A stretch of DNA of 64,000 nucleotides from Polyangiaceae bacterium (GTDB lineage Bacteria; Myxococcota_A; Polyangia; Polyangiales; Polyangiaceae): contig JAHBVX010000007.1 in assembly GCA_019637295.1 (NCBI GenBank), forward strand, positions 124,001 through 188,000. Direction: 5' to 3'. The position numbers were made by a program, and so were the translations under genes. Below the pieces are notes generated by a model that searched no databases, was not told the DNA's origin, and saw nothing but the letters and a program-made list of their open reading frames with translations. The first letter of the stretch is position 1. Every line of letters begins with the position of its first letter. This document shows, one piece after another, positions 1 to 64,000 of this stretch.

Positions 1-2
1 CC

Positions 3-1205
3 GGGCGCCACGCCTTTGGACGCACCACCGAGCGCTTCCCCGACGAGGTCCGCGTGCAGGTCCACCACCTCGGCGCGTATCGCAAGGCGGTGCTCGGCGG
101 CAGCCTGGGCGTGGCAGAGGCGTACGTGGCGGGCGCGTTCGACGTGAGCTGTCTGGTGACCCTGGCGCGTCTCTTCGCCGGGCAGCCGGCGCTGCTCGGA
201 CGCCTCGATGGCTCCCTCGCGCGGCTGTCCCAGCCGCTCCATCGACTGCTGCACGCCGGCAGGCGCAACACGCTGCGGGGCAGTCGGCGCAACATCGGCG
301 CGCACTACGATCTCGGCAACGCCTTCTATCGGCTGTGGCTCGACGAGACCTTGAGCTACTCGGCTGCCATCTTCGAACACGACGGTCAGCCCCTGGCGGA
401 GGCGAGCCGCGTCAAGAACGAGCGCATCTGCCGAAAACTCGCGCTCGGCCCAGGCGACCACGTCCTCGAGATCGGCACGGGCTGGGGCGCCTTCGCGCTG
501 CACGCTGCCGAAGTGCACGGCGCGCGCGTGACCACCACCACCATCAGCGAGGAGCAACACCGCTTCGCGACCGAGCTGGTGCGACGGCGCGGTTTGGAAG
601 GCCGAGTAACCGTCCTGTACGAGGACTATCGCGCCCTGACCGGGCGCTACGACAAGCTCGTCAGCGTCGAGATGATCGAAGCGGTGGGCCACGAGTTCTT
701 CGATACGTTCTTCCGTCGCGCGTCCGAGTTGGTCGCGTCGGACGGGTGCGCGCTGATACAGAGCATCACCATCCGAGACCAGCTGTACGAAGCCGCGCGC
801 GACGGCGTGGACTTCATCAAGGCCTACGTATTCCCGGGGAGCTGCATCCCGAGCGTGACCGCCCTGCTGCAGAGCGCCACCCGCGCCAGTGATCTGCGCT
901 TGGTCCACCTGGAGGACCTCACGCCTCACTACGCGCTCACGCTGCGGCACTGGCGAGAGCGCTTCCTCGCGGCGCGGGCCCAGGTCGCGGCGCTGGGCTT
1001 CTCCGAGGCGTTCCAGCGCTCCTGGGAGCTGTACCTCGCGTACTGCGAGGCCGCGTTCTGGGAGCGCTACCTGGGCGACGTGCAGCTCGTCCTGGCGCGC
1101 CCGGGCTGCCGTGCGCTGCCCATCCTGCCCGCCCTCGCGCCGCCGGCGCCACGGCCGGATCTGACGCCGGGGGCTCGGGCGACGCGAGCCCGGAGCCGAG
1201 CATGA
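3..1205 (+). CDS. cfa: Cyclopropane-fatty-acyl-phospholipid synthase (5' end cut by window)
   Basis: SAM-dependent enzyme that methylenates the double bonds of unsaturated phospholipid acyl chains at the inner membrane. The frame is open back to base 3 and the residues there already fit the family, so the true start lies outside the window. The glycine-rich SAM loop VLEIGTGWGAFA lies near 463-498, the acidic motif SVEMIEA near 664-684, and FPGSCIPS near 832-855 matches the active-site cysteine region of E. coli Cfa (FPNGCLPS). It overlaps the next methyltransferase by ATGA, which implies translational coupling. The assignment is firm. Mycolic-acid-type relatives share the fold, so the precise lipid product is inferred. 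Confidence 0.9.
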   Translation, partial: GRHAFGRTTERFPDEVRVQVHHLGAYRKAVLGGSLGVAEAYVAGAFDVSCLVTLARLFAGQPALLGRLDGSLARLSQPLHRLLHAGRRNTLRGSRRNIGAHYDLGNAFYRLWLDETLSYSAAIFEHDGQPLAEASRVKNERICRKLALGPGDHVLEIGTGWGAFALHAAEVHGARVTTTTISEEQHRFATELVRRRGLEGRVTVLYEDYRALTGRYDKLVSVEMIEAVGHEFFDTFFRRASELVASDGCALIQSITIRDQLYEAARDGVDFIKAYVFPGSCIPSVTALLQSATRASDLRLVHLEDLTPHYALTLRHWRERFLAARAQVAALGFSEAFQRSWELYLAYCEAAFWERYLGDVQLVLARPGCRALPILPALAPPAPRPDLTPGARATRARSRA

Positions 1206-2263
1206 GCGCCAGCAGCCCGCTGGGCCGGGGCATCGAGCTGGCCGAGCGCGGCGTGCTGCCGGATCTCGCGGTGCGCGTCGGCATTCGGCGGCTGCTCGCG
1301 GAGCGGCTCCGGGCCGAGGCTCGGGGCAGCCCGGACGACCAGGAGGAGCGCAAGCAGGCGCTGCTCGCGGATGCGGCGCGTAGCCCGATCGCGGTCGCGC
1401 AGGCCGCGGCCAACGCCCAGCACTACGAGGTGCCGCCGGAGTTCTTCCGCGTCGTGCTCGGGCCTCGACTCAAGTACTCCGCGGCCTACTTCCCGCCGGG
1501 TGTACGGACCTTGGCCGACGCGGAGGAGGCGATGCTCGCGCTCAGCACCGAGCGGGCGCTCATCCAAGACGGGATGCGCGTGCTGGAGCTCGGCTGCGGC
1601 TGGGGCTCTCTGTCGCTGTACTTGCTCGAGCGCTTTCGGTCATTGCGCGTGACGGCGGTCTCGAACTCGGCGCCGCAGCGGCTGGCGATCGAGCAGCGCG
1701 CCCGCCAGCTGGGCGTCAGCGACCGGCTCGAGGTGCTGACTCGAGACGTGACCGACTTCGAGCCCCAGGCGCGCTTCGATCGCGTCGTGAGCGTCGAGAT
1801 GCTCGAGCACGTGAGGAACCACGCCGAGCTGCTGCAGCGCATCGCCGGCTGGCTGGCGTCGGATGGACGGCTCTTCGTCCATGTCTTCTGCCACCGGAGC
1901 TTCGCCTACCCGTTCGAGAGCGAGGGGGAAGACAACTGGATGGGCCAGCACTTCTTCACCGGCGGCATGATGCCATCCTTCGACTACCTCGCGCTGCAGC
2001 AGCGGGACCTCGTGCTCGAACGGCGCTGGGCCGTCGGCGGAGAGCACTACGCCCGCACCGCGCGCTGGTGGCTCGCGAACCTGGACGCGAAGCGCGTAGC
2101 TGCGGCTCGGGCCCTGGGCCTTGCCCTCCCGCCACGCGAGGTGGAGCGCGCCCTCGGGCGCTGGCGCATCTTCTTCCTGGCCTGCGAGGAGCTGTTTGGC
2201 CATCGCGGCGGCAGCGAATGGCACGTGGGACACTATCGCTTCGCGCCGCGGGGGGAACGGTAG
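1202..2263 (+). CDS. SAM-dependent methyltransferase, cyclopropane-synthase-like
   Basis: A 353-residue class I methyltransferase. The SAM-binding loop VLELGCGWGSLSLYL lies near residues 125-139 and SVEMLEHV near residues 197-204. The motif FFTGGMMPS is typical of the branch that resembles plant coclaurine N-methyltransferase and often sits beside cfa in bacteria. The ATG overlaps the stop of the upstream cfa gene (ATGA), so the two are probably co-translated. The likely role is lipid or fatty-acid modification alongside Cfa; the substrate cannot be read from the sequence. It is shorter at the N-terminus than true Cfa. Nothing intact follows it for nearly 1 kb. Confidence 0.82.
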   Translation: MSASSPLGRGIELAERGVLPDLAVRVGIRRLLAERLRAEARGSPDDQEERKQALLADAARSPIAVAQAAANAQHYEVPPEFFRVVLGPRLKYSAAYFPPGVRTLADAEEAMLALSTERALIQDGMRVLELGCGWGSLSLYLLERFRSLRVTAVSNSAPQRLAIEQRARQLGVSDRLEVLTRDVTDFEPQARFDRVVSVEMLEHVRNHAELLQRIAGWLASDGRLFVHVFCHRSFAYPFESEGEDNWMGQHFFTGGMMPSFDYLALQQRDLVLERRWAVGGEHYARTARWWLANLDAKRVAAARALGLALPPREVERALGRWRIFFLACEELFGHRGGSEWHVGHYRFAPRGER

Positions 2264-2286
2264 CGACGGCGCTCGGTACCCGGACG

Positions 2287-2695
2287 TCACTTGCTACCGA
2301 GCTGCTCCGCCGCGAGCTCGACCTTCTGGGCGCAAGCCTTCATCGCGTCCACCAGCGCGGGGGCGAGGTTGGACTGGGACCAGTTGTGCACGGCGGTCTG
2401 TGCCTCCGAGACGTTGTAACAGTTCATCCAGACTGCAGCGGTCCTCCGCGTCGCAGTCGTCGTCGCCCCGACACTCCTTGCGCGGGCAGCCCTCGGCGTC
2501 CAGCCAGCCCCAGGGCGAGCCGCAGCCGAGCGGCTTGCAGGTCTCCTCCATTGAGCAGCCACTGGGCGTGGGAGGCGCGCAGTGTCCGAAGGCGTACCCG
2601 GCCGCACCGCCCGTCGCGCCGCCGCTCACGCCCCCGGAGCTGCCTCCGCGCCACCGGCACCGGCGGCGCCCGGGGAGCCGATTACCTGCTCGCGC
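2287..2695 (-). pseudogene. Remnant of a Cys-rich secreted (lipo)protein, frameshifted
   Basis: Three consecutive minus-strand frames read as one protein. A Gly/Ala linker (frame ending near 2640) is followed by a Cys-rich stretch with CKPLGCGSPWGW and CRGDDDCDAEDRC (about 2440-2630). A third frame carries WMNCYNVSEAQTAVHNW and ends in EQLGSK with a stop at 2287. At least two frameshifts separate the parts. The signal peptide is missing, because the reading frame runs directly into the repeat that begins at 2699. Cys-rich proteins with a GG/GA linker are common lipoproteins in myxobacteria, and this looks like a dead one whose 5' end was lost at the repeat insertion. Function unknown. Confidence 0.55.
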
Positions 2696-2698
2696 TCA

Positions 2699-2785
2699 AG
2701 GCTCGACTTGAGCAGTCTTGGCACGATCCGATCACGATCGGCAAAGGAGGCCAGAACCCACAGAAAATACCGGCGAAGCCGGCGC
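2699..2785 (-). repeat. Copy 1 of a dispersed MITE-like repeat (one end)
   Basis: Read on the minus strand, bases 2761-2699 match bases 39739-39801 on the plus strand at 59 of 63 positions. A weaker match continues to 2785/39715. The outer edge, AGGCTCGACTTGAGC at 2699-2713, is the terminal inverted repeat of the second copy with one mismatch. The opposite end is unclear; a partial match (AGTCGAGC) occurs at 2926-2933, which would give an element of about 235 bp. Both copies are intergenic and in opposite orientations. Short ORFs running through it are shadows. Confidence 0.7.
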
Positions 2786-2925
2786 CGGCTGCGTTCTTGC
2801 TCGGAAGAGCCGCGGGACTTTTGGACTTTTGCCAGGTCACCTCTGCCGAAGGACGCTTCGGAATCCCGCACGATTCCCGATTCGCTGCGACTTCGGCAGA
2901 CGAGATCCGGCCCTGTAGCGAACAG

Positions 2926-2961
2926 AGTCGAGCGCGACGGGCCGTCCCGCCGCGCTCGACT
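2926..2961 (-). terminator. GC-rich hairpin just after the four-helix-bundle remnant
   Basis: Perfect 11-bp arms AGTCGAGCGCG (2926-2936) and CGCGCTCGACT (2951-2961) enclose a 14-nt loop. On the minus strand the hairpin starts one base after the stop codon at 2962-2964. There is no clear T-run, so termination is inferred from position and stem strength only. The arm partly resembles the terminal repeat of the neighbouring MITE-like element, so it could instead mark that element's far end. Confidence 0.35.
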
Positions 2962-3150
2962 TCACCGAAGCTGGCTCGAGCGCTCCACGAGACGGACCAG
3001 GGAGCCGATGATGCGGTCAAGGTCTTCCCGGGCGGTATGTAGCCGAAGGCCTCCGCCACCTCGAGACACGAGAGCATCTCCCGGCCGTGCCCGCGTCGAG
3101 ACCACCAGAGATGATCCCCTTCAGGATTCCAGGCCCTACCGGCGCGCATC
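2962..3150 (-). pseudogene. Remnant of a four-helix-bundle (S23/23S-IVS type) protein
   Basis: On the minus strand one frame reads REMLSCLEVAEAFGYI (about 3085-3035) and a second reads REDLDRIIGSLVRLVERSS, ending in a TGA at 2962-2964. Together they match the C-terminal half of small four-helix-bundle proteins of the 23S-intervening-sequence family, which typically end in a GYI...LDRI..L.RL pattern. At least one frameshift separates the blocks, and the N-terminal helices are missing. The family function is poorly known. No 23S gene, reverse transcriptase or template repeat is nearby, so a diversity-generating-retroelement role (Avd is a relative) is not supported. Confidence 0.5.
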
Positions 3151-3251
3151 ACCGCGTGCGCGCGTCAAGCGACTTGCCGCGGCGGTCCGGATGGTTCACG
3201 ACGGAGATCAACTGGCGGGCGCCTCGGGCCCGCGACACCGGGAGTTTCTTC

Positions 3252-4553
3252 ATGACTGCGCTCTTTCCGCTCCGCTTCACCCTCAGGTCGGGGCTCGCCC
3301 TGCTGGCGCTGCTGCTCGGTGGAGCGGGCTGCGGTGACGATGGCGACGACAAAGCGGGCACCGGCGGCACGGGCGGCGCGGGCACCTGCGGCGGCGCGGA
3401 CACCAGCGGCTGCACGGTCGTGGTCTCGCCCTCGGCGGACGACACCACGAAGCTGAAGGAGGCGCTCATCGGCGTCACCAGCGGCGGCACGGTGTGTCTG
3501 TGTCCCGGCACCTACAAGCCCACCGCGCAGCTCAGCTTGAACGTAAAGGACGTGACCGTGCGCGGCCTCGGCGCCGGCGTCGAGGACACGGTGCTCGACT
3601 ACGCGGACCAGACCCAGGACAGCAATAGCTTCCTCGTCACGAGCGACGGCTTCACCGTCGAGAACATCTGGCTCAAGAACTCGCCCGGCAACGGCATCGT
3701 CGTGCAGGGCGCCGAGGACGTGACCTTCCGCAAGCTGAAGGTGTCCTGGGATGCAGGCTCGGTCACCGCGAACGGCGCCTACGCGGTCTACCCGGTGAGC
3801 AGCAAGCGCGTGCTCGTGGAGGACTCGGAGGTGGTGGGCGCGGCGGACGCGGGGATCTACGTCGGCCAGTGCGAGCAGGCCATCGTGCGGCGCAACAAGG
3901 TGTACGGCAACGTGGCGGGCATCGAGATCGAGAACTCCCTCGACGCCGAAGTGTACGAGAACGAAGCCTACGACAACACCGCCGGGATCCTGGTCTTTAC
4001 GCTGCCGAATCTGCAGCTCAAGGACGGCGCCCGCGCGCTCGTGCGCGACAACCTCGTGAAGGACAACAACCGCGAGAACTTCGCCGAGGAGGGTACGATC
4101 GTGTCGTACGTGCCGCCGGGCACGGGCATGATGGTGCTTTCCTCGGATCGCACCGAGATCCGCGACAACACCATCGAGGGCAACGTCAGCGCGGGCATCC
4201 TGGTGCTCAGCGGCAAGACGGTGGACATCATCCTGCCGTCCACGCCGGATCCGGGGACCGATCCGTATCCCGAGGGGACGTACATTCACTCCAACACGTT
4301 CACCAACAACGGCACCGCGCCGGAGGGGATCCTGGCCACCCTGGGTCTGGCCTCCCTGGAGAACGTGCTGTGGGACGGCTATGTCAGCCCCGCGGCGTCG
4401 CTCGGCAATCCCTTGTGCTTGGGGACGGCGCCGCTGCCTACGTTCCGCAACTTCGCCGTACCCGAGGGCGGCTTGGCGGACATGAGCAAGCACACCACCG
4501 ACGCGACGGCACACGAGTGCACCCTCGAGGCGCTGCCCGCCGTCTCATGGTGA
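3252..4553 (+). CDS. Parallel beta-helix repeat lipoprotein
   Basis: A 433-residue exported protein. I chose the ATG at 3252 because it gives a clean signal sequence with lipobox LLGGAGC (Cys about 27), followed by an acidic and Gly/Thr linker; the frame is open further upstream but has no export signal there. The body is a series of short turns such as ENIWLKNSPGNGIVV and VRRNKVYGNVAGIEI, the pattern of right-handed parallel beta-helix (NosD/pectate-lyase-like) proteins, and it resembles the family I know as TIGR03805. Its stop overlaps the start of a di-heme cytochrome gene. In other bacteria this family often sits with SO2930-type cytochromes, as here. Role unknown; surface location likely. 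Confidence 0.8.
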   Translation: MTALFPLRFTLRSGLALLALLLGGAGCGDDGDDKAGTGGTGGAGTCGGADTSGCTVVVSPSADDTTKLKEALIGVTSGGTVCLCPGTYKPTAQLSLNVKDVTVRGLGAGVEDTVLDYADQTQDSNSFLVTSDGFTVENIWLKNSPGNGIVVQGAEDVTFRKLKVSWDAGSVTANGAYAVYPVSSKRVLVEDSEVVGAADAGIYVGQCEQAIVRRNKVYGNVAGIEIENSLDAEVYENEAYDNTAGILVFTLPNLQLKDGARALVRDNLVKDNNRENFAEEGTIVSYVPPGTGMMVLSSDRTEIRDNTIEGNVSAGILVLSGKTVDIILPSTPDPGTDPYPEGTYIHSNTFTNNGTAPEGILATLGLASLENVLWDGYVSPAASLGNPLCLGTAPLPTFRNFAVPEGGLADMSKHTTDATAHECTLEALPAVSW

Positions 4554-5623
4554 GACCCGCTCTGGCCGGGCTCCTCCTCGCGCTGCTCATGGGCTGCGGC
4601 GACGGCGAGCCTGGCGGCGCCGCAGTCGGCGGGCCGCCCTTGCCCTGGGCCTACGCTCCCTTTCCCAAGCTCACCGCCCCGGCGGACAACCCGAGCACGC
4701 CCGCGAAGATCGAGCTCGGGCGCCTGCTATTTTACGATCCCATCCTCTCGGCGGACCAGGCGACGGCGTGCGCGACCTGCCACAGCGAGGTGTGGGGCAT
4801 GTCCGACGGGCTGCCGCGCAGCGTGGGCGTGCACGGGACGGGACCCACGGGTCCGGGTCGCACCGGTCCGAACGTCACCGAGCGCAACGCGCAGACCCTC
4901 TGGAACGTCGCGTTTCGGCGGGAGCTGTTCTGGGACGGACGCGAGGCGTCGCTCGAAGCGCAGGCGCTCCGCCCGCTCGAGGAGCCCGGCGAGCTCGGGC
5001 TGCCACCGGCGCAGGCCATCGCCGCGCTCGCGACGGTGCCCGCGTACCTGACGCTGTTCGCCGCCGCGTTCCCCGAAGAGACGCCAACGCTGAGCGAGAC
5101 CACCCTCGCGCGCGCGCTCGCCGCGTTTCAGCGCAGCCTGGTGTCGGCCCGGGCGCCGTACGATCAGTACGTCGCGGGCGACGCGGGCGCGCTCGGCGAG
5201 CAGGAGCTCGTGGGCATGCGCTTGTTCGGTGAGGCCGGCTGCGCGGGCTGCCACGCGCCTCCGCTATTCGAGAGTGAGGTGTACGCGGCCCGCGGGCTAG
5301 GCAGTGGGGATCCGGGGCGTCAGGCCGTCACCGGCCTGCCCGAGCACGCTGGCGCGATGCGCACGCCCAGCTTGCGCAACGTGCGCGAGAGCGATCCGTA
5401 TTTTCACGACGGCAGCGTCGTGACGCTGCGAGCCGCGGTCGCCCGCGAGGTCGGCATCGAGGTCGCTCACGGGCGCTCCCGCGGACTGAGCGAGGACGAG
5501 GTCGACGCCATCACCGCCTTCTTGAACAAGTCGCTGACGGATCGCTCCCTCGAGCCCAGCCGGCCCAAGTCCGTCCCGAGCGGCCTGCCCGTGCCGAAGG
5601 ATGGGTTTCGCATCCCGCGGTGA
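4547..5623 (+). CDS. Di-heme cytochrome c peroxidase-family lipoprotein
   Basis: A 358-residue protein with a lipobox (LLALLMGC) and two c-type heme sites, CATCH at residues 75-79 and CAGCH at 232-236. The motif ELGRLLFYDPILS, followed by FWDGREASLEAQALRPL and a C-terminal RTPSLRNV...YFHDGS block, is characteristic of bacterial di-heme cytochrome c peroxidases and MbnH-like enzymes. Known relatives reduce peroxide with electrons from cytochrome c or oxidise partner proteins in the periplasm. The ATG at 4547 overlaps the end of the beta-helix gene by 7 bases, so the pair is coupled. Whether it is a true peroxidase or a modifying enzyme cannot be decided from sequence. Confidence 0.88.
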   Translation: MVRPALAGLLLALLMGCGDGEPGGAAVGGPPLPWAYAPFPKLTAPADNPSTPAKIELGRLLFYDPILSADQATACATCHSEVWGMSDGLPRSVGVHGTGPTGPGRTGPNVTERNAQTLWNVAFRRELFWDGREASLEAQALRPLEEPGELGLPPAQAIAALATVPAYLTLFAAAFPEETPTLSETTLARALAAFQRSLVSARAPYDQYVAGDAGALGEQELVGMRLFGEAGCAGCHAPPLFESEVYAARGLGSGDPGRQAVTGLPEHAGAMRTPSLRNVRESDPYFHDGSVVTLRAAVAREVGIEVAHGRSRGLSEDEVDAITAFLNKSLTDRSLEPSRPKSVPSGLPVPKDGFRIPR

Positions 5624-5630
5624 CGGCCGC

Positions 5631-7286
<1,656 letters not shown>

Positions 7287-7445
7287 GGGGACGTCAGTCG
7301 CGCCTGAGCGCGCCCGCAGCGTTTCAGGCGCGACGCGGTCGCGTCAAGCTCGCAGGCCCACCCGACGACCGCGCCCCGCCGTCGCCGCGTCGGACCGACA
7401 AACAGCTGCGCGCCCGGGTCGCGGAGCGGGTATGCTGGCGGGGCC

Positions 7446-8531
7446 ATGAAGTCGCGCCTCGTCGTCGTGCTGGTGTGCGGGCTCGCGCTGGTCGCGTGCG
7501 GAAGCGACGACGAGCCCTCGCCCGGCCCCGTGCGGGTCAACCCCGCGCCGGCGGGTCAGCCCTGGGCCACCCTCGCCGAGTGGCGGCTGTTCGCGGACGG
7601 CAGACAGGCGAAGCCCGCGGAGCGGGTCGTGCCCTTCGACGTGATCAGCCCGCTGTGGTCGGACGACACGGTCAAGGAGCGCTACCTCTACGTCCCGGAG
7701 GGCGAGACCATCGGCTACGAGGACACCGCGCGCTGGAAGTTCCCGGTCGGGACCATCCTCGTGAAGACCTTCGCCTACCCCATCGACGCCCGCGATCTCA
7801 CCCTCGGGCGGCGGCTGCTCGAGACGCGGCTCTTGGTTCACGAGGCGAGCGGCTGGACGGCGCACACGTACGTGTTCGACGAGACCGAGTCCTCGACGAG
7901 CTACACCATCGCGGGCGCCACCCTGGAGGCTGCCTGGATCGACGAGGCAGGTGAGTCGCGCACGCACGCCTACAAGGTGCCGGATCTGAACCAGTGCGCG
8001 CAGTGTCACGGGCTCAGCGCGCCGGACACTCTCGGCGGCGTCACCCGACAGCTCGATCGGGACAACGACTACGGCGGCGGCTCGAAGAACCAGCTCGACC
8101 ACTTCGCGGAGCTCGGGTTGTTGCCGGGGCTGCCGCCCGCGAGCGAGCGCGAGCGCCTGACGTCGCCGACGGGCAGCGCGGCGGTGACGCTGCGCGCGCG
8201 CTCCTATCTGGACGCCAACTGCGCGCATTGTCACGCCGAGGGCGGACAGGCAGCGCAGAGCGGCCTCTTGCTCGGCTGGCTGTCGACCGCCGTCGGACCC
8301 AACGTGAACTGGGGCGTGTGCAAGGTGCCGACCAGCGCGGGCGGCGCGACCTGTGGGCTGAGCCACGACATCGTGCCGGGTGAGCCCGACAAGAGCGTGC
8401 TCGTCTGTCGGATGGAGTCGCGGGTGCCCAGCATCCAGATGCCGACCCTGGGCACGGGTCTGGTGGATCACGCCGGCGTCGCGGTCATCCGCGAGTGGAT
8501 CGCGGGCCTCGAGCCGACGGGCTGCCAGTAG
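7446..8531 (+). CDS. SO2930-family di-heme c-type cytochrome (lipoprotein)
   Basis: 361 residues with lipobox LALVAC (Cys 18) and two heme-binding motifs, CAQCH at residues 184-188 and CAHCH at 259-263. The N-terminal region contains FDVISPLWSDDTVKERYLYVP and WKFPVGTILVKTF, the hallmark of the family I know as TIGR03806/SO2930, found in Shewanella and other proteobacteria beside parallel beta-helix proteins. The beta-helix protein and a di-heme peroxidase lie 1.8-4.2 kb upstream on the same strand, separated by an inverted kinase gene. Electron-transfer partner and physiological role are unknown. It must have its own promoter within 7287-7445, the gap shared with the divergent kinase. Confidence 0.88.
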   Translation: MKSRLVVVLVCGLALVACGSDDEPSPGPVRVNPAPAGQPWATLAEWRLFADGRQAKPAERVVPFDVISPLWSDDTVKERYLYVPEGETIGYEDTARWKFPVGTILVKTFAYPIDARDLTLGRRLLETRLLVHEASGWTAHTYVFDETESSTSYTIAGATLEAAWIDEAGESRTHAYKVPDLNQCAQCHGLSAPDTLGGVTRQLDRDNDYGGGSKNQLDHFAELGLLPGLPPASERERLTSPTGSAAVTLRARSYLDANCAHCHAEGGQAAQSGLLLGWLSTAVGPNVNWGVCKVPTSAGGATCGLSHDIVPGEPDKSVLVCRMESRVPSIQMPTLGTGLVDHAGVAVIREWIAGLEPTGCQ

Positions 8532-8641
8532 GTCGCGTTGCCGCGCCGCGTCAGCCGGCGTCCACCCCGACTTTGCGCGAGATCCCGCGTTCGCGGCGCT
8601 GTGGCTTCTAGGCGCGGCCGAGTCGTCCTATCACAGAGAGG

Positions 8642-11356
8642 ATGACCACGAGCGACGTCTCCCGCCCCTCCGATTTTCCGCCGCCGAGCTACCGACGGGA
8701 GGCCAGCGATCGGGATCCCAACGAGACCCAGGAGTGGGTGGAGAGCCTCGAGAGCGTGATCGCGCACTCCGGGGGACAGCGCGCCCAGTACATCCTCAAG
8801 CGCCTGTTCGACTCGGCGCAGCGCCACCGGGTGATGCCGCCAGGCCCGCTGACCACCGACTACGTCAACACCATCGCCCGCCTCGAGGAGACGCCGTTTC
8901 CGGGCGACGAGCTGATGGAAAAGCGCATTCGTCGCATCGTGCGCTGGAACGCGGTCGCGATGGTGCACCGCGCCAACGTCAACTTCGCGGGCATCGGCGG
9001 TCACCTGTCCACCTATGCCTCGAGCGCGAGTCTCTACGAAGTCGGCTTCAACCACTTCTTCCGCGGGCGAGACGCGGAGGGCCAGATGGGCGACCAAGTC
9101 TACTATCAGGGCCATGCCGCGCCGGGCGTGTACTCCCGCGCGTTCCTCGAGGGGCGCATCAGCATCGACGCGCTCGAGCGCTTTCGGCGCGAGAGCGATC
9201 GCGGTCGTGGTCTGTCCAGCTATCCGCATCCGCGCCTGATGCCCAATTTCTGGGAGTTCCCCACGGTGAGCATGGGGCTCGGTCCCCTCGACGCCATCTA
9301 CCACGCGCGGTTCTTGCGCTACCTGCACAACCGCGGCATCGCCGACACCTCGACGTCGCGCGTCTGGGCGTTTCTCGGTGACGGCGAGACGGACGAGCCG
9401 GAGAGCCTCGGCAGCCTGAGCATCGCGGCGCGGGAGAGCCTGGACAACCTCGTGTTCGTCATCAACTGCAACCTGCAGCGGCTCGACGGCCCGGTGCGCG
9501 GCAACGGCAAGATCATTCAGGAGCTCGAGGCCGTGTTCCGGGGTGCGGGCTGGAACGTGATCAAGGTGATCTGGGGCCCGGAGTGGGATGAGCTCTTGGA
9601 TCGCGACAGCGATGGCGTGCTGCGCCGGCGGATGAACGAGGTCGTCGATGGCCAGTGGCAGAAGTACACCACCGAAGACGGCGGCTATACGCGTCGAGAC
9701 TTCTTCGGCGTCGATCCCCGGTTGATGGACATGGTCTCGCACCTGTCGGATGACCAGATCCGCAAGCTGCGCCGCGGCGGGCACAGCTACCGCAAGGTCT
9801 ACGCGGCCTATCAGCGCGCGGTGGAGCACAAGGGTCAGCCCACGGTGATCTTGGCGCACACGGTCAAGGGCTGGACCCTGGGCGAGAGCTTCGAGGGTTC
9901 GAACGTCACCCACCAGAAGAAGAAGATGGACGCGGAGGAGCTTCGCAAGTTCCGCGACGCGCTGCACCTGCCCGTGCCCGACGCCAAGCTCGAAGACGCG
10001 CCCTACTACCACCCGGGAGACAGCAGCGCCGAGGTCGAGTACCTGCTCGAGCGGCGGCGCGCTCTCGGCGGACTCATCCCCAAGCGCCGGGGCCGGGTGC
10101 AGGTTCGGCTCGAGTTGCCCCCGCCGGACGTGTTCAAGGAGTTCCTCGAGGGGACCGGCAAGGGCGAGGCGAGCACCACCATGGCGTTCGCGCGCCTGCT
10201 GTCGAAGCTCCTGCGCGACAAGCACATCGGCAAGCGCATCGTGCCCATCATCCCCGACGAAGCGCGTACCTTCGGTATGGACGCGCTGTTCTCGCAGGTG
10301 GGCATCTACTCGTCCAAGGGCCAGCTGTACGAGCCCGTGGACAAGGGCAAGCTGCTCTACTACCGCGAGAGCCGCGACGGGCAGGTGCTCGAGGAGGGCA
10401 TCACCGAGGCCGGCAGCATGGCCAGCTTCATCGCCGCGGGCACCAGCTACGCCACTCAGGGCGAGCCGATGATCCCCTTTTACATCTACTACTCCATGTT
10501 TGGCTTTCAGCGCACCGGGGATCTGTGCTGGGCGGCGGGTGACGCCATGGCGCGGGGCTTTCTGCTGGGCGCCACCGCCGGTCGCACGACCCTCAACGGC
10601 GAGGGGCTGCAGCACGAAGACGGCCACAGTCAGGTCCTCGCTGGCACGGTGCCGAGCTGCGTGAGCTACGACGTGGCCTACGCCTACGAGCTCGCGGTGA
10701 TCATCGAAGATGGCCTGCGGCGCATGATCGCCGAGGACGAGGACGTCTACTATTACATCACGCTCCAGAACGAGAACTACGTCATGCCCGCCCTGCCCGA
10801 CGGCGTGCGCGAGGGGATCACCCGGGGCATGTACCGGCTGGCCCAGGCGCCTTCGCCCAAGAAGCACCACGTGCAGCTGCTGGGCTCGGGCTCGATCTTG
10901 CGCGAGGTGCTGCGCGCGCAGGAGCTGCTCGAGGGCTTTGGCGTGAGCGCCGACGTGTGGAGCGTCACGAGCTACAACGAACTACGGCGGGATGCGCTCG
11001 CCGTCGAGCGGCACAATCGGCTCCACCCCAAGCAGCCCCGGCGGCGCTCGTTCCTGGCCCAGACCCTCGAGGGCGTGAAGGGGCCGTTCATCGCCGCCAG
11101 CGACTACATGAAGGTGCTGCCGGATCAGATCGCGCGCTTCCTCCCCGGGCGGCTGGTGCCGCTGGGCACGGACGGGTTCGGCATGAGCGACACGCGCGAG
11201 GCCCTGCGGCGCCACTTCGAGGTGGACGCGGAGAGCATCGCGCTCGGCGCGCTCGACGCTCTGCGGCAGGAGGGCAAGCTCGACGACGCGGCGCTCGCCG
11301 CCGCAGTCGACGAACTGGGGATCGCGACCGACAAGGTCGACCCGATGCAGATCTGA
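8642..11356 (+). CDS. aceE: Pyruvate dehydrogenase E1 component, homodimeric type
   Basis: 904 residues, close to E. coli AceE (887). It carries out thiamine-diphosphate-dependent decarboxylation of pyruvate and reductive acetylation of the E2 lipoyl group. The ThDP/Mg motif [12 protein letters not shown] lies near residue 246, followed by [16 protein letters not shown], and [15 protein letters not shown] lies in the transketolase-like middle domain. No E2 or E3 gene adjoins it. A separate heterotetrameric E1 alpha/beta plus E2 set is encoded at 31571-35154. The ATG used sits only one base after an AGAGAG tract, so a slightly later start is possible. It converges on a histidine kinase gene with an 8-bp gap. 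Confidence 0.96.
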
Positions 11357-11364
11357 GGGGCGGG

Positions 11365-12762
11365 TCAGCGCTCCGGGCGGCGCAGCAGGCACGCGGCTCG
11401 CACCGCCGCGGCGACCTCGTTGGGTCGCCACGGCTTGAACACGTGCACGTCGGCGTCCGGCGGAGGGAGCTCGCCGTGAGCCGTGACCACGACCTGGGCC
11501 ATGGCGCCACCGCGGCCGACTCGCCCCGTCGCGTGTCCCCGCGTCGAGCCCGCAGGGAGCTGATCCGAGACCAGCACATGCGGTTGCTGCTCGAGTCGCG
11601 CACCGGCGCCCCCGCCCTTGCCTGCGCTCTCGACCTGGAAGCCTGCGCGCTGCAGCTCCACCACGAGGGCACGGCGCATGGACGGATCGTCGGCCACGAC
11701 CGCCACCCGGTGGTGGTCCGGCCGGAACGCGGGCAAGAACACCTCCGCGCGCACGCCCGAGCCCTCTCGTGGCAGCAGGGTCACGCTGCCGCCGTGATCG
11801 GTCACGATCTGCTGGGTGATGGCCAGGCCGAGGCCGGTGCCCTCGCCCGGAAGCTTGGTCGTCACGAAGGGCTCGAACACGCTGCCGAGCAGCTCAGGGG
11901 GGAGGCCGGGGCCGTCGTCCTCGACGACGATGCGCAGTCCGTCGGCCTCGACCTGCACCTGTAGCCAGACGTGCCCGCCGCCGCCGGCTGCCGCATCTAC
12001 GGCGTTGGACAGCAGGTTGAGCACCGCCTGCGAGATGCGCGTCGTGTCGTGCGGGACCGTCGCCGAGCTGGCGGGCTGCACGAGCAGCTCCACGCCTCGG
12101 TCCCGCGCGCGGGGGCGCACCATGCGCACCGCGCCGTCGAGAGCCTCCGTCGGCGAGGCGTCCCGCAGGGCCGGTCGCTCCCGCCGCGCGTAGCCGCAGA
12201 TGTGCTGGACGAAGGCGTGGATGCGATTGGCCGCCAGCCCCACGTCGCTGGCCCACTCGCCGAGCTCCTCGTCGCCGTGGCGCGCCGCCGCCTCCGCGAA
12301 GGCGCTGGCCGCGGCGCACACCACGCTGAGAGGGTTGTTGATCTCGTGCGCCATGCTCGCCGCGAGGCGGCCGATGGCGACCAACCGCTCGGAGTGCTCC
12401 AGTTGCCGGCGCAGCTCGAGGCGCTGCTGCTCGGACTGCGCGAGTCGCTGCTCCCGGGTGAGCAATTCTGCGACTTCGCCCGCATCGAAGGGCTTCGAGA
12501 TCGCGGAGACGCCCGGGCACGGCGCGCTCTCCGTCATGCGGTGTACTCGCGTCCAGGGCTGATGGCGCAGCACCTCGCGGATCAGCTCCTCGTACTCGTC
12601 CACCGCAGCGTCTGCCACGAGCACCTGCGGCGCAGCGTCCGAGATGCGTGCGCGCGCAGCCTCGATGGTGGACTCCGTCCACACGATTTGACCCGAGCGG
12701 CGGAGCGCGAAGCTCAGCGCGTCGGCGGCCAGGCCGTCCACGGTCAGGATGCCGACGCTCAC
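11365..12762 (-). CDS. Hybrid sensor histidine kinase with two receiver domains
   Basis: 465 residues from a GTG whose GTGA overlaps the FHA gene stop. Order: N-terminal receiver-like domain (acceptor D51, lysine K90 in ISKPF), a short coiled coil (about 100-130), HisKA with MAHEINNP (H139), an HATPase domain (N box LLSNAVDAA, EDDGPGL, GEGTGLGL), then a C-terminal receiver (VVADDPS, acceptor D400, FKPW lysine). No membrane span is present, so it is cytoplasmic. The frame extends upstream within the FHA gene but that part is a shadow. Coupling to an FHA protein suggests input from phosphothreonine signalling. The target regulator is not in the window. Confidence 0.85.
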   Translation of the reverse strand: MSVGILTVDGLAADALSFALRRSGQIVWTESTIEAARARISDAAPQVLVADAAVDEYEELIREVLRHQPWTRVHRMTESAPCPGVSAISKPFDAGEVAELLTREQRLAQSEQQRLELRRQLEHSERLVAIGRLAASMAHEINNPLSVVCAAASAFAEAAARHGDEELGEWASDVGLAANRIHAFVQHICGYARRERPALRDASPTEALDGAVRMVRPRARDRGVELLVQPASSATVPHDTTRISQAVLNLLSNAVDAAAGGGGHVWLQVQVEADGLRIVVEDDGPGLPPELLGSVFEPFVTTKLPGEGTGLGLAITQQIVTDHGGSVTLLPREGSGVRAEVFLPAFRPDHHRVAVVADDPSMRRALVVELQRAGFQVESAGKGGGAGARLEQQPHVLVSDQLPAGSTRGHATGRVGRGGAMAQVVVTAHGELPPPDADVHVFKPWRPNEVAAAVRAACLLRRPER

Positions 12763-13370
12763 GTCACCCCCGGCAGAGCGAGCGCCCGTCGCACGTTCTC
12801 GGCCCAGGCAGCGCGGGCCTCGGCCGGGCTCCAGCCCTCCACCCGCTCGAGGGCCGTCAGCACCCGGGCCCGCTGAGCCTCGCTGAGCGGCCCGGTCCGC
12901 TCGCACTGCCGCATCAGGCTGTCGAGCAGGCTGACCACCGCCAGGGCAGCGGCCTCGGCCGAGAGGGCGTCGGAGCGCTCCAGCAGCATCTCGAGCAGCT
13001 CCAGCAGGTCGAGCCGAGTACGGGTGGTCTCCTCGCTCAGCTCGGCGAAGCTGCCCCGTCCGCCGGTCTCGCACTGGGAGCGCACCGGGGTCTCGCCCAC
13101 CTGCAGCTCCAGCACGTCGGCGCCGACCCGGATGCGATCCCCAGGGGCCAGCAGCCGCGGCCCCAAGAGTCGGTGATCGTTGACGAAGGTGCCGTGGGTG
13201 CTGCCCAGGTCCGTGAGCACGAGGCCCTCGGGGGTGTTGCGCAGGGTGCAGTGCTTGCGCGACGCCAGCTCGTTGCTCAGCACGATGGTGCAGTAGGCGC
13301 TGCGGCCGATGAGCGTCTCCTCACGGCGGATCGGGAACCGCGTTCCTTTGAAGCGCAGCCAGTGCATCAA
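12759..13370 (-). CDS. FHA-domain protein
   Basis: 203 residues. The N-terminal half is a forkhead-associated domain that binds phosphothreonine: LIGRSAYCTIVL, SRKHC and DLGSTHGTFVND are the canonical GR, S..H and GT.VN elements (about residues 20-66). The C-terminal half is helical, Leu/Glu-rich and unrecognised. It starts at tandem ATG codons and its stop overlaps the start of the hybrid histidine kinase, so the two are made together and probably act together. It lies 65 bp downstream of the amidase gene on the same strand. Inferred role: adaptor linking Ser/Thr kinase signals to a two-component pathway. Confidence 0.85.
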   Translation of the reverse strand: MMHWLRFKGTRFPIRREETLIGRSAYCTIVLSNELASRKHCTLRNTPEGLVLTDLGSTHGTFVNDHRLLGPRLLAPGDRIRVGADVLELQVGETPVRSQCETGGRGSFAELSEETTRTRLDLLELLEMLLERSDALSAEAAALAVVSLLDSLMRQCERTGPLSEAQRARVLTALERVEGWSPAEARAAWAENVRRALALPGVT

Positions 13371-13435
13371 CTAGGAGTAACGGCCGCTCCGCGCAGGACT
13401 TGAGGGGAAGCTCCTCGGCGGGCTGAGGCCCGCGC

Positions 13436-14992
13436 TCAGCCGGGCTCGACCGGGGTGTGCGGGAACTCGGCGCTGGCGCGGGCGCCATCCTCCACGGCGA
13501 TCATGGCTGCTAGCACCTGGTGTTCGTGGAACGGCCGGCCCACGATCTGAACGCCCACGGGCAAGCCCACGCTCCCTCGCTGGATGTCGCGCGCGCTGCG
13601 GTCGAGGCGATCCCTCAGCTCGCTGCGCTCCGTCTCGTGGTCCCGCACCCGGGTGACGGGCACGACGCCCGCGGGGAAGTTCAGCACGTTGTAGCGCATG
13701 GAGTACTGGGCGCCCAGCGTGAAGTCGGCGGAGGCGCCGTGCTGCGGCGCTGCGGTGGCGAAGGCTGGGCACAGCACCAGATCGAGTCGCTGCTCGGTCC
13801 AGTCCTGCAGCTCGACGCGGCGCAGCTCGGCGCGCTCTCGGGTCAGCGCCCACAGCGTCTCGACGGACTTCTCGCCCACCGCGTCGAGCATGTCCGCGGT
13901 GCGGCCCTCCCCGAGTCCGCGCAGCAGGGCCACCAGCGTGCGTCGCGCGGCGTTGGGCAGGCGCGCGATCTGGTGCAGCTTGCGCAAGGGCACGATCACC
14001 TCCTCGCCGCGGGCGGCCTCGCGGATGAGCTTGCCGCCGTCCGCGCTCGCGACCGCGTAGAACAGCCAGGTGACCCGGCGGACGTTCCGCGGCTCCACCT
14101 CGACGAGCTCGGCGCCCGCGCGGGACAGGTGCTCCGCGGCCTCACGCACCGCGCGCCGCACGCTCTCCGCTGGGGTGAGCACGCCGTTGCCCTCGTAGAA
14201 CCCGACGCGGAGCTTGTCGAGCTCCACCGTGGCGGGGTCGGGCACCGGCAGCGGTGGGACGAAGGGATCGTAGTTGGCGTGGCTCGCGGGCGGGAGGCCG
14301 CGAAACAGCAGCGCGACGTCGCGCGCCGTGCGCGCGATGGGTCCTACCTGGGACCGAATCGTCTCTTGGCCGGCGATCACTGCGCGGCTGCCGATGTTCG
14401 ACCAGCGATGCTCGGTGGCCTTGAGTGCGGCCACGCCGGTGAAGCTGGCCGGGATGCGCAGCGAGCCGCCGATGTCGGTGCCGATGCCCAGCGCGCTGCT
14501 GCCGCTCGCGATGGCAGCGGACTCGCCACCGCTCGACCCGCCCGGAGCGCGCTCGAGCGCCCAGGGGTTGTTGGTCGTGCCGTACACGTAGTTCGTCGTC
14601 TCCGCGCTGAGCAGCGACTGGGGCACGTTGGTCTTGCCCAGGATCACCGCGCCCGCGTCGCGCGCGACGCTGACCACCACCGCGTCACGCTCCACCCGCT
14701 CGTCACGCCGGGAGAGGAAGCCGAGGGTGACGCGCGTGCCGCGCACCTCCAGGTTCTCCTTGATGCTGAGGGGCAGGCCCAGGAGCGGGCCGCGCTCGCC
14801 AGCGGCGAGCCGCTCGTCCGCGCGCTCGGCGGCGGCTCGCGCCTCCGCGTCCAGCGTCTCGACCCAAGCGCCGAGCTTGCCGTCGACGGCATGCCGGCGC
14901 TCGATCAGCGCGTCGACGATCTCACGGGCGGACAGCTCGCGGCGGTCGAGGGCCGCGCGCAGCTCGGTGGCGCTGAGACGAGGGATGGTCAC
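13436..14992 (-). CDS. Amidase (amidase-signature family, FAAH-like)
   Basis: 518 residues hydrolysing a carboxamide bond. The Ser-cisSer-Lys triad is visible: Lys in LPLSIKEN, Ser in PGGSSGGESAA and the nucleophile Ser in GTDIGGSLRIPA. A C-terminal block with NFPAGVVPV and GLPVGVQIVG is typical of the family. The length and internal sequence favour a fatty-acid-amide-hydrolase-like enzyme over GatA, even though gatB occurs elsewhere in the window; a GatA role would be expected next to gatC or gatB. Substrate unknown. It lies 34 bp downstream of mutY on the same strand. Confidence 0.88.
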   Translation of the reverse strand: MTIPRLSATELRAALDRRELSAREIVDALIERRHAVDGKLGAWVETLDAEARAAAERADERLAAGERGPLLGLPLSIKENLEVRGTRVTLGFLSRRDERVERDAVVVSVARDAGAVILGKTNVPQSLLSAETTNYVYGTTNNPWALERAPGGSSGGESAAIASGSSALGIGTDIGGSLRIPASFTGVAALKATEHRWSNIGSRAVIAGQETIRSQVGPIARTARDVALLFRGLPPASHANYDPFVPPLPVPDPATVELDKLRVGFYEGNGVLTPAESVRRAVREAAEHLSRAGAELVEVEPRNVRRVTWLFYAVASADGGKLIREAARGEEVIVPLRKLHQIARLPNAARRTLVALLRGLGEGRTADMLDAVGEKSVETLWALTRERAELRRVELQDWTEQRLDLVLCPAFATAAPQHGASADFTLGAQYSMRYNVLNFPAGVVPVTRVRDHETERSELRDRLDRSARDIQRGSVGLPVGVQIVGRPFHEHQVLAAMIAVEDGARASAEFPHTPVEPG

Positions 14993-15026
14993 GTCGGGGA
15001 CGTATAGCGCGAGCGGCCGGGTGTCG

Positions 15027-16139
15027 TCACTCGCCGAGCGCGCGGGCGATCTTGGCGTGCGCGGCGGGCAGTGGATGATTCGAGAGGTCGCGCACGGACA
15101 CCCAGCGCGGCGCCGCGTCGAGCTGCTGCAGCTCGAGGCTCGCCGCCGCGAAGGCGTGGGCCTCGAGGGTGATCGAGAAGCGGGTGACCGCGTGGCGCAC
15201 GACGACGAGTCGGCCCTGGTGGGTCGCTCGGCTCGCGAGCAGCCGTCCCGCGATGCGCGCTGCCACGCGCGCGGGCGCGCGCCCCCGGGGATGCTCCGCG
15301 CTTGGGAACTGCCAGAGCCCCGCCCAACGCGGCGCGCTGTGGGGCAGCTGCACCAGCAGCACTCGACTGCCGCGACGCACCACCGCCGCAGCCATGTGTA
15401 CTGCCTCGCTCTTGGGGCGGGGCCGCGGGGCGGGGAACCGGTCGACCGCGCCCTGGGCGAAGGCGGCGCAATCGCGCCGGATGGGACAGCTCCCGCAGTC
15501 TGCGCTTCGCGGGCGGCACACGGTGGCGCCGAGCTCCATCACGGCCTGGTTGAAGTCGCCCGGTCGCCCCCGGTCGAGCAGCGCGCTGGCCGCGGCCGCG
15601 ACGCGAGCCTCGAAGCTCGACTGCCCGGGGTGACCCTCGAGCGCGAGCAGCCGTGCGAGCACGCGCTTGACGTTGCCGTCGACGACGGCTGCGGGCCGCC
15701 CGAAGGCGATGCTCGCGACGGCCGCGGCGGTGTACGCCCCCACGCCGGGCAGGGCCGAAAGCGCCGTCACCTGGCTCGGTAAGGCGCCGCCGTGCCGTTC
15801 GAGCAGCACGCGGGCGGCGGCGTGGAGGTTCCGGGCGCGCGAGTAGTAGCCGAGGCCAGCCCAGGCGAGCAGCACCTCCTGCTCGTCCGCTTCCGCGAGT
15901 GCGGCGGCGGTAGGGAAGCGCCGCATCCAGCGCTCGAAGTAGGGGATGACGGTGGCGACCTGGGTCTGCTGCAGCATCGCCTCGCTGACCCAGATCGCGT
16001 ACGGGTCGGCGGTCTCGCGCCACGGGAGCCGCCGACCCTGCGAGTCGTACCAGGCGAGCAAGGCACGTCGCAGGCGGCCGGCGCGGGTCGGGCCGAGCTC
16101 AGCGGATGGCGTCGACGCTGGCTTCCCACTCTTTGCCAT
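15027..16139 (-). CDS. mutY: A/G-specific adenine DNA glycosylase
   Basis: 370 residues. Removes adenine mispaired with 8-oxoguanine. The HhH-GPD core shows SEAMLQQTQV with the catalytic Glu, the hairpin LPGVGAYTAAAV and the catalytic Asp in VVDGNVKR. The [4Fe-4S] loop has the expected C-X6-C-X2-C-X5-C spacing (CRPRSADCGSCPIRRDC). A C-terminal NUDIX-like domain for 8-oxoG recognition follows from about residue 245. The ATG lies 41 bp inside the upstream GFA gene; I see no better start between there and the conserved RRLPWR motif. All features of an active MutY are present. Confidence 0.95.
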   Translation of the reverse strand: MAKSGKPASTPSAELGPTRAGRLRRALLAWYDSQGRRLPWRETADPYAIWVSEAMLQQTQVATVIPYFERWMRRFPTAAALAEADEQEVLLAWAGLGYYSRARNLHAAARVLLERHGGALPSQVTALSALPGVGAYTAAAVASIAFGRPAAVVDGNVKRVLARLLALEGHPGQSSFEARVAAAASALLDRGRPGDFNQAVMELGATVCRPRSADCGSCPIRRDCAAFAQGAVDRFPAPRPRPKSEAVHMAAAVVRRGSRVLLVQLPHSAPRWAGLWQFPSAEHPRGRAPARVAARIAGRLLASRATHQGRLVVVRHAVTRFSITLEAHAFAAASLELQQLDAAPRWVSVRDLSNHPLPAAHAKIARALGE

Positions 16140-16491
16140 CGAAGGGGTCCACTCGGAACCGTCGGGCTGCGCCGTCGTCCAGGCAGCGGACGTTGACGTC
16201 GACTTGGTCGGGGTGTGATCGCGGCGTATAGAACGGATGAATGCCGCACACGCTGCAGAACGTGTGCGCGGCGATAGCCGTGTTGAAGCGATACGTGGTC
16301 AAGACCTCTGCTCCGCTCAGCAGCTCGAATCGATCTTGCGGCACGATGCAGTGCAAGATCCCCTTCTTCTCGCAGATGGAGCAGTTACACTCGAGCGCTT
16401 CGAAGTGGAGCGGGCGAAAGCGAAAGCGTACTCGGCCGCAATGGCAGCCACCCTGCAGCCACTCGGAGTGCGGCTCGTCACCGGCGCTCAT
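16099..16491 (-). CDS. GFA/CENP-V family protein
   Basis: A 130-residue member of the glutathione-dependent formaldehyde-activating (GFA) fold. The zinc-binding cysteines are in GGCHCGRVRF, CNCSICEKKG and HTFCSVCGIHPFY, the standard pattern. Members are small cytosolic zinc proteins; only some act on S-hydroxymethylglutathione, so the reaction here is uncertain. Its ATG overlaps the stop of the MBL hydrolase upstream (ATGA) and its 3' end overlaps mutY by 41 bp, which ties three genes into one transcript. Pairing with a metallo-beta-lactamase-fold hydrolase would fit thiol-adduct detoxification, but that is inference. Confidence 0.9.
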   Translation of the reverse strand: MSAGDEPHSEWLQGGCHCGRVRFRFRPLHFEALECNCSICEKKGILHCIVPQDRFELLSGAEVLTTYRFNTAIAAHTFCSVCGIHPFYTPRSHPDQVDVNVRCLDDGAARRFRVDPFDGKEWEASVDAIR

Positions 16492-17330
16492 TCGGCGACC
16501 CCCATGCGTTCGCGGCAACGCTCCAGCTCGACCGGATCGTGAGCCGAGAAGACCCGCACGTCGGCGCCGTTCTCGCGGTGAAGGTCGCGAAGGCGTTGCT
16601 GATTCCTGCGCCGGGCCACGCTGTCGATCTCGACGATGCGCTGGAAGATGTCGAGCAGCGGTGGGCAACGCCGGCGATCCGGATCGAGCTCGCTGCGGTG
16701 GAAGTAGGCGTCCCCGGCGTGCAGGAGCCAGCCCGCGCCGGTGTCCAGCGCGACCCCGCTGTGCCCGCGGGTGTGGCCAATCAGCGGTACCAGGAGGATC
16801 TCCGGCGGCAGGCCGGCGAGGGCGGTCACCGCGTCGAAGCCGAACCAGCGCTCCCCGCTGGGACGATACAGCCGAAATGTCGGGTCGTGCGCCCACTGCA
16901 GCGGGCGATAGCGCAGCTTCTCGAGTCGCACGCGCGGGTGGATGGCCGCGTCGTGCTCGTCAGCGTGTACGTGCACCGTGGCCTTTGGAAAATCCGGCAG
17001 CCCGCCGGCGTGGTCCACGTCGAGGTGCGTGAGCACGATGTGCCGCACGTCGTCCCGGGAGAAGCCCAGGTCCTCGACCTGACGCGCCGCGGTCTCGTCC
17101 GCCGACAGCACGGGCCTCACGAAGGTCATGAACTCGCGGCCCAGGCGGCTGACCGGATGCTCCACGTCCTGCAGCCCCAACCCCGAATCGACCAGCACGA
17201 GCCCCTGGCTCGTCTCGATCAACAGGCAATGACAGATCAGCTCGGCTTGGCTCGTGGCCCGACCGCTGCCGCTCAGCAGGCGGCCCCCATAGGGGCACAG
17301 GGTTGCGCAGTTGAGGTGGTGGATCTTCAT
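16488..17330 (-). CDS. MBL-fold metallo-hydrolase
   Basis: 280 residues of the metallo-beta-lactamase fold. HLDVDHAGG (residues about 101-109) is the HXHXDH-type metal motif with the first His replaced by the family variant TH-L-D-VDH. IGHTRGHSGV supplies a further His and LLHAGDAYFH the bridging Asp. This subgroup resembles N-acyl-homoserine-lactone lactonases (AiiA-like) in the spacing of those motifs, but many homologues have other substrates. It is the first gene of a minus-strand run leading into the GFA protein and mutY. Function beyond metal-dependent hydrolysis is not assignable. Confidence 0.85.
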   Translation of the reverse strand: MKIHHLNCATLCPYGGRLLSGSGRATSQAELICHCLLIETSQGLVLVDSGLGLQDVEHPVSRLGREFMTFVRPVLSADETAARQVEDLGFSRDDVRHIVLTHLDVDHAGGLPDFPKATVHVHADEHDAAIHPRVRLEKLRYRPLQWAHDPTFRLYRPSGERWFGFDAVTALAGLPPEILLVPLIGHTRGHSGVALDTGAGWLLHAGDAYFHRSELDPDRRRCPPLLDIFQRIVEIDSVARRRNQQRLRDLHRENGADVRVFSAHDPVELERCRERMGVAE

Positions 17331-17472
17331 GAGTCACCGGGCGACGGAGGTCCGGGAGCAGCCACAGGCGGCGCGCGGGCCGACGCGCCCGAACCCTCGC
17401 ACGATTCGCCGGCGAACGACAGGGGTCCGGACCGCGCGCCGGGGGGCGTGCGAGAGCGCCGCGCGCCGCGCC

Positions 17473-17793
17473 TCAGAGGACGCGCGCGAGGTTCTCCACG
17501 GCGATGCGGCGGAGCTTCAGGTAGCGGTTGCGATCGACCACACGGCGCCGCAGCTCCTGCACGGTCGCTTCGCCCTCGACCCCGAAGATCGAGCGAAAGC
17601 GCGCGGGCCAATGGTGGAGCAGCGCGCTCAGCCAGGCAACGTGTGGCACGAGCTGCTCTGACGAGGCGCACGTCAGGACCTCGTCGACCGCCGCTCGAAG
17701 CTCGGCGTTGGCTGGGAAGGCGCCGCCGGCCGGCCGCGGCGGACCGATCGGAACACCGGCTCTGGCCAGCAAGGCGAGCGTTTCGACCGACAT
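17473..17793 (-). CDS. Small helical protein, unrecognised
   Basis: 106 residues from an ATG at 17793; the open frame continues upstream without family-like sequence. It is Ala/Leu/Arg-rich and predicted helical, with no signal peptide, membrane segment or motif I recognise; the C-terminal 35 residues are basic (LRRRVVDRNRYLKLRR). It is divergent from a nucleotidyltransferase-fold gene 99 bp away, an arrangement sometimes seen in two-component defence or toxin-antitoxin loci, but there is no direct evidence. The 142 bp between its stop and the MBL gene start show nothing recognisable. Confidence 0.45.
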   Translation of the reverse strand: MSVETLALLARAGVPIGPPRPAGGAFPANAELRAAVDEVLTCASSEQLVPHVAWLSALLHHWPARFRSIFGVEGEATVQELRRRVVDRNRYLKLRRIAVENLARVL

Positions 17794-17892
17794 CGCCGCC
17801 CAGCGTAGCGCTGCAGCGCGACCCCGTCGAGGCGCGGGCTCGGCATCGCTCGGTATCGCAGCGAGTCGTCTGCGTGGCGTCGGTGATCTAGG

Positions 17893-18414
17893 ATGACGGC
17901 CGTGACGGATCTGGATCGCGACGCCATCGAGCGCATCGTCCGCGCCATCGGCGACCGGCTGGCGGGCGAGTGGTTGATCGTCGGCGGCGCTGCGCTCGCC
18001 CTGTGGGTCACACCTAGACGGCTCACCGAGGACGTGGACGTGGTCGCGATGGTTCACACCGGAGGTGAGCGCCTGGCTCTGCTCGAGCTCGCGCACGACC
18101 TCGGGTTGCCCGTCGAGTCCGTCAACTCGGCCGCGGAGTTCTTCGTGCGACGCATCGAAGGCTGGGAGTCTCACCTCGAGCTCGTCTACCGGGGGAGGCT
18201 GAGCGCGGTGCATCGGCCGGATGCGACGCTGATGCTGCTGCTGAAGCTGGGGCGCCTATCGGAACGCGATCTCGACGACTGTCGGGCTGTGGTCGGTAGC
18301 GGTGCCCCGTTCGATGGCGAGCGCATCCAGCAGGCCATCACGGCGCTGCCCGCCACCGACGACGGCGCGCTGGGTGCGCGGCGCGAGGCCCTGCTGCGCC
18401 TGGCCAAGGGCTGA
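17893..18414 (+). CDS. Nucleotidyltransferase-fold protein (DUF6036/AbiEii-like)
   Basis: 173 residues. WLIVGGAALALW, followed by PRRLTEDVDVVAMV, matches the GG(x)A ... R.T.DiD pattern of minimal nucleotidyltransferases such as DUF6036 and AbiEii-type proteins, which transfer a nucleotide to RNA or protein. DVD supplies the metal-binding aspartates. The C-terminal half is helical and ends in RREALLRLAKG. In several genomes such proteins are toxin or antitoxin components. The nearest candidate partner is the divergent 106-residue ORF upstream. An isolated housekeeping role is also possible. Confidence 0.7.
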   Translation: MTAVTDLDRDAIERIVRAIGDRLAGEWLIVGGAALALWVTPRRLTEDVDVVAMVHTGGERLALLELAHDLGLPVESVNSAAEFFVRRIEGWESHLELVYRGRLSAVHRPDATLMLLLKLGRLSERDLDDCRAVVGSGAPFDGERIQQAITALPATDDGALGARREALLRLAKG

Positions 18415-18557
18415 GCCAGCGGAACCAGCGGTGGCCCGCCGACCAGCGCGCTGCGCGTCGTTCCCGCGGCAGACCGGCACTGGATCCATACCCTCGAGCC
18501 GTCCTCGCAGTTCGATTTCCATTATTCGCGGACTCCGCCTAAGCTCGCAGGCGACCC

Positions 18558-19670
18558 ATGCCGCCCTCGCTCGAGATCCCGCTCGAATCGGTCCGCACCG
18601 ACGGTTGGTTCGAGCGGATCGGGGAGGGGATCGGCAGCTTTCAAGCCCTGTGCGACATCATCGGGACGCGCTTCTTCGGCTTCGCGATGATCACCGGCGC
18701 GCGCATCACCGCGCTGACGGTGGACCGCCGCAACCCAGACAACACCTTGGTGGACTTCGTCGTGGGGCCGCCGGACGTCGAGGTCGACGAGGCTGACGCT
18801 CAGCGACTGACGCTGGCGGATTTTCGTCGCCGCCTCGTAGCTGCGCTGGTGATGGAGGAGCCGACGGGTCCAGCGCCGACGCGCGCCACCGACATCGAGG
18901 CGGTGCAGCTCTACATCGGGGTCCGCTACCTGCTGCTCGCGCCGCTCTACGGCTACAGCCTCACCCGCCTGCTTCTCGCCGACCGGGGCGCGACGCTGGC
19001 GCTCTCGCACGACGGTCTCGATCAGACCTTCGACCTCGACGAGTTTCGCTTCCGCATTCGCACCCACGTCCGTGAGGAGCTCGACCGCGTCCAGCGCCCG
19101 GGTGGCCGTGGGTCGATCGACCTCGGGCGCGTCGCGGAGGCCGAAGCGTTCGAGCAGAAGCGAGAGTGGCTGCGGATCGTGGAGCTGCTCGGCGCTTGGC
19201 CGGCGCCGCTCGCGATCTTCCTGCGCACGCCGGAGGGCCAGCTGCTCGGCGCCGAGAGCAAGGGGATGATCGCGCGGGGCCTCGGCAGCTTGGGGACGGC
19301 ATGCATCCAGCTGGGCGAGATCGAGAAGGGGGAGGAGGTGCTGCGGCTCGCCGTGCAGTACGCCGGGGACGGCCCCTCGGCGCCCGAGATCTTCGCCCGC
19401 CTCGGCGAGTCGATGGTGAAGGACGAGCGCTACGGCGAGGCCATCGGCCCCCTGCGTCGGGCCGTCAACCTGGGGGCGGACGGCGCGCGGGTGTGGCCGC
19501 TGCTGGCGGAGGCGTTTTCGGCGCGCGGGCGTCACGTCGCGGCCTATGCCGCCCTGGTCGAGGCCCGCGCCGCCGGAGTAGCCGAGGCCCGCCTGGAGCA
19601 GCTCGGCTCCCGCGTCGACCAGGCGCTAGGCAGCCCGCTGCAGGCGTGGAAGGCCCTCGTCGAGGGGTAA
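18558..19670 (+). CDS. TPR-containing protein of unknown function
   Basis: 370 residues, cytoplasmic by composition. The N-terminal 200 residues are not recognised. Residues about 230-350 are helical repeats of TPR type (LGSLGTACIQLGEIEKGEEV, FARLGESMVKDERYGEAI, WPLLAEAFSARGRHVAAYA). A short hydrophobic patch near residues 120-140 (YLLLAPLYGYSL) is too weak for a confident membrane span. It precedes the complex I genes by 173 bp, but a possible terminator hairpin at 19687 suggests separate transcription. TPRs usually mediate protein-protein contacts; the partner is unknown. Confidence 0.7.
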   Translation: MPPSLEIPLESVRTDGWFERIGEGIGSFQALCDIIGTRFFGFAMITGARITALTVDRRNPDNTLVDFVVGPPDVEVDEADAQRLTLADFRRRLVAALVMEEPTGPAPTRATDIEAVQLYIGVRYLLLAPLYGYSLTRLLLADRGATLALSHDGLDQTFDLDEFRFRIRTHVREELDRVQRPGGRGSIDLGRVAEAEAFEQKREWLRIVELLGAWPAPLAIFLRTPEGQLLGAESKGMIARGLGSLGTACIQLGEIEKGEEVLRLAVQYAGDGPSAPEIFARLGESMVKDERYGEAIGPLRRAVNLGADGARVWPLLAEAFSARGRHVAAYAALVEARAAGVAEARLEQLGSRVDQALGSPLQAWKALVEG

Positions 19671-19686
19671 CTCGTCGAAATGACGA

Positions 19687-19715
19687 GAAAAGCCCGCCCG
19701 CTGCAGCCGCTTTTC
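19687..19715 (+). terminator. Possible intrinsic terminator before nuoA
   Basis: Arms GAAAAGC (19687-19693) and GCTTTTC (19709-19715) can pair, with the T-run inside the right arm followed by CCCC. It lies 16 bp after the TPR gene stop. The stem is only 7 bp, so the call is weak. The remaining gap to nuoA (19716-19843) is GC-rich with a GGAG-type ribosome site near 19832. Confidence 0.3.
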
Positions 19716-19843
19716 CCCCTGGGCCGCGCCGGCCGCCCTGTGGTAGAGGGCAGGCGACCCGTCGCGGGCTGAATTCCTGCGGCGGGCCCGCCCGGGCGCT
19801 CGGGCTGGAATTGACCGCGCGCCCGCACCCTCCGGAGCTCACG

Positions 19844-20203
19844 ATGCTCGAGACCTACCTGCCGATGCTGTTCATTTTCGTCATCGCGCTGACGATCGGC
19901 GCGGTGATGTTCTTCGGCGGACAGCTCATCGGGCCGAAGAACCCCACGCCCGAGAAGATGATGCCCTTCGAGTGCGGCAACGACAGTCAGGGCACCGCGG
20001 GTGTGAGGCTGAACGTCAAGTTCTACCTGACCGCGATCCTGTTCGTCGTGTTCGACATCGAGGTGGTGTTCATCTACCCGTGGGCCGCGCTGTTCAAGAG
20101 CCTCGGGTGGACGGGCTTCGCGACCATGCTCGCGTTCATCGCCGCGCTCCTCATCGCGCTGGCCTACTGCTGGAAGAAGGGAGCCCTCGAATGGGAGAGC
20201 TGA
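19844..20203 (+). CDS. nuoA: NADH-quinone oxidoreductase subunit A
   Basis: 119-residue membrane subunit of respiratory complex I, with three hydrophobic segments (about 5-28, 62-84, 90-112). The family motif PFECGNDSQG and the conserved FDIEVVFIYPWA stretch are clear. The start was set at the ATG at 19844, after a GGAG-type ribosome site, because the longer frame upstream is non-homologous. Its last 13 bases overlap nuoB. It opens a tight seven-gene cluster nuoABCDGHI. Confidence 0.96.
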   Translation: MLETYLPMLFIFVIALTIGAVMFFGGQLIGPKNPTPEKMMPFECGNDSQGTAGVRLNVKFYLTAILFVVFDIEVVFIYPWAALFKSLGWTGFATMLAFIAALLIALAYCWKKGALEWES

Positions 20204-20784
20204 GAACGCCCACCACTCAAGAGATCATCGAGACGGGTCAAGGGCCGGGCTTCGCCACCACCCGTCTGGAGAACGTGCTGGCTTGGGCGCAGAAGTACTC
20301 GCTCTTCATGTACCCGTTCGTGACCGCCTGCTGCGGCATGGAGTTCATGGCGGTCAGCAGCCCGCGCTTCGACTTCGCGCGTTTCGGCGCGGAGGCGCCG
20401 CGGTTCTCGCCGCGCCAGAGCGACTTGTTGTGGGTCGTAGGCACCATCGTGCAGCGACAGGCCCCGGTGCTCAAGCGCATCTATGAGCAGATGGCGGAGC
20501 CCAAATGGGTGCTCGCCTTCGGAACCTGCGCCAGCGTGGGAGGCTTCTACGACAACTACGCCTGCGTCGCAGGTATCGACAAGATCATCCCCTGCGACGT
20601 GTACATCCCTGGTTGTCCGCCGCGGCCCGAGGCGGTGCTCGACGGCCTGATGCTGCTCCAAGACAAGATCCAATCGGGTGACCGGCGTCCGGCGATCGTC
20701 AAGCCGCGCTTCGATCCCATCACCCATCCGGACATGGGGGTCGTGCCGCTGCGCAAGAGCAAGGACGGCCCAGCCACGAGCTGA
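20191..20784 (+). CDS. nuoB: NADH-quinone oxidoreductase subunit B (cluster N2)
   Basis: 197 residues. Holds the terminal [4Fe-4S] cluster N2 that passes electrons to quinone. The ligands are visible: the tandem cysteines in TACCGMEF, the Cys in FGTCASVGG and the Cys in IPGCPPRPEA. Part of the peripheral Q-module with NuoC, D and I. The start overlaps nuoA by 13 bases, giving the usual N-terminus before the TTRLENVL segment. Confidence 0.97.
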   Translation: MGELRTPTTQEIIETGQGPGFATTRLENVLAWAQKYSLFMYPFVTACCGMEFMAVSSPRFDFARFGAEAPRFSPRQSDLLWVVGTIVQRQAPVLKRIYEQMAEPKWVLAFGTCASVGGFYDNYACVAGIDKIIPCDVYIPGCPPRPEAVLDGLMLLQDKIQSGDRRPAIVKPRFDPITHPDMGVVPLRKSKDGPATS

Positions 20785-20796
20785 GCGAGGACTCCC

Positions 20797-21411
20797 ATGG
20801 CAAAAGCAGTGCTCGAGCTGTTGAAGCGCCAGTTCCCGGACGGGGTGCTCGAAACCCACGCACAGAACGGGGACGAGACCGCGGTGCTCGATGCCGCATC
20901 CTGGCAAGAGGCGGCGCGGTTCCTGCGGGACTCACCGGTGGCCAGTATGGAGATGCTGGTGGATCTCACCTGCGTGGACTTCCCCGACCGGGAGCCGCGG
21001 TTCGAGGTCGTCGCGCACTTGCTGTCCCTGTCGAAGGGTCATCGCATTCGGCTCAAGGCCCGAGTCGGAGACGAGGACGGTGAGGGGGCGGAGATCGACA
21101 GCCTGTCGGGGCTGTGGGGTTCGGCCAACTGGGCCGAGCGCGAGGCCTTCGACATGTTCGGTGTGCGCTTCGTCGGTCACCCGGACCTACGGCGCATCTT
21201 GCTGTACCCCGAGTTCGTCGGTCACCCGCTGCGCAAGGACTACCCCGCCAACCGCATCCAACCGTTGGTGCCCTACCGCGAAGCGCCGAACACCGAGAAG
21301 CTCCCGCCCTTCGGGCCGGACGAGGGGATGCCCTTCGGTCGCCAGAGCTTCGATCTGGTGGGCGAAGACGACGCCGTGCTCGTGGCCACGGACGAGGAGC
21401 GAATGAGCTGA
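20797..21411 (+). CDS. nuoC: NADH-quinone oxidoreductase subunit C
   Basis: 204 residues, the 30-kDa subunit of the complex I connecting arm. The signature WAEREAFDMFGVRFVGHPDL and RKDYPANR are conserved. It is a separate gene from nuoD, unlike the fused nuoCD of E. coli. The acidic tail (DDAVLVATDEERMS) is variable in the family. The stop shares one base with the nuoD start (TGATG), so they are translationally coupled. Confidence 0.96.
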   Translation: MAKAVLELLKRQFPDGVLETHAQNGDETAVLDAASWQEAARFLRDSPVASMEMLVDLTCVDFPDREPRFEVVAHLLSLSKGHRIRLKARVGDEDGEGAEIDSLSGLWGSANWAEREAFDMFGVRFVGHPDLRRILLYPEFVGHPLRKDYPANRIQPLVPYREAPNTEKLPPFGPDEGMPFGRQSFDLVGEDDAVLVATDEERMS

Positions 21412-22625
21412 TGGAGCCCCTGGATCGCGACCTGGATGACTCCGAGCTCGAGCTGGCCGCCGAGCCCATGCTGCTCAACGTGGGGCCCAGCCACCCGGCG
21501 ATGCACGGCACCGTGCGCATCGTCATGGAGCTGTCCGGCGAGAGTATCGATCGCTGCGACGTGCAGGTGGGCTACCTGCACCGCGGGTTCGAGAAGATGT
21601 GCGAGCGAGGTACCTGGACTCAGGTCTATCCCTACGTGGATCGCTGTAACTACGTCTCGCCCATGCTCAACAACGTGGGCTTCTCGCTGGCCTGCGAGAA
21701 GGCCCTCGGCATCGAGGTTCCCGAGCGCTGCCAGTGGTATCGAATGATCTTGGGCGAGCTGGCCCGCATGTCCGATCATCTGACCTGCGATGGCGCCATG
21801 GCCATGGAGCTTGGCGCGTTCACGCCCTTTCTCTGGCTGGTCAAGGCGCGGGAGATGATCTGGGACGTGTTCGAGGAGGAGTGCGGCGCACGGCTGACGC
21901 ACAGCTTCGGACGCGTGGGCGGTATGGCGGCTCCACCGACCCAAGGCTTCAAGAGCGACGTCGCCGCGGTGGTGCCGCAGGTCCTGTCCATGGTCGACGA
22001 GGTGCAGCGGCTCTTGTACGGCAACCGCATCTTCCTCGACCGCGTGGAGAACGTCGGCATCATCAGCCCCGAGGACGCCATCAGCCTCGGCTGGACCGGG
22101 CCCGCCCTGCGCGCCGCCGGCGTGCCCTACGACGTGCGCAAGGCATCGCCTTACCTCAAGTATGGCGAGGTCGAGTTCGACGTGCCCGTGGGCGAGAAGA
22201 GCGACTGCCTCGACCGCTTCGTGGTCCGCATCGAAGAGATGAAGCAGAGCGCTCGGATCATCGAGCAGTGCCTCGACCGAATGGCGGACTCTGGTCCGAT
22301 CAACGTGCAGGACCCGCGCATCGTGCTGCCGCCCAAAGAGGAAGTGTACTCCACGATCGAAGGCACGATTCAGCACTTCAAGATCGTGATGGAGGGCGTG
22401 AAGATCCCCGCCGGCGAGACCTACTCGTACACGGAAGGGGGCAACGGCGAGCTGGGTTTCTACTTGGTGAGCGACGGTAGCGGAACCCCCTATCGGGTCC
22501 GCATTCGTCCCCCGTGCTTCTACATCACGGGTGGGCTCGAGCGGGTCATCGCCGGGCAGATGATGGCGGACGTGGTGCCGTGTTTCGGTTCTCTGAACAT
22601 GATCGGCGGAGAGTGCGACCGATGA
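21411..22625 (+). CDS. nuoD: NADH-quinone oxidoreductase subunit D
   Basis: 404-residue 49-kDa subunit forming the quinone-binding site with NuoB. The motif NVGPSHPAMHGTVRI near the N-terminus contains the quinone-site His, and the family ending GGECDR is intact. HRGFEKM and YVDRCNYVSPM are also conserved. It is translationally coupled to nuoC upstream and overlaps nuoG downstream by ATGA. In a standard operon nuoE and nuoF would follow here; they are absent. Confidence 0.97.
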   Translation: MEPLDRDLDDSELELAAEPMLLNVGPSHPAMHGTVRIVMELSGESIDRCDVQVGYLHRGFEKMCERGTWTQVYPYVDRCNYVSPMLNNVGFSLACEKALGIEVPERCQWYRMILGELARMSDHLTCDGAMAMELGAFTPFLWLVKAREMIWDVFEEECGARLTHSFGRVGGMAAPPTQGFKSDVAAVVPQVLSMVDEVQRLLYGNRIFLDRVENVGIISPEDAISLGWTGPALRAAGVPYDVRKASPYLKYGEVEFDVPVGEKSDCLDRFVVRIEEMKQSARIIEQCLDRMADSGPINVQDPRIVLPPKEEVYSTIEGTIQHFKIVMEGVKIPAGETYSYTEGGNGELGFYLVSDGSGTPYRVRIRPPCFYITGGLERVIAGQMMADVVPCFGSLNMIGGECDR

Positions 22626-24229
22626 GTACGTTCAAGCTCGACGATCGGACGATCGAATTTCAGCCGGGGGACACGGTGATCCAGGCCGCCCATCGCGCTG
22701 GCATCGACATCCCTCACTATTGCTGGCACCCCGGGCTGAGCGTGGCGGCGAACTGCCGCATGTGCCTGGTCGAGGTCAAGCCGCCGCCGGGCCGTCCGGC
22801 GCTGATGCTCAGTGTGCTGCACTGGGACGAGGAGCAGCACGAGTACGTCGATCAGAAGAAGCCCAAGCTCCAGCCCGCGTGCCAGCTCGGCGCCAGCGAG
22901 GGCATGGAGGTCATGAGCCAGACCAGCGAGCACGTCGCCCGAGCGCGCGCGGCGGTGCAGGAGCTGTTGCTGCTGAATCACCCCGTGGATTGCCCGATCT
23001 GCGATCAGGCGGGCGAGTGCCGGCTGCAGGACTATTGGCTCGAGCACCAGGGCACCAAGAAGCGGATGCGGGACGAGGTCATCCACAAGCCGAAGGCGCA
23101 GGTCTTCGGCCCGACCATCGTGTACGACGCCGAGCGCTGCATCATCTGCACCCGGTGCGTGCGCTTCTCGGCGGAGGTCGCCAAGGACCCGGTGCTGGAC
23201 GTGCGCGAGCGTGGCAACTTGAACGAGATCGTCGTCTCGCCCGGCCGCGAGCTCGATCACCCTTACACCCTGATGACCGAGTACGTGTGTCCGGTCGGCG
23301 CGCTGACCTCCCGGGACTTCCGCTTCAAAGCGCGGGTGTGGTTCCTGCGCAGCGTGCGCAGTGTGTGCGTGGGGTGCGCCACGGGCTGCAACGCCTTCAC
23401 CGACTACGATCCGCGCAGCCAAGAGGTGCATCGCTACCGTCCGCGCGAGAACCTCGAAGTCAACCAGTACTGGATGTGCGACGAGGGCATGCTGGACTAC
23501 CGCCGCATCCACGACGGCCGCATCTTGCACGCGCGGGTGGAGGGCGAGCGCACGAGCGTCGAGGCCGCGGCCAAGAAGGCCGCCAAGCTGCTCAAGGGGG
23601 TTCCGGCGGATCACATCGCGGTGGTGCTGAGCGCCGAGCACTCGAACGAGGACAACTTCGCGCTGTTGACCCTGGCGCGGGACTACCTCGGCACCGGGCA
23701 CCTGTTCGTCAGCGGCCGGCCGAGCGGCGAGGGGGACGACGTGCTCCGCCACCGGGACAAGAACCCGAACACGGCCGGAGTCACCGCCATGTGCACGAGC
23801 ACACCGCCGCTCTCCATGCCGGTGCTGTTCAAGTCCCTGGAGGAGGGGCGCATCACCCACGTGGTCGCGCTCGGCTCGCAGCTGCCGGACGCAGACAAGG
23901 CCCCGGGGTTTCGGCGCTGCAAGGCCCTGATCGCGGTGTCCACCCACGACGGCCCCATCCCCGAGCACGCGAGCGTCGTGCTGCCGGCCTCGAGCTGGGC
24001 CGAGTCTGACGGCACCTTCGTGAGCGCCAATGGTCTCGCGCAGCAATCCGAGCGCGCCATCCGCCCCCTGGGCGACAGTCAGCCGGCCTTCCGGCTGGTG
24101 ACGGCGCTTGGCGCGGCCCTCGGCCACTCGCTCTCGTTCAAGCAGGTGGCAGACGTCCAGCGCGCGATGGCGCCGGACGCCGGCGCTGCCCTGGAAGGAA
24201 ACGCCACCCCGGCGGGGATCAGCCCATGA
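22622..24229 (+). CDS. nuoG: NADH-quinone oxidoreductase subunit G (short form)
   Basis: 535 residues against about 690-910 in many bacteria. It carries the [2Fe-2S] ferredoxin domain (cysteines in HYCWHP, NCRMCLVE, QPACQLG), the His/Cys cluster N5 (HPVDCPICDQAGEC), N4 (CIICTRCVRF plus EYVCPVGAL) and an extra CVGCATGC...MCDEG set like N7 or the molybdopterin-oxidoreductase Fe4S4 domain. The remaining molybdopterin-like region is shortened. It directly follows nuoD with an ATGA overlap and couples to nuoH in the same way. NuoE/F, the NADH-oxidising partners, are not encoded here, so the electron input must come from genes elsewhere or from another donor. Confidence 0.93.
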   Translation: MSTFKLDDRTIEFQPGDTVIQAAHRAGIDIPHYCWHPGLSVAANCRMCLVEVKPPPGRPALMLSVLHWDEEQHEYVDQKKPKLQPACQLGASEGMEVMSQTSEHVARARAAVQELLLLNHPVDCPICDQAGECRLQDYWLEHQGTKKRMRDEVIHKPKAQVFGPTIVYDAERCIICTRCVRFSAEVAKDPVLDVRERGNLNEIVVSPGRELDHPYTLMTEYVCPVGALTSRDFRFKARVWFLRSVRSVCVGCATGCNAFTDYDPRSQEVHRYRPRENLEVNQYWMCDEGMLDYRRIHDGRILHARVEGERTSVEAAAKKAAKLLKGVPADHIAVVLSAEHSNEDNFALLTLARDYLGTGHLFVSGRPSGEGDDVLRHRDKNPNTAGVTAMCTSTPPLSMPVLFKSLEEGRITHVVALGSQLPDADKAPGFRRCKALIAVSTHDGPIPEHASVVLPASSWAESDGTFVSANGLAQQSERAIRPLGDSQPAFRLVTALGAALGHSLSFKQVADVQRAMAPDAGAALEGNATPAGISP

Positions 24230-26022
24230 CGACCGGACTCATCATAGCCTTCGCGGCCAAGGCGTTCTTCGTCGTGATGTTCGGCATGAACCTCGGCGTC
24301 ATCCTGACCTGGCTCGACCGGCGCCAGGGCGCTGTCATCGCCGACCGCGTCGGCCCCAACCGGGCTGTGGTCTGGCTGCCTCGCAGCATCGCGCGGGGTA
24401 TGGCCATGGGTCCGGCAGCGCTGATCGCCGTCGGCGTGATCGTGTACTTCCTGCAGGTCGAGGCCACGGGCCTCGAGCGCACCACCCGCGCGCTGCTCTT
24501 CAGCCAGCTGGCCATCGGCGCGACCTGGATTACGGCGCTGTCGATCGCCGGTCGCGTCCGGATCCGCGGCGTGCGCACGGATGCCGGCGGGCTCGTGCTC
24601 AACCTCGACCGCTTGTTCGCCTGGATCGGCGATCCGCGCGTGTTCGTCTATGCCGGGCTCGGCGCGCACCTGGTCACCTTCCTCGCGGCGGCCGCGCTCA
24701 AGGGCATGCCCATCGGCGCGAACCTGCGGGAGATCGCCTACGGCGCGAGCCCCGCCATCTTCGTGTGCTCGATCCTTGCCGGCGCGGTCTACTCGGTCAT
24801 GTGCATGACCCACGAGCGCGTTGGGCTGCGTCTGATGGGCTTGCTCCACCCCGCCGCGGATGGCGTGAAGACCATCTTCAAGGAAGACTTCATCCCGCCC
24901 AACGGGGACCGGCTGATGCACAGCTTGGCCCCCTTCATTTCGTTCTTCCCGGCGCTGGTGGTGCTGGCCTGCGTGCCCTTCGGCGACACGCTCTGCTTCG
25001 GCACGAACGACGGCAAGATTGACTTCACGAATCTGGCCACGATGGTGCCGCGGGAGGGCATGTGCGTGGACGGCGCCATGCCGCTTCAGGTCCTCGACCT
25101 GAACGTGGGCATCCTGTTCTTCTTCGCGCTCGCCGGCACGGGCATCGTGGGCGCGGCGCTCGCGGGTTGGGCCAGCGACAACAAGTTCAGTCTGCTGGGC
25201 GGCCTGCGGGCCGCCAGCCAGATGGTCAGCTACGAAGTCACGCTGGGGCTGACGCTGATTGGCGCCATCATGATCTACGGGACGCTGCGCATCGACGAGA
25301 TGGTGCGCTGGCAGGCGGAGCACACCTGGGGCATCTTCGTGCAGCCCTTCGCGTTCTTCTTGTTCTTTGCCGCCGCGGTCGCGGAGACCAAGCGCATCCC
25401 TTTCGACATCCCCGAGGGTGAGAGCGAGGTCGTCGCTGGGTACTTCACCGAGTACTCGGGCATGAAGTTCGCGATGTTCTTCTTCAGCGAGTACATCGCC
25501 ATCGTCAGCTCGAGCGCGCTCATGGCCGCGCTGTTCCTGGGCGGCTGGCACTTGCCCTTCGTGGAACGCGACGGACTGTTCATCGCCATCGGCGACACGG
25601 TGCTCCTGCGCCAGCCGCTCACCCATCTGTCGGTAGTGATCGTCGGCGTCATCGGCTTCATCGGCAAGGTGGCGTTGCTGTGCTGGCTGCAGACGACCAT
25701 CCGCTGGACCCTGCCCCGCTTCCGCTACGACCAGCTGATGCGCCTCGGTTGGCGCAAGCTGCTTCCGGCGTCGCTGGTCAATATCCTGCTCACGGGGCTG
25801 GTCGTCCTCCTCGTGCAGTCGGCTAGCCCCACGGTGCAGGCCGGTCTGCGCACGGCGGGCGACCTGACGGAGTTGACCGTCGCCGCGCTGGGGCTCCTGG
25901 CCGTGGTCAGTCTGGCGCGCTACTGGCTGCAGCCGGTCAAGAAGCGTCGCGCGATCGTCACCAGCGCCCAGAAGTTCGCCGCCCGCCTTGGCGGCACCAA
26001 GTCCGCGCGCATGGGCGCGTGA
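24226..26022 (+). CDS. nuoH: NADH-quinone oxidoreductase subunit H, enlarged
   Basis: 598 residues; typical NuoH has about 320-350. The conserved core is present: WLDRRQGAVIADRVGPNR near the N-terminus, ADGVKTIFKED, and AETKRIPFDIPEGESEVVAGYFTEYS cut into its two standard acidic loop motifs near residues 385-410. Extra membrane segments lie between the first motif and ADGVKT (about residues 60-195) and around 225-310. It is the membrane anchor beneath the quinone channel. It is coupled to nuoG by ATGA and followed by nuoI after 22 bp. The enlargement is contiguous in frame, not a frameshift. Confidence 0.93.
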   Translation: MTTGLIIAFAAKAFFVVMFGMNLGVILTWLDRRQGAVIADRVGPNRAVVWLPRSIARGMAMGPAALIAVGVIVYFLQVEATGLERTTRALLFSQLAIGATWITALSIAGRVRIRGVRTDAGGLVLNLDRLFAWIGDPRVFVYAGLGAHLVTFLAAAALKGMPIGANLREIAYGASPAIFVCSILAGAVYSVMCMTHERVGLRLMGLLHPAADGVKTIFKEDFIPPNGDRLMHSLAPFISFFPALVVLACVPFGDTLCFGTNDGKIDFTNLATMVPREGMCVDGAMPLQVLDLNVGILFFFALAGTGIVGAALAGWASDNKFSLLGGLRAASQMVSYEVTLGLTLIGAIMIYGTLRIDEMVRWQAEHTWGIFVQPFAFFLFFAAAVAETKRIPFDIPEGESEVVAGYFTEYSGMKFAMFFFSEYIAIVSSSALMAALFLGGWHLPFVERDGLFIAIGDTVLLRQPLTHLSVVIVGVIGFIGKVALLCWLQTTIRWTLPRFRYDQLMRLGWRKLLPASLVNILLTGLVVLLVQSASPTVQAGLRTAGDLTELTVAALGLLAVVSLARYWLQPVKKRRAIVTSAQKFAARLGGTKSARMGA

Positions 26023-26044
26023 CCTCGCAAGGAGAGCCCAAGCC

Positions 26045-26707
26045 GTGGCAGTCGTCCCCAACACTCCGCTCGGTCCCAAGCAAGTCACCGGCAAGCGCGT
26101 CAAGCGTCCCGAGCGCACCGCGTCGGTCCAGGCTTACGTGCCCGAGCTCGCCAAGGGCATCGGCATCACCCTGGGTCACTTCTTCAAGAACACGAAGGAG
26201 ATGGCGCTCGGGCAGCGCAACGATCCGGTGCTCGAGGGCGTCGAGGACGGCATCAACACCATCTACTATCCGGAGCAGCGGCGCCCATACCCGGAGCGAT
26301 TTCGCGGCCTGCATCGGCTGACACATCGGGCGGACGGCAGCCCGCGCTGTGTGGCGTGTTTGTGCTGCTCGACGGCCTGTCCTGCCCAGTGCATTCACAT
26401 CGAGGCCGGGGAGTACCCGGAGGGGGATCCGCGTCGAGGCTACGAGCGCTTCCCAAAGCGCTTCGTCATCGACGAGCTGCGCTGTGTGTTCTGTGGCTTC
26501 TGCGTCGAGGCCTGCCCCTGCGATGCCATCCGCATGGATACCGGCATCCACGCGACCCCGTACGACTCCCGTGAGCAGTTCATCTACGAGAAGGATATCT
26601 TGATGAGCTTCATGGGGCGCGACGGCTCCCAGCAGTCCGAGAATCCCCGCCATGAGCCCGGGGACGAGGGCCATCCGGGCATCGATCGCGAGCGCCACGG
26701 GCACTGA
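26045..26707 (+). CDS. nuoI: NADH-quinone oxidoreductase subunit I
   Basis: 220-residue ferredoxin-like subunit with two [4Fe-4S] sites (N6a/b): CVACLCCSTACP and CVFCGFCVEACP. The GTG start at 26045 was chosen because AAGGAGA lies at 26029-26035, about nine bases upstream; the frame is open earlier inside nuoH but is not homologous. The C-terminal tail after FMGRDG is unusually Glu/Arg/His-rich. It is the last complex I gene here; nuoJKLMN do not follow, and gatB comes next after 44 bp. Confidence 0.94.
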   Translation: MAVVPNTPLGPKQVTGKRVKRPERTASVQAYVPELAKGIGITLGHFFKNTKEMALGQRNDPVLEGVEDGINTIYYPEQRRPYPERFRGLHRLTHRADGSPRCVACLCCSTACPAQCIHIEAGEYPEGDPRRGYERFPKRFVIDELRCVFCGFCVEACPCDAIRMDTGIHATPYDSREQFIYEKDILMSFMGRDGSQQSENPRHEPGDEGHPGIDRERHGH

Positions 26708-26751
26708 CGTCCGAGCGCCTACGCAGGGGTCGAGGCTCAGAAGGTGAGAGC

Positions 26752-28176
26752 GTGGTCCAGTACGAGCCCGTGATTGGCCTGGAGATCCACGCGCAGCTGC
26801 GCACCCGGACCAAGCTGTTCTGCGCCTGTCCGGCGGAGTACGGCGCGGAGCCGAACGAGCACGTGTGCCCGACCTGCCTGGGATTGCCGGGTGCCCTGCC
26901 GGTGCTGAACCAGAGCGCGGTCGAGCTGGCGGTGCGCGCAGCGCTGGCGCTCGAGTGCCAAATCGCGGAGCGCAGCGTCTTCGCGCGCAAGAACTACTTC
27001 TATCCAGACTCACCCAAAGGCTACCAGATCAGCCAGTACACCGAACCCATCGCGCTCGGCGGGGCGCTCACGATCGACGTCGAGGGCCAAGCGCGACGCA
27101 TCGGCATCACCCGCGTGCACATGGAGGAGGATGCCGGCAAGAGCGTTCACGGGGCCGCGGGGGACTCGCTGATCGATCTCAACCGCGCGGGGGTCCCGCT
27201 GATCGAGATCGTGAGCGAGCCCGAGCTCTATTCCAGCACCGAGGCCGCGGCGTACATGAAGGCGCTGCGGGACGTCTTGGTCTACCTGGGAGTGAACGAC
27301 GGCAACCTCGAACAAGGCAGCTTGCGCTGTGACGCCAACGTGTCGCTCAGGCCCGTCGGCAGCACGACGCTGGGTACCCGGGCAGAGCTCAAGAACCTGA
27401 ACAGCTTTCGCTTCCTGGCCCGCGCCATCGAGGTCGAGATCGCCCGGCAGACGTCGGTGCTCGACGGCGGCGGGCAGGTCGTACAGGAGACGCGCAGCTA
27501 CGATCCCGAACGCAACCTGACCCGCTCCTTGCGCAGCAAGGAGGACGCGCACGACTATCGCTACTTCCCGGATCCCGATCTGCCGCCCCTGCGGCTGGAT
27601 GCCGCCTGGATCAGCGCCGAGCGCGCTCGCGTCGGTGAGCTGCCGCGGGCGAAGCGGCAGCGCTACGAGGCGGAGCTCGGGCTGCCTGCCGCCACAGCGG
27701 CGACCCTGACCGCCCACCCGGCGACCGCGCGCTTGTTCGAGGCGGCGCTGGCGCGCCTCGACCAGCCCGTCCTCGTCGCCAACTGGATCGTCACCGAGGT
27801 GCTGCGCGGCGCGGAGCTGCACGGCATCGACGCTCGCTTCACGGTCAGCGCGGAGCAACTCGCGGAGCTGCTCGGCTTGCTGGCGGACGGACGGATCAAC
27901 GGCGCGCAGGCCAAGGAGGTGTTCGCCGCGATGGAGAACACCGCCCGCCAGCCCGGCGACGTGGTCGCGGAGCGCGGGATGCAGCGCCTGTCGGGCGAAG
28001 CGCTGCGCCCGCTGTGCGTAGCGGCGATCGCCGACAGCCCGTCCCAGGCGGCGGCGTATCGCGCGGGCAAGCGCAACATCTTGGGCTACTTCGTGGGCCG
28101 GGTGATGAAGGCCTCGGGCGGCGCGGCGGACGCGAAGGCCGTCAGCGAGCTGCTCGAAGCGCTGCTGGCCGAGTGA
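26752..28176 (+). CDS. gatB: Asp-tRNA(Asn)/Glu-tRNA(Gln) amidotransferase subunit B
   Basis: 474 residues, normal family length. GatB phosphorylates and amidates misacylated Glu-tRNA(Gln) or Asp-tRNA(Asn) using ammonia delivered by GatA. Signatures: GLEIHAQL, the Zn-site cysteines in FCACPAEYG and [24 protein letters not shown] and HMEEDAGKS. The C-terminal YqeY-like tail domain starts near residue 325. The start is a GTG preceded by AGGTGAG. gatA and gatC are not adjacent. It converges with a small minus-strand gene, with only 5 bp between stops. Confidence 0.97.
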
Positions 28177-28181
28177 GGGGC

Positions 28182-28547
28182 TCAACCCTCCGGCGCAGGC
28201 ACGCCGTACAGCGGCGCTACCGTCCCCGGATCCGGCTCGTCCGGCGGCGGAGCCGGCGCGCCGTATTCGGGGGCTGGCGCGCCGTCGTCGTCCGGAGAGC
28301 CCGGGGCCCCGGGGGCCGCGCTGGGCGGCGGCGGTGGGCCTGCGTTCCTGGGCGCCCCGGCGCAGCCGGGCAGGGTCGCCGCGGCCAGCGCCGCCCCGAG
28401 GGCCATCCTCGCGGTGCGAGACAGGCGCGACGGCTCGGGGGTGCCAGGCGCCCGCGCGAAGCTCACCGGCGTGTGGCAGAACGGGCAACTGGGCTCGCTC
28501 GGGTGGAGGTGACGGGCGCACTCGGGGCAGGGCAGCAGCTGGGGCAT
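28182..28547 (-). CDS. Small zinc-ribbon protein with hydrophobic segment and Pro-rich tail
   Basis: 121 residues. N-terminal zinc ribbon CPEC...CPFC (residues 7-24), a linker, a hydrophobic stretch ending in a lipobox-like LPGC (about 47-62), then a Pro/Ala/Gly/Asp-rich tail. The true start is the ATG at 28547; the much longer open frame upstream is antisense to mtnA and lipA and is a shadow. A zinc ribbon in front of a lipobox-like sequence is topologically odd: if the Cys is not lipidated, the hydrophobic stretch is a membrane span with the ribbon inside the cell. I do not recognise a function. Confidence 0.65.
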
Positions 28548-28646
28548 GGCACCGGCGAGTCTGACGGCGAGCCTCGACGGATGCAATCGTCGATCGCGCA
28601 GGGCTACTTGCATCGGCCGCCGCTCGGGGGAACAAGGCCGGACGAC

Positions 28647-29705
28647 ATGCCCATCGACCACCCGAGCCCGCTGAGCGGCGCGAGCTATTCGGCCGTGGAG
28701 CTCTTGCCTGACGACTCCGCCCTGCTGTTGCTCGAGCAGCGTCGTCTGCCGGACCACGAGGAGTACGTGAGGCTCGACGCCGTCGGCGACGTGGCTCGCG
28801 CCATCGAAGACATGGTCGTGCGCGGCGCGCCGGCGATCGGGATCGCGGCGGCGTACGCGATGGTGCTCGCCGCGCGGCGGGCGGACTCGTTCCTGCGCGA
28901 CATGCAGCGGGCGGCCAGCACGCTCGAGGCAGCGCGACCGACGGCGGTCAATCTGGCCTGGGCGACGCGGCGCATGCTGAGTCTCGCCGAGCGGATCGCC
29001 GACCGCGCCCCCATCGAGCGCGTGGCCGAGCTGGCGGACGAGGCGCGTTGCATCCATCGTCAAGACGTGGCGGCCAACCGCCGGATGGGCGAGCTTGGCG
29101 GCGCTCGCGTGCCCGACGGCGCGACGGTGCTCACCCACTGCAACGCCGGAGCGCTGGCAACCGGGGGGTACGGCACCGCGCTGGGCGTCATTCGCGCCGC
29201 GCGCGACGCGGGCAAGCGCGTGCGCGTCGTGGCCGACGAGACTCGACCGTACCTGCAGGGGGCGCGCTTGACCGCGTGGGAGCTCGCCCGGGACGGTATC
29301 GAGGTGACCGTCATCGCCGACTCGGCGGCGGCCAGCCTGCTCGCGCAGGGGCGCATCGATTTGGCCGTCGTGGGTGCCGATCGCGTCGCCAGAAGCGGGG
29401 ACGTCGCCAACAAGATCGGCACCTACGGCGTGGCTTGCCTGTGTCGTGCCCACGAGCGGCCGCTGTACGTGGCGGCGCCCTGGAGCACGGTTGACCTGGA
29501 GTGTCGCTCCGGCGAGGAGATCGTGATCGAACGACGCAGCGCGGTGGAGCTCACCCACTTCGACGGCCGCCGCCTGGTGCCAGCCGGCGCACACGTGGAA
29601 AATCCCGGCTTCGACGTGACCCCGGCGCGCCTGGTCTCGGCCTTGTTTACTGAGCGGGGGGAGGTCGCACCCGTGGGTGAGGCGGGCTTGGTCGCCCTCG
29701 CTTGA
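28647..29705 (+). CDS. mtnA: S-methyl-5-thioribose-1-phosphate isomerase
   Basis: 352 residues, normal for MtnA. Converts methylthioribose-1-phosphate to methylthioribulose-1-phosphate in methionine salvage. Motifs: [13 protein letters not shown], the catalytic Cys in [18 protein letters not shown], and the catalytic Asp in [19 protein letters not shown]. The ATG at 28647 was preferred to one at 28581 because homology begins just after it. No other methionine-salvage gene is adjacent, and the lipA gene follows after 63 bp. A related eIF2B-like or ribose-1,5-bisphosphate isomerase is less likely given the exact Cys motif. Confidence 0.93.
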
Positions 29706-29768
29706 GGGCCGCGCCCGGTGGGGTTGGTCGGGCTTTGGTTCGAGCCCGCGACGAGCTATGTAGCCGCC

Positions 29769-30758
29769 ATGGTCCAGCCCGAAGGCCCCGGCGCGACTTC
29801 CGAGCGCAAGCCCCCGTGGCTGAAGGTGCGCGCCCCCGGCGGACAGAAGTACACGGAGCTGAAGCACACCCTGCGAGGGCTGGACCTCCACACCGTGTGC
29901 GAGGAGGCACGGTGTCCCAACGTGGCCGAGTGCTGGAGCGCCGGCACGGCGACCGTGATGTTGCTCGGTCACACCTGCACGCGCGGCTGTCGCTTCTGCG
30001 CCGTCACCACCGGCAATCCGCGGGGCGCCGTGGATCCACGCGAGCCCGAGCACGTCGCCCGCGCCATCGCGACGCTGGGGCTGCGCTACGTCGTGCTCAC
30101 CATGGTCGACCGCGACGATCTGTTGGATGGTGGCGCCGAGCACGTCGCCAGAGCCGTGCGTGCGCTGCACCAGCGGCAGCCCGAGCTGCTCGTCGAGACT
30201 CTGGTCGGCGACTTCAACGGACGGCAGCGCGACGTCGAGCGCGTCCTCGCCGCGGAGCCAGACGTGTTCGCCCACAACCTGGAGGTCGTGCGGCGGTTGA
30301 CACCGCGCATCCGCGATGCCCGCTCGAGCTACCAGCAGTCCCTCGACGTACTGCGTCATGCCAAGCAGCGGGCACCCGAGCGGTTCGTGAAGAGCTCGCT
30401 GATGGTCGGCATCGGCGAGACGGACGACGAAGTCAGAGAGTCGCTCGAGGACCTGCGCGCGGCGGGTGTGGACATCGTCACCCTGGGCCAGTACCTGCGC
30501 CCCACCCCGAAGCACGCCGCGGTCGCGCGCTACGTCGAGCCCGCGCGCTTCGACGACTTTCGCCGCGTGGGGCTCGCGCTCGGCTTCGCCTTCGTCGCCT
30601 CCGGTCCCCTGGTGCGGTCCAGCTATCACGCTGCCGAGGCCTTCGTTCAGGCCTCGCGCGACGGACGGGCCCGCCCGCGGCCCGCTGCGGTCCCCGGTCT
30701 TCCCCCGGATGTGGTCCCTCTCGGCGCGCTGGTGCGGAGGCCCGACCGTTCTCGCTGA
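29769..30758 (+). CDS. lipA: Lipoyl synthase
   Basis: 329-residue radical-SAM enzyme inserting two sulfurs into protein-bound octanoate. It has the radical-SAM motif CTRGCRFCAV and the auxiliary-cluster cysteines in CEEARCPNVAECW, plus HNLEVV and the C-terminal R(S)SYHA motif. Start ATG at 29769. Lipoyl groups are needed by the pyruvate dehydrogenase E2 encoded 3 kb downstream, so the placement fits co-function. lipB is not seen. All catalytic residues are present. Confidence 0.97.
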   Translation: MVQPEGPGATSERKPPWLKVRAPGGQKYTELKHTLRGLDLHTVCEEARCPNVAECWSAGTATVMLLGHTCTRGCRFCAVTTGNPRGAVDPREPEHVARAIATLGLRYVVLTMVDRDDLLDGGAEHVARAVRALHQRQPELLVETLVGDFNGRQRDVERVLAAEPDVFAHNLEVVRRLTPRIRDARSSYQQSLDVLRHAKQRAPERFVKSSLMVGIGETDDEVRESLEDLRAAGVDIVTLGQYLRPTPKHAAVARYVEPARFDDFRRVGLALGFAFVASGPLVRSSYHAAEAFVQASRDGRARPRPAAVPGLPPDVVPLGALVRRPDRSR

Positions 30759-30819
30759 CGTCCCTGCGGCTTTCCGCTAGGCTGCCGCCGGTCCGCCCAG
30801 GGCCAGGAGATCCCTCCCG

Positions 30820-31389
30820 ATGAGCGCTCCCGATCAAAACCTCCTCGAACGCGTGGCGAGTCAGATCAGCTCGCCTCCCTCGTATGCCGAAGCCGGCACC
30901 AAGGCGTCGATCCTCACCGTCGCGGCCGCGTCCTACGGCTCCAAGCCCACGACGGACGAGGTGACGCAGCCGACGGGCTTCGACCCCGACGCGGCGGCGC
31001 TGTTCGAGGCCGTGGTCGAGGCGGCCTTTCTCGTGGCCGCGGCGGATGGCGAGTTCGATGCTGCCGAGCGCGAGGCCTTCGAGCACGTGGTGCTGAGCGC
31101 GTGCGAGGGGACGGTCGGTCGCGGGCAGGTCCACGCGTTGGTGGCGGATCTCGAGGATCAGCTGGAGGAAGACGGGCTCGACAAGCGCGTCAGCATGGTG
31201 ACCAAGACGGTCAACAAGGCCGAGCACGCGCAAGAGGTTCTGCGCGTCGCGGCGCTCATCGCGCACGTCTCCGGGGGCGTGAGCGACGTCGAGCGGGACG
31301 TGCTCGACAAGCTCACGGCCGAGTTCTCGCTGGGCCCCGAGGCGCTCGCGCGCGCAATCGAAGAAGCGGCCGCAGCGCTGGCCTCTTGA
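30820..31389 (+). CDS. TerB-like protein
   Basis: 189 residues, cytosolic. Residues about 65-185 resemble the TerB fold: FEAVVEAAFLVAAADGEFD with the ADG metal-type loop, and a second related half with ALIAHVSGGVSDVERDVL. TerB domains occur in tellurite-resistance and membrane-stress systems but are also widespread single-domain proteins of unknown role. It sits between lipA and pdhA on the same strand, with a 181-bp gap before pdhA. No Ter partners are present, so tellurite resistance is not implied. Confidence 0.7.
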   Translation: MSAPDQNLLERVASQISSPPSYAEAGTKASILTVAAASYGSKPTTDEVTQPTGFDPDAAALFEAVVEAAFLVAAADGEFDAAEREAFEHVVLSACEGTVGRGQVHALVADLEDQLEEDGLDKRVSMVTKTVNKAEHAQEVLRVAALIAHVSGGVSDVERDVLDKLTAEFSLGPEALARAIEEAAAALAS

Positions 31390-31570
31390 GCCGTTCGACG
31401 CGCTGCGCCGTAGCGAGCGCCCGGTCAGCGGTGGCAGGCAAAACGTGCCCGCTACTCCGGCGCGATTTTGCTAGTGTGCGCTCACAGGGGCGCACTACGG
31501 TGCGGGTCTCGCGTGCCGGCGCCGCCGGTCGCGCGGGCGACAGCGGGGCCCGTGCCTCGCCCTCCGAGAG

Positions 31571-32704
31571 ATGCTCATGACGATGGCAGCCCCCAACCCG
31601 ACCCCAGCCGACCGTTCGACTCCCGGACCGCTGCGCGTCCTGCTCGAGGACGGCAAGCTCGATCCCGAGCACGATCCGAAGCTGTCCCTGGATCAGCTCG
31701 TCCAACTGTACGAGCACTTGGTGTTGACTCGGGTCACCGACGAGCGCCTGGTCACGCTGCAGCGCCAGGGGCGCATCGGCTTCCACATTGGTTCGCTCGG
31801 CGAGGAGGCCGCCATCATCGGTTCGGCCTATGCAATGCGCGAGCAGGACTACATCTTTCCCTGCTACCGCGAGTTCGGGGCGGCGCTGATGCGGGGCATG
31901 CCCTACCAGCGCTACATCGACAACATGTTCGGCAACGCGAACGATCCGGTGCGTGGTCGCCAGATGCCGGACCACTACACCTGCCGCGCGGCGAAGTTCG
32001 GCAGCGTCAGCTCGCCCATCGGGACGCAGATCACCCAAGCCATGGGCTTCGCCTGGGCCGCGCGCATCCAGAAGCAAGACCTCGTCTGCCTATCGTACTT
32101 CGGTGACGGCTCGACCAGCTCGAACGAGTTCCACAATGGGCTGAACTTCGCCGGTGTGTTCAAGGCGCCCGTCGTGTTCTTCTGCCGCAACAACGGCTGG
32201 GCCATCAGCGTGCCCGTCGAGCGCCAGACCGCGAGTCGCACCATCGCCGAGAAGGGCATCGCTTATGGGGTGCCCGCCGTCCGCGTGGACGGCAACGATC
32301 TGTTCGCGGTCATCGCGGTCACTCGCGACGCGGTGGCGCGCGCAGCGGCGGGTCAGGGCCCTACGCTGATCGAAGCGATGACCTACCGCATGGGTGGCCA
32401 CTCGACCAGCGACGATCCCACTCGCTATCGTCCGCAGACGGAGCTCGAGCCCTGGGTCAGCCGGGATCCGCTCGAGCGCGTGCGAGCGCACCTCGAGCAG
32501 AGAGGGCGCTGGAGCCCAGCGCAGGAGGAGGCGCTGCGGACACGCATCGACGCGCAGTTCAAGGAAGCCGTGGCCCAGGCCGAGACCACGCCGCCTCCCG
32601 CCCTCGACACGCTCTTCGACGAGGTCTACGGCACGCTGCCCTGGCACCTCGAAGAACAGAAGCGGGAGCTCCTCGCTGGCCCCCGCGCCCCCAAGGCACA
32701 CTGA
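31571..32704 (+). CDS. pdhA: Pyruvate/2-oxoacid dehydrogenase E1 alpha subunit
   Basis: 377 residues. Thiamine-diphosphate-binding alpha subunit of a heterotetrameric 2-oxoacid dehydrogenase. ThDP/Mg motif GDGSTSSNEFHNGLNFA (near residue 178), phosphorylation-loop-like TYRMGGHSTSDDPTRYR, and an N-terminal SLGEEAAIIGSAY. Either 31571 or the second ATG at 31577 may be used. The strict order E1 alpha, E1 beta, E2 follows. Substrate could be pyruvate or branched-chain 2-oxoacids; the sequence alone does not settle it. The gap 31390-31570 probably holds the promoter. Confidence 0.92.
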   Translation: MLMTMAAPNPTPADRSTPGPLRVLLEDGKLDPEHDPKLSLDQLVQLYEHLVLTRVTDERLVTLQRQGRIGFHIGSLGEEAAIIGSAYAMREQDYIFPCYREFGAALMRGMPYQRYIDNMFGNANDPVRGRQMPDHYTCRAAKFGSVSSPIGTQITQAMGFAWAARIQKQDLVCLSYFGDGSTSSNEFHNGLNFAGVFKAPVVFFCRNNGWAISVPVERQTASRTIAEKGIAYGVPAVRVDGNDLFAVIAVTRDAVARAAAGQGPTLIEAMTYRMGGHSTSDDPTRYRPQTELEPWVSRDPLERVRAHLEQRGRWSPAQEEALRTRIDAQFKEAVAQAETTPPPALDTLFDEVYGTLPWHLEEQKRELLAGPRAPKAH

Positions 32705-32731
32705 GCTCAATCTCGACGGAGTACGAAAACG

Positions 32732-33706
32732 ATGCCGCAGATGAACATGGTTCAAGCCATCAACGATGCGCTTCGCATCGCGATGAAGCGCGACGACCGC
32801 GTCGTGGTCATGGGCGAGGACGTCGGCCGCGTGGGCGGAGTGTTTCGTGTGACCGCGGGGCTGTTCGACGAGTTCGGGGACGAGCGGGTGATCGACACTC
32901 CGCTGTCCGAGGGCGGCATCATCGGGGCGGCCGCGGGCATGGCTCTCTACGGCATGGTCCCCATCCCAGAGATCCAGTTCTCCGACTTCATCTGGCCGGC
33001 CTACGATCAGATCGTCAGCGAGGTGGCGAAGTATCGCTATCGCTCGGGCGGCGAGTACCCGTGCAAGATGGTGATCCGCACGCCTGTCGGCGGCGGCATC
33101 CGTGGTGGCCACTATCACTCGCAGCACCCGGAGGCGCAGTTCATCCACGTGGCCGGGCTGAAGGTCGTGTGCCCGTCGAACCCGTACGACGCCAAAGGGC
33201 TGCTCCTGGCGTCGATCGAGGATCCCGATCCGGTGCTGTTCTTCGAGCCAAAGCGCATCTACCGCGCCGCCAAGGGGGACGTGCCGGAGGGTGCTTTTAC
33301 GGTGGACCTCGAGTCCGCCCAGGTCGTCCGCGAAGGCGGGGACGTCACCATCGTCACCTACGGCGCCATGCTGTACGAGTGCCTCGACGCGGCGGAGAAG
33401 GTCGCGGGAGAGGGCGTCGAGTGTGACGTGATCGATCTGCGTACCCTGTGGCCCATCGACGTGACCACCTTGACCGAGAGCGTGAAGAAGACCGGGCGCG
33501 TGGTGATCGTCCACGAGGCGCCGAAGACCTGCGGCTTCGGTTCGGAGCTCGTCAGCCTGATCTGCGAGAAGGTCTTCTATCACCTCCAGGCGCCGCCCAA
33601 GCGCGTGACCGGGTTCGACACGCCGTTCCCGTACACGCTCGAGATGGAGTATTTGCCGCTGTCGCACCGAATCGTTCCCGCCGTCCTGGAGACGGCGCGA
33701 GCCTGA
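32732..33706 (+). CDS. pdhB: Pyruvate/2-oxoacid dehydrogenase E1 beta subunit
   Basis: 324 residues, typical length. Conserved VVVMGEDVGRVGGVFRVT, the EGGIIGAAAGMALYG region and a C-terminal FGSELVSLICE stretch. Forms the alpha2beta2 E1 with the gene 27 bp upstream; residues from both subunits build the ThDP site. E2 follows after 23 bp. The set resembles both pyruvate and branched-chain complexes; the Leu/Pro-rich end cannot decide. Confidence 0.93.
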   Translation: MPQMNMVQAINDALRIAMKRDDRVVVMGEDVGRVGGVFRVTAGLFDEFGDERVIDTPLSEGGIIGAAAGMALYGMVPIPEIQFSDFIWPAYDQIVSEVAKYRYRSGGEYPCKMVIRTPVGGGIRGGHYHSQHPEAQFIHVAGLKVVCPSNPYDAKGLLLASIEDPDPVLFFEPKRIYRAAKGDVPEGAFTVDLESAQVVREGGDVTIVTYGAMLYECLDAAEKVAGEGVECDVIDLRTLWPIDVTTLTESVKKTGRVVIVHEAPKTCGFGSELVSLICEKVFYHLQAPPKRVTGFDTPFPYTLEMEYLPLSHRIVPAVLETARA

Positions 33707-33729
33707 CCGAGGACGAGGACACGAAGACC

Positions 33730-35154
33730 ATGGCAAAGTTCGAGTTCAAGCTGCCGGACATCGGGGAAGGGGTTACCGAGGGCGAGATCGTGACCTGGTT
33801 GGTCAAGGAGGGTGACACAGTCGTCGAAGACCAGGACATGGTGGAGGTGATGACCGACAAGGCCACGGTCACCATCGGCGCGCCGAAGGCCGGCCTCGTC
33901 GCCGAGCTGCGAGGCAAGGAGGGGCAGACCGTTCCGGTGGGCGACGTGCTCGTGGTGATCGAGCTCGACGCGGGCGCGAGCGGCAAAGCGGCCAAGCCGT
34001 CGACCCCGGTCGCGCCTCCGCCGGCTCCCGCCAAGGCACCGGCCCCGGCGGGCAACGGGCGACCCAGTGATGGGGGCAAGAAGGACGACGGACCGGCGGC
34101 TACCGCGGTCGGGGACATCCGAGAGTCCCTGCCTGGGATGAACGTCGCGCGTGCGGCGCGGCCGCCCGTCGCGGCGCCGGCGGCGGGCGTCGAGTACTAC
34201 GCCGACAAGCCGCTGGCAGCACCCGCCACCCGGAAGCTGGCGCGAGAGCTCGGCGTCGATCTGCGCCGGGTGCCCCCCACGGGCGATGCCGGGCGAGTGA
34301 CGCGTCAGGATGTCGAAGGCTTCGCCGCAGGCGGGCTCGTCGCGGCGCCCGCGCCGGCGCAGCCGGCGCCCGATGCCGAGCCCGCGCGCGGCGACAAGGC
34401 ACCGGAGCGAGCCCCCGCCCGCGCGCCCGCGCAGCCCGCGAGTAGGGGCAACGCAGACGAGCGGACTCCGATCCGGGGCATCCGCAAGCGCATCTACGAG
34501 AACATGGCGCGGTCGAAGCACACCGCCGCGCATTTCACCTACGTGGATGAGTGCGACACCAGCGCGCTGCGCGAACTGCGCGATCGTACCAAGTCCATCG
34601 CACAGGCGGAGGGTCTGAAGCTCTCCTTCCTGCCGTTCATCGTGAAGGCCGTGGTGGCGGCGCTCAAGAAGCACCCCGCGCTCAACTGCCTCGTCGACGA
34701 CGCCGCTCAGGAGCTGGTGCTCAAGCGGGAGTACGACATCGGTATCGCCGCGGCGACCGACGCGGGACTGACCGTGCCAGTGCTACGTGGCGCCGATCGG
34801 CGCAGCATCTTGGACATCGCACGCGAGATTGAGCGACTTGGCCAGAGCGCACGGGACGGCAAGCTGCGGATGGAAGATCTCGGCGGGTCGTCCTTCACCA
34901 TCACGTCGCTGGGCAAGCTCGGCGGCTTGTTCGCCACGCCGATCGTGAACTACCCGGAGGTCGCCATCCTGGGTGTTCACGAGATGAAGAAGCGGCCCGT
35001 GGTGCGCGACGATCAGATCGTCATTGGAGAGGTGATGCTGCTCTCGCTCAGCTTCGACCACCGCATCATCGACGGGCACGTGGGCGCGGCCTTCGCCCGA
35101 ACCATCATCGAGCTGCTCGAACAGCCGGATCGGCTCCTGGTCAGCATGAGCTGA
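33730..35154 (+). CDS. pdhC: Dihydrolipoamide acyltransferase (E2)
   Basis: 474 residues. One N-terminal lipoyl domain with the lipoylated Lys 44 in MTDKATV, a Pro/Ala linker, a peripheral-subunit-binding domain (about 160-197, TRKLARELGVDLRRVPPTG), a second flexible linker, and the catalytic domain ending with the active-site DHRIIDG (His 444, Asp 448). The ATG at 33730 was chosen because family homology begins there. No E3 (dihydrolipoamide dehydrogenase) follows, so it is encoded elsewhere. A branched-chain acyl specificity is possible: the single lipoyl domain is compatible with either. Confidence 0.93.
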   Translation: MAKFEFKLPDIGEGVTEGEIVTWLVKEGDTVVEDQDMVEVMTDKATVTIGAPKAGLVAELRGKEGQTVPVGDVLVVIELDAGASGKAAKPSTPVAPPPAPAKAPAPAGNGRPSDGGKKDDGPAATAVGDIRESLPGMNVARAARPPVAAPAAGVEYYADKPLAAPATRKLARELGVDLRRVPPTGDAGRVTRQDVEGFAAGGLVAAPAPAQPAPDAEPARGDKAPERAPARAPAQPASRGNADERTPIRGIRKRIYENMARSKHTAAHFTYVDECDTSALRELRDRTKSIAQAEGLKLSFLPFIVKAVVAALKKHPALNCLVDDAAQELVLKREYDIGIAAATDAGLTVPVLRGADRRSILDIAREIERLGQSARDGKLRMEDLGGSSFTITSLGKLGGLFATPIVNYPEVAILGVHEMKKRPVVRDDQIVIGEVMLLSLSFDHRIIDGHVGAAFARTIIELLEQPDRLLVSMS

Positions 35155-35167
35155 GGCTCATGTGGGG

Positions 35168-35191
35168 GTATGTCATACAGTGTGCGCACAC
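35168..35191. promoter_or_regulatory. Two adjacent perfect palindromes upstream of 35258 gene
   Basis: GTATGTCATAC (35168-35178) is an 11-base odd palindrome, and GTGTGCGCACAC (35180-35191) is a 12-base perfect palindrome, one base apart. They lie 14 bp after the E2 stop and 67 bp before the GTG of the next gene. This is the kind of site bound by a dimeric regulator, or could help form an RNA hairpin. No regulator or matching second site was identified. Confidence 0.35.
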
Positions 35192-35257
35192 ACGGGAACT
35201 CGCTCGACCACGTCATCCGAGGTAGCCTTCGGGGCTGGACGGAGGGCTTCATTCGCC

Positions 35258-36256
35258 GTGATTCGTATCGCTCCCCTGATCGCGTGCCTCGCGCTGCCGG
35301 TGTTCATCGCGCCGCCTGCGAGCGCGGCGCCCACCGCGGAGGACATCAAGGCGGCTGGCGACGAGTTCGATCGCGCGCGGCGCGCGTTCAAGGCGCGAGA
35401 GTGGATCGCCGCAGCCGAGGCCGCCGAGGCTGCGGATCGGCTGGCTCCGGCGAGCGCCGCGCTCGAGCTCGCCATCCGCGCGCGTGAGCGCGCGGAGCAG
35501 ACCGCCCGCGCGGCGACGCTGGCCGCTCTCGCCCTCGAGCGCCATGGCAACGACGCCAAGCTCGCGAGCCTGGCGCGTCCCATCGTGGAGCGAGCGGGCA
35601 GCTCACTGCACCGGGTGACGGTCACGTGCGTGCCGGCCTGTGATCTAGTGACGGGTACGACTCTCGCGCACGGCGCGCCGAGCGAGAAGCGCACGATCTT
35701 CCTCGCGCCTGGCGAGCACGACCTGCGCGCGAGCTGGTCCGGTGGGCGCTCCGCGAGCGAACGGGTCGTGGCCGAGCGGGGCGGACAGAGCGAGCTGTCC
35801 TTCACGGCACCCCCGGAGACGAAGCCGGAGGTCGGGCCGCGTCCGACCCCGCGCTCCACGGCGCCGCCGCCGCCCAAGCCGACCCCCGCCCAGCCGGAGC
35901 CCGCCGGCTCGGGGCTGCCGCCGGCGGTGTTCTTCATCGGCGCTGGCCTGACGCTGGTCGCCGGCGGCGTGACGGTCTGGAGCGGCATCGACACCCAGAA
36001 CAATCCCGGGCCCGATCGCGTGCGCGCGCAGTGCGCGGGGCAGGGCACCGACTGCCCGGAGTATCAAGACGGTCTTTCTCGACAGAAGCGCACCAACATC
36101 CTCCTGGGGGTGACCGGCGGACTCGGCGTCGTCACGGCGGTCGTGGGCGGGTTCCTGACGGATTGGAGCTCGCCCGCGCAGCGAGGCAAGCGGCGGGTCG
36201 AGCCCTTCGTCGCGCTGGGGGAGGGGGCGACCTTGGGAGCGCAAGGGAGGTTCTGA
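35258..36256 (+). CDS. Exported TPR/PEGA-like protein with two C-terminal membrane segments
   Basis: 332 residues from a GTG at 35258 that yields a good signal peptide (IACLALPVFIAPPASA). Helical N-terminal region rich in Ala/Arg (EDIKAAGDEFDRARRAFKAREW, cut as two TPR-like helices, about 30-110), then a beta-rich PEGA-like section with two cysteines (VTCVPACDL), a Pro-rich linker, and two hydrophobic segments near residues 227-250 and 285-305. This architecture recurs in myxobacterial envelope proteins. The following Ser/Thr kinase begins directly at the base after its stop, so both are expressed together. Confidence 0.75.
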   Translation: MIRIAPLIACLALPVFIAPPASAAPTAEDIKAAGDEFDRARRAFKAREWIAAAEAAEAADRLAPASAALELAIRARERAEQTARAATLAALALERHGNDAKLASLARPIVERAGSSLHRVTVTCVPACDLVTGTTLAHGAPSEKRTIFLAPGEHDLRASWSGGRSASERVVAERGGQSELSFTAPPETKPEVGPRPTPRSTAPPPPKPTPAQPEPAGSGLPPAVFFIGAGLTLVAGGVTVWSGIDTQNNPGPDRVRAQCAGQGTDCPEYQDGLSRQKRTNILLGVTGGLGVVTAVVGGFLTDWSSPAQRGKRRVEPFVALGEGATLGAQGRF

Positions 36257-37699
36257 GTGGTCGCCGCGAAGCTCATCGACGTGACCCTCGAAGGCCGGCA
36301 GCTGATCGACCGCTTCGAGCTCGTCGCGGAGATCGCGTCGGGTGGCATGGCCACCGTGTTCCTCGCGCGGCTCTCCGGCGTGGGCGGCTTCCAGAAGTTC
36401 GTCGCGATCAAGCGCTTGCATCCGCACCTGGCGAACGAGCGCGAGTTCGTCGAGATGTTCCTCGACGAGGCGCGACTGGCGGCCGGCATTCACCATCCCA
36501 ACGTCGTCAGCATCCTGGAGGTAGGCGCAAGCGATCGCGGCTACTACCTGGTGATGGAGTACATCGAGGGGGACACGTTGGCGCGCCTGCTCGCACGCGC
36601 CGCGACGACGGGGGCGCGATTGCCCCGGCCCGTGGCGCTGCGCATCGTGCTCGACACGCTGCTGGGCTTGCACGCGGCTCACGAGCTACGCGACGACAAG
36701 GACTTGCCGACGGAGTTGGTGCACCGCGACGTCTCGCCGCAGAACGTGCTGGTCGGGCTCGACGGCATCTGTCGAATCACGGACTTCGGCGTCGCCCGCG
36801 CGGCGCAGCGGCTCACCGCTACGCGCGTCGGCCAACTCAAGGGCAAGATCGCCTACATGGCTCCGGAGCAGGCCCAGGGGCAGGCGGACATCGACCGCCG
36901 CGCGGACGTGTTCGCCTGCGGCATCGTGCTGTGGGAGGTGCTCGCGGGTCGTCGCCTGTTCAAGTCGGAGAATGAGGCCGCTACCCTGTCGCGGGTACTG
37001 AACGAGCCCATCCCCGACGTGCGCGAGGCGATGCCGGACGTGCCAGAGTTGATCGCCAACGTCGTGGCTCGAGCGCTGGAGCGCAGTCGTGACGCCCGCT
37101 TCGCGTCGACCCTGGAGTTCGCTGAAGCGCTGGAGCTGGCGGCGCAGCTCTGTCAGGACAAGATCTGCTCTCCCCGGGAGCTCGCGACCTACGTCTCCGA
37201 GGTCATCGGCAACGACATCGCTCAGCAGCGCGATGCAGTGCGCGCGTGGCTCGCGCGCAGCGAGCCGAGTCAGATCCAGCTTCCGGACCCGCCGTCGCTG
37301 CGCGGCGTGCCGGTGGATCGCTCGGGGGTCACGAGCGTCGTTGGAACGGGTCCGCACTCGCAGCTCACCCCGCCACCGCGTCGCACCGGCCTGTGGCTGT
37401 TCGGCTTCGTGCTCGCCGTTGGGGCGGTCGGGCTGGGCGCGTGGTGGGTCGGGCGCGCCTCGGGCGGCGCGGGCGCTAGCGCCGATGCGCCACCGAGCGC
37501 CGCGGCGCCGCCATCGGCGCTGCCGCAGGTGCCTACCACCGCCGAGGCGACGCCGAGCGCGGAGCTGATTCCCGCCGCGCCCGCCAGCGCAGAGCCCGAG
37601 GTCGCGCCCACCGCGACCTCGAAAGCGCGGCCGACGGCCACGACGCGTCCGACGTCCAAGCCGCGGGACGACGATCTGCCCAGCAACCCCTACCGCTGA
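36257..37699 (+). CDS. Membrane Ser/Thr protein kinase
   Basis: 480 residues, GTG start immediately after the upstream TGA. Kinase domain about 20-300: glycine loop EIASGGMATVFLA, VAIKRLH (K52), the myxobacterial-style catalytic loop HRDVSPQN (D158), DFG (D176) and MAPEQ. A linker leads to one membrane span (about 378-398) and a short, Ala/Pro/Thr-rich outer tail with no folded domain. The catalytic residues are complete, so it should be active. Coupling to the PEGA-like envelope protein suggests that protein is its sensor or substrate, which is inference. Confidence 0.9.
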   Translation: MVAAKLIDVTLEGRQLIDRFELVAEIASGGMATVFLARLSGVGGFQKFVAIKRLHPHLANEREFVEMFLDEARLAAGIHHPNVVSILEVGASDRGYYLVMEYIEGDTLARLLARAATTGARLPRPVALRIVLDTLLGLHAAHELRDDKDLPTELVHRDVSPQNVLVGLDGICRITDFGVARAAQRLTATRVGQLKGKIAYMAPEQAQGQADIDRRADVFACGIVLWEVLAGRRLFKSENEAATLSRVLNEPIPDVREAMPDVPELIANVVARALERSRDARFASTLEFAEALELAAQLCQDKICSPRELATYVSEVIGNDIAQQRDAVRAWLARSEPSQIQLPDPPSLRGVPVDRSGVTSVVGTGPHSQLTPPPRRTGLWLFGFVLAVGAVGLGAWWVGRASGGAGASADAPPSAAAPPSALPQVPTTAEATPSAELIPAAPASAEPEVAPTATSKARPTATTRPTSKPRDDDLPSNPYR

Positions 37700-37773
37700 G
37701 CCCGCAGCGACGGCGCCTGCACTTCGGAATTGTGCTCGACGGCTGCACCCGGTAGCTCTGAGGTCCACGGACG

Positions 37774-39585
37774 ATGGCCGGCAAGCCGAAAGCAGATCTC
37801 GACCAGACGGCGCGCATCGAGCTCGAGCCCGCGGATCCCTTCGAGCTGATTCGATGGCTGGCTCGCAGCCAGCCGGACCCCCGCAAGGCGACCGCCGAGC
37901 TGATCCAGAACTCGCTGGACGCCGGCGCTCAGCGCGTCGACGTCGTCCGGGCCCGGGTCGGCGCGGCGATCTCGCTGTCCATCCGGGACGACGGGGAGGG
38001 GGTGTTGCCCCATCTGCAGCGGCGGGCAGCGCTCGAACACCTGGCCAAGCACGTCGGGCACTCCCACAAGATGAGCCTGGATCCGGGCGAGCGAGCCCGG
38101 CGGGTGGTCGCCGGCCAGTACGGTGTGGGCCTGCTCGGCTTCTGGGCCATTGGCCACCGTATGGAGATCCACTCTCGGGTAGGTGGCGGCAAGGTCGCGG
38201 TGCTTCGCTTGACCGAGGACTCTCCGCACGCGGAGGTGGGCACCTACACCGCACCCAAGGGCGCGCCCGGGACCTACACGGAGGTTTCCGTGAGCGAAGT
38301 GCACGAGTCGGCGGCGCGCGCTCTTTCGGGTCGCCGCTTGGCGGACTACCTGGCGGTGGAGCTGCGGGGACAGCTGCTCCGCAGCGGGGTCGCGCTCACG
38401 ATCAACGACCGACTGGCCCGCGGCGCTGCTCGGGAGCTGCGCGTGGTGCCGCATCGCTACAGCGGCGAGAAGCTGGAGCTGCCCGCGGAGGTCCCGGTAA
38501 GAGGCTTTCGCGCAGCTCACGTCGAGCTGTATCTGGCTCGCGGCTTCGATGGCGCCAGCATCGAGCTGTCGTGCGCGGGCACGCGGGTGGCCGACGATCT
38601 GGCGCGCCTCGATGCGCTCGGTCTCACCGAGTCGCCGTGGACTGGCGCCGAGCTGACCGGAGTCATCGACTTCCCGGACTTCAGCATCCCCCCCGGCACG
38701 CGCCGCGGCGTACTGCCCAACGCCGCCGCGCTCGCGTTCCTGGAGGCGATGGGAGGGCTGGCGCCCCGCATCCTCGCTGAGCTCGAGCGGCTCGACCTGC
38801 TACAGCGCGCCGAGCTCGACCGCCAGGTCGTGCACGAGCTCCGGCGCGCGCTGCGCGGCTTCGACGAGCGCGTCCGCGATCTGACGCTCCCGCCGATCGC
38901 GGCCCGGGACGGGGAGCCCGCTACCGGACCCGTCGGCGCTGGAGAGCCCGTGGCGGGAGGGGGTCGCCGACCCCCCGCCACGAACGGCGACCCGCCGGAC
39001 GTCGGAGCGGGACCCCTGGCAGCAGTCACGGTGCTGCCGGGATTCGTTCGGATCACGCCGGCGACTCAGAAGCTCGTGCGGGCCGTTGCGAAGGACGCCG
39101 AGGGCCGAGCGCTGCAGGGCGTCGCCTTCGAGTGGCGGATGCCGGACGCCGAGGACGCCGGGCTGGCCATCGAGCCCCAGGGGCATCGCCTGCTGCTCAC
39201 CGCCGGTGACGACGCTCCCCTTGGCCGCCAGCTGCCGCTGATGGTCGTCGCGACGCTCGACGGCGACACCGCCGCGGACATCGCGGCCGTGGCGGTGGTG
39301 GAGGCCAAACACGAAGTGTACGCGCGGCTCGGCATTCCCGAGCCCCTGCTGGTGAGCGCCCCGGGCGCCCCCTGGCGCAGTCGCCGGCGGGGCTTCAGCT
39401 GGGAGATCAACGAGGCCCACCCCGACTATCAGCGCGTCAAGGACCAGTCCCGGCGGCGTTTGCGCTATTTGATCGCGCTGCTGGCCAAGGAGATCGTCAT
39501 CAGCAGCACCCGCCGGGACGACGCGGCGGACCTGCTCGAGGCGATGGTCCAGGTGCTGGCCCACGCCGAGGGCAACCTGCGCTAG
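37774..39585 (+). CDS. GHKL-superfamily ATPase of unknown function
   Basis: 603 residues. The N-terminal ATP fold shows all GHKL boxes: AELIQNSLDAGA (N46), SIRDDGEGV (D73, G74) and GQYGVGLLGFWAIG (residues 114-127), the arrangement of MutL, Hsp90 and MORC-type ATPases. A long middle region follows, then a linker rich in Gly/Pro (about 385-410). Residues about 412-512 look like a beta-sandwich (Big/Ig-like) segment, and the end is a basic helical domain containing WEINEAHPDYQRVKDQSRR. It lacks the MutL endonuclease or Hsp90 C-terminus. No neighbour reveals its job. It stands alone after the kinase gene and before the repeat. Confidence 0.75.
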   Translation: MAGKPKADLDQTARIELEPADPFELIRWLARSQPDPRKATAELIQNSLDAGAQRVDVVRARVGAAISLSIRDDGEGVLPHLQRRAALEHLAKHVGHSHKMSLDPGERARRVVAGQYGVGLLGFWAIGHRMEIHSRVGGGKVAVLRLTEDSPHAEVGTYTAPKGAPGTYTEVSVSEVHESAARALSGRRLADYLAVELRGQLLRSGVALTINDRLARGAARELRVVPHRYSGEKLELPAEVPVRGFRAAHVELYLARGFDGASIELSCAGTRVADDLARLDALGLTESPWTGAELTGVIDFPDFSIPPGTRRGVLPNAAALAFLEAMGGLAPRILAELERLDLLQRAELDRQVVHELRRALRGFDERVRDLTLPPIAARDGEPATGPVGAGEPVAGGGRRPPATNGDPPDVGAGPLAAVTVLPGFVRITPATQKLVRAVAKDAEGRALQGVAFEWRMPDAEDAGLAIEPQGHRLLLTAGDDAPLGRQLPLMVVATLDGDTAADIAAVAVVEAKHEVYARLGIPEPLLVSAPGAPWRSRRRGFSWEINEAHPDYQRVKDQSRRRLRYLIALLAKEIVISSTRRDDAADLLEAMVQVLAHAEGNLR

Positions 39586-39598
39586 CTGAGTGCGTCCT

Positions 39599-39801
39599 AG
39601 GCTCGACTTGGGCGGTTTCTGCCCGCGCGTTCCGGGACTTCATGCTCTTCCGACGGGTCAGGTGGCCGCGGCGACCCGTCGAAACCCGCGACCCTCCATC
39701 CGGCAACCGAGCATGCGCCGGCCCCGCCGGTTCTCTTCGTGGGTTTTGGCCTCCTTTGCCGATCGTGATCTGATCGTGCCAAGCCTGCCCAAGTCGAGCC
39801 T
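39599..39801 (+). mobile_element. MITE-like element, 203 bp, with 15-bp perfect terminal inverted repeats
   Basis: Left end AGGCTCGACTTGGGC (39599-39613) and right end GCCCAAGTCGAGCCT (39787-39801) are exact inverted copies. The right 63 bp (39739-39801) match the minus strand of 2761-2699 at 59 positions. No transposase ORF is present, so it is nonautonomous, or a structured repeat that spreads by another route. No clear target duplication was found at the edges (CCT on the left, CGG on the right). It occupies most of the 351-bp gap between the ATPase and prs genes; the rest (39802-39936) holds no gene I can support, only the probable prs promoter region. Confidence 0.65.
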
Positions 39802-39936
39802 CGGGGCCAACCGTGCCCTCGGATCCGCTCGCATTGACAGATCTGACCCTCGCTGCTACCTGTCGCCCCCCTTCAAGGTCTGGGGCGGCCGCGGGCCCAG
39901 TGCGGGCTCCCCCGCTCGGCCTCCACGAGGCGTCCG

Positions 39937-40884
39937 GTGGCCGTCAAACGATTCTGTCTGTTCACGGGAAACGCGAATCCCGAGCTCGCCGAGGAGATCG
40001 GCCAGGTGCTGGGCACCCCGCTGAGCGAAGCACGCGTCTCGCGGTTCAGCGACGGCGAGACGTTCTGCGAGGTGAGGGAGAACGTCCGCGGCCTGGACAC
40101 CTACGTGATTCAGCCCATGTGCTCGCCGGTCAACGACAACATCATGGAGTTGCTCATCTTGTGTGACGCGCTCCGGCGGGCGTCCGCGGCCAGCATCACC
40201 GGGGTCATCCCGTACTACGGCTACGCTCGGCAGGACCGCAAGGTGGCGCCTCGCACCCCCATCACCTCGAAGCTGGTGGCGGATCTGCTGGTGACCGCGG
40301 GCATCGAGCGCGTCGTGTGCGTCGATCTGCACGCCGGCCAGATCCAAGGCTTCTTCAACATCCCCTTCGACCACCTGTACGCGCTGCCGGTCTTCTTGGA
40401 GGACTACCTGAAGACCCGCTTCGACGACAGCGCGGTAGTGGTGTCCCCGGACGCCGGCGGTGTCGAGCGGGCGCGTGCCTACTCCAAGCGTCTCGGCGCT
40501 TCGCTGGCCATCATCGACAAGCGGCGGGAGCGAGCCAACGTCAGCGAGGTCATGCACCTGATCGGGGACGTCGAAGGTCGAGACTGCATCATCATCGACG
40601 ACATGATCGACACCGCCGGCACGCTGTGCAACGCAGCCAGCGCCGTGATGAACTATGGCGCCAAGAGCGTCGTGGCCTGCGCGACCCACGGCGTCCTGAG
40701 CGGACCAGCCGTGGAGCGCATCGCAGCGTCGGCCCTCAAGGAGGTCGTGGTCACCAACTCCATCCCCCCGTCGGACGAGGCCAAGGCTTGCGAGAAGATC
40801 CGCGTGCTCAGCATCGCTCGACTACTGGGGGAAGCCATTCGCCGCATCCACAACAGTGACAGCGTCAGCTCCCTGTTCGTGTGA
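39937..40884 (+). CDS. prs: Ribose-phosphate pyrophosphokinase
   Basis: 315 residues. Makes PRPP from ribose-5-phosphate and ATP for nucleotide, His and Trp synthesis. Conserved [10 protein letters not shown] start, FSDGE, the flexible catalytic loop [26 protein letters not shown] and the PRPP-binding loop [12 protein letters not shown] start at 39937. It leads the block prs-rplY-pth-rpsF-rpsR-rplI-dnaB, an order shared with many bacteria. PRPP made here feeds the purD/purA and hisZ pathways encoded further downstream. Confidence 0.97.
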
Positions 40885-40917
40885 GCGCGTGATCCTGAGA
40901 GAAGAGAGAGAACTCCA

Positions 40918-41559
40918 ATGGAAATCGTGAAAATCGAAGCAGCTCGTCGACAAGGCCACGGCAAGGGTGAGGCTCGCCGACTCCGGAGCGGGGACCAGAT
41001 CCCGGCCATCACCTACGGCAAGGGTGAGGTCACGGTTCCGATCGCCATCTCGCCCAAGGACTTCATCGGCGTGCTCAAGAGCGAGCACGGTCGAAACTCC
41101 GTCATCGAACTAGTCGTGGACGGCAAGGACTCGATGACGGTGCTCATCGCGGATTACCAGTACCACCCGGTCAGCCGCAGCCTGCTGCACGCCGACTTCC
41201 GGCGCATTCAGCTCGACGAACCCGTCGAGGTGGACATCCCCCTCGAGCTCATCGGCAAGCCCCAGGGAGTGGTGCTCGGCGGCATCCTGCGCCAGGTGTT
41301 CCGCCGGCTCCCCATCCGTTGTCTGCCCAAGGACATCCCGGTCAAGATCGTCCACGACATGACCCCGGTTGGTCTGGACGAGAGTGTCTCCGTCTCGCAG
41401 CTCACCCTGCCCGAGGGGGTGGAGGTGCGGCTCCCGGCGGCACAGACCGTCTCCGCCGTCGTCAGCGAGAAGCGTCGCGGCGACGCGGAGGAAGAGAAGC
41501 CCGCAGGCGGGGCCCCGGCCGACGCGAAGGCCGGCGAGAAGCCCGAAGCCAAGGCGTGA
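40918..41559 (+). CDS. rplY: 50S ribosomal protein L25 (Ctc form)
   Basis: 213 residues, the long CTC-type L25 that binds 5S rRNA. The N-terminal L25 domain (QGHGKGEARRLRSGDQIPA, split as short motifs; YGKGE) is followed by a beta-barrel domain ending near residue 190 and an Ala/Glu/Lys tail. A purine-rich ribosome site (AGAGAAGAGAGAG) precedes the ATG. Its stop overlaps the pth start (GTGA). Confidence 0.95.
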   Translation: MEIVKIEAARRQGHGKGEARRLRSGDQIPAITYGKGEVTVPIAISPKDFIGVLKSEHGRNSVIELVVDGKDSMTVLIADYQYHPVSRSLLHADFRRIQLDEPVEVDIPLELIGKPQGVVLGGILRQVFRRLPIRCLPKDIPVKIVHDMTPVGLDESVSVSQLTLPEGVEVRLPAAQTVSAVVSEKRRGDAEEEKPAGGAPADAKAGEKPEAKA

Positions 41560-42137
41560 TCCTGGCGGTGGGCCTCGGCAACCCCGGGCCTCGCTACGAG
41601 TGGACCCGGCACAACGTCGGGGCGTGGGCCGCCCGGCGCGCCGCCGCCGCCGCGGGGGCTGGCCCATTTCGCGCTCGGTTCTCGGGCTTGCTGGCCGAGG
41701 GGCGGATCGGCGACGAGCCGGTCGCCTACCTGTTGCCCCAGACCTTCATGAACGCCTCGGGCCAGAGCGTGCGCGAGGCCGTGGAGGTGCTCGGAGTCGA
41801 TGTGGGTCAGCTGGTCGTGCTGCACGATGAGCTCGACCTCCCGGCCGGCGTCGTCCGGCTCAAGCAGGGAGGGGGAGAGGCCGGGCACCGCGGGCTGCGC
41901 AGCGTCTCCGAGCAGCTCGGGACTCGGGACTACGTGCGGGTCCGAATCGGGATCGGCCGCCCCGACCCCGCTTTCGAGGGTGACGTGGCGGATTTCGTGC
42001 TAGAAGCCGTCCCCTCCGCAGAGCGGGCTCGGCTCCTAGTCAGCGCCGACCGAGCTGCGGAGGCGGTCTCGAGCATCGCTCTGAGCGGCGTCGCTTCCGC
42101 GATGAACGAGATCAATCAGCGCGACTCGTCACGCTGA
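41556..42137 (+). CDS. pth: Peptidyl-tRNA hydrolase
   Basis: 193 residues. Releases peptides from stalled peptidyl-tRNA. Starts at a GTG overlapping the rplY stop; conserved VGLGNPGPRYEWTRHNVG (with the catalytic His in RHN), PQTFMNASG, LHDELDLPAG and GGGEAGHRGLRSV. The longer open frame upstream lies in rplY and is a shadow. The rplY-pth pair is a widespread arrangement. Confidence 0.96.
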   Translation: MILAVGLGNPGPRYEWTRHNVGAWAARRAAAAAGAGPFRARFSGLLAEGRIGDEPVAYLLPQTFMNASGQSVREAVEVLGVDVGQLVVLHDELDLPAGVVRLKQGGGEAGHRGLRSVSEQLGTRDYVRVRIGIGRPDPAFEGDVADFVLEAVPSAERARLLVSADRAAEAVSSIALSGVASAMNEINQRDSSR

Positions 42138-42190
42138 CTCCTTGCTCCCGGGCCTGGCTCCGGGGGCCACCTGTCCGAGAGGAGAATCTC

Positions 42191-42697
42191 ATGGTTACCG
42201 AACAGAGCGCCAAGATGCCGGCGCGCGAATACGAAACGATCTACATACTCAAGTCCGACACGTCCAAGGAAGGCGCTAGCAAGGTCGCCGAGCGTGTGGG
42301 CGACGTCGTGGGCAAAGAAGGCGGCAAGCTCACCCTGGTCGAGACCTGGGGCCGCCGTCAGCTGGCCTATCCCGTCAAGAAGCAGCGGCGCGGCGTGTAC
42401 GTGTACGTGAAGTACCTCGGCGGCGGCGGCGTGGTGAGCGAGCTCGAGCGCAACCTGCGCATGCTCGACGAGGTGGTGAAGTACCAAACCGTGCAGGTGC
42501 GCGAGGGTGTGGACGAGGCGACCGTTCAGGTCGACCCGGAGGCGATCACCTTCGCCGACGTGGAGCCGCCCGGCGAGGACGACGTGGACGAGACCTTGGA
42601 GCAGAGCCTCGGCTTGGTGGACGGTCCGTCCCGTCGGCACGACGTGGAGGAAGAGGGCGGGGACATGGGCCTGGGTGACGAGGAGGACGAGTCATGA
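42191..42697 (+). CDS. rpsF: 30S ribosomal protein S6
   Basis: 168 residues, longer than the usual 95-135. Core S6 fold with [27 protein letters not shown] and an acidic C-terminal extension from about residue 115 (GEDDVDET ... EEDES). Such acidic tails occur in some bacteria (E. coli S6 is post-translationally glutamylated), but this one is long and encoded. It overlaps rpsR by ATGA. S6 binds S18 in the 30S platform. Confidence 0.95.
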
Positions 42698-43002
42698 ACA
42701 TGTTCGGCAAAGACAGGGACCGAGGCGGAGACCGAGACCGTGACCGAGACCGGGAGCGCGAGCCCAACCTGGGCGAGGCCACCGGCTTTCGCCGTGGGCG
42801 CCGGCGCGGTTGCGGCTTCTGCTCCGACGAGAGCCTGGCCATCGACTACAAGGATCCCCAGGCGCTGAAGTACTTCATCACCGAGCGCGGCAAGGTGGTT
42901 CCTCGTCGTATTTCTGGCGCTTGTGCGAAGCATCAGCGCGAGCTCACCTTGGCGATCAAGCGTTCGCGCAACATCGCCCTCTTGCCGTTCACGGCTAGCT
43001 GA
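42694..43002 (+). CDS. rpsR: 30S ribosomal protein S18
   Basis: 102 residues. The last 70 residues are canonical S18 ([51 protein letters not shown] as separate motifs). The N-terminal 35 residues are an Asp/Arg-rich repeat ([16 protein letters not shown]) not found in E. coli S18. The CGFC pair may bind zinc. Translationally coupled to rpsF by ATGA. Confidence 0.95.
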
Positions 43003-43016
43003 CGGAGGCACACCAG

Positions 43017-43478
43017 ATGGCATCTGCGATCAAAGTCGTCCTGGAGCAGGACGTCGACAACCTCGGCGGCAGCGGGGACGTGGTGCGTGTGCGCCCCGGC
43101 TACGCCCGCAACTTCCTCATCCCGCGTGGCCTGGCCGTACCCGCGACCCATGCGAACCTCGCCCGCGTCGACGAGCTCAAGCGCGCTGCCGCGGCGCGTG
43201 CCCAGAAGACCCTCGAGGAAGCGAAGGAGCTGGCCAAGAAGCTCGAGGCCGTGAGCATCAAGCTCGAGCGCGCCGTCGGCGAAGAGAACAAGATGTACGG
43301 CTCGGTGACCGCGAAGGACATCGAGGAGGCGTACGCGGCTCAGCACTCGCTCTCGTTCGACAAGCGCAAGCTGACCCTGGCCGAGCCGATCAAGACGCTC
43401 GGCCTCGCGGAGGTGTCGCTCAAGCTGCACCCCGAGGTGATGGCGAAGCTTCGTGTGGAGGTCGTCAAGGGCGGCTGA
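43017..43478 (+). CDS. rplI: 50S ribosomal protein L9
   Basis: 153 residues, normal size. N-terminal RNA-binding domain with VVLEQDVDNLGGSGDVVRV and VRPGYARNFLIP, a long central helix, and a C-terminal domain ending GG. Preceded by GGAGG about nine bases upstream of the ATG. Followed by a strong hairpin, so the ribosomal block may end here and dnaB may have its own promoter. Confidence 0.96.
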   Translation: MASAIKVVLEQDVDNLGGSGDVVRVRPGYARNFLIPRGLAVPATHANLARVDELKRAAAARAQKTLEEAKELAKKLEAVSIKLERAVGEENKMYGSVTAKDIEEAYAAQHSLSFDKRKLTLAEPIKTLGLAEVSLKLHPEVMAKLRVEVVKGG

Positions 43479-43497
43479 GCTGCCAGAGCGCACGGAG

Positions 43498-43527
43498 CAC
43501 CCCGGAAAGCCACGGCTTCCCGGGGTG
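43498..43527 (+). terminator. Hairpin after rplI
   Basis: Arms CACCCCGGAAAG (43498-43509) and CTTCCCGGGGTG (43516-43527) pair at 11 of 12 positions around a 6-nt loop, 20 bp after the rplI stop. The following tract is GTCGTGCATTT rather than a clean T-run, so termination efficiency is uncertain. Confidence 0.5.
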
Positions 43528-43621
43528 TCGTGCATTTGGGACCCTGGGGAAAAGTCGTGGACAGAGCGCGGGACAAACTGGGGACGACGGCTCGGGCGTT
43601 GACTGTCCGCGCTTCACGTCG

Positions 43622-43643
43622 AAGCTCTGCTAGGACAGAGCTT
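43622..43643. promoter_or_regulatory. Perfect 8-bp inverted repeat upstream of dnaB
   Basis: AAGCTCTG (43622-43629) and CAGAGCTT (43636-43643) flank CTAGGA. The dyad lies 68 bp before the dnaB ATG, within the 184-bp stretch between the rplI terminator and dnaB. A TTGACT at 43599 could be a -35 element, but no well-spaced -10 was found. It could be an operator; no regulator is known. Confidence 0.25.
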
Positions 43644-43711
43644 GCCAGTCGCTGTCGCGGAGCGAGCGCGTCGCGTCCGCCTCGACTGACCACCCGAAGG
43701 AGCGTGCCGCC

Positions 43712-45211
43712 ATGCAGTCACTAGAACGAACTCGCGCTCAGTCGAAGCTCGAGCTTCAGCCGGTGGCGGGTCGGGTTCCACCGCATGATCTCTTCGCCGA
43801 AGCAGCGGTGCTCTCGGCGATGCTCCTGAGCGCGGAGGCCTTCGATCGGGTGCAGGAGGTGCTGGCGCCCGAGCACTTCTACGCCGATCGACACCGGCGC
43901 ATCTTCGAGGCGGTCCTCGAGCTCAACCAGCTGAATCAGCCTGTCGACTTGGTCACCGTCGCCGGCTGGCTTCGGGACCGAGAGCGGCTCGCCCAGGTCG
44001 GCGGCACCGCGTACCTGGCAGAGCTCGCCGACGCGACCCCGGCGGTGGCGCACGTGGAGCAGCACGCCAAGGTGATTCGCGAGAAGTGGAGGGTCCGCCA
44101 GCTCATCGCTGCCTGCCAGCGTTTCGCGGCGGAGGGCTATGCGGACTACGGCGAGGCGCAGGCGTTCATCGACGCAGCCGAGCAAGCCGTGTTCGACATC
44201 GCGCGTGTGCCGGAGGGCTCCTCCGTCGTACCGGTGCGCGAGGCCATCCACGCGGCGTTCAAGAGCCTGACGGATGCCGCCCATCGCGGCGGCAGCGTGA
44301 CGGGTACGCCCAGCGGATTCATCGAGCTCGACAAGCGCTGTGCCGGGCTGCACCCGGGGGACCTGTACATCGTGGCGGGCCGGCCCGGCATGGGCAAGAC
44401 CGCGTTCGTGCTCAACATGGCGGTGAACGTGGCCCAGCCGCGCGCCACCGACGTGGACCCGGACGAGCCCTACGCCGAGGCCGTCGCCGAGGAACCCGGG
44501 GACGGCGTGGCGTTCTTCTCGCTCGAGATGCCGCGGGAGCAGCTGGCCGGTCGTATGCTCGCGTGCGAGGCGCGGGTGGACGTGTCCCGCTTCCGCTCGG
44601 CGGATCTCCGTCGGGAGGACTGGGAGCGCCTGACCGGGGCGGCCGCGAGGCTGGGCCGGCTGCCGATCTATCTCGACGATACGCCCGCGCTCACCCTCTT
44701 GGACCTGCGCGCCAAGGTGCGGCGGCTCAAGGCGGAGTTCGAGCGACAACGGGAGGGCGGCCCGGTCGCACGCAAGTTGGGTCTGGTCGTGGTCGACTAT
44801 CTCCAGCTCATGCAGGGACGACGGGACGCCCAGAGTCGGGAGCAGGAGATCAGCGAGCTGTCCCGCGGACTCAAGCAGCTAGCCAAGGAGATGAGCGTGC
44901 CGGTCCTGGCCCTCAGTCAGCTCAACCGCAGCGTGGAGACCCGCACCACGAAGGACAAGCGCCCCCAGCTCAGTGACTTGCGCGAGTCGGGCGCCATCGA
45001 GCAAGACGCCGACGCGATCTTCTTCATCTACCGCGACGAGTACTACTTCAAGGACAGCACCGAGAAGGGCATCGCCGAGATCATCATCGCCAAGCAGCGC
45101 AACGGGCCGACGGGCGCCATCAAGGTGAAGTTCACGGGGGCGTTCACCCGCTTCGACAACCTCGCCGCAGACGAGTACGACTTCGGGGAGATGGACGATT
45201 TTCCGGGCTGA
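43712..45211 (+). CDS. dnaB: Replicative DNA helicase
   Basis: 499 residues. Hexameric 5'-3' helicase of the replication fork. N-terminal DnaB domain (AVLSAMLLS, FYADRHRRIFEA), linker helix, and RecA-like motor with Walker A AGRPGMGKTAFVLNMA, SLEMPREQLAGRM, the Walker B segment VVVDYLQLMQG and a C-terminal RQNGPTG-like loop (KQRNGPTGAIKVKF). An extra 20-residue acidic insert follows the Walker A helix (VDPDEPYAEAVAEEPGD region). No intein is present. It follows rplI as in many bacteria. Confidence 0.97.
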   Translation: MQSLERTRAQSKLELQPVAGRVPPHDLFAEAAVLSAMLLSAEAFDRVQEVLAPEHFYADRHRRIFEAVLELNQLNQPVDLVTVAGWLRDRERLAQVGGTAYLAELADATPAVAHVEQHAKVIREKWRVRQLIAACQRFAAEGYADYGEAQAFIDAAEQAVFDIARVPEGSSVVPVREAIHAAFKSLTDAAHRGGSVTGTPSGFIELDKRCAGLHPGDLYIVAGRPGMGKTAFVLNMAVNVAQPRATDVDPDEPYAEAVAEEPGDGVAFFSLEMPREQLAGRMLACEARVDVSRFRSADLRREDWERLTGAAARLGRLPIYLDDTPALTLLDLRAKVRRLKAEFERQREGGPVARKLGLVVVDYLQLMQGRRDAQSREQEISELSRGLKQLAKEMSVPVLALSQLNRSVETRTTKDKRPQLSDLRESGAIEQDADAIFFIYRDEYYFKDSTEKGIAEIIIAKQRNGPTGAIKVKFTGAFTRFDNLAADEYDFGEMDDFPG

Positions 45212-45262
45212 CCTGCCCGGAACTGTGGCGGCCGGCCGAAAGTTCGCTACGCTCCCGAGCGC

Positions 45263-46192
45263 ATGACCTCGAGTTCGCTTCCTTGGTTCGCGTTGGGTCT
45301 CCTCGTCGCCGTCGCCTGCGGTCGCTCCGGCACTGAGGACGAGTTCTTCGCCTTGCCCAGCGGTGGTTCGGGTGGTCAGGACGCGGGGGCCGACGGCTCC
45401 ACCGGCGGTAGCGCGGCGACGGGCGGGGGTGGCGTGGCCGGGGCGGCCGGCGCCGCTGGTTTCGCGGGCATGGCGGGTCAGGCCGGCGCGGGAGCGTTTG
45501 GCGGAGTCGCGGGAGGCGCCGGCGCGGGTGGCATCGTGGGCACCGGTGGGGTGGTCACCGGCGGATTCGGAGGCCAGGGAGCCACCGGCGGCATCGTGGG
45601 CACCGGTGGGGTGGTCACCGGTGGGTTCGCGGGTCAGGGCGCCACCGGCGGCATCGTGGGGACGGGCGGGATCGTGGGCACCGGTGGGCTCGACGGCGGG
45701 CCGCCGGACGGGAACTTCTTCGACACGTTCCCGTTCCCGGACTCGGGGCCCATCGCGAACTGCCTCCAGTGCGCGGAGCAGAATTGCGCTTCCCAGGTGA
45801 ACGCCTGCTTCAACAACCCAAGCTGCGCGGGCGGCACCGTGTGCGCCATCACGAGCTGCGGCGGAGGATTCAATCTGAACTGTATCCTTTCGTGTTTCCA
45901 AGGTAATTTCGTGGCAGCTTTCCAGGCATTCTCGGCCTTCTCGTGCCTAGCCCAGAGCTGCGGTCAGCAATGCGTCGGCTCCATCGTCGGAGGCGGGGGC
46001 GGTCCCACTCCCCCGCCGCCGTCGCCGTCGCCGCCACCCGCGGCCGGCGGCGTGTGGGGTGAGCTATCGCCCGTCGACGCCGCGTTGCTCTCCTTGCCGG
46101 CGGGCCCGCTGTACATCCCTCCGTTCGAGGTGCTGGACGGAATGAGCGCGGTGCGCGGGTCGTGCGCGGCGTACGGCCAGCGCTGCCGCTGA
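45263..46192 (+). CDS. Gly/Thr-repeat lipoprotein with Cys-rich domain
   Basis: 309 residues. Lipobox LLVAVAC (Cys about 19), a Gly/Ala-rich low-complexity stretch (about 30-150) with two near-perfect 20-residue repeats of GGIVGTGGVVTGG type, then a domain with about 12 cysteines (CLQCAEQNCASQVNACFNNPSC), and a Pro-rich segment near 250-265. This layout is common in myxobacterial surface proteins. The Cys-rich part may be disulfide-stabilised. No enzyme motif is seen. It converges on obg with a 15-bp gap. Confidence 0.75.
   Translation: MTSSSLPWFALGLLVAVACGRSGTEDEFFALPSGGSGGQDAGADGSTGGSAATGGGGVAGAAGAAGFAGMAGQAGAGAFGGVAGGAGAGGIVGTGGVVTGGFGGQGATGGIVGTGGVVTGGFAGQGATGGIVGTGGIVGTGGLDGGPPDGNFFDTFPFPDSGPIANCLQCAEQNCASQVNACFNNPSCAGGTVCAITSCGGGFNLNCILSCFQGNFVAAFQAFSAFSCLAQSCGQQCVGSIVGGGGGPTPPPPSPSPPPAAGGVWGELSPVDAALLSLPAGPLYIPPFEVLDGMSAVRGSCAAYGQRCR
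45541..45660 (+). repeat. Two tandem 60-bp repeats inside a lipoprotein gene
   Basis: Units 45541-45600 and 45601-45660 differ at six positions and both begin CACCGGTGGGGTGGTCACCG. Partial units flank them (45531-45540 and 45661-45690). They encode 20-residue Gly/Val/Thr repeats. Recent duplication or slippage can change copy number between strains. Confidence 0.85.
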
Positions 46193-46207
46193 GTCGCGCG
46201 GGCGACC

Positions 46208-47230
<1,023 letters not shown>

Positions 47231-47282
47231 CTATCGCGATTCTCACCCGACGTCACGGGCGTTTGACGGCGGTCGCCCCGGT

Positions 47283-47879
47283 TCAGCGCTTGGGAGCCGT
47301 CGGTGGGCGCATGGGCAGCCCTGCGGCTGCCGGCTCTGCGGACTCGTCGAGCGCGGCGATGGCGCGCGTCAGTCGGACCAAGCCGAGCTGCCGGGCGGCG
47401 CTCTCCACGAACACCCGCGGGATACGCTCCAAGGTCAGGCACACGCCGCGCCCGAGATCGAGCTCCCGCTCCACGAAGGTCTCGAAGGAGTGGTAGCCCT
47501 TGGCAGCGAACAGCTCGCGCTCCTTGATGTGACCGAGCACGAGCCCGATCTCCCAGAAACGGTCCGCGAGGTGCTTCTTCAGCGTGCGGATCTCGCCGAG
47601 CGCGGTGTGAAGCTCCCGCACGCTCGCCTTCAGGGCATCCGCCTGCGCCGGGGCGCGCAGTGTCGCCCGCGCGCTGTCGGGGTGGATGGGGCCCGCGTTG
47701 CGGCGCAGGGCCTCCTCCGCGTGCTTGGCGGCGTGACGGGCCACCCAGGGCGCGGTACCTCGGTTGCCCACCTTGGCGGCGGCTGCGGCGGCCGCAGCCG
47801 CGCTGGCCTTCGGCCCCCGCGCCTTCGATGCCGGGGCGCTCTTTGCGCCTGTGGCTGCCCTCGTCTTCTTGGCTGTCAT
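47283..47879 (-). CDS. Basic protein with Ala/Lys-rich N-terminus, unrecognised
   Basis: 198 residues. The first 45 residues are Lys/Ala/Ser-rich with nine consecutive alanines, like a histone-H1-type DNA-binding tail. Residues about 90-170 are helical and contain FWEIGLVLGHIKERELF and GYHSFETFVERELDL followed by LTLERIPRVF, a pattern that recalls small helix-turn-helix modules in myxobacterial proteins. A nucleic-acid-binding role is suggested by composition only. It lies 52 bp upstream of obg on the same strand and 142 bp from the divergent lipid-kinase gene. Confidence 0.6.
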   Translation of the reverse strand: MTAKKTRAATGAKSAPASKARGPKASAAAAAAAAAKVGNRGTAPWVARHAAKHAEEALRRNAGPIHPDSARATLRAPAQADALKASVRELHTALGEIRTLKKHLADRFWEIGLVLGHIKERELFAAKGYHSFETFVERELDLGRGVCLTLERIPRVFVESAARQLGLVRLTRAIAALDESAEPAAAGLPMRPPTAPKR

Positions 47880-48021
47880 ACGTCAACGCGGCTCGCCGGC
47901 CGGCCCTCCTCCGATGCCTGGCTCGCACAGTATGACACGGGCCACCCGGAGGCCAAGTAGTCGCGCCCCGCCGCCCGCGGTTGCGGCACCGTGCCCGTCC
48001 TGAGATACCTGGTGCAGCAGG

Positions 48022-49089
48022 ATGAGCGACGCCCACGACGCTGCCCCGACGCGCCCCAGCGTTCCCCCGCCCCACGAGCGGATCGCCGTCGTGGTCAACG
48101 GTAACGCCAAGAGCGTGAACGACGAGGTGATCTCGACCCTCGACCAGATCCTGCTCGGTGGTGATCTATTCGTCTCGCGCAGCCTGGAGGACGGTCTGGA
48201 CATCGCCAAGACCGTAGTCAGTCGGGGCTACGGCACCGTGCTCACGGGTGGAGGGGATGGCACCTTCACCGTCATGGTCTCGGACGTCGTGCGTGAGGCC
48301 CGGAGACAGCACCGGCCGTTGCCCCGATTCGGACTGCTCAAGCTCGGTACCGGCAACGCGCTGTCGTGGGTCGTGGGCGCCAGCCGGGCCAAGGATCGCG
48401 GCTTGGCCGCCGACATTCAGCGGCTCCGAGAGGACGCGGGCTCGCGGGAGATCCGGCTGTGCGAGGTCGACGGCTACCTCGCGCCGTTTTGCGGCTTCGG
48501 CGTCGACGCTGTCGTGCTGCGTGACTACGCCGACGTCAAGAAGCTGTTATCGAAGACCCTGCTGAAGCGGTACGCGTCCGGGCCTGTCAGCTACGCGCTG
48601 GCGTCGATGACCCGCTCCATCCCCAGCTACTTCATCCGACCGGTGCCCCACTGCCGCGTGATCAACGAAGGCGCCGACGCCTACCGCGTGGGGGAGAAAG
48701 GCAAGCGCATGGGTCAACCCATCGCGCGCGGCGAGGTGATCTACGAGGGGCCCGCGCGAGTGGCCGCGCTCGGGAGCATCCCGTACTATGGCTTTGGGTT
48801 TCGGTTCTTCCCGTTCGCGGAGGAGCGGCCCGACCGCATGCAGCTGCGCGTCTCGACCATCGGCCCGGTGCAGTTCGTTCGCTGCTTCCCCGCCATCTGG
48901 CGGGGCGAGTTCCACGATCCCTCCGTGGTCTTCGACTATCTCGTCGACGCGGTCGCGATCGAGATGGACCCCGCGACCGTGTTCCAGATCGGCGGGGACC
49001 CTCAGGGCGAGCGGACGGTGGTGCACGCCCGTGTGTCTCCCGAGCCCATCCGGCTCGTGGACTACTATGCCCCGCCGAGGGCCGGTTGA
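48022..49089 (+). CDS. Diacylglycerol/lipid-kinase-family protein
   Basis: 355 residues. The N-terminal half has the DAGK catalytic-fold motifs: VVVNGNAKS, GGGDGTFTVMVSDV and LKLGTGNALSWVVG (ATP-binding GGDGT and the G.GN motif). Bacterial members phosphorylate diacylglycerol or related lipids, or sphingolipid bases. The C-terminal half has FGFRFFPFAEERPDRMQLRV and a DYLVDAVAIEMDPA segment. Substrate unknown. Its stop overlaps the TTG start of a small secreted protein. Confidence 0.82.
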   Translation: MSDAHDAAPTRPSVPPPHERIAVVVNGNAKSVNDEVISTLDQILLGGDLFVSRSLEDGLDIAKTVVSRGYGTVLTGGGDGTFTVMVSDVVREARRQHRPLPRFGLLKLGTGNALSWVVGASRAKDRGLAADIQRLREDAGSREIRLCEVDGYLAPFCGFGVDAVVLRDYADVKKLLSKTLLKRYASGPVSYALASMTRSIPSYFIRPVPHCRVINEGADAYRVGEKGKRMGQPIARGEVIYEGPARVAALGSIPYYGFGFRFFPFAEERPDRMQLRVSTIGPVQFVRCFPAIWRGEFHDPSVVFDYLVDAVAIEMDPATVFQIGGDPQGERTVVHARVSPEPIRLVDYYAPPRAG

Positions 49090-49532
49090 CGCGCGCTCGC
49101 GTAGGCCAGAGTCGGCCTCAGCTCTTGCTGTCCATCATCTCGGGAACACTGATATTTTCCGTGAGCTTCAGCGCGTCGACCCGCTCTGCCGAGGCGCGGC
49201 TGAGCTGTCGCCCAGAGCCGGGTCCCGGGCGAGTGTTGTGCGAGCTCGAGGTCGAGGCGCCCGGCGGTCGCGTGCTGCCCTGGGCGGACGCGCTGGTGGT
49301 GAGCTCGCCCGCGCATGCCCCGCCCCTACGCTCGCGCTACGGACCGACCCACGCCGCCGCTCGCACCGAGTCGAGGTTGCGGCTGCCCATCGCGCTCGCG
49401 GCGGTGCGCGCCGGTCGAGGTCAGCTCGAGGTCGACGCGCGGCGCGTCACCTGTCGCTCGGACGGCTCCGTGTGCGTGAGCGAGGTGAGTCGCGTCGTCG
49501 CGCTGGTCGAGGTCGGCGTCGAACCGCCCTGA
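49086..49532 (+). CDS. Small secreted protein, unrecognised
   Basis: 148 residues from a TTG start that overlaps the previous stop (TTGA). It has a plausible signal peptide (LLLSIISGTLIFSVSFSAS) and then a beta-rich region with four cysteines (LSCRPE, VLCELE, VTCRSDGSVC). No motif recognised. Coupling to the lipid-kinase-like gene suggests an envelope role. The start is rare but the frame begins cleanly there; confidence is moderate. Confidence 0.5.
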   Translation: MTRARVGQSRPQLLLSIISGTLIFSVSFSASTRSAEARLSCRPEPGPGRVLCELEVEAPGGRVLPWADALVVSSPAHAPPLRSRYGPTHAAARTESRLRLPIALAAVRAGRGQLEVDARRVTCRSDGSVCVSEVSRVVALVEVGVEPP

Positions 49533-49589
49533 CATTCGACGCAAACTTGCCCGTCTCACGGCGGCCTTGCTAGCAGCTAGACGCTGCGC

Positions 49590-50315
49590 ATGTTGCTCCC
49601 CGGACGGCTGAACAACACGACCCTGGGCGACGTGCTCGGGCAGCTGCATCGCGCTCGCGCGAGCGGAGTGCTGGAGCTCGTCGAGGTGCGCGGCGCGACC
49701 TCGGGGCGCGTGCACCGGATCCACCTCGCGAGCGGGCTGGTCGCGCACGTCGAGTCTGCGCTGCGGGTGCCGCGGCTCGGCGAACTGCTCCGGCGCGAGG
49801 GGCTGCTCACGGATGAGGGGGTCCGGCACCTGGCGCGGCCTCCCGGTGGCCGTCGGGCTGGGGAGCTCCTGGTTGACTCGGGGCTCGCGAGCGAGCGCCT
49901 GGTGTCGGCCGCGCTGCGCCGGCAGCTGCGGCTGCGGCTGGACGCGCTGTTCTCGATCGAGGAAGCGCAGCTGCGCTTCCGGGCTTTCGTCCGGGGGCTC
50001 CCTGCCGCGTCGTCCGTGCCGCTCTCGCCGCACGAGTTTCTCCACGGTCGGCCGCGTGCGCGCAAGGCGGCGAGGGCCGCGTCGACTCCGGAGCCGGCGC
50101 CGGCCGCGCGACGCCGGGATCCAGCGCGCTCCTGGGCGCTCTCCGCGCTGGGCCTCGGCGCCGAGGCGTCGTCGAGCGACGTTCGCGTCGCCTTTCGCCG
50201 CCTGGCGCGCGAGGTTCATCCCGACCGTCACCCCCGGGCCACGGCCGCCGAGCGAGCGGAGTTGCTCACCCGTTTCGCGCGCCTCTCCGCCGCTTATCAC
50301 CAGCTGGTGGCTTGA
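49590..50315 (+). CDS. DUF4388-like/PATAN domain fused to a J domain
   Basis: 241 residues. The N-terminal 130 residues resemble the DUF4388 (PATAN) domain seen in myxobacterial signalling proteins (LPGRLNNTTLGDVLGQLHRARASGVLEL, split here as two short motifs; LASGLVAHVES). After a basic linker the last 65 residues are a J domain with the essential HPD (EVHPDRHP) that stimulates Hsp70 ATPase. The combination suggests a co-chaperone recruited by a signalling-type domain. No DnaK is adjacent. It converges on the chlorite-dismutase gene with a 4-bp gap. Confidence 0.75.
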   Translation: MLLPGRLNNTTLGDVLGQLHRARASGVLELVEVRGATSGRVHRIHLASGLVAHVESALRVPRLGELLRREGLLTDEGVRHLARPPGGRRAGELLVDSGLASERLVSAALRRQLRLRLDALFSIEEAQLRFRAFVRGLPAASSVPLSPHEFLHGRPRARKAARAASTPEPAPAARRRDPARSWALSALGLGAEASSSDVRVAFRRLAREVHPDRHPRATAAERAELLTRFARLSAAYHQLVA

Positions 50316-50319
50316 GCGC

Positions 50320-51057
50320 TCACGCCGGCTGAGGGTGACTCTGCCACGCGACCCTGCCCACGAAGAAGGGACCCATGTGGGCCATGAACTCACTCGTCTG
50401 GCGGGTGCCCCGCATGGACTGAACCACGTGCGACAGGGGGTGTAGCTCCTTGCCGACGAGCCCAATGACGAACTCGTTGTCGTTGGCGTCGAGGCCGTGA
50501 CAGGCGAGACGCACGTCGTGCGCGAGGTCCTGCTCGCCGTACGCGCGCCCGATGGTGGCGTGCTCGCGTAGGATCCCGCCTCGCTCGCGCGGCTCGAGAC
50601 GCTCGAAGGCGCCGGTCCGACGTAGCGGATACCAGACCGCCCAGGGCCACGCGGGGTTCTGCACGGTGTGTTGGGGGCGCTCGAGCAACCAGTAGTTCAG
50701 ATCCGACTCGTAGCCGGTGCTGTAGCTGCGCCCGAGCATGGTCAGCTCTGGGCGCGGTTCGAGCGAGGTCACCGCCGCGACCGCCGGTCGGATGAGGGTG
50801 ACCAGGTCCGCCGGGTCCTCGCCGTAGCCGAGCAGACCGAGTCCCCGTGGGTGATTGAGGTCCTCGTACACCACGGCGCGCGCCCCGCGCGCTCCGAGCT
50901 CGCTGCACAGCCGCTCCAGCGCGCTGCTGGCTCCATCCCTGCAATCGAAGGCGAGCAGCTGCATGAACAGCCGGCGACTCGAGCGCTGGGGCTCGCCGTC
51001 GCGGTCTGCTCCGCGCTCGGAGACGTCGATGGTCGGGCTGTCCTTGGCGGCGTGCAT
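50320..51057 (-). CDS. Chlorite-dismutase/HemQ-family heme protein
   Basis: 245 residues. Residues about 30-240 match the chlorite-dismutase-like ferredoxin-fold family, which includes coproheme decarboxylase (HemQ). The proximal heme His lies in LREHATIGRAYG (H166-ish), and ANDNEFVIGLVGKELHPL is a conserved C-terminal motif. The N-terminal Ser/Glu-rich 25 residues are variable. ATG at 51057; a longer frame upstream overlaps hisZ and is a shadow. Whether it decarboxylates coproheme or detoxifies chlorite cannot be decided here. Divergent from hisZ by 46 bp. Confidence 0.82.
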   Translation of the reverse strand: MHAAKDSPTIDVSERGADRDGEPQRSSRRLFMQLLAFDCRDGASSALERLCSELGARGARAVVYEDLNHPRGLGLLGYGEDPADLVTLIRPAVAAVTSLEPRPELTMLGRSYSTGYESDLNYWLLERPQHTVQNPAWPWAVWYPLRRTGAFERLEPRERGGILREHATIGRAYGEQDLAHDVRLACHGLDANDNEFVIGLVGKELHPLSHVVQSMRGTRQTSEFMAHMGPFFVGRVAWQSHPQPA

Positions 51058-51103
51058 TCGATTCTCCTGGCGTGAGGGGGAGAGAGTATGCCATTCCCGC
51101 CCC

Positions 51104-52378
51104 GTGACTCCCAATCGCGATCAGCGGCCGCTGCCGCCTCTGCCGGCGGGCATGCGCGATTGGCTGCCCGAGGAGGCGCGCACCGTGGGCGAGCTGGCGC
51201 GTCGGGTGCTCGCGTGCTTCGAGCTGTACGGCTACCAGCGCGTGACGCTGCCGGTGTTCGAGTACGCTGACGTCTTCGAGCGCGGGCTGGGTGCGCTGGA
51301 CGCCAGCGAAGTGCTGCGCTTCGTGGAGCCAGAGAGCGGCGAGCTGGTCGCCATCCGACCCGACATGACGCCGCAGGTGGCGCGGCTCGTGACCTCGCGG
51401 CTGCGCGACGCACCGCTGCCCGCTCGGCTCTGCTACGAGGGTTCGGTCGTGCGGCTGCGGCGCGAGCGTGCGCGACGCCGGCGACAGGTGCCCCAGGCGG
51501 GCATCGAGCTGGTGGGTGCGCCGGCTCGCGCGGGGGACCTGGAGATGCTCGGCGTTGCGGTGGACGCGGTGCGGGCGGCGGGGCTAGCGGACTTCGTGCT
51601 CGACCTCGGCCACGCACGGGTCGCTGGCAGCCTGGTGGAAGCGGCGGACCCAGAGCATCGCCTCGGGCTCGTGGAGGCGCTGTCACTGCGTGATCGTGCG
51701 GGCGTCGCGGGCGCGGCGTCCCGTGCGGGGCTTGCACAGGGGATGCGCGCCGCCCTCGTGGCGTTGCTCGACCACGACGGTTCGAGCGAGGTCGCGCCCG
51801 AGGTGCGCCGGGCGCTCGACGCCACGCCTGCGGCCGAAGCGCTCGAGCAGTTGGACGCCCTGGCGCTGGAGGTCCTGCGCGGTGGCCTCGCCGCTCGCCT
51901 CTTCCTCAACCTGGGCGAGGTGCGACACTTGGCGTACTACACCGGTGTGCAGTTTCAGATCCTGGCCGAGGGTCCTGGCGAGGCGGTCGCGTCCGGGGGC
52001 CGCTATGACGGCCTGTTCGCGAAGTTCGGTGCGGCGCGGCCCGCGGCAGGGTTCGCGGTGGACCTCGACAACCTCGCCTGGGCGGTGGGCGGGCAAGCGC
52101 CTGCAGAGCAGACTCGCGTGCTGCTCGACGGCGGGGAGCCGACTGAGCTCCTGGCGCTGGCGACCCGTCTGCGGGCTCGGGGTCGGGCGGTGGTGATCGG
52201 CGGCGACGAGGGCTATGCCCGCGCTTGGGGGTTCTCGCATCGCGTGCAACTCGGCGCGGCGTGGGTCGTGTGCGTGCTCGCGAGCGGTCAGCAGCAGGAG
52301 CTCACGGGCAGCACGGAGGAGCGAGTCGAGGGGCTCGACCGTCTGGTGGCCGGGGGCGTCGAGGAGCAGTCAGCATGA
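51104..52378 (+). CDS. hisZ: ATP phosphoribosyltransferase regulatory subunit
   Basis: 424 residues resembling a histidyl-tRNA synthetase catalytic core (PAGMRDWLPEEART, RPDMTPQVARL, SGGRYDGL) without the anticodon-binding ending of HisS. HisZ partners a short HisG to start histidine synthesis from PRPP and ATP. GTG start at 51104; an ATG at 51088 is in another frame. The ATGA overlap with purA reproduces the hisZ-purA pairing seen in some proteobacteria. hisG is not in the window. HisS is less likely because HisS signature 2 and its C-terminal domain are absent. Confidence 0.85.
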   Translation: MTPNRDQRPLPPLPAGMRDWLPEEARTVGELARRVLACFELYGYQRVTLPVFEYADVFERGLGALDASEVLRFVEPESGELVAIRPDMTPQVARLVTSRLRDAPLPARLCYEGSVVRLRRERARRRRQVPQAGIELVGAPARAGDLEMLGVAVDAVRAAGLADFVLDLGHARVAGSLVEAADPEHRLGLVEALSLRDRAGVAGAASRAGLAQGMRAALVALLDHDGSSEVAPEVRRALDATPAAEALEQLDALALEVLRGGLAARLFLNLGEVRHLAYYTGVQFQILAEGPGEAVASGGRYDGLFAKFGAARPAAGFAVDLDNLAWAVGGQAPAEQTRVLLDGGEPTELLALATRLRARGRAVVIGGDEGYARAWGFSHRVQLGAAWVVCVLASGQQQELTGSTEERVEGLDRLVAGGVEEQSA

Positions 52379-53652
52379 CGTGTGTGGTGGTCGTGGGCGC
52401 GCAGTGGGGCGACGAGGGCAAGGGCAAGGTCGTGGACCTCTGTACCGAGCGGGCGAGTCTGGTCGCACGCTACGCGGGAGGGCCGAACGCTGGACACACC
52501 CTCGTCGTGGGCGGCGAGAAGACCATCGTGCGTCTGATCCCGAGCGGCGTGCTCCGCCCAGATTCCCGCTGTGTGCTCGGCCAGGGCATGGTCATCGATC
52601 CCGCCGTCCTGGTCGACGAGATCGACGGCCTGACGCGGCGTGGGGTCGAGCGCGTGCAGGAGCGCCTGCTGCTCAGCGAACGCGCGCACTTGATCTTGCC
52701 CTACCACGTGCTGGTCGACGGCCTGCGCGAGGCGCGAGCGTCGGCCATCGGCACGACCAAGAAAGGCATCGGTCCGGCCTATGAAGACAAGGCGCGTCGG
52801 CTCGGCGTCCGTGCAGCGGATCTGCGCCACCCGAAGCGCCTGCGGGACCTCGTCTCCACGGCCATCGCCGCCTGGACGCCAGTGCTGCTCGCGCTGGGGG
52901 GCGAGGTGCCGAGCGTCGAGGCCATCCTGGAGACCCTCGCGCCGCTCGGCGATCGCTTGACGCCGCTGCTGGGGGACGCGTCCCGCGCGGTCCACGACGC
53001 CATCCAAGCGGGGGAGCCCGTCTTGCTCGAGGGTGCGCAGGGCACCTTGCTCGACATCGATCACGGGACCTACCCCTTCGTGACCTCCAGCTCCGCCGTG
53101 GCGGGCGGCGCAGCGACCGGACTCGGTATCGGGCCGACCCGCATCGATCACGTGCTCGGCATCGCCAAGGCGTATCTCACCCGCGTCGGGGGCGGCCCGT
53201 TCCCCACCGAACTGAGCGACGCCACGGGCGAGCACCTGCGCACGGTGGGTCACGAGTTCGGATCCGTCACGGGCCGCCCGCGACGCACGGGTTGGCTCGA
53301 TCTGCCGGCGTTGCGCTACGCAGCCCGAGTCAACGGCCTCGATAGCCTGGCGCTGACCAAGCTGGACGTGCTCAGCGGACTGTCCGAGGTGGCGCTGTGC
53401 GTGGGCTACGAACTGAACGGAGCGCGGACGAAGGAGCTGCCGGTGGACGAACTCGACTCGGCCAAGCCCGTCCTGGAGCGGTTCGCCGGCTGGCAAGAGC
53501 CGCTCGAACACGCCCGGAGCATCAGCGAGCTGCCGCGTGCCGCTCGCGCTTACCTGGACCGTGTCGCCGAGTTCGTCGACGTTCCCATCACGGTGATCGG
53601 CGTCGGCCCGGGTCGCGAAGCGTCGATCGTCTTGGCCGACCCGTTTGCCTAG
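52375..53652 (+). CDS. purA: Adenylosuccinate synthetase
   Basis: 425 residues. Joins IMP and aspartate with GTP to form adenylosuccinate. P-loop GAQWGDEGKGKVVD, the IMP loop TTKKGIGPAYEDKA, HGTYPFVTSSS and the GTP motif LTKLDVLSG are all present. Translationally coupled to hisZ. PurD for the same pathway is 7 kb downstream. Gene length and residues are normal. Confidence 0.97.
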   Translation: MTCVVVVGAQWGDEGKGKVVDLCTERASLVARYAGGPNAGHTLVVGGEKTIVRLIPSGVLRPDSRCVLGQGMVIDPAVLVDEIDGLTRRGVERVQERLLLSERAHLILPYHVLVDGLREARASAIGTTKKGIGPAYEDKARRLGVRAADLRHPKRLRDLVSTAIAAWTPVLLALGGEVPSVEAILETLAPLGDRLTPLLGDASRAVHDAIQAGEPVLLEGAQGTLLDIDHGTYPFVTSSSAVAGGAATGLGIGPTRIDHVLGIAKAYLTRVGGGPFPTELSDATGEHLRTVGHEFGSVTGRPRRTGWLDLPALRYAARVNGLDSLALTKLDVLSGLSEVALCVGYELNGARTKELPVDELDSAKPVLERFAGWQEPLEHARSISELPRAARAYLDRVAEFVDVPITVIGVGPGREASIVLADPFA

Positions 53653-53725
53653 CGGACAGCGGACCCCAGCGCCGCAGCCGACGGCTGCGTTCGCGCGTCC
53701 GACCAGGGCGAGGTAAGCTGCTCTC

Positions 53726-54637
53726 ATGTTCCTCCTTCCGCCGGTCGTCGCCAACCTCGGTGCAGCGGATCTCGCGGCGGCTGCCGCGGCGTCCTCTCGT
53801 CCGGCCGAGTGTCGCGTCGCCACGCCGTCCCATGGCCTGTGGCAAGCGGCGCGACAGCCAGAGCTCGGGCGCTACTGTCGCTTGCTGGCGCGCGGCCACG
53901 CGCTGCTCGGGCGCTCCCCAGCGAGCGCCCTGCTCGCGGCCGAGCAGGCCGAGCGGGTGCTCGCGACTCGGGCGGCTCCAGCCCTGCTCGCGGGCCGCGC
54001 CCTGTGGGCCCTCGGCCGCCCGAAGGACGCTCACGACCGCTTCCTGGTCGCGCGTTCGCGCGCGCCCGGCAGCCTCGAGACGCCCGAGGTCCTGCACGCT
54101 TTCGCCGCCAGCTCGCTCCGTGCCGGTCAGGGCGAGCACGCGCACTCGGCCTATCGTTCGCTCGTGCCCCGCGTCGGATTGCTCAGCGATCGAGTGGCTC
54201 GCCAGCGCGCGTATCTCGAAGCCTCGCTGGTGCTGATGCACGAGGGAGCCATCGGCGAAGCGGTCGGCGCGCTCACCGAGGCGCGGCGGCGGGAAGTCGT
54301 CCCGGGGCTCAGCGAGTTGGTCGCTGGGGCGCTGGCGCTGGCGCTCGACCGCCAAGGGCGGCGCGAGGAGGCGCGCGGAGTCGCCGCGGAAGCAGGCGCG
54401 CCCTCCTGGTTGCTCGCGCTCGCGGAGCAGCCCAACGCTCGCGCGGACGTCACTGCCGCCCTGGTCGAGGGCGAGCTGTGGGCCATCGCGGCGATGGTCG
54501 CGACTTTCGTCGAGGGCGACTCGGCTCGAGAGGCCTGGCGCCGCTACCTCGATAGTCCCGCGGTCAAGAACGTCGCGCTCCGCAAGCACGCCGAGGAGCG
54601 CCTGCGGCTGCTCTCCCAGCCCGCGAGGCGGCGGTGA
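53726..54637 (+). CDS. Helical-repeat (TPR-like) protein, unrecognised
   Basis: 303 residues, rich in Ala, Leu and Arg. Several degenerate TPR-like helix pairs (LLARGHALLGRSPASALLAAEQAERVL and ALWALGRPKDAHDRFLVAR among them, each under 20 in the core). Begins with a hydrophobic MFLLPPVVANLGA that could be a weak signal sequence. No catalytic motif. Its stop overlaps the GTG of a second TPR protein, so the pair is co-translated. Confidence 0.65.
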   Translation: MFLLPPVVANLGAADLAAAAAASSRPAECRVATPSHGLWQAARQPELGRYCRLLARGHALLGRSPASALLAAEQAERVLATRAAPALLAGRALWALGRPKDAHDRFLVARSRAPGSLETPEVLHAFAASSLRAGQGEHAHSAYRSLVPRVGLLSDRVARQRAYLEASLVLMHEGAIGEAVGALTEARRREVVPGLSELVAGALALALDRQGRREEARGVAAEAGAPSWLLALAEQPNARADVTAALVEGELWAIAAMVATFVEGDSAREAWRRYLDSPAVKNVALRKHAEERLRLLSQPARRR

Positions 54638-55590
54638 GGGGGCAGCTCGGGGCGCTGCTCGGCGCCCTCGCGGTGACCTCGTCGGCGTTCGGGACGCCGT
54701 CGCTGTGGGACAAGGCCGCGGACCCTCGTCGCGCGCGAACGGATCACGCCTTCGTCGCGGTGGAACGAATGTTGGTCCGCGCCGAAGCGAGCGCGTTCGA
54801 TCCGGCCCTCGCGCGCAACTTCACGCGGGCGGGGCTGGCGTTGATCGAACTCGCCGCCCCTGACACGGCTGAGGATCCGCGGCTGATGCTGTTGCTCGGC
54901 GAGCTCCTGATCGATGGGGCGGTCCGGCGCGACGAGGATGGCCGGAAGCTCCTGCTGCGCGCCCTCGACGCGCACCCCGAGACACCGATGGCTGGGCGCG
55001 CCTGGTTCAACGTCGCGATCGCCTCGGCGCGGCTCGGCGAGCCCCTCGCCGAGCGCGATGCCTACACGCGCGCGCTCGAACGCGTCTACGAGCCGGAGTT
55101 CCGCGCCAACATCTACATGAACCGCGGCGAGTCGCGCATGGTGCTGGGAGACCTGCGCGGCGCCCAGGCCGACTTCCGGCGCGCGATCAAGCTGGCCCAG
55201 CGCCCGGATCTGATGGCCCTGGCTCACTACGGTCTCGGCATCGTGCTCGAGCGCTACGGCGACCTGCCGAGCGCGCTCGACGCCATGGACGTGGCCCGGC
55301 AGATACGGTTGGGGCCCTTCGGTAGCGCGCTGGATCTGCCGAGCGTGTTCTTCGTGCCCAGCTACGACATCCACTACTACAAGGCGCTCGCGGCGATGGC
55401 GGCGGAGCGCTCCGCGCGCTCGACCGTGGACAAGCGAGCGGCGCTCGAAGAGGCCATCGAGCACTGGGACGCGTACCTGGGGCCGGCGGTGGCCGACGAG
55501 CACCAGTTCTTGCCGCGGGCGAAGTTGCACCGGCGGCGACTCGCGGAGAGGCTGTCCCAGCTGCCGGCGGACAGGAAGCGAGCTCGCTAG
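54634..55590 (+). CDS. Exported TPR protein
   Basis: 318 residues with a short signal-like N-terminus (LGALLGALAVTSSAFG) and TPR-type repeats about residues 70-270: GRAWFNVAIASARLGEPLA, ANIYMNRGESRMVLGDLR and ALAHYGLGIVLERYGDLPSA are the clearest units. GTG start overlaps the preceding stop. Probably a periplasmic scaffold. It converges on a membrane protein gene with a 21-bp gap. Confidence 0.72.
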   Translation: MRGQLGALLGALAVTSSAFGTPSLWDKAADPRRARTDHAFVAVERMLVRAEASAFDPALARNFTRAGLALIELAAPDTAEDPRLMLLLGELLIDGAVRRDEDGRKLLLRALDAHPETPMAGRAWFNVAIASARLGEPLAERDAYTRALERVYEPEFRANIYMNRGESRMVLGDLRGAQADFRRAIKLAQRPDLMALAHYGLGIVLERYGDLPSALDAMDVARQIRLGPFGSALDLPSVFFVPSYDIHYYKALAAMAAERSARSTVDKRAALEEAIEHWDAYLGPAVADEHQFLPRAKLHRRRLAERLSQLPADRKRAR

Positions 55591-55611
55591 ACCCGACTGG
55601 CCCGCTGCCCG

Positions 55612-56766
55612 TCACGCGGCGCGGGGCAAGTTCGGCTCCGACTGCTCGCTGAGCACCTGTCGGACGCCGTCCGCGTCTTCCACCCGCTCCAGCACCGGCA
55701 CCAGGGAGGGACCCCGCTCACGCTCGCCGAACGCGCCGCTGGCCGCCAGCGCGCGTGCGCGCGGGCCATCGAGCACCAAGAACACGTCGGAGATGCCCGC
55801 GCCGGCGGGTGCGTCGATGACGTCCACGATGCGCGCGCGATCGAGGTAGAGCTCCTCCCGGCCGCGCTGGATGAGCACTCGACGATTGGTGACCAGGTAG
55901 CGGGTCTGCTCCTCCAGTCGGCTGGGCCGGACGACGCTGTCGAAGGCGGCGTACGCCGCGGTGAGCACGACGATCAAACCGGTGACCGAGAGGCCGGCCA
56001 CGAGCGCCACGAAGCTGAGGGATCGAACCGGCATTCCGGCGTCGATCAGGCGCTCCACCGCTGGGATGCCGCCAGCCAGCAAGCGCACGAAGGCGACTAC
56101 CAGCAAGGCGAACAGCGCCGTCTTCAGCCAGCCATCCCGGCCACGCGGCAAGTAGGTGCGCGCGGTCTTGCGGGGCCGGGCCGCCCACAGCACGCGTTCG
56201 CCCGCCTCGAGGCGCTGCGTCAGCGGTCGCCCTTCGGATGCGGCCGGTGTGACGTGCTCCCGTCCGAGCACGATGGCCGCGACGCGAGCGGGGGCAGACA
56301 CTCCAGACAGTCGCAGCCGCAGTCGGCGCCGCAGCGCGCCCGTCGGTACAGCGCGAACGAACTCGAGGTCGCCCGCGCCCGGTGCGTTGGCGCACCAGAA
56401 GATGCGCACGAAGCTCACCGAGTCGCGGCCCAGGCTGCGCGAGAAGGGGCCGCGACGCCAGAGCACGCGTTGCTCGGTGACCACGTACTCCACGCCCTCG
56501 AGCCAGAGCTTCGGCCCTTTCCAGAAGGCGATGCCGAGTGACGCGCTCCAGAACGCGAACACGAAGCTCGGCGTCGGCGCGATGCCGAGGCTCTTGGCGA
56601 TGACGACCGCGAAGCACAGGGAGACGAACCCGATCCCGAAGGAGACCAGGGCAGCGATGCGCATCAGCGGCGGCAGCTCCACCACCTGCGGTCTGCCCCG
56701 CCAGACGACTCGTTCGCCTGAGTAGGGGTCGCGCTGCTGAGCCGAGTCGGGTGCGCGTTCTGCCAC
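55612..56766 (-). CDS. Membrane protein with two bacterial PH-like domains
   Basis: 384 residues from a GTG at 56766. Two units, each of hydrophobic segments plus a bPH2-like beta domain: the first has two membrane segments near residues 32-75 and a LEGVEYVVTEQRVLWRRG motif; the second has hydrophobic stretches about 220-290 and RYLVTNRRVLIQRG. That Y.VT..R.l...G pattern is the hallmark of bPH2 domains. The role is unknown; such proteins are linked to envelope stress. It is the third gene of a minus-strand run (coiled-coil protein, OmpA-like lipoprotein, this). Confidence 0.72.
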   Translation of the reverse strand: MAERAPDSAQQRDPYSGERVVWRGRPQVVELPPLMRIAALVSFGIGFVSLCFAVVIAKSLGIAPTPSFVFAFWSASLGIAFWKGPKLWLEGVEYVVTEQRVLWRRGPFSRSLGRDSVSFVRIFWCANAPGAGDLEFVRAVPTGALRRRLRLRLSGVSAPARVAAIVLGREHVTPAASEGRPLTQRLEAGERVLWAARPRKTARTYLPRGRDGWLKTALFALLVVAFVRLLAGGIPAVERLIDAGMPVRSLSFVALVAGLSVTGLIVVLTAAYAAFDSVVRPSRLEEQTRYLVTNRRVLIQRGREELYLDRARIVDVIDAPAGAGISDVFLVLDGPRARALAASGAFGERERGPSLVPVLERVEDADGVRQVLSEQSEPNLPRAA

Positions 56767-56833
56767 GACCTCAAGGATGGGTCTGGCGGGGCGCCCCGTC
56801 CAGCCAGGCCCACGCGGCCCCCCGAGCGCCGCC

Positions 56834-57916
56834 TCAAGGCGCGCTGGACACGAACACCACCTCGATGCGCGCGTTGCGGGCCGAAGCGTCCGGGCCACCG
56901 GGCTCCACCAGCGGCTGACTCGCGCCAGCGAGCTCCACCTTCACCCGCGGCGCCCCGGCGGCTTTCAGCAACTCCGCCAGGCGTTCGCCCTGTTTCGCGC
57001 TGCCGGCGCCACGGGCGGTGTGGACCACGATCAGCAGCGGGAAGCTCGGGTGCGCCTTGGCCGCGCGGCCGAGCAGCTCCACGCGCTCGCTCGCGCCCGG
57101 GGCCAGGGCGTCGCCCTGGCCAAATACGGCCCGCAGGGTGACCACCACGCCGCGATCGTCCCGGAAGGGGAACAAGGTGCCCGTTCGACTCAGCTCCGCG
57201 AGCAGGCCGTCTGCGTCGAGCTCGCCGCCACTCGCCGGCGCGGCGCGGCGGCTGCGGGTCAGCTCGGTCAGGCAGCTGGCGCGCGCCTGCAGCGCGGCGT
57301 CGATCGGGGTGACCTTGGGCTCGCCCCGCAGCGCGGTGTCCAGCGCGTCGACCTTCGCGACCGCTGCCGCGAGCCCGTCCGAGGATCCCAGCAGCCCGGC
57401 AGCCGCGCACAGCAGCCGCGCCTGGGACGCGAGCGCGCGCGCCGCCTGCAGCCGGGCACGCTCGCGATCCGGTCCGGCTGGTGTGCTGGGCAGCCGGGCG
57501 ATGGCGTCTCGGGCCACGCGCACCCGCAGCTCGAGCGCCTCTGCGTCGGCCGCGGCGCGCGTCTGGCTCTCGTCCACCGCCGCGAGCTCTCGCTCGCGCT
57601 CCTTCAACGTGTGCTCGGCCAGGGCCAGGCGGCTCTCGGCGCGGGCCAGGCGGGCCAGGACGACGGCGTGCTCGAAGGCCGCCAGCGAGTGTTCGGCCAG
57701 CGCCGTGGCCGCGGCGGTCCGACCCGATTCGTGGGCACGTCGAGCGTCTTGCCGTAGCTTCTCCGCGCGCGCCACGCCGGCGGGGGCGAGCTTGCGTGCC
57801 TCGGCCACGGCCGGCGCCGAGCTGACGCCGTCCAACTGCGAGAAGATCCGTGGCGCCGGCACCGACGCGCACGCCGCGAGCCCGAGGCCCGTAGCCAGCA
57901 CCCAGCAGCGCCTCAT
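56834..57916 (-). CDS. Lipoprotein with OmpA-like C-terminal domain
   Basis: 360 residues. Lipobox LGLAAC (Cys 16), then a long Ala/Glu/Arg helical region (about 35-240) likely to be coiled coil, and a C-terminal domain (about 255-360) with DALAPGASERVELLGRA and NARIEVVFV, which resembles the OmpA/MotB peptidoglycan-binding fold. It would bridge outer membrane and cell wall. Its ATG overlaps the upstream stop (ATGA). The extended minus-strand frame upstream is a shadow. Confidence 0.75.
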   Translation of the reverse strand: MRRCWVLATGLGLAACASVPAPRIFSQLDGVSSAPAVAEARKLAPAGVARAEKLRQDARRAHESGRTAAATALAEHSLAAFEHAVVLARLARAESRLALAEHTLKERERELAAVDESQTRAAADAEALELRVRVARDAIARLPSTPAGPDRERARLQAARALASQARLLCAAAGLLGSSDGLAAAVAKVDALDTALRGEPKVTPIDAALQARASCLTELTRSRRAAPASGGELDADGLLAELSRTGTLFPFRDDRGVVVTLRAVFGQGDALAPGASERVELLGRAAKAHPSFPLLIVVHTARGAGSAKQGERLAELLKAAGAPRVKVELAGASQPLVEPGGPDASARNARIEVVFVSSAP

Positions 57917-58380
57917 GGCTTGGCTCCGGTCACCGGCTTGGCCGCGGGCTTGGGCTCGAGCTCGTCGAGCTGGGCCTGCGCTCTCGCCCGCCGCAGCACG
58001 GTGTCTTCCAGCACGGCTCGGGCGCGGGTCAGCTGCTCTTCGGCGGAGCTCGTCTTCTTCTCCGCGTCGTGGAGGCGCTGCTCGGCCGCCGCCGCGCGGG
58101 TCAGGTCGCGCGCGGCTTCGGCCCACTGCCGGCCGACGGCCTCGAGCAGGGCTCCGTGCTCGGCGTCGGCCGCGCCGCGGGCGTCGCGCGCCCGGTCCAA
58201 GGCGTCTCGGGCCCGCGCGATGGGCTCTGCCGCGAGCTTGGCGTGGCGCCTGTCCGCGCCAAGCTCGGCCAGGATGGCCTCGGCGGCCCCGCGGTCGGAG
58301 TCGCGTCGCGCCGCCGTCGGCGGTGCCAGCAATGCCGCAAAGAGCAGGAGTCCCCAGAGCCGGGTGGATCGAACGCGCAC
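57913..58380 (-). CDS. Exported coiled-coil protein
   Basis: 155 residues from a GTG at 58380, with signal sequence LWGLLLFAALLAPPTAA and an uninterrupted Ala/Arg/Glu-rich helix (residues about 35-140). No enzyme motif; it resembles the helical part of the OmpA-like lipoprotein that follows it in the same operon. Divergent from the dCMP deaminase gene by 118 bp. Confidence 0.65.
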   Translation of the reverse strand: MRVRSTRLWGLLLFAALLAPPTAARRDSDRGAAEAILAELGADRRHAKLAAEPIARARDALDRARDARGAADAEHGALLEAVGRQWAEAARDLTRAAAAEQRLHDAEKKTSSAEEQLTRARAVLEDTVLRRARAQAQLDELEPKPAAKPVTGAKP

Positions 58381-58498
58381 GGCCGGAACAAGCCACGAGG
58401 CGGGTTGGGGGTCAAGCGGGAGGCCTCGAGCCGCGGGCGCGGACGGGTGTCGCTCGGGTGTGTTCGCGCTCGTCGTGGCCGTGTATAGGGCATCGGTG

Positions 58499-58936
58499 AT
58501 GCGACAACGCGCCAGTTGGGACGAGTACTTCATGGCCATCGCGCGCGAGGTCGCCACGCGCTCTACCTGTGCGCGCAAGCACGTTGGCGCCGTGATCGTT
58601 CGTGACAAGATGATCCTGGCCACGGGCTACAATGGCTCCCTTCGCGGCCTGGCTCACTGCGACGACGACGACCACCTGATGGAGGATGGTCACTGTGTTC
58701 GCACCGTCCACGCCGAGGCCAACGCCATCGTCCAAGCGGCCCGCAACGGCATCCGCCTCGAGGGAGCGCACATCTACGTCACTGCGTCGCCGTGTTGGGG
58801 ATGCTTCAAGTTGATCGGCAACTCCGGACTCACGCGTATCGTCTTCGGCGAGTTCTACCGCGACGAGCGGATCTTCGAGTTCAGCCGTCAAATGCAGATC
58901 GAGCTCTTGCACTTGGCTGCCCCGGAGCAGCCTTGA
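58499..58936 (+). CDS. Deoxycytidylate deaminase family (ComEB-like)
   Basis: 145 residues. Zinc-dependent deaminase with VHAEANAI (catalytic His and Glu) and SPCWGCFK (zinc Cys pair). The extra N-terminal CARKHVGAVIVRD and CDDDDHLMEDGHC region fits the dCMP-deaminase branch over cytidine or guanine deaminases. ATG at 58499; the longer frame upstream is a shadow. Its stop overlaps the ddl start (TTGA). Supplies dUMP for thymidylate synthesis. Confidence 0.9.
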   Translation: MRQRASWDEYFMAIAREVATRSTCARKHVGAVIVRDKMILATGYNGSLRGLAHCDDDDHLMEDGHCVRTVHAEANAIVQAARNGIRLEGAHIYVTASPCWGCFKLIGNSGLTRIVFGEFYRDERIFEFSRQMQIELLHLAAPEQP

Positions 58937-59916
58937 CCTCGGTGTCGGTCGCCGTCGTCGTCGGCGGTCCGAGCGCCGAGGCGAACGTCAGTCGGACCTC
59001 GGGTCGTGCGGTGGCCGACGCGCTGACCTCGGCAGGGCATCGCAGCGCGCTGCTCGAACTCGACGGCGACTTGCCTCGCGCGCTGAGCGCGGGGGTGTTT
59101 GACGTCGTCTTCCCCGTCACCCACGGACCGCTGGGTGAGGATGGCTGTCTGCAGGGGCTGCTCGAGGTCATGGACCTGCGCTATGTCGGCTCGGACGTGC
59201 TCGCCAGCGCGCTGGCCGCTAGCAAGCCCGTGGCGAAGGTGCTGTTCCGTGCCGTGGGTCTGCCCGTCGCGGCGGACATGGTCGTTCGTGCGGGCGACGA
59301 CTCGCTTCGCGCGGCCCGGGAGGCGCGTCGCGAGCTCGGTGGTGCGCTCGTGGTAAAGCCGGCGTGCGGAGGCTCCGCCATCGCGACCTCACGCATCGAC
59401 GCGGACGCAGCGGATGACGAGTTGGCGAGTGCCATCCGGCGAGCGCTCGAGGTCGATGACGCGGCGATCGTGGAACCGTTCGTGCGTGGCCGAGAGGTGA
59501 CCTGCGGCGTGCTCGAGGAGCCGGATGGCAATGCGAGTGCGTTGCCTCCCACGCTGATTGAGGCGCAGGGAGCCGACTGGTACGATTTCACCTCACGGTA
59601 CGGCAGCGGCAAGAGCCGACACTACTGCCCGGCCCCCTTCGAGCCGGACCTCATTCAGCGCATCCAGGACGCGGCCGTGGGTGCCCATCGGGCGCTTGGC
59701 TGCCGGGATCTCTCGCGCGCGGACTTCGTGGTCGGCGACGGCGGGGAGGTCACCCTGCTCGAGGTCAACACGCTGCCGGGCATGACCTCCACCAGTCTGT
59801 TCCCCGAGGCGGCTGCAGCGCGCGGCGTGAGCTTCGTCGAGCTCTGCTCACGCTTGGTCGAGCGGGCTCGCAGCCGCAAGCCTCGACGCATCCCAGCGCC
59901 GCTGCCAATGCCCTGA
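58933..59916 (+). CDS. ddl: D-alanine--D-alanine ligase
   Basis: 327 residues, ATP-grasp enzyme making the D-Ala-D-Ala of peptidoglycan. VVVGGPSAEANVS, FPVTHGPLGEDGCLQGLLE and VKPACGGSAI, and the closing LLEVNTLPGMTSTSLFPEAA are conserved. The start is TTG 58933 (overlapping the deaminase stop) or GTG 58942, nine bases later. No mur genes are near. It converges with a PilZ-like gene, 3 bp apart. Confidence 0.93.
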   Translation: MTSVSVAVVVGGPSAEANVSRTSGRAVADALTSAGHRSALLELDGDLPRALSAGVFDVVFPVTHGPLGEDGCLQGLLEVMDLRYVGSDVLASALAASKPVAKVLFRAVGLPVAADMVVRAGDDSLRAAREARRELGGALVVKPACGGSAIATSRIDADAADDELASAIRRALEVDDAAIVEPFVRGREVTCGVLEEPDGNASALPPTLIEAQGADWYDFTSRYGSGKSRHYCPAPFEPDLIQRIQDAAVGAHRALGCRDLSRADFVVGDGGEVTLLEVNTLPGMTSTSLFPEAAAARGVSFVELCSRLVERARSRKPRRIPAPLPMP

Positions 59917-59919
59917 GGC

Positions 59920-60450
59920 TCAGGCGGACTCGCTCGCCGCGTCGCGGGCCGCGAGCGACTCGGCGCGCTTGCGCAGTCGACCGAGCAGCTCGTCGCGATT
60001 GCCCGGCGGCTCGACGGCGCGGATCACGTGCCGGACGCCGCTCGGTTCGGGAGGCTCCGCGCCACGAGGGCCGACGGAGGACTCCACGCTGACCGGCTCG
60101 GGTTCGGACGCGGGTGGTGGCGGAGGCGGCAGCGACTTCTGCGTCTTGCGGAGCTCCGTAGCGCGGTCGATCATGGCCTTGGTCGCGGCGCCCATGCGAC
60201 GAAACTTCACTCGAGCACCGCCGGGTCGCGCGCCCCGCGCGGACACGAGCTTGTGGACCACGGCCTCGGCTCGGATGGGCTTCTCGCCCGAGTCGAGGAC
60301 GATCTCGAAGCGGACCACGGCGCCGGGCTCGAGCTCGTCGCGTCCGATCAGCACCATGCTCTTGCTGTCGATGGTCCACGCTTCGGCGTCCAGGTACTCG
60401 TCGACCGTCGCGTAGGGGCGGACGAGACGGAGGGAAGCCGGTTCGCTCAC
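59920..60450 (-). CDS. Degenerate PilZ-domain protein
   Basis: 176 residues. The N-terminal 95 residues fit the PilZ-like fold of myxobacteria (IDSKSMVLIGRDELEPGAVV, KPIRAEAVVHKLV) but the canonical RxxxR and D/NxSxxG c-di-GMP residues are not clear, so nucleotide binding is doubtful. A Pro-rich linker and a basic helical tail follow. Divergent from purD by 119 bp. Confidence 0.65.
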   Translation of the reverse strand: MSEPASLRLVRPYATVDEYLDAEAWTIDSKSMVLIGRDELEPGAVVRFEIVLDSGEKPIRAEAVVHKLVSARGARPGGARVKFRRMGAATKAMIDRATELRKTQKSLPPPPPPASEPEPVSVESSVGPRGAEPPEPSGVRHVIRAVEPPGNRDELLGRLRKRAESLAARDAASESA

Positions 60451-60569
60451 GGTTCAGTCCATGTACCTCTGCCTCACCGCGGCCGCAATCGCTTCTGGGG
60501 CAGGCTCGCGTGGCGCCGGGGTTGTCGTCGCTCCCGAGGCCTGCTGAGCTGTCGTCCAGGAGCAGTGTA

Positions 60570-61862
60570 TTGCCGGAGAAACGGAAGATCTTGGTGATCG
60601 GTGGTGGGGGCCGCGAGCACGCGCTGGCGCAGCGGCTCGCGCGCAGCGCGAGCGTGGGAGGTGTGTGGGTGTGTCCGGGCAACGCGGGCACGGAGGGGCC
60701 CGCTGCGGAGGGCCGCGCCTCGGTCGCGAACGTCTCCGGCGAGGCTCTCGAGGTCGCTCGCTCGCTGCGACCCGATCTGGTGGTGGTCGGGCCCGAGGCG
60801 CCCTTGTGCGACGGGTTGGCGGACCGCTTGGCGGCAGAGGACATCCCGTGCTTCGGGCCGACGCGCGCTGCCGCTCGGCTCGAGGGCTCCAAGGTGTTCA
60901 TGAAGCGCTTCGCCGAGCGTCACGGTTTGCCCACGGCGCGGGCCGTGGTGGTGGACGATCCGAGTCAGCTCGAGCCCGCGCTCGCGCAGTTCGAGCAGCC
61001 GCCGGTCGTGAAGGCCGACGGGCTCTGCGCTGGCAAGGGCGTGATCGTGGCGAGCTCGCCGCAGCAGGCGCGGAGCGCAGCGCTGGACATGCTCCGCGGC
61101 GAGGCGTTCGGCAGCGCGGGCGCGCGGGTGCTCCTCGAAGAGCGGCTCGAGGGTTTCGAGGTGAGCGTCCACGCCGTCTGTGACGGCGAGCGAGTGCTCG
61201 TGCTGCCCGCCGCTCAAGACCACAAGCGCATCGGCGAGGGGGACACGGGACCCAATACGGGCGGCATGGGCACGTTCGCTCCCACTCCGCGGGTCGACGA
61301 CGCCTGGCTCCTGCGGGTGCGTGACGAGCTCATTCTGCCGACCGTGCGCGGCATGGCCGACGAAGGCACGCCCTTTCGCGGCGTGCTGTTCGCCGGGCTG
61401 ATGGTGCCGAGGGACGGCGCGCCGAGGCTGCTCGAGTTCAACGTTCGCTTCGGCGATCCCGAGACCCAGGTGCTGACCGCCGTCGCCGACGGGGACTTCG
61501 CCGAGCTGCTCTGCTCGGCCGCAGGCGGTCGGCTAGCGGCGGACTCCGTCTGGTGCTCGACTCGACACGCGGTGTGCGTGGTGCTCGCCGCCGCGGGCTA
61601 TCCAGGACCGGTCCGCGCGGGCGACGCCATCTTCGGGCTCGGCGCCGCGGCCGGGCTCGAGGGTGTCGAGGTGTTCCACGCCGGGACGCGTCGTGAGGCC
61701 GGCTCCGTGGTCACGTCGGGGGGGCGCGTGCTCGGGGTCACTGGGGTCGGGGCCACGCTCGCGCAGGCCCAAGCGCGCGCGTACGAGGGAGTCGACTGCA
61801 TTCGCTTCGAGGGCATGCAGCTGCGCCGCGACATCGCCGCGCGCGCGCTTTGCGCGCGCTGA
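60570..61862 (+). CDS. purD: Phosphoribosylamine--glycine ligase
   Basis: 430 residues. Second step of purine synthesis. Start TTG at 60570 with AGGAG at 60558-60562; upstream frame is not homologous. Motifs: [49 protein letters not shown] and [11 protein letters not shown]. Complete ATP-grasp enzyme. It ends 77 bp before serC. Confidence 0.95.
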
Positions 61863-61939
61863 GCCGGAGTGCATCAGCCTCCTTGACGCGCCGCATCACG
61901 GGCGCTACTCGACCCGCACCTAGCGGACAGGAGAGCACC

Positions 61940-63019
61940 ATGGCGCGAGCGATCAATTTCAACGCGGGCCCCGCGGCCCTCCCTCTCGAGGCGCTCGAGC
62001 GAGCCCAGCGCGAGCTGCTCGACTTCGAGGGGACGGGGATGAGCATCATGGAGCACAGCCACCGGGGCAAGGCCTACGAGGGCGTGCACAACCAAGCCAT
62101 CGCGCTGGTACGCGAGCTGCTCGCCGTGCCCGACGACTACGACGTGCTCTTGCTGCAGGGCGGGGCCAGCGCACAGTTCGCGATGGTGCCGATGAACCTG
62201 CTCTCGCCGCCGGCGTCGGCAGACTACGTGCTGACGGGCGCTTGGTCGAAGAAGGCCTACAAGGAAGCGCTGACGATCGGGGCGGCGCGGGTGGCGGGGA
62301 CCACGGAGCAGGACGGCAAGTTCGCGCGCGTCCCGAGCGCGAGCGAGCTGAAGCTCGACCCGCAGGCGGCCTACGCGCACATCACCACCAACAACACCAT
62401 CTTCGGTACTCAGTGGCACGAGTTCCCAGACACCGGCGCGGTGCCGCTGGTCGCTGACATGTCGAGTGACATCCTGTGGCGGTCCATCGACGTCTCGCGC
62501 TTCGGCCTGATCTACGCGGGGGCGCAGAAGAACCTGGGGCCGAGCGGCGTCACCTTGGTGATCGTGCGGAAGGCGCTGGTGGCGGCGGGGCGCAAGGACA
62601 TCCCGACCGTGTTTCAGTATCGCACCCACGCGGAGAACGACTCCCTCTACAACACGCCGCCGACGTTTGGCATTTACCTTCTGCGCAACGTGCTCGATGT
62701 CGTCAAGAACGGCGGCGGCATGGCCGCGCTGGAGCAGCGCAACCGCGACAAGGCGGCCCTGCTCTACGCGGCGATCGACGAGCGCGCCGACTTCTATCGC
62801 TGTCCGGTGGAGCGCGGCAGCCGCAGCGTGATGAACGTGGTCTTCACGCTGCCCACCGCCGAGCTCGAAGCGAAGTTCCTCGCCGAGGCACAGAAGCGAA
62901 ACATGGTCGGGCTGAAGGGGCACCGCAGCGTCGGCGGCATCCGCGCCAGCATCTACAACGCCGTGCCGCGCGAGTGGGTCGAGGCCCTGGTCGACTTCAT
63001 GCGCAAGTTCGAGGCCTGA
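61940..63019 (+). CDS. serC: Phosphoserine aminotransferase
   Basis: 359 residues. PLP enzyme of serine and pyridoxine synthesis. [10 protein letters not shown] start, QGGASAQF, the PLP lysine in [12 protein letters not shown] and [18 protein letters not shown] at the C-terminus. ATG at 61940 preceded by GGACAGGAGAG. serA is not adjacent. Confidence 0.97.
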
Positions 63020-63063
63020 AGGCTGTCAAGCCGTCGCATGCTCGACCGTGGGCGTTCGGCACC

Positions 63064-63762
63064 TCAGAAGGCCGGTGCGAACGGCCTTCTCGCGATCACT
63101 CGCCCTTCTCCGTCTCGCACCCGCGTCTTGCCGGCGGCGAGCAGCGGCAAGGAGCCGAGTACGGCGACGCCGCCGGCGACGAGCACGACGATGCCCGCCG
63201 TCGTCAGCGTAGAGGACTCCTTCAATCGCCCGTAGCCCAAGATGCCCATGCCCGTGAGCGTCACCGGAATGCCGACGGACAAGGCGATCAACCCGGCGTC
63301 GCGATAGGTCTTGGAGCCGCCCTCGACCCGAAGTCGCGCCGTACCGGAACCCGGATCGATGCGAAAGACGTTCGACGCCGTCATGTCCGGCGCGGTGACG
63401 CGGGCCTCGCTGGCGGCCACCCGGATCGGCAGGCCGCAGGGCGCCGAGCAGACGCGCTCGAACGATCCCCGCTTCATCAGGTCTTTCAGCTCGAGCCACG
63501 CTCCCGGGTAGGTCACGTGCAGCGTCACCACGGCGATGTCGGGATTGCCGGGTGGCTTGGACCCAGCGGGGGGCTCCTTGGCGGGGGCGTCCGCCGGGGG
63601 CGTGGGCTGGGGGGCCGGGGGTGGCGGCTCGGCATCCGACGCCGCCCCCGGCAGTAGCTTCGGTGGGCCTGGCGGCTCGGCCTCGGTGGGCTCGGCGCGC
63701 ACGGGCGTCACCCACAGCAGCAGCCACGGCAGCACCCAGAGACCACGAGACCGAGCGGGCAT
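63064..63762 (-). CDS. Exported membrane protein, unrecognised
   Basis: 232 residues from the ATG at 63762, which gives signal sequence LWVLPWLLLWVTPVRA. A Pro/Ala/Glu-rich linker (about 25-75) leads to a beta-rich region with a Cys pair (RVCSAPCGLP), then two hydrophobic segments near residues 160-180 and 190-215. The layout is like the exported protein at 35258. The stop lies inside a hairpin shared with the convergent serC. Confidence 0.65.
   Translation of the reverse strand: MPARSRGLWVLPWLLLWVTPVRAEPTEAEPPGPPKLLPGAASDAEPPPPAPQPTPPADAPAKEPPAGSKPPGNPDIAVVTLHVTYPGAWLELKDLMKRGSFERVCSAPCGLPIRVAASEARVTAPDMTASNVFRIDPGSGTARLRVEGGSKTYRDAGLIALSVGIPVTLTGMGILGYGRLKESSTLTTAGIVVLVAGGVAVLGSLPLLAAGKTRVRDGEGRVIARRPFAPAF
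63066..63090 (+). terminator. Hairpin downstream of serC
   Basis: Perfect 9-bp arms AGAAGGCCG (63066-63074) and CGGCCTTCT (63082-63090) with a 7-nt loop, 46 bp after the serC stop. It overlaps the last codons of the convergent gene. No T-run follows. Confidence 0.45.
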
Positions 63763-63847
63763 GGGCCCATGCTGGCCGCCCGACGCTCCCGGTTCAAGGG
63801 GTATGGGCCCTGGCACGACGAGGGGTTTTGAAAGATGCTCCGATGCC

Positions 63848-64000
63848 GTGGAGCCCATCGTCGATCTGGCACCGGGCGCCGAGCACGAACCGCTCGCCGT
63901 CACCCTGGCCGAGGCCGTCCGCGACGGGCTCGGAGACCCCGGGCGCCGTCGCGCGTTCGAGCGCCTGAGAGGGGCCGTTGGCGTCGTGATCGACGACGCC
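63848..64000 (+). CDS. 5' end of an unidentified gene, cut by window
   Basis: A GTG-started frame of 51 codons runs to the end of the window (EPIVDLAPGAEHEPLAVTL ... GVVIDDA). Its regular codon usage and helix-forming composition suggest a real gene, but no family is recognisable from this part. It is divergent from the exported protein gene 85 bp away. Confidence 0.5.
   Translation, partial: MEPIVDLAPGAEHEPLAVTLAEAVRDGLGDPGRRRAFERLRGAVGVVIDDA

Follow-up and report, generated by a model that had tools for sequence, protein, structure and literature searches.

REPINs are short palindromic mobile repeats, and a MITE can outlive its partner transposase. The element described here resembles REPINs in being a short palindromic repeat, but its target duplications argue for a different mechanism. 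Among bacterial MITEs, MITEPye1 has been linked by its authors to IS1182; in the available part of that account, it is short and gene-free, with inverted ends, direct repeats, a mostly intergenic location and a stem-loop fold, in all of which it is like the present element, whereas it has another parent family, and an interior core of about 90 bp conserved across genera is a feature of the present family (PMC11578231). The IS481-type transposon TnRErm46 has the same target hexamer, and the TAG of its duplication is the stop codon of the neighboring gene, but, as described in the available part of the report, its ends start with TGT and it carries its own transposase (PMC6794481). IS701 insertion sequences of the clade NF049999 (transpos_IS701_3) share with the present element ends of the form CTCGA(C/G)TT, the CTAG outside the ends (genomes G036, G007, and G072) and, in G072, a scrap of transposase within a 373-bp relative. 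They differ in size and content (about 1.7 kb with a transposase in G036 versus 197 bp without one) and in the duplication, which is 5 or 7 bp in plasmid relatives, as judged by eye, and 4 bp for one IS701 element tabulated in the literature (PMC6352166), versus 6 bp here.

The element lies in a stretch of 64,000 nucleotides (hereafter, the window) from a Polyangiaceae bacterium, corresponding to G000:C23:124001-188000 of its 7.65-Mb assembly. From sequence comparisons, we consider it quite probable that the element belongs to a MITE family moved in trans by an IS701-family transposase of the NCBIfam NF049999 clade. Within the published accounts available, it is a new family of a known kind: the NCTAGN target is known for IS481, and MITEs are known for other insertion sequence families. 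The literature searched yielded no MITE linked to IS701.

The window element and the distribution of its family

The sequence-only reading of the window proposed a MITE-like element with perfect 15-bp inverted ends. The inversion is indeed perfect, positions 39599-39613 being the reverse complement of 39787-39801, but the outer AGG/CCT is part of a 6-bp target duplication, so that the true ends measure 12 bp and the element proper has the boundaries given in Table 1. Inverted ends alone are weak evidence, because a 15-bp inverted pair at 100-230 bp spacing, found once in the window, also occurs once in one of ten order-3 Markov sequences, each of window length. The upstream neighbor of the element is a gene for a HATPase-domain protein, which ends at 39585, and the downstream neighbor is a ribose-phosphate pyrophosphokinase gene starting at 39937. 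With 197 bp, the element is too short for a transposase gene and contains none; the open reading frame at 39590-40024 crosses it and continues outside.

Table 1 Features of the window element, of the second copy and of the 3.7-kb element of genome G020 (window positions, unless a locus is named)
Feature	Position	Strand	Basis or remark
Element, 197 bp	39602..39798	+	BLAST copies; ends fixed by target duplications
Left target duplication, CCTAGG	39596..39601	+	Partner is 39799-39804; backed by hexamer statistics
Right target duplication, CCTCGG	39799..39804	+	Differs by one letter from the left copy
Left terminal inverted repeat, CTCGACTTGGGC	39602..39613	+	Perfect, 12 bp
Right terminal inverted repeat	39787..39798	-	Perfect, 12 bp, inverse of CTCGACTTGGGC
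Conserved right-end core, model R1	39713..39803	+	106.7 bits; last 5 positions inside the duplication
Second copy, subfamily with a different left arm	2702..2932	-	Far end judged by eye
Conserved core of the second copy	2697..2787	-	99.3 bits; extends into the hexamer
Hexamer adjacent to the second copy's conserved end, minus-strand reading CCTTGA	2696..2701	-	
Copies of the 3.7-kb element of G020	L223 2918-6310; L224 1381-5063; L225 2870-6552		

A second copy had been claimed at 2.7 kb. The match of the right 63 bp to the minus strand of 2761-2699 is as reported (59 of 63 positions), and the right ~90 bp is common to the two loci, but the rest is unlike, and the second copy belongs to a different subfamily. 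We looked for a partner of its CCTTGA hexamer and found none. Its far end, at about 2932, abuts another palindromic repeat (window 2927-2961), relatives of which at G000:C12:353025-353059 and C1:198842-198880 suggest another small repeat family.

The assumption that the family is spread through the genome proved correct, and neither of the outcomes that would have spoken against it, namely only two copies genome-wide or ends differing in every copy, was observed: the ends recur, and the 203-bp query has 22 dispersed blastn matches in its own genome (E ≤ 0.001). Four of these, the window copy included, are nearly full length (100, 88, 86, and 83% identity), 17 are confined to portions of the query's right half and one spans positions 1-78. 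Three other places hold almost all of the 203 bp at 83-88% identity, which rules out chance as the source of the repeat; the same values, being no higher, argue against a recent burst. Left arms vary by subfamily, with a window type (and its counterparts in genus g15), a 2.7-kb type and an L023/L136 type, and elements of about 300 bp in G074 carry two oppositely oriented cores, one at each end. Internal deletions are frequent; L192, the shortest element seen, retains 25 bp between two TCTAGT hexamers. The two ends found 3.2 kb apart in G020 are those of separate short elements. At L012 (G000:C4:4386-4627), a solo right end abuts a full-length copy at the same CTAG, as in a nested or tandem insertion.

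In the own genome, a covariance model of the core (R1, built from 29 aligned cores) recovers 19 matches at E ≤ 0.1, of which 15 also pass E ≤ 0.001; among the 317 genomes of the class, it matches 14. Nine of these have strong matches: G000, G020-G022 of genus g15, and G071 and G073-G076 of genus g40, with at most 13 candidates scored per genome, so that copy numbers are to be read as "at least." On inspection, the weak matches in G006, G082, G303, and G167 appear to be chance hits, and the one in G077 is doubtful. In G000, G020, G021, G022, and G074, 30 of the 35 distinct cores read run into a mobile end; in G071, G073, G075, and G076, all 12 distinct cores are without mobile ends, and a pattern search in these four genomes found the end pattern not to be in excess. 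The notion that all nine genomes contain the MITE is thus wrong: the MITE proper is present in five genomes of three genera, and the core is more widespread. Neither the MITE nor the core is present in G014, the second genome of the own genus. There was no blastn match to the element in the plasmid and phage collections, and no exact match to the two patterns searched in IMG/VR.

Target duplications, element-free loci and gene ends

For the analysis of the flanks, facing pairs of the inner ends CTCGA(C/G)TTG.GC (two mismatches), 40-450 bp apart and beside CTAG-like words, were searched in the loci collected for the family, a set that was not drawn from it at random. The 35 rows obtained correspond to 32 elements of five genomes after removal of three repeat listings (L063, L151, and L224), the row with known boundaries being kept in each case. 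Facing terminal inverted ends are present in all 32. The letter before CTAG is equal on both sides in 25 of the 32 elements (permutation mean 8.9) and the letter after it in 22 (8.2); both outer letters agree in 19 (2.6), leaving 13 elements in which they do not both agree, and the whole hexamer is identical in 11 (1.3). Not one of 20,000 permutations of the right hexamers reached any of these four counts. The agreement between the two sides indicates that NCTAGN is duplicated and that the element begins with CTCGA. One pair has TCTCGG on either side, showing that the target was copied and that the agreement is not that of a conserved end. A duplication of 4 bp was considered and dropped because the letters outside CTAG agree as well.

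One unfilled site was identified. G021 (L113) has a single CTAG where G022 (L106) has about 175 bp more; the flanks are 86% identical, and the insert lies between CTAC and CTAG. L106 is an old copy, in which the letters beside CTAG disagree by now. A comparison of 1.0 Mb of G021, in 55 stretches, with 24 element loci of G020 and G022 revealed five further loci with orthologous flanks (at least 76% identity over at least 600 bp), on both sides for L322, L109, L104, and L099 and on one side for L192. G021 is without the element at all five. None of these five loci presents a clean unfilled CTAG in G021, and at the L099 locus some 665 bp of other DNA stand in the element's place. Collectively, the copies, the 6-bp duplications, the unfilled CTAG, the five element-free orthologous loci and the transposase-bearing relatives discussed below support the proposal that this is a nonautonomous mobile family. 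It has the features of a MITE: short length, terminal inverted repeats, target duplication and dispersed copies, with no transposase gene.

Gene-like frames were called with a home-made procedure based on open frames and third-position G+C. The TAG of the flanking hexamer is the stop codon of such a frame in 11 of the 32 elements (12 of 64 sides), and 7 of the remaining 21 elements lie no more than 20 bp from such a stop; as a reference, 4 of the window's 33 CTAG words are gene-like stops, at slightly stricter thresholds. In G074 (L090 1499-1800), the element is located between two converging gene-like frames, each of which stops at the TAG of its own target copy. The same effect, with the TAG of the target duplication doubling as a stop codon, has been described for the IS481-type transposon (PMC6794481). 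CTAG is scarce in the window, with 33 occurrences versus 55 expected from trinucleotides. The choice of target word and the elimination of insertions within genes would together account for where the elements lie, so that an active preference for gene ends is not needed.

The conserved core and its fold

The right ~90 bp of the element consist of the hairpin CCGGC-NNC-GCCGG followed by GTGGGTCTTGGC and GATCGTGATCTGATCGTGCCAAGACTGCCC, with AAGTCGAG at the end. This core is kept across genera at about 71-84% identity (blastn matches of at least 50 bp), is joined to several different left arms and was not seen in the insertion sequence ends read. Cores free of mobile ends are found in G071, G073, G075, and G076 at L091, L092, L093, L094, L100, L102, L103, L108, L154, L155, and L163. 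In G071 and G076 (L093 and L094), the core is preceded by a strong hairpin such as GAATTCGGTCCGCTAGGCGGACCGAATTC. Because it occurs without mobile ends in four further genomes, the core is possibly a separate module; candidate identities are a binding region, a separate repeat taken up by the MITE and a structured transcript.

A further reading, which we regard as rather unlikely, treats the core of about 90 bp as a module under selection in its own right, acting at gene ends, which an IS701-type transposase captured and spread onto stops. The core would then end transcripts, influence RNA stability or bind a protein. Its presence in three genera, with and without mobile ends and with several left arms, is consistent with such a module.

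We give still less credence to the possibility that the core represents a non-coding RNA with a defined structure or a single-stranded DNA element, regulatory or REPIN-like, which leads an existence of its own and to which the mobile ends are secondary. The interior is conserved across genera, a single core goes with several left arms, cores without mobile ends occur in four g40 genomes, and the position is behind genes. The full element folds better than shuffled sequences (z -4.6 on the plus strand and -3.6 on the minus strand), and RNAalifold predicts six pairs in the core, one of them, in the hairpin, with a compensatory change. However, much of the fold excess of the element stems from its paired ends, the six pairs are mostly invariant, and Rfam gave no match at E ≤ 1 in 12 loci; a conserved fold of the core is thinly supported by these predictions. 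The duplications, the unfilled site and the transposase-bearing relatives point to DNA transposition of the window element. The structured repeat that the sequence-only reading had offered as the other option may still apply to the interior core, which occurs without mobile ends in four genomes.

Candidate transposases and the proposed mechanism

The domain PF13546 (DDE_5, IS701-type) was not matched in any of the ten genomes searched, five MITE genomes included and G072 outside the search, but it is matched by the transposases of G036 and G007. These were reached through the end CTAGNCTCGASTTGNGCR, which, with one mismatch allowed, was matched in 39 of the 108 genomes of the family, in many by chance, judging by the reversed-pattern control; an IS701 sequence is present in three of 30 loci among the matches listed. 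On contig C288 of G036, an IS701 transposase of 444 aa (NF049999 E 3.4e-100, PF13546 E 2.6e-24) lies between two facing ends at a distance of 1.7 kb, whose outer hexamers disagree (CCTAGA and GCTAGG). G007 has the end CTCGACTTGGGCACTTTT, bordered on its outer side by ACTAGT, ahead of an IS701 gene; this gene (NF049999 E 1.6e-66) covers only profile positions 4-276 of 412 and looks damaged, and a second end was not recognised at this locus. In the g15 elements, the left end is CTCGACTTGCGCACTTT, which has 16 of 17 letters as in the G007 end. In G072 (genus g40), the 373-bp element (L287) lies between two ACTAGT hexamers and contains a scrap of the transposase, 91 residues from its tail, with 59% identity over 91 columns (NF049999 E 8.5e-5). 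In G028 (genus g19), L295 and L297 carry IS701-like ends such as CTCGAGTTGAGCACTT with no recognised partner end, suggesting insertion sequence remnants.

Like ends were also found in six IS701-clade loci on plasmids of unrelated bacteria (three in Microvirga, two of them identical, two in Streptomyces and one in Roseomonas), where 10 of the 12 ends begin with CTCGA(C/G)TTT, having their first eight letters in common with the MITE, and the other two differ by one letter. By eye, the repeats outside these elements are 5 bp long in Microvirga and 7 bp in Streptomyces, with none agreeing in Roseomonas; across L312-L317, they seem to range from 5 to 7 bp between hosts. The transposase with the same terminal repeats that had been suggested as a target of search is thus present beside like ends in G036 and G007, with a scrap in G072, but was not found in the MITE genomes. 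A partner transposase in the same genome is usual but not required. Given that the enzyme was not found there, the MITE copies are probably relics or await re-supply.

An IS481-family transposase was considered because the 6-bp NCTAGN duplication seen here is in print for IS481-type elements (PMC2516522, PMC3053399, PMC6794481). In the available parts of two of these sources, however, the ends start with TGT (PMC2516522, PMC6794481), whereas the present ones start with CTCGA. Moreover, the end scan of the loci of 18 rve (PF00665) matches in ten genomes gave scattered matches only, with no facing ends around a gene on reading, and the genes found beside matching ends are of the IS701 family, so that we regard IS481 as a very improbable source of the activity. 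The right end, hexamer and left end can also be read as the two inverted 12-bp arms and 6-bp center of a tyrosine recombinase site, but the unfilled target is without arms, and the hexamer varies between copies and agrees within a copy, as expected of a staggered-cut duplication, which makes such an element scarcely credible.

Other transposase families were rejected. IS630 (PF13358, DDE_3) was matched in one of ten genomes (G074), with no transposase bearing these ends. DDE_Tnp_1 (PF01609) was matched in eight of ten, and the loci of 30 of the 33 matches contain no 17-letter end (up to two mismatches). A looser scan (14-letter end, three mismatches) gave scattered matches and one facing pair that encloses its gene (L197), discarded for its weak ends and lack of CTAG. 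G020 contains a 3.7-kb element, which we take to be ISAs1-like, with a DDE_Tnp_1 transposase, a second gene resembling an HNH endonuclease, and ends in CGATCGAGACT. One of its copies lies within the CTAGGCTCGACC end of a MITE; since its own duplications (about 10 bp) differ, it merely landed there.

The matching ends in G036, G007, and G072 and the transposase relic in a related short element (L287) argue for an IS701-derived MITE. According to this preferred scenario, the transposase would recognise the ends CTCGA(C/G)TTG.GC and cut the target NCTAGN with a 6-bp stagger, and repair would leave the hexamer on both sides of the insertion. As CTAG is scarce and insertions inside genes would be lost, the survivors would gather between genes; where the target CTAG holds a TAG stop, the duplication would restore the stop, and the insertion would be harmless.

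For a mobile family in a bacterial group that has been little charted, these results provide exact ends, a target and a probable enzyme. Annotators could mark the element and distrust open reading frames that cross it, such as 39590-40024. More generally, a scarce and often stop-containing target word would let a transposon, here probably of the IS701 type rather than the IS481 type, settle at gene ends without harming the genes.
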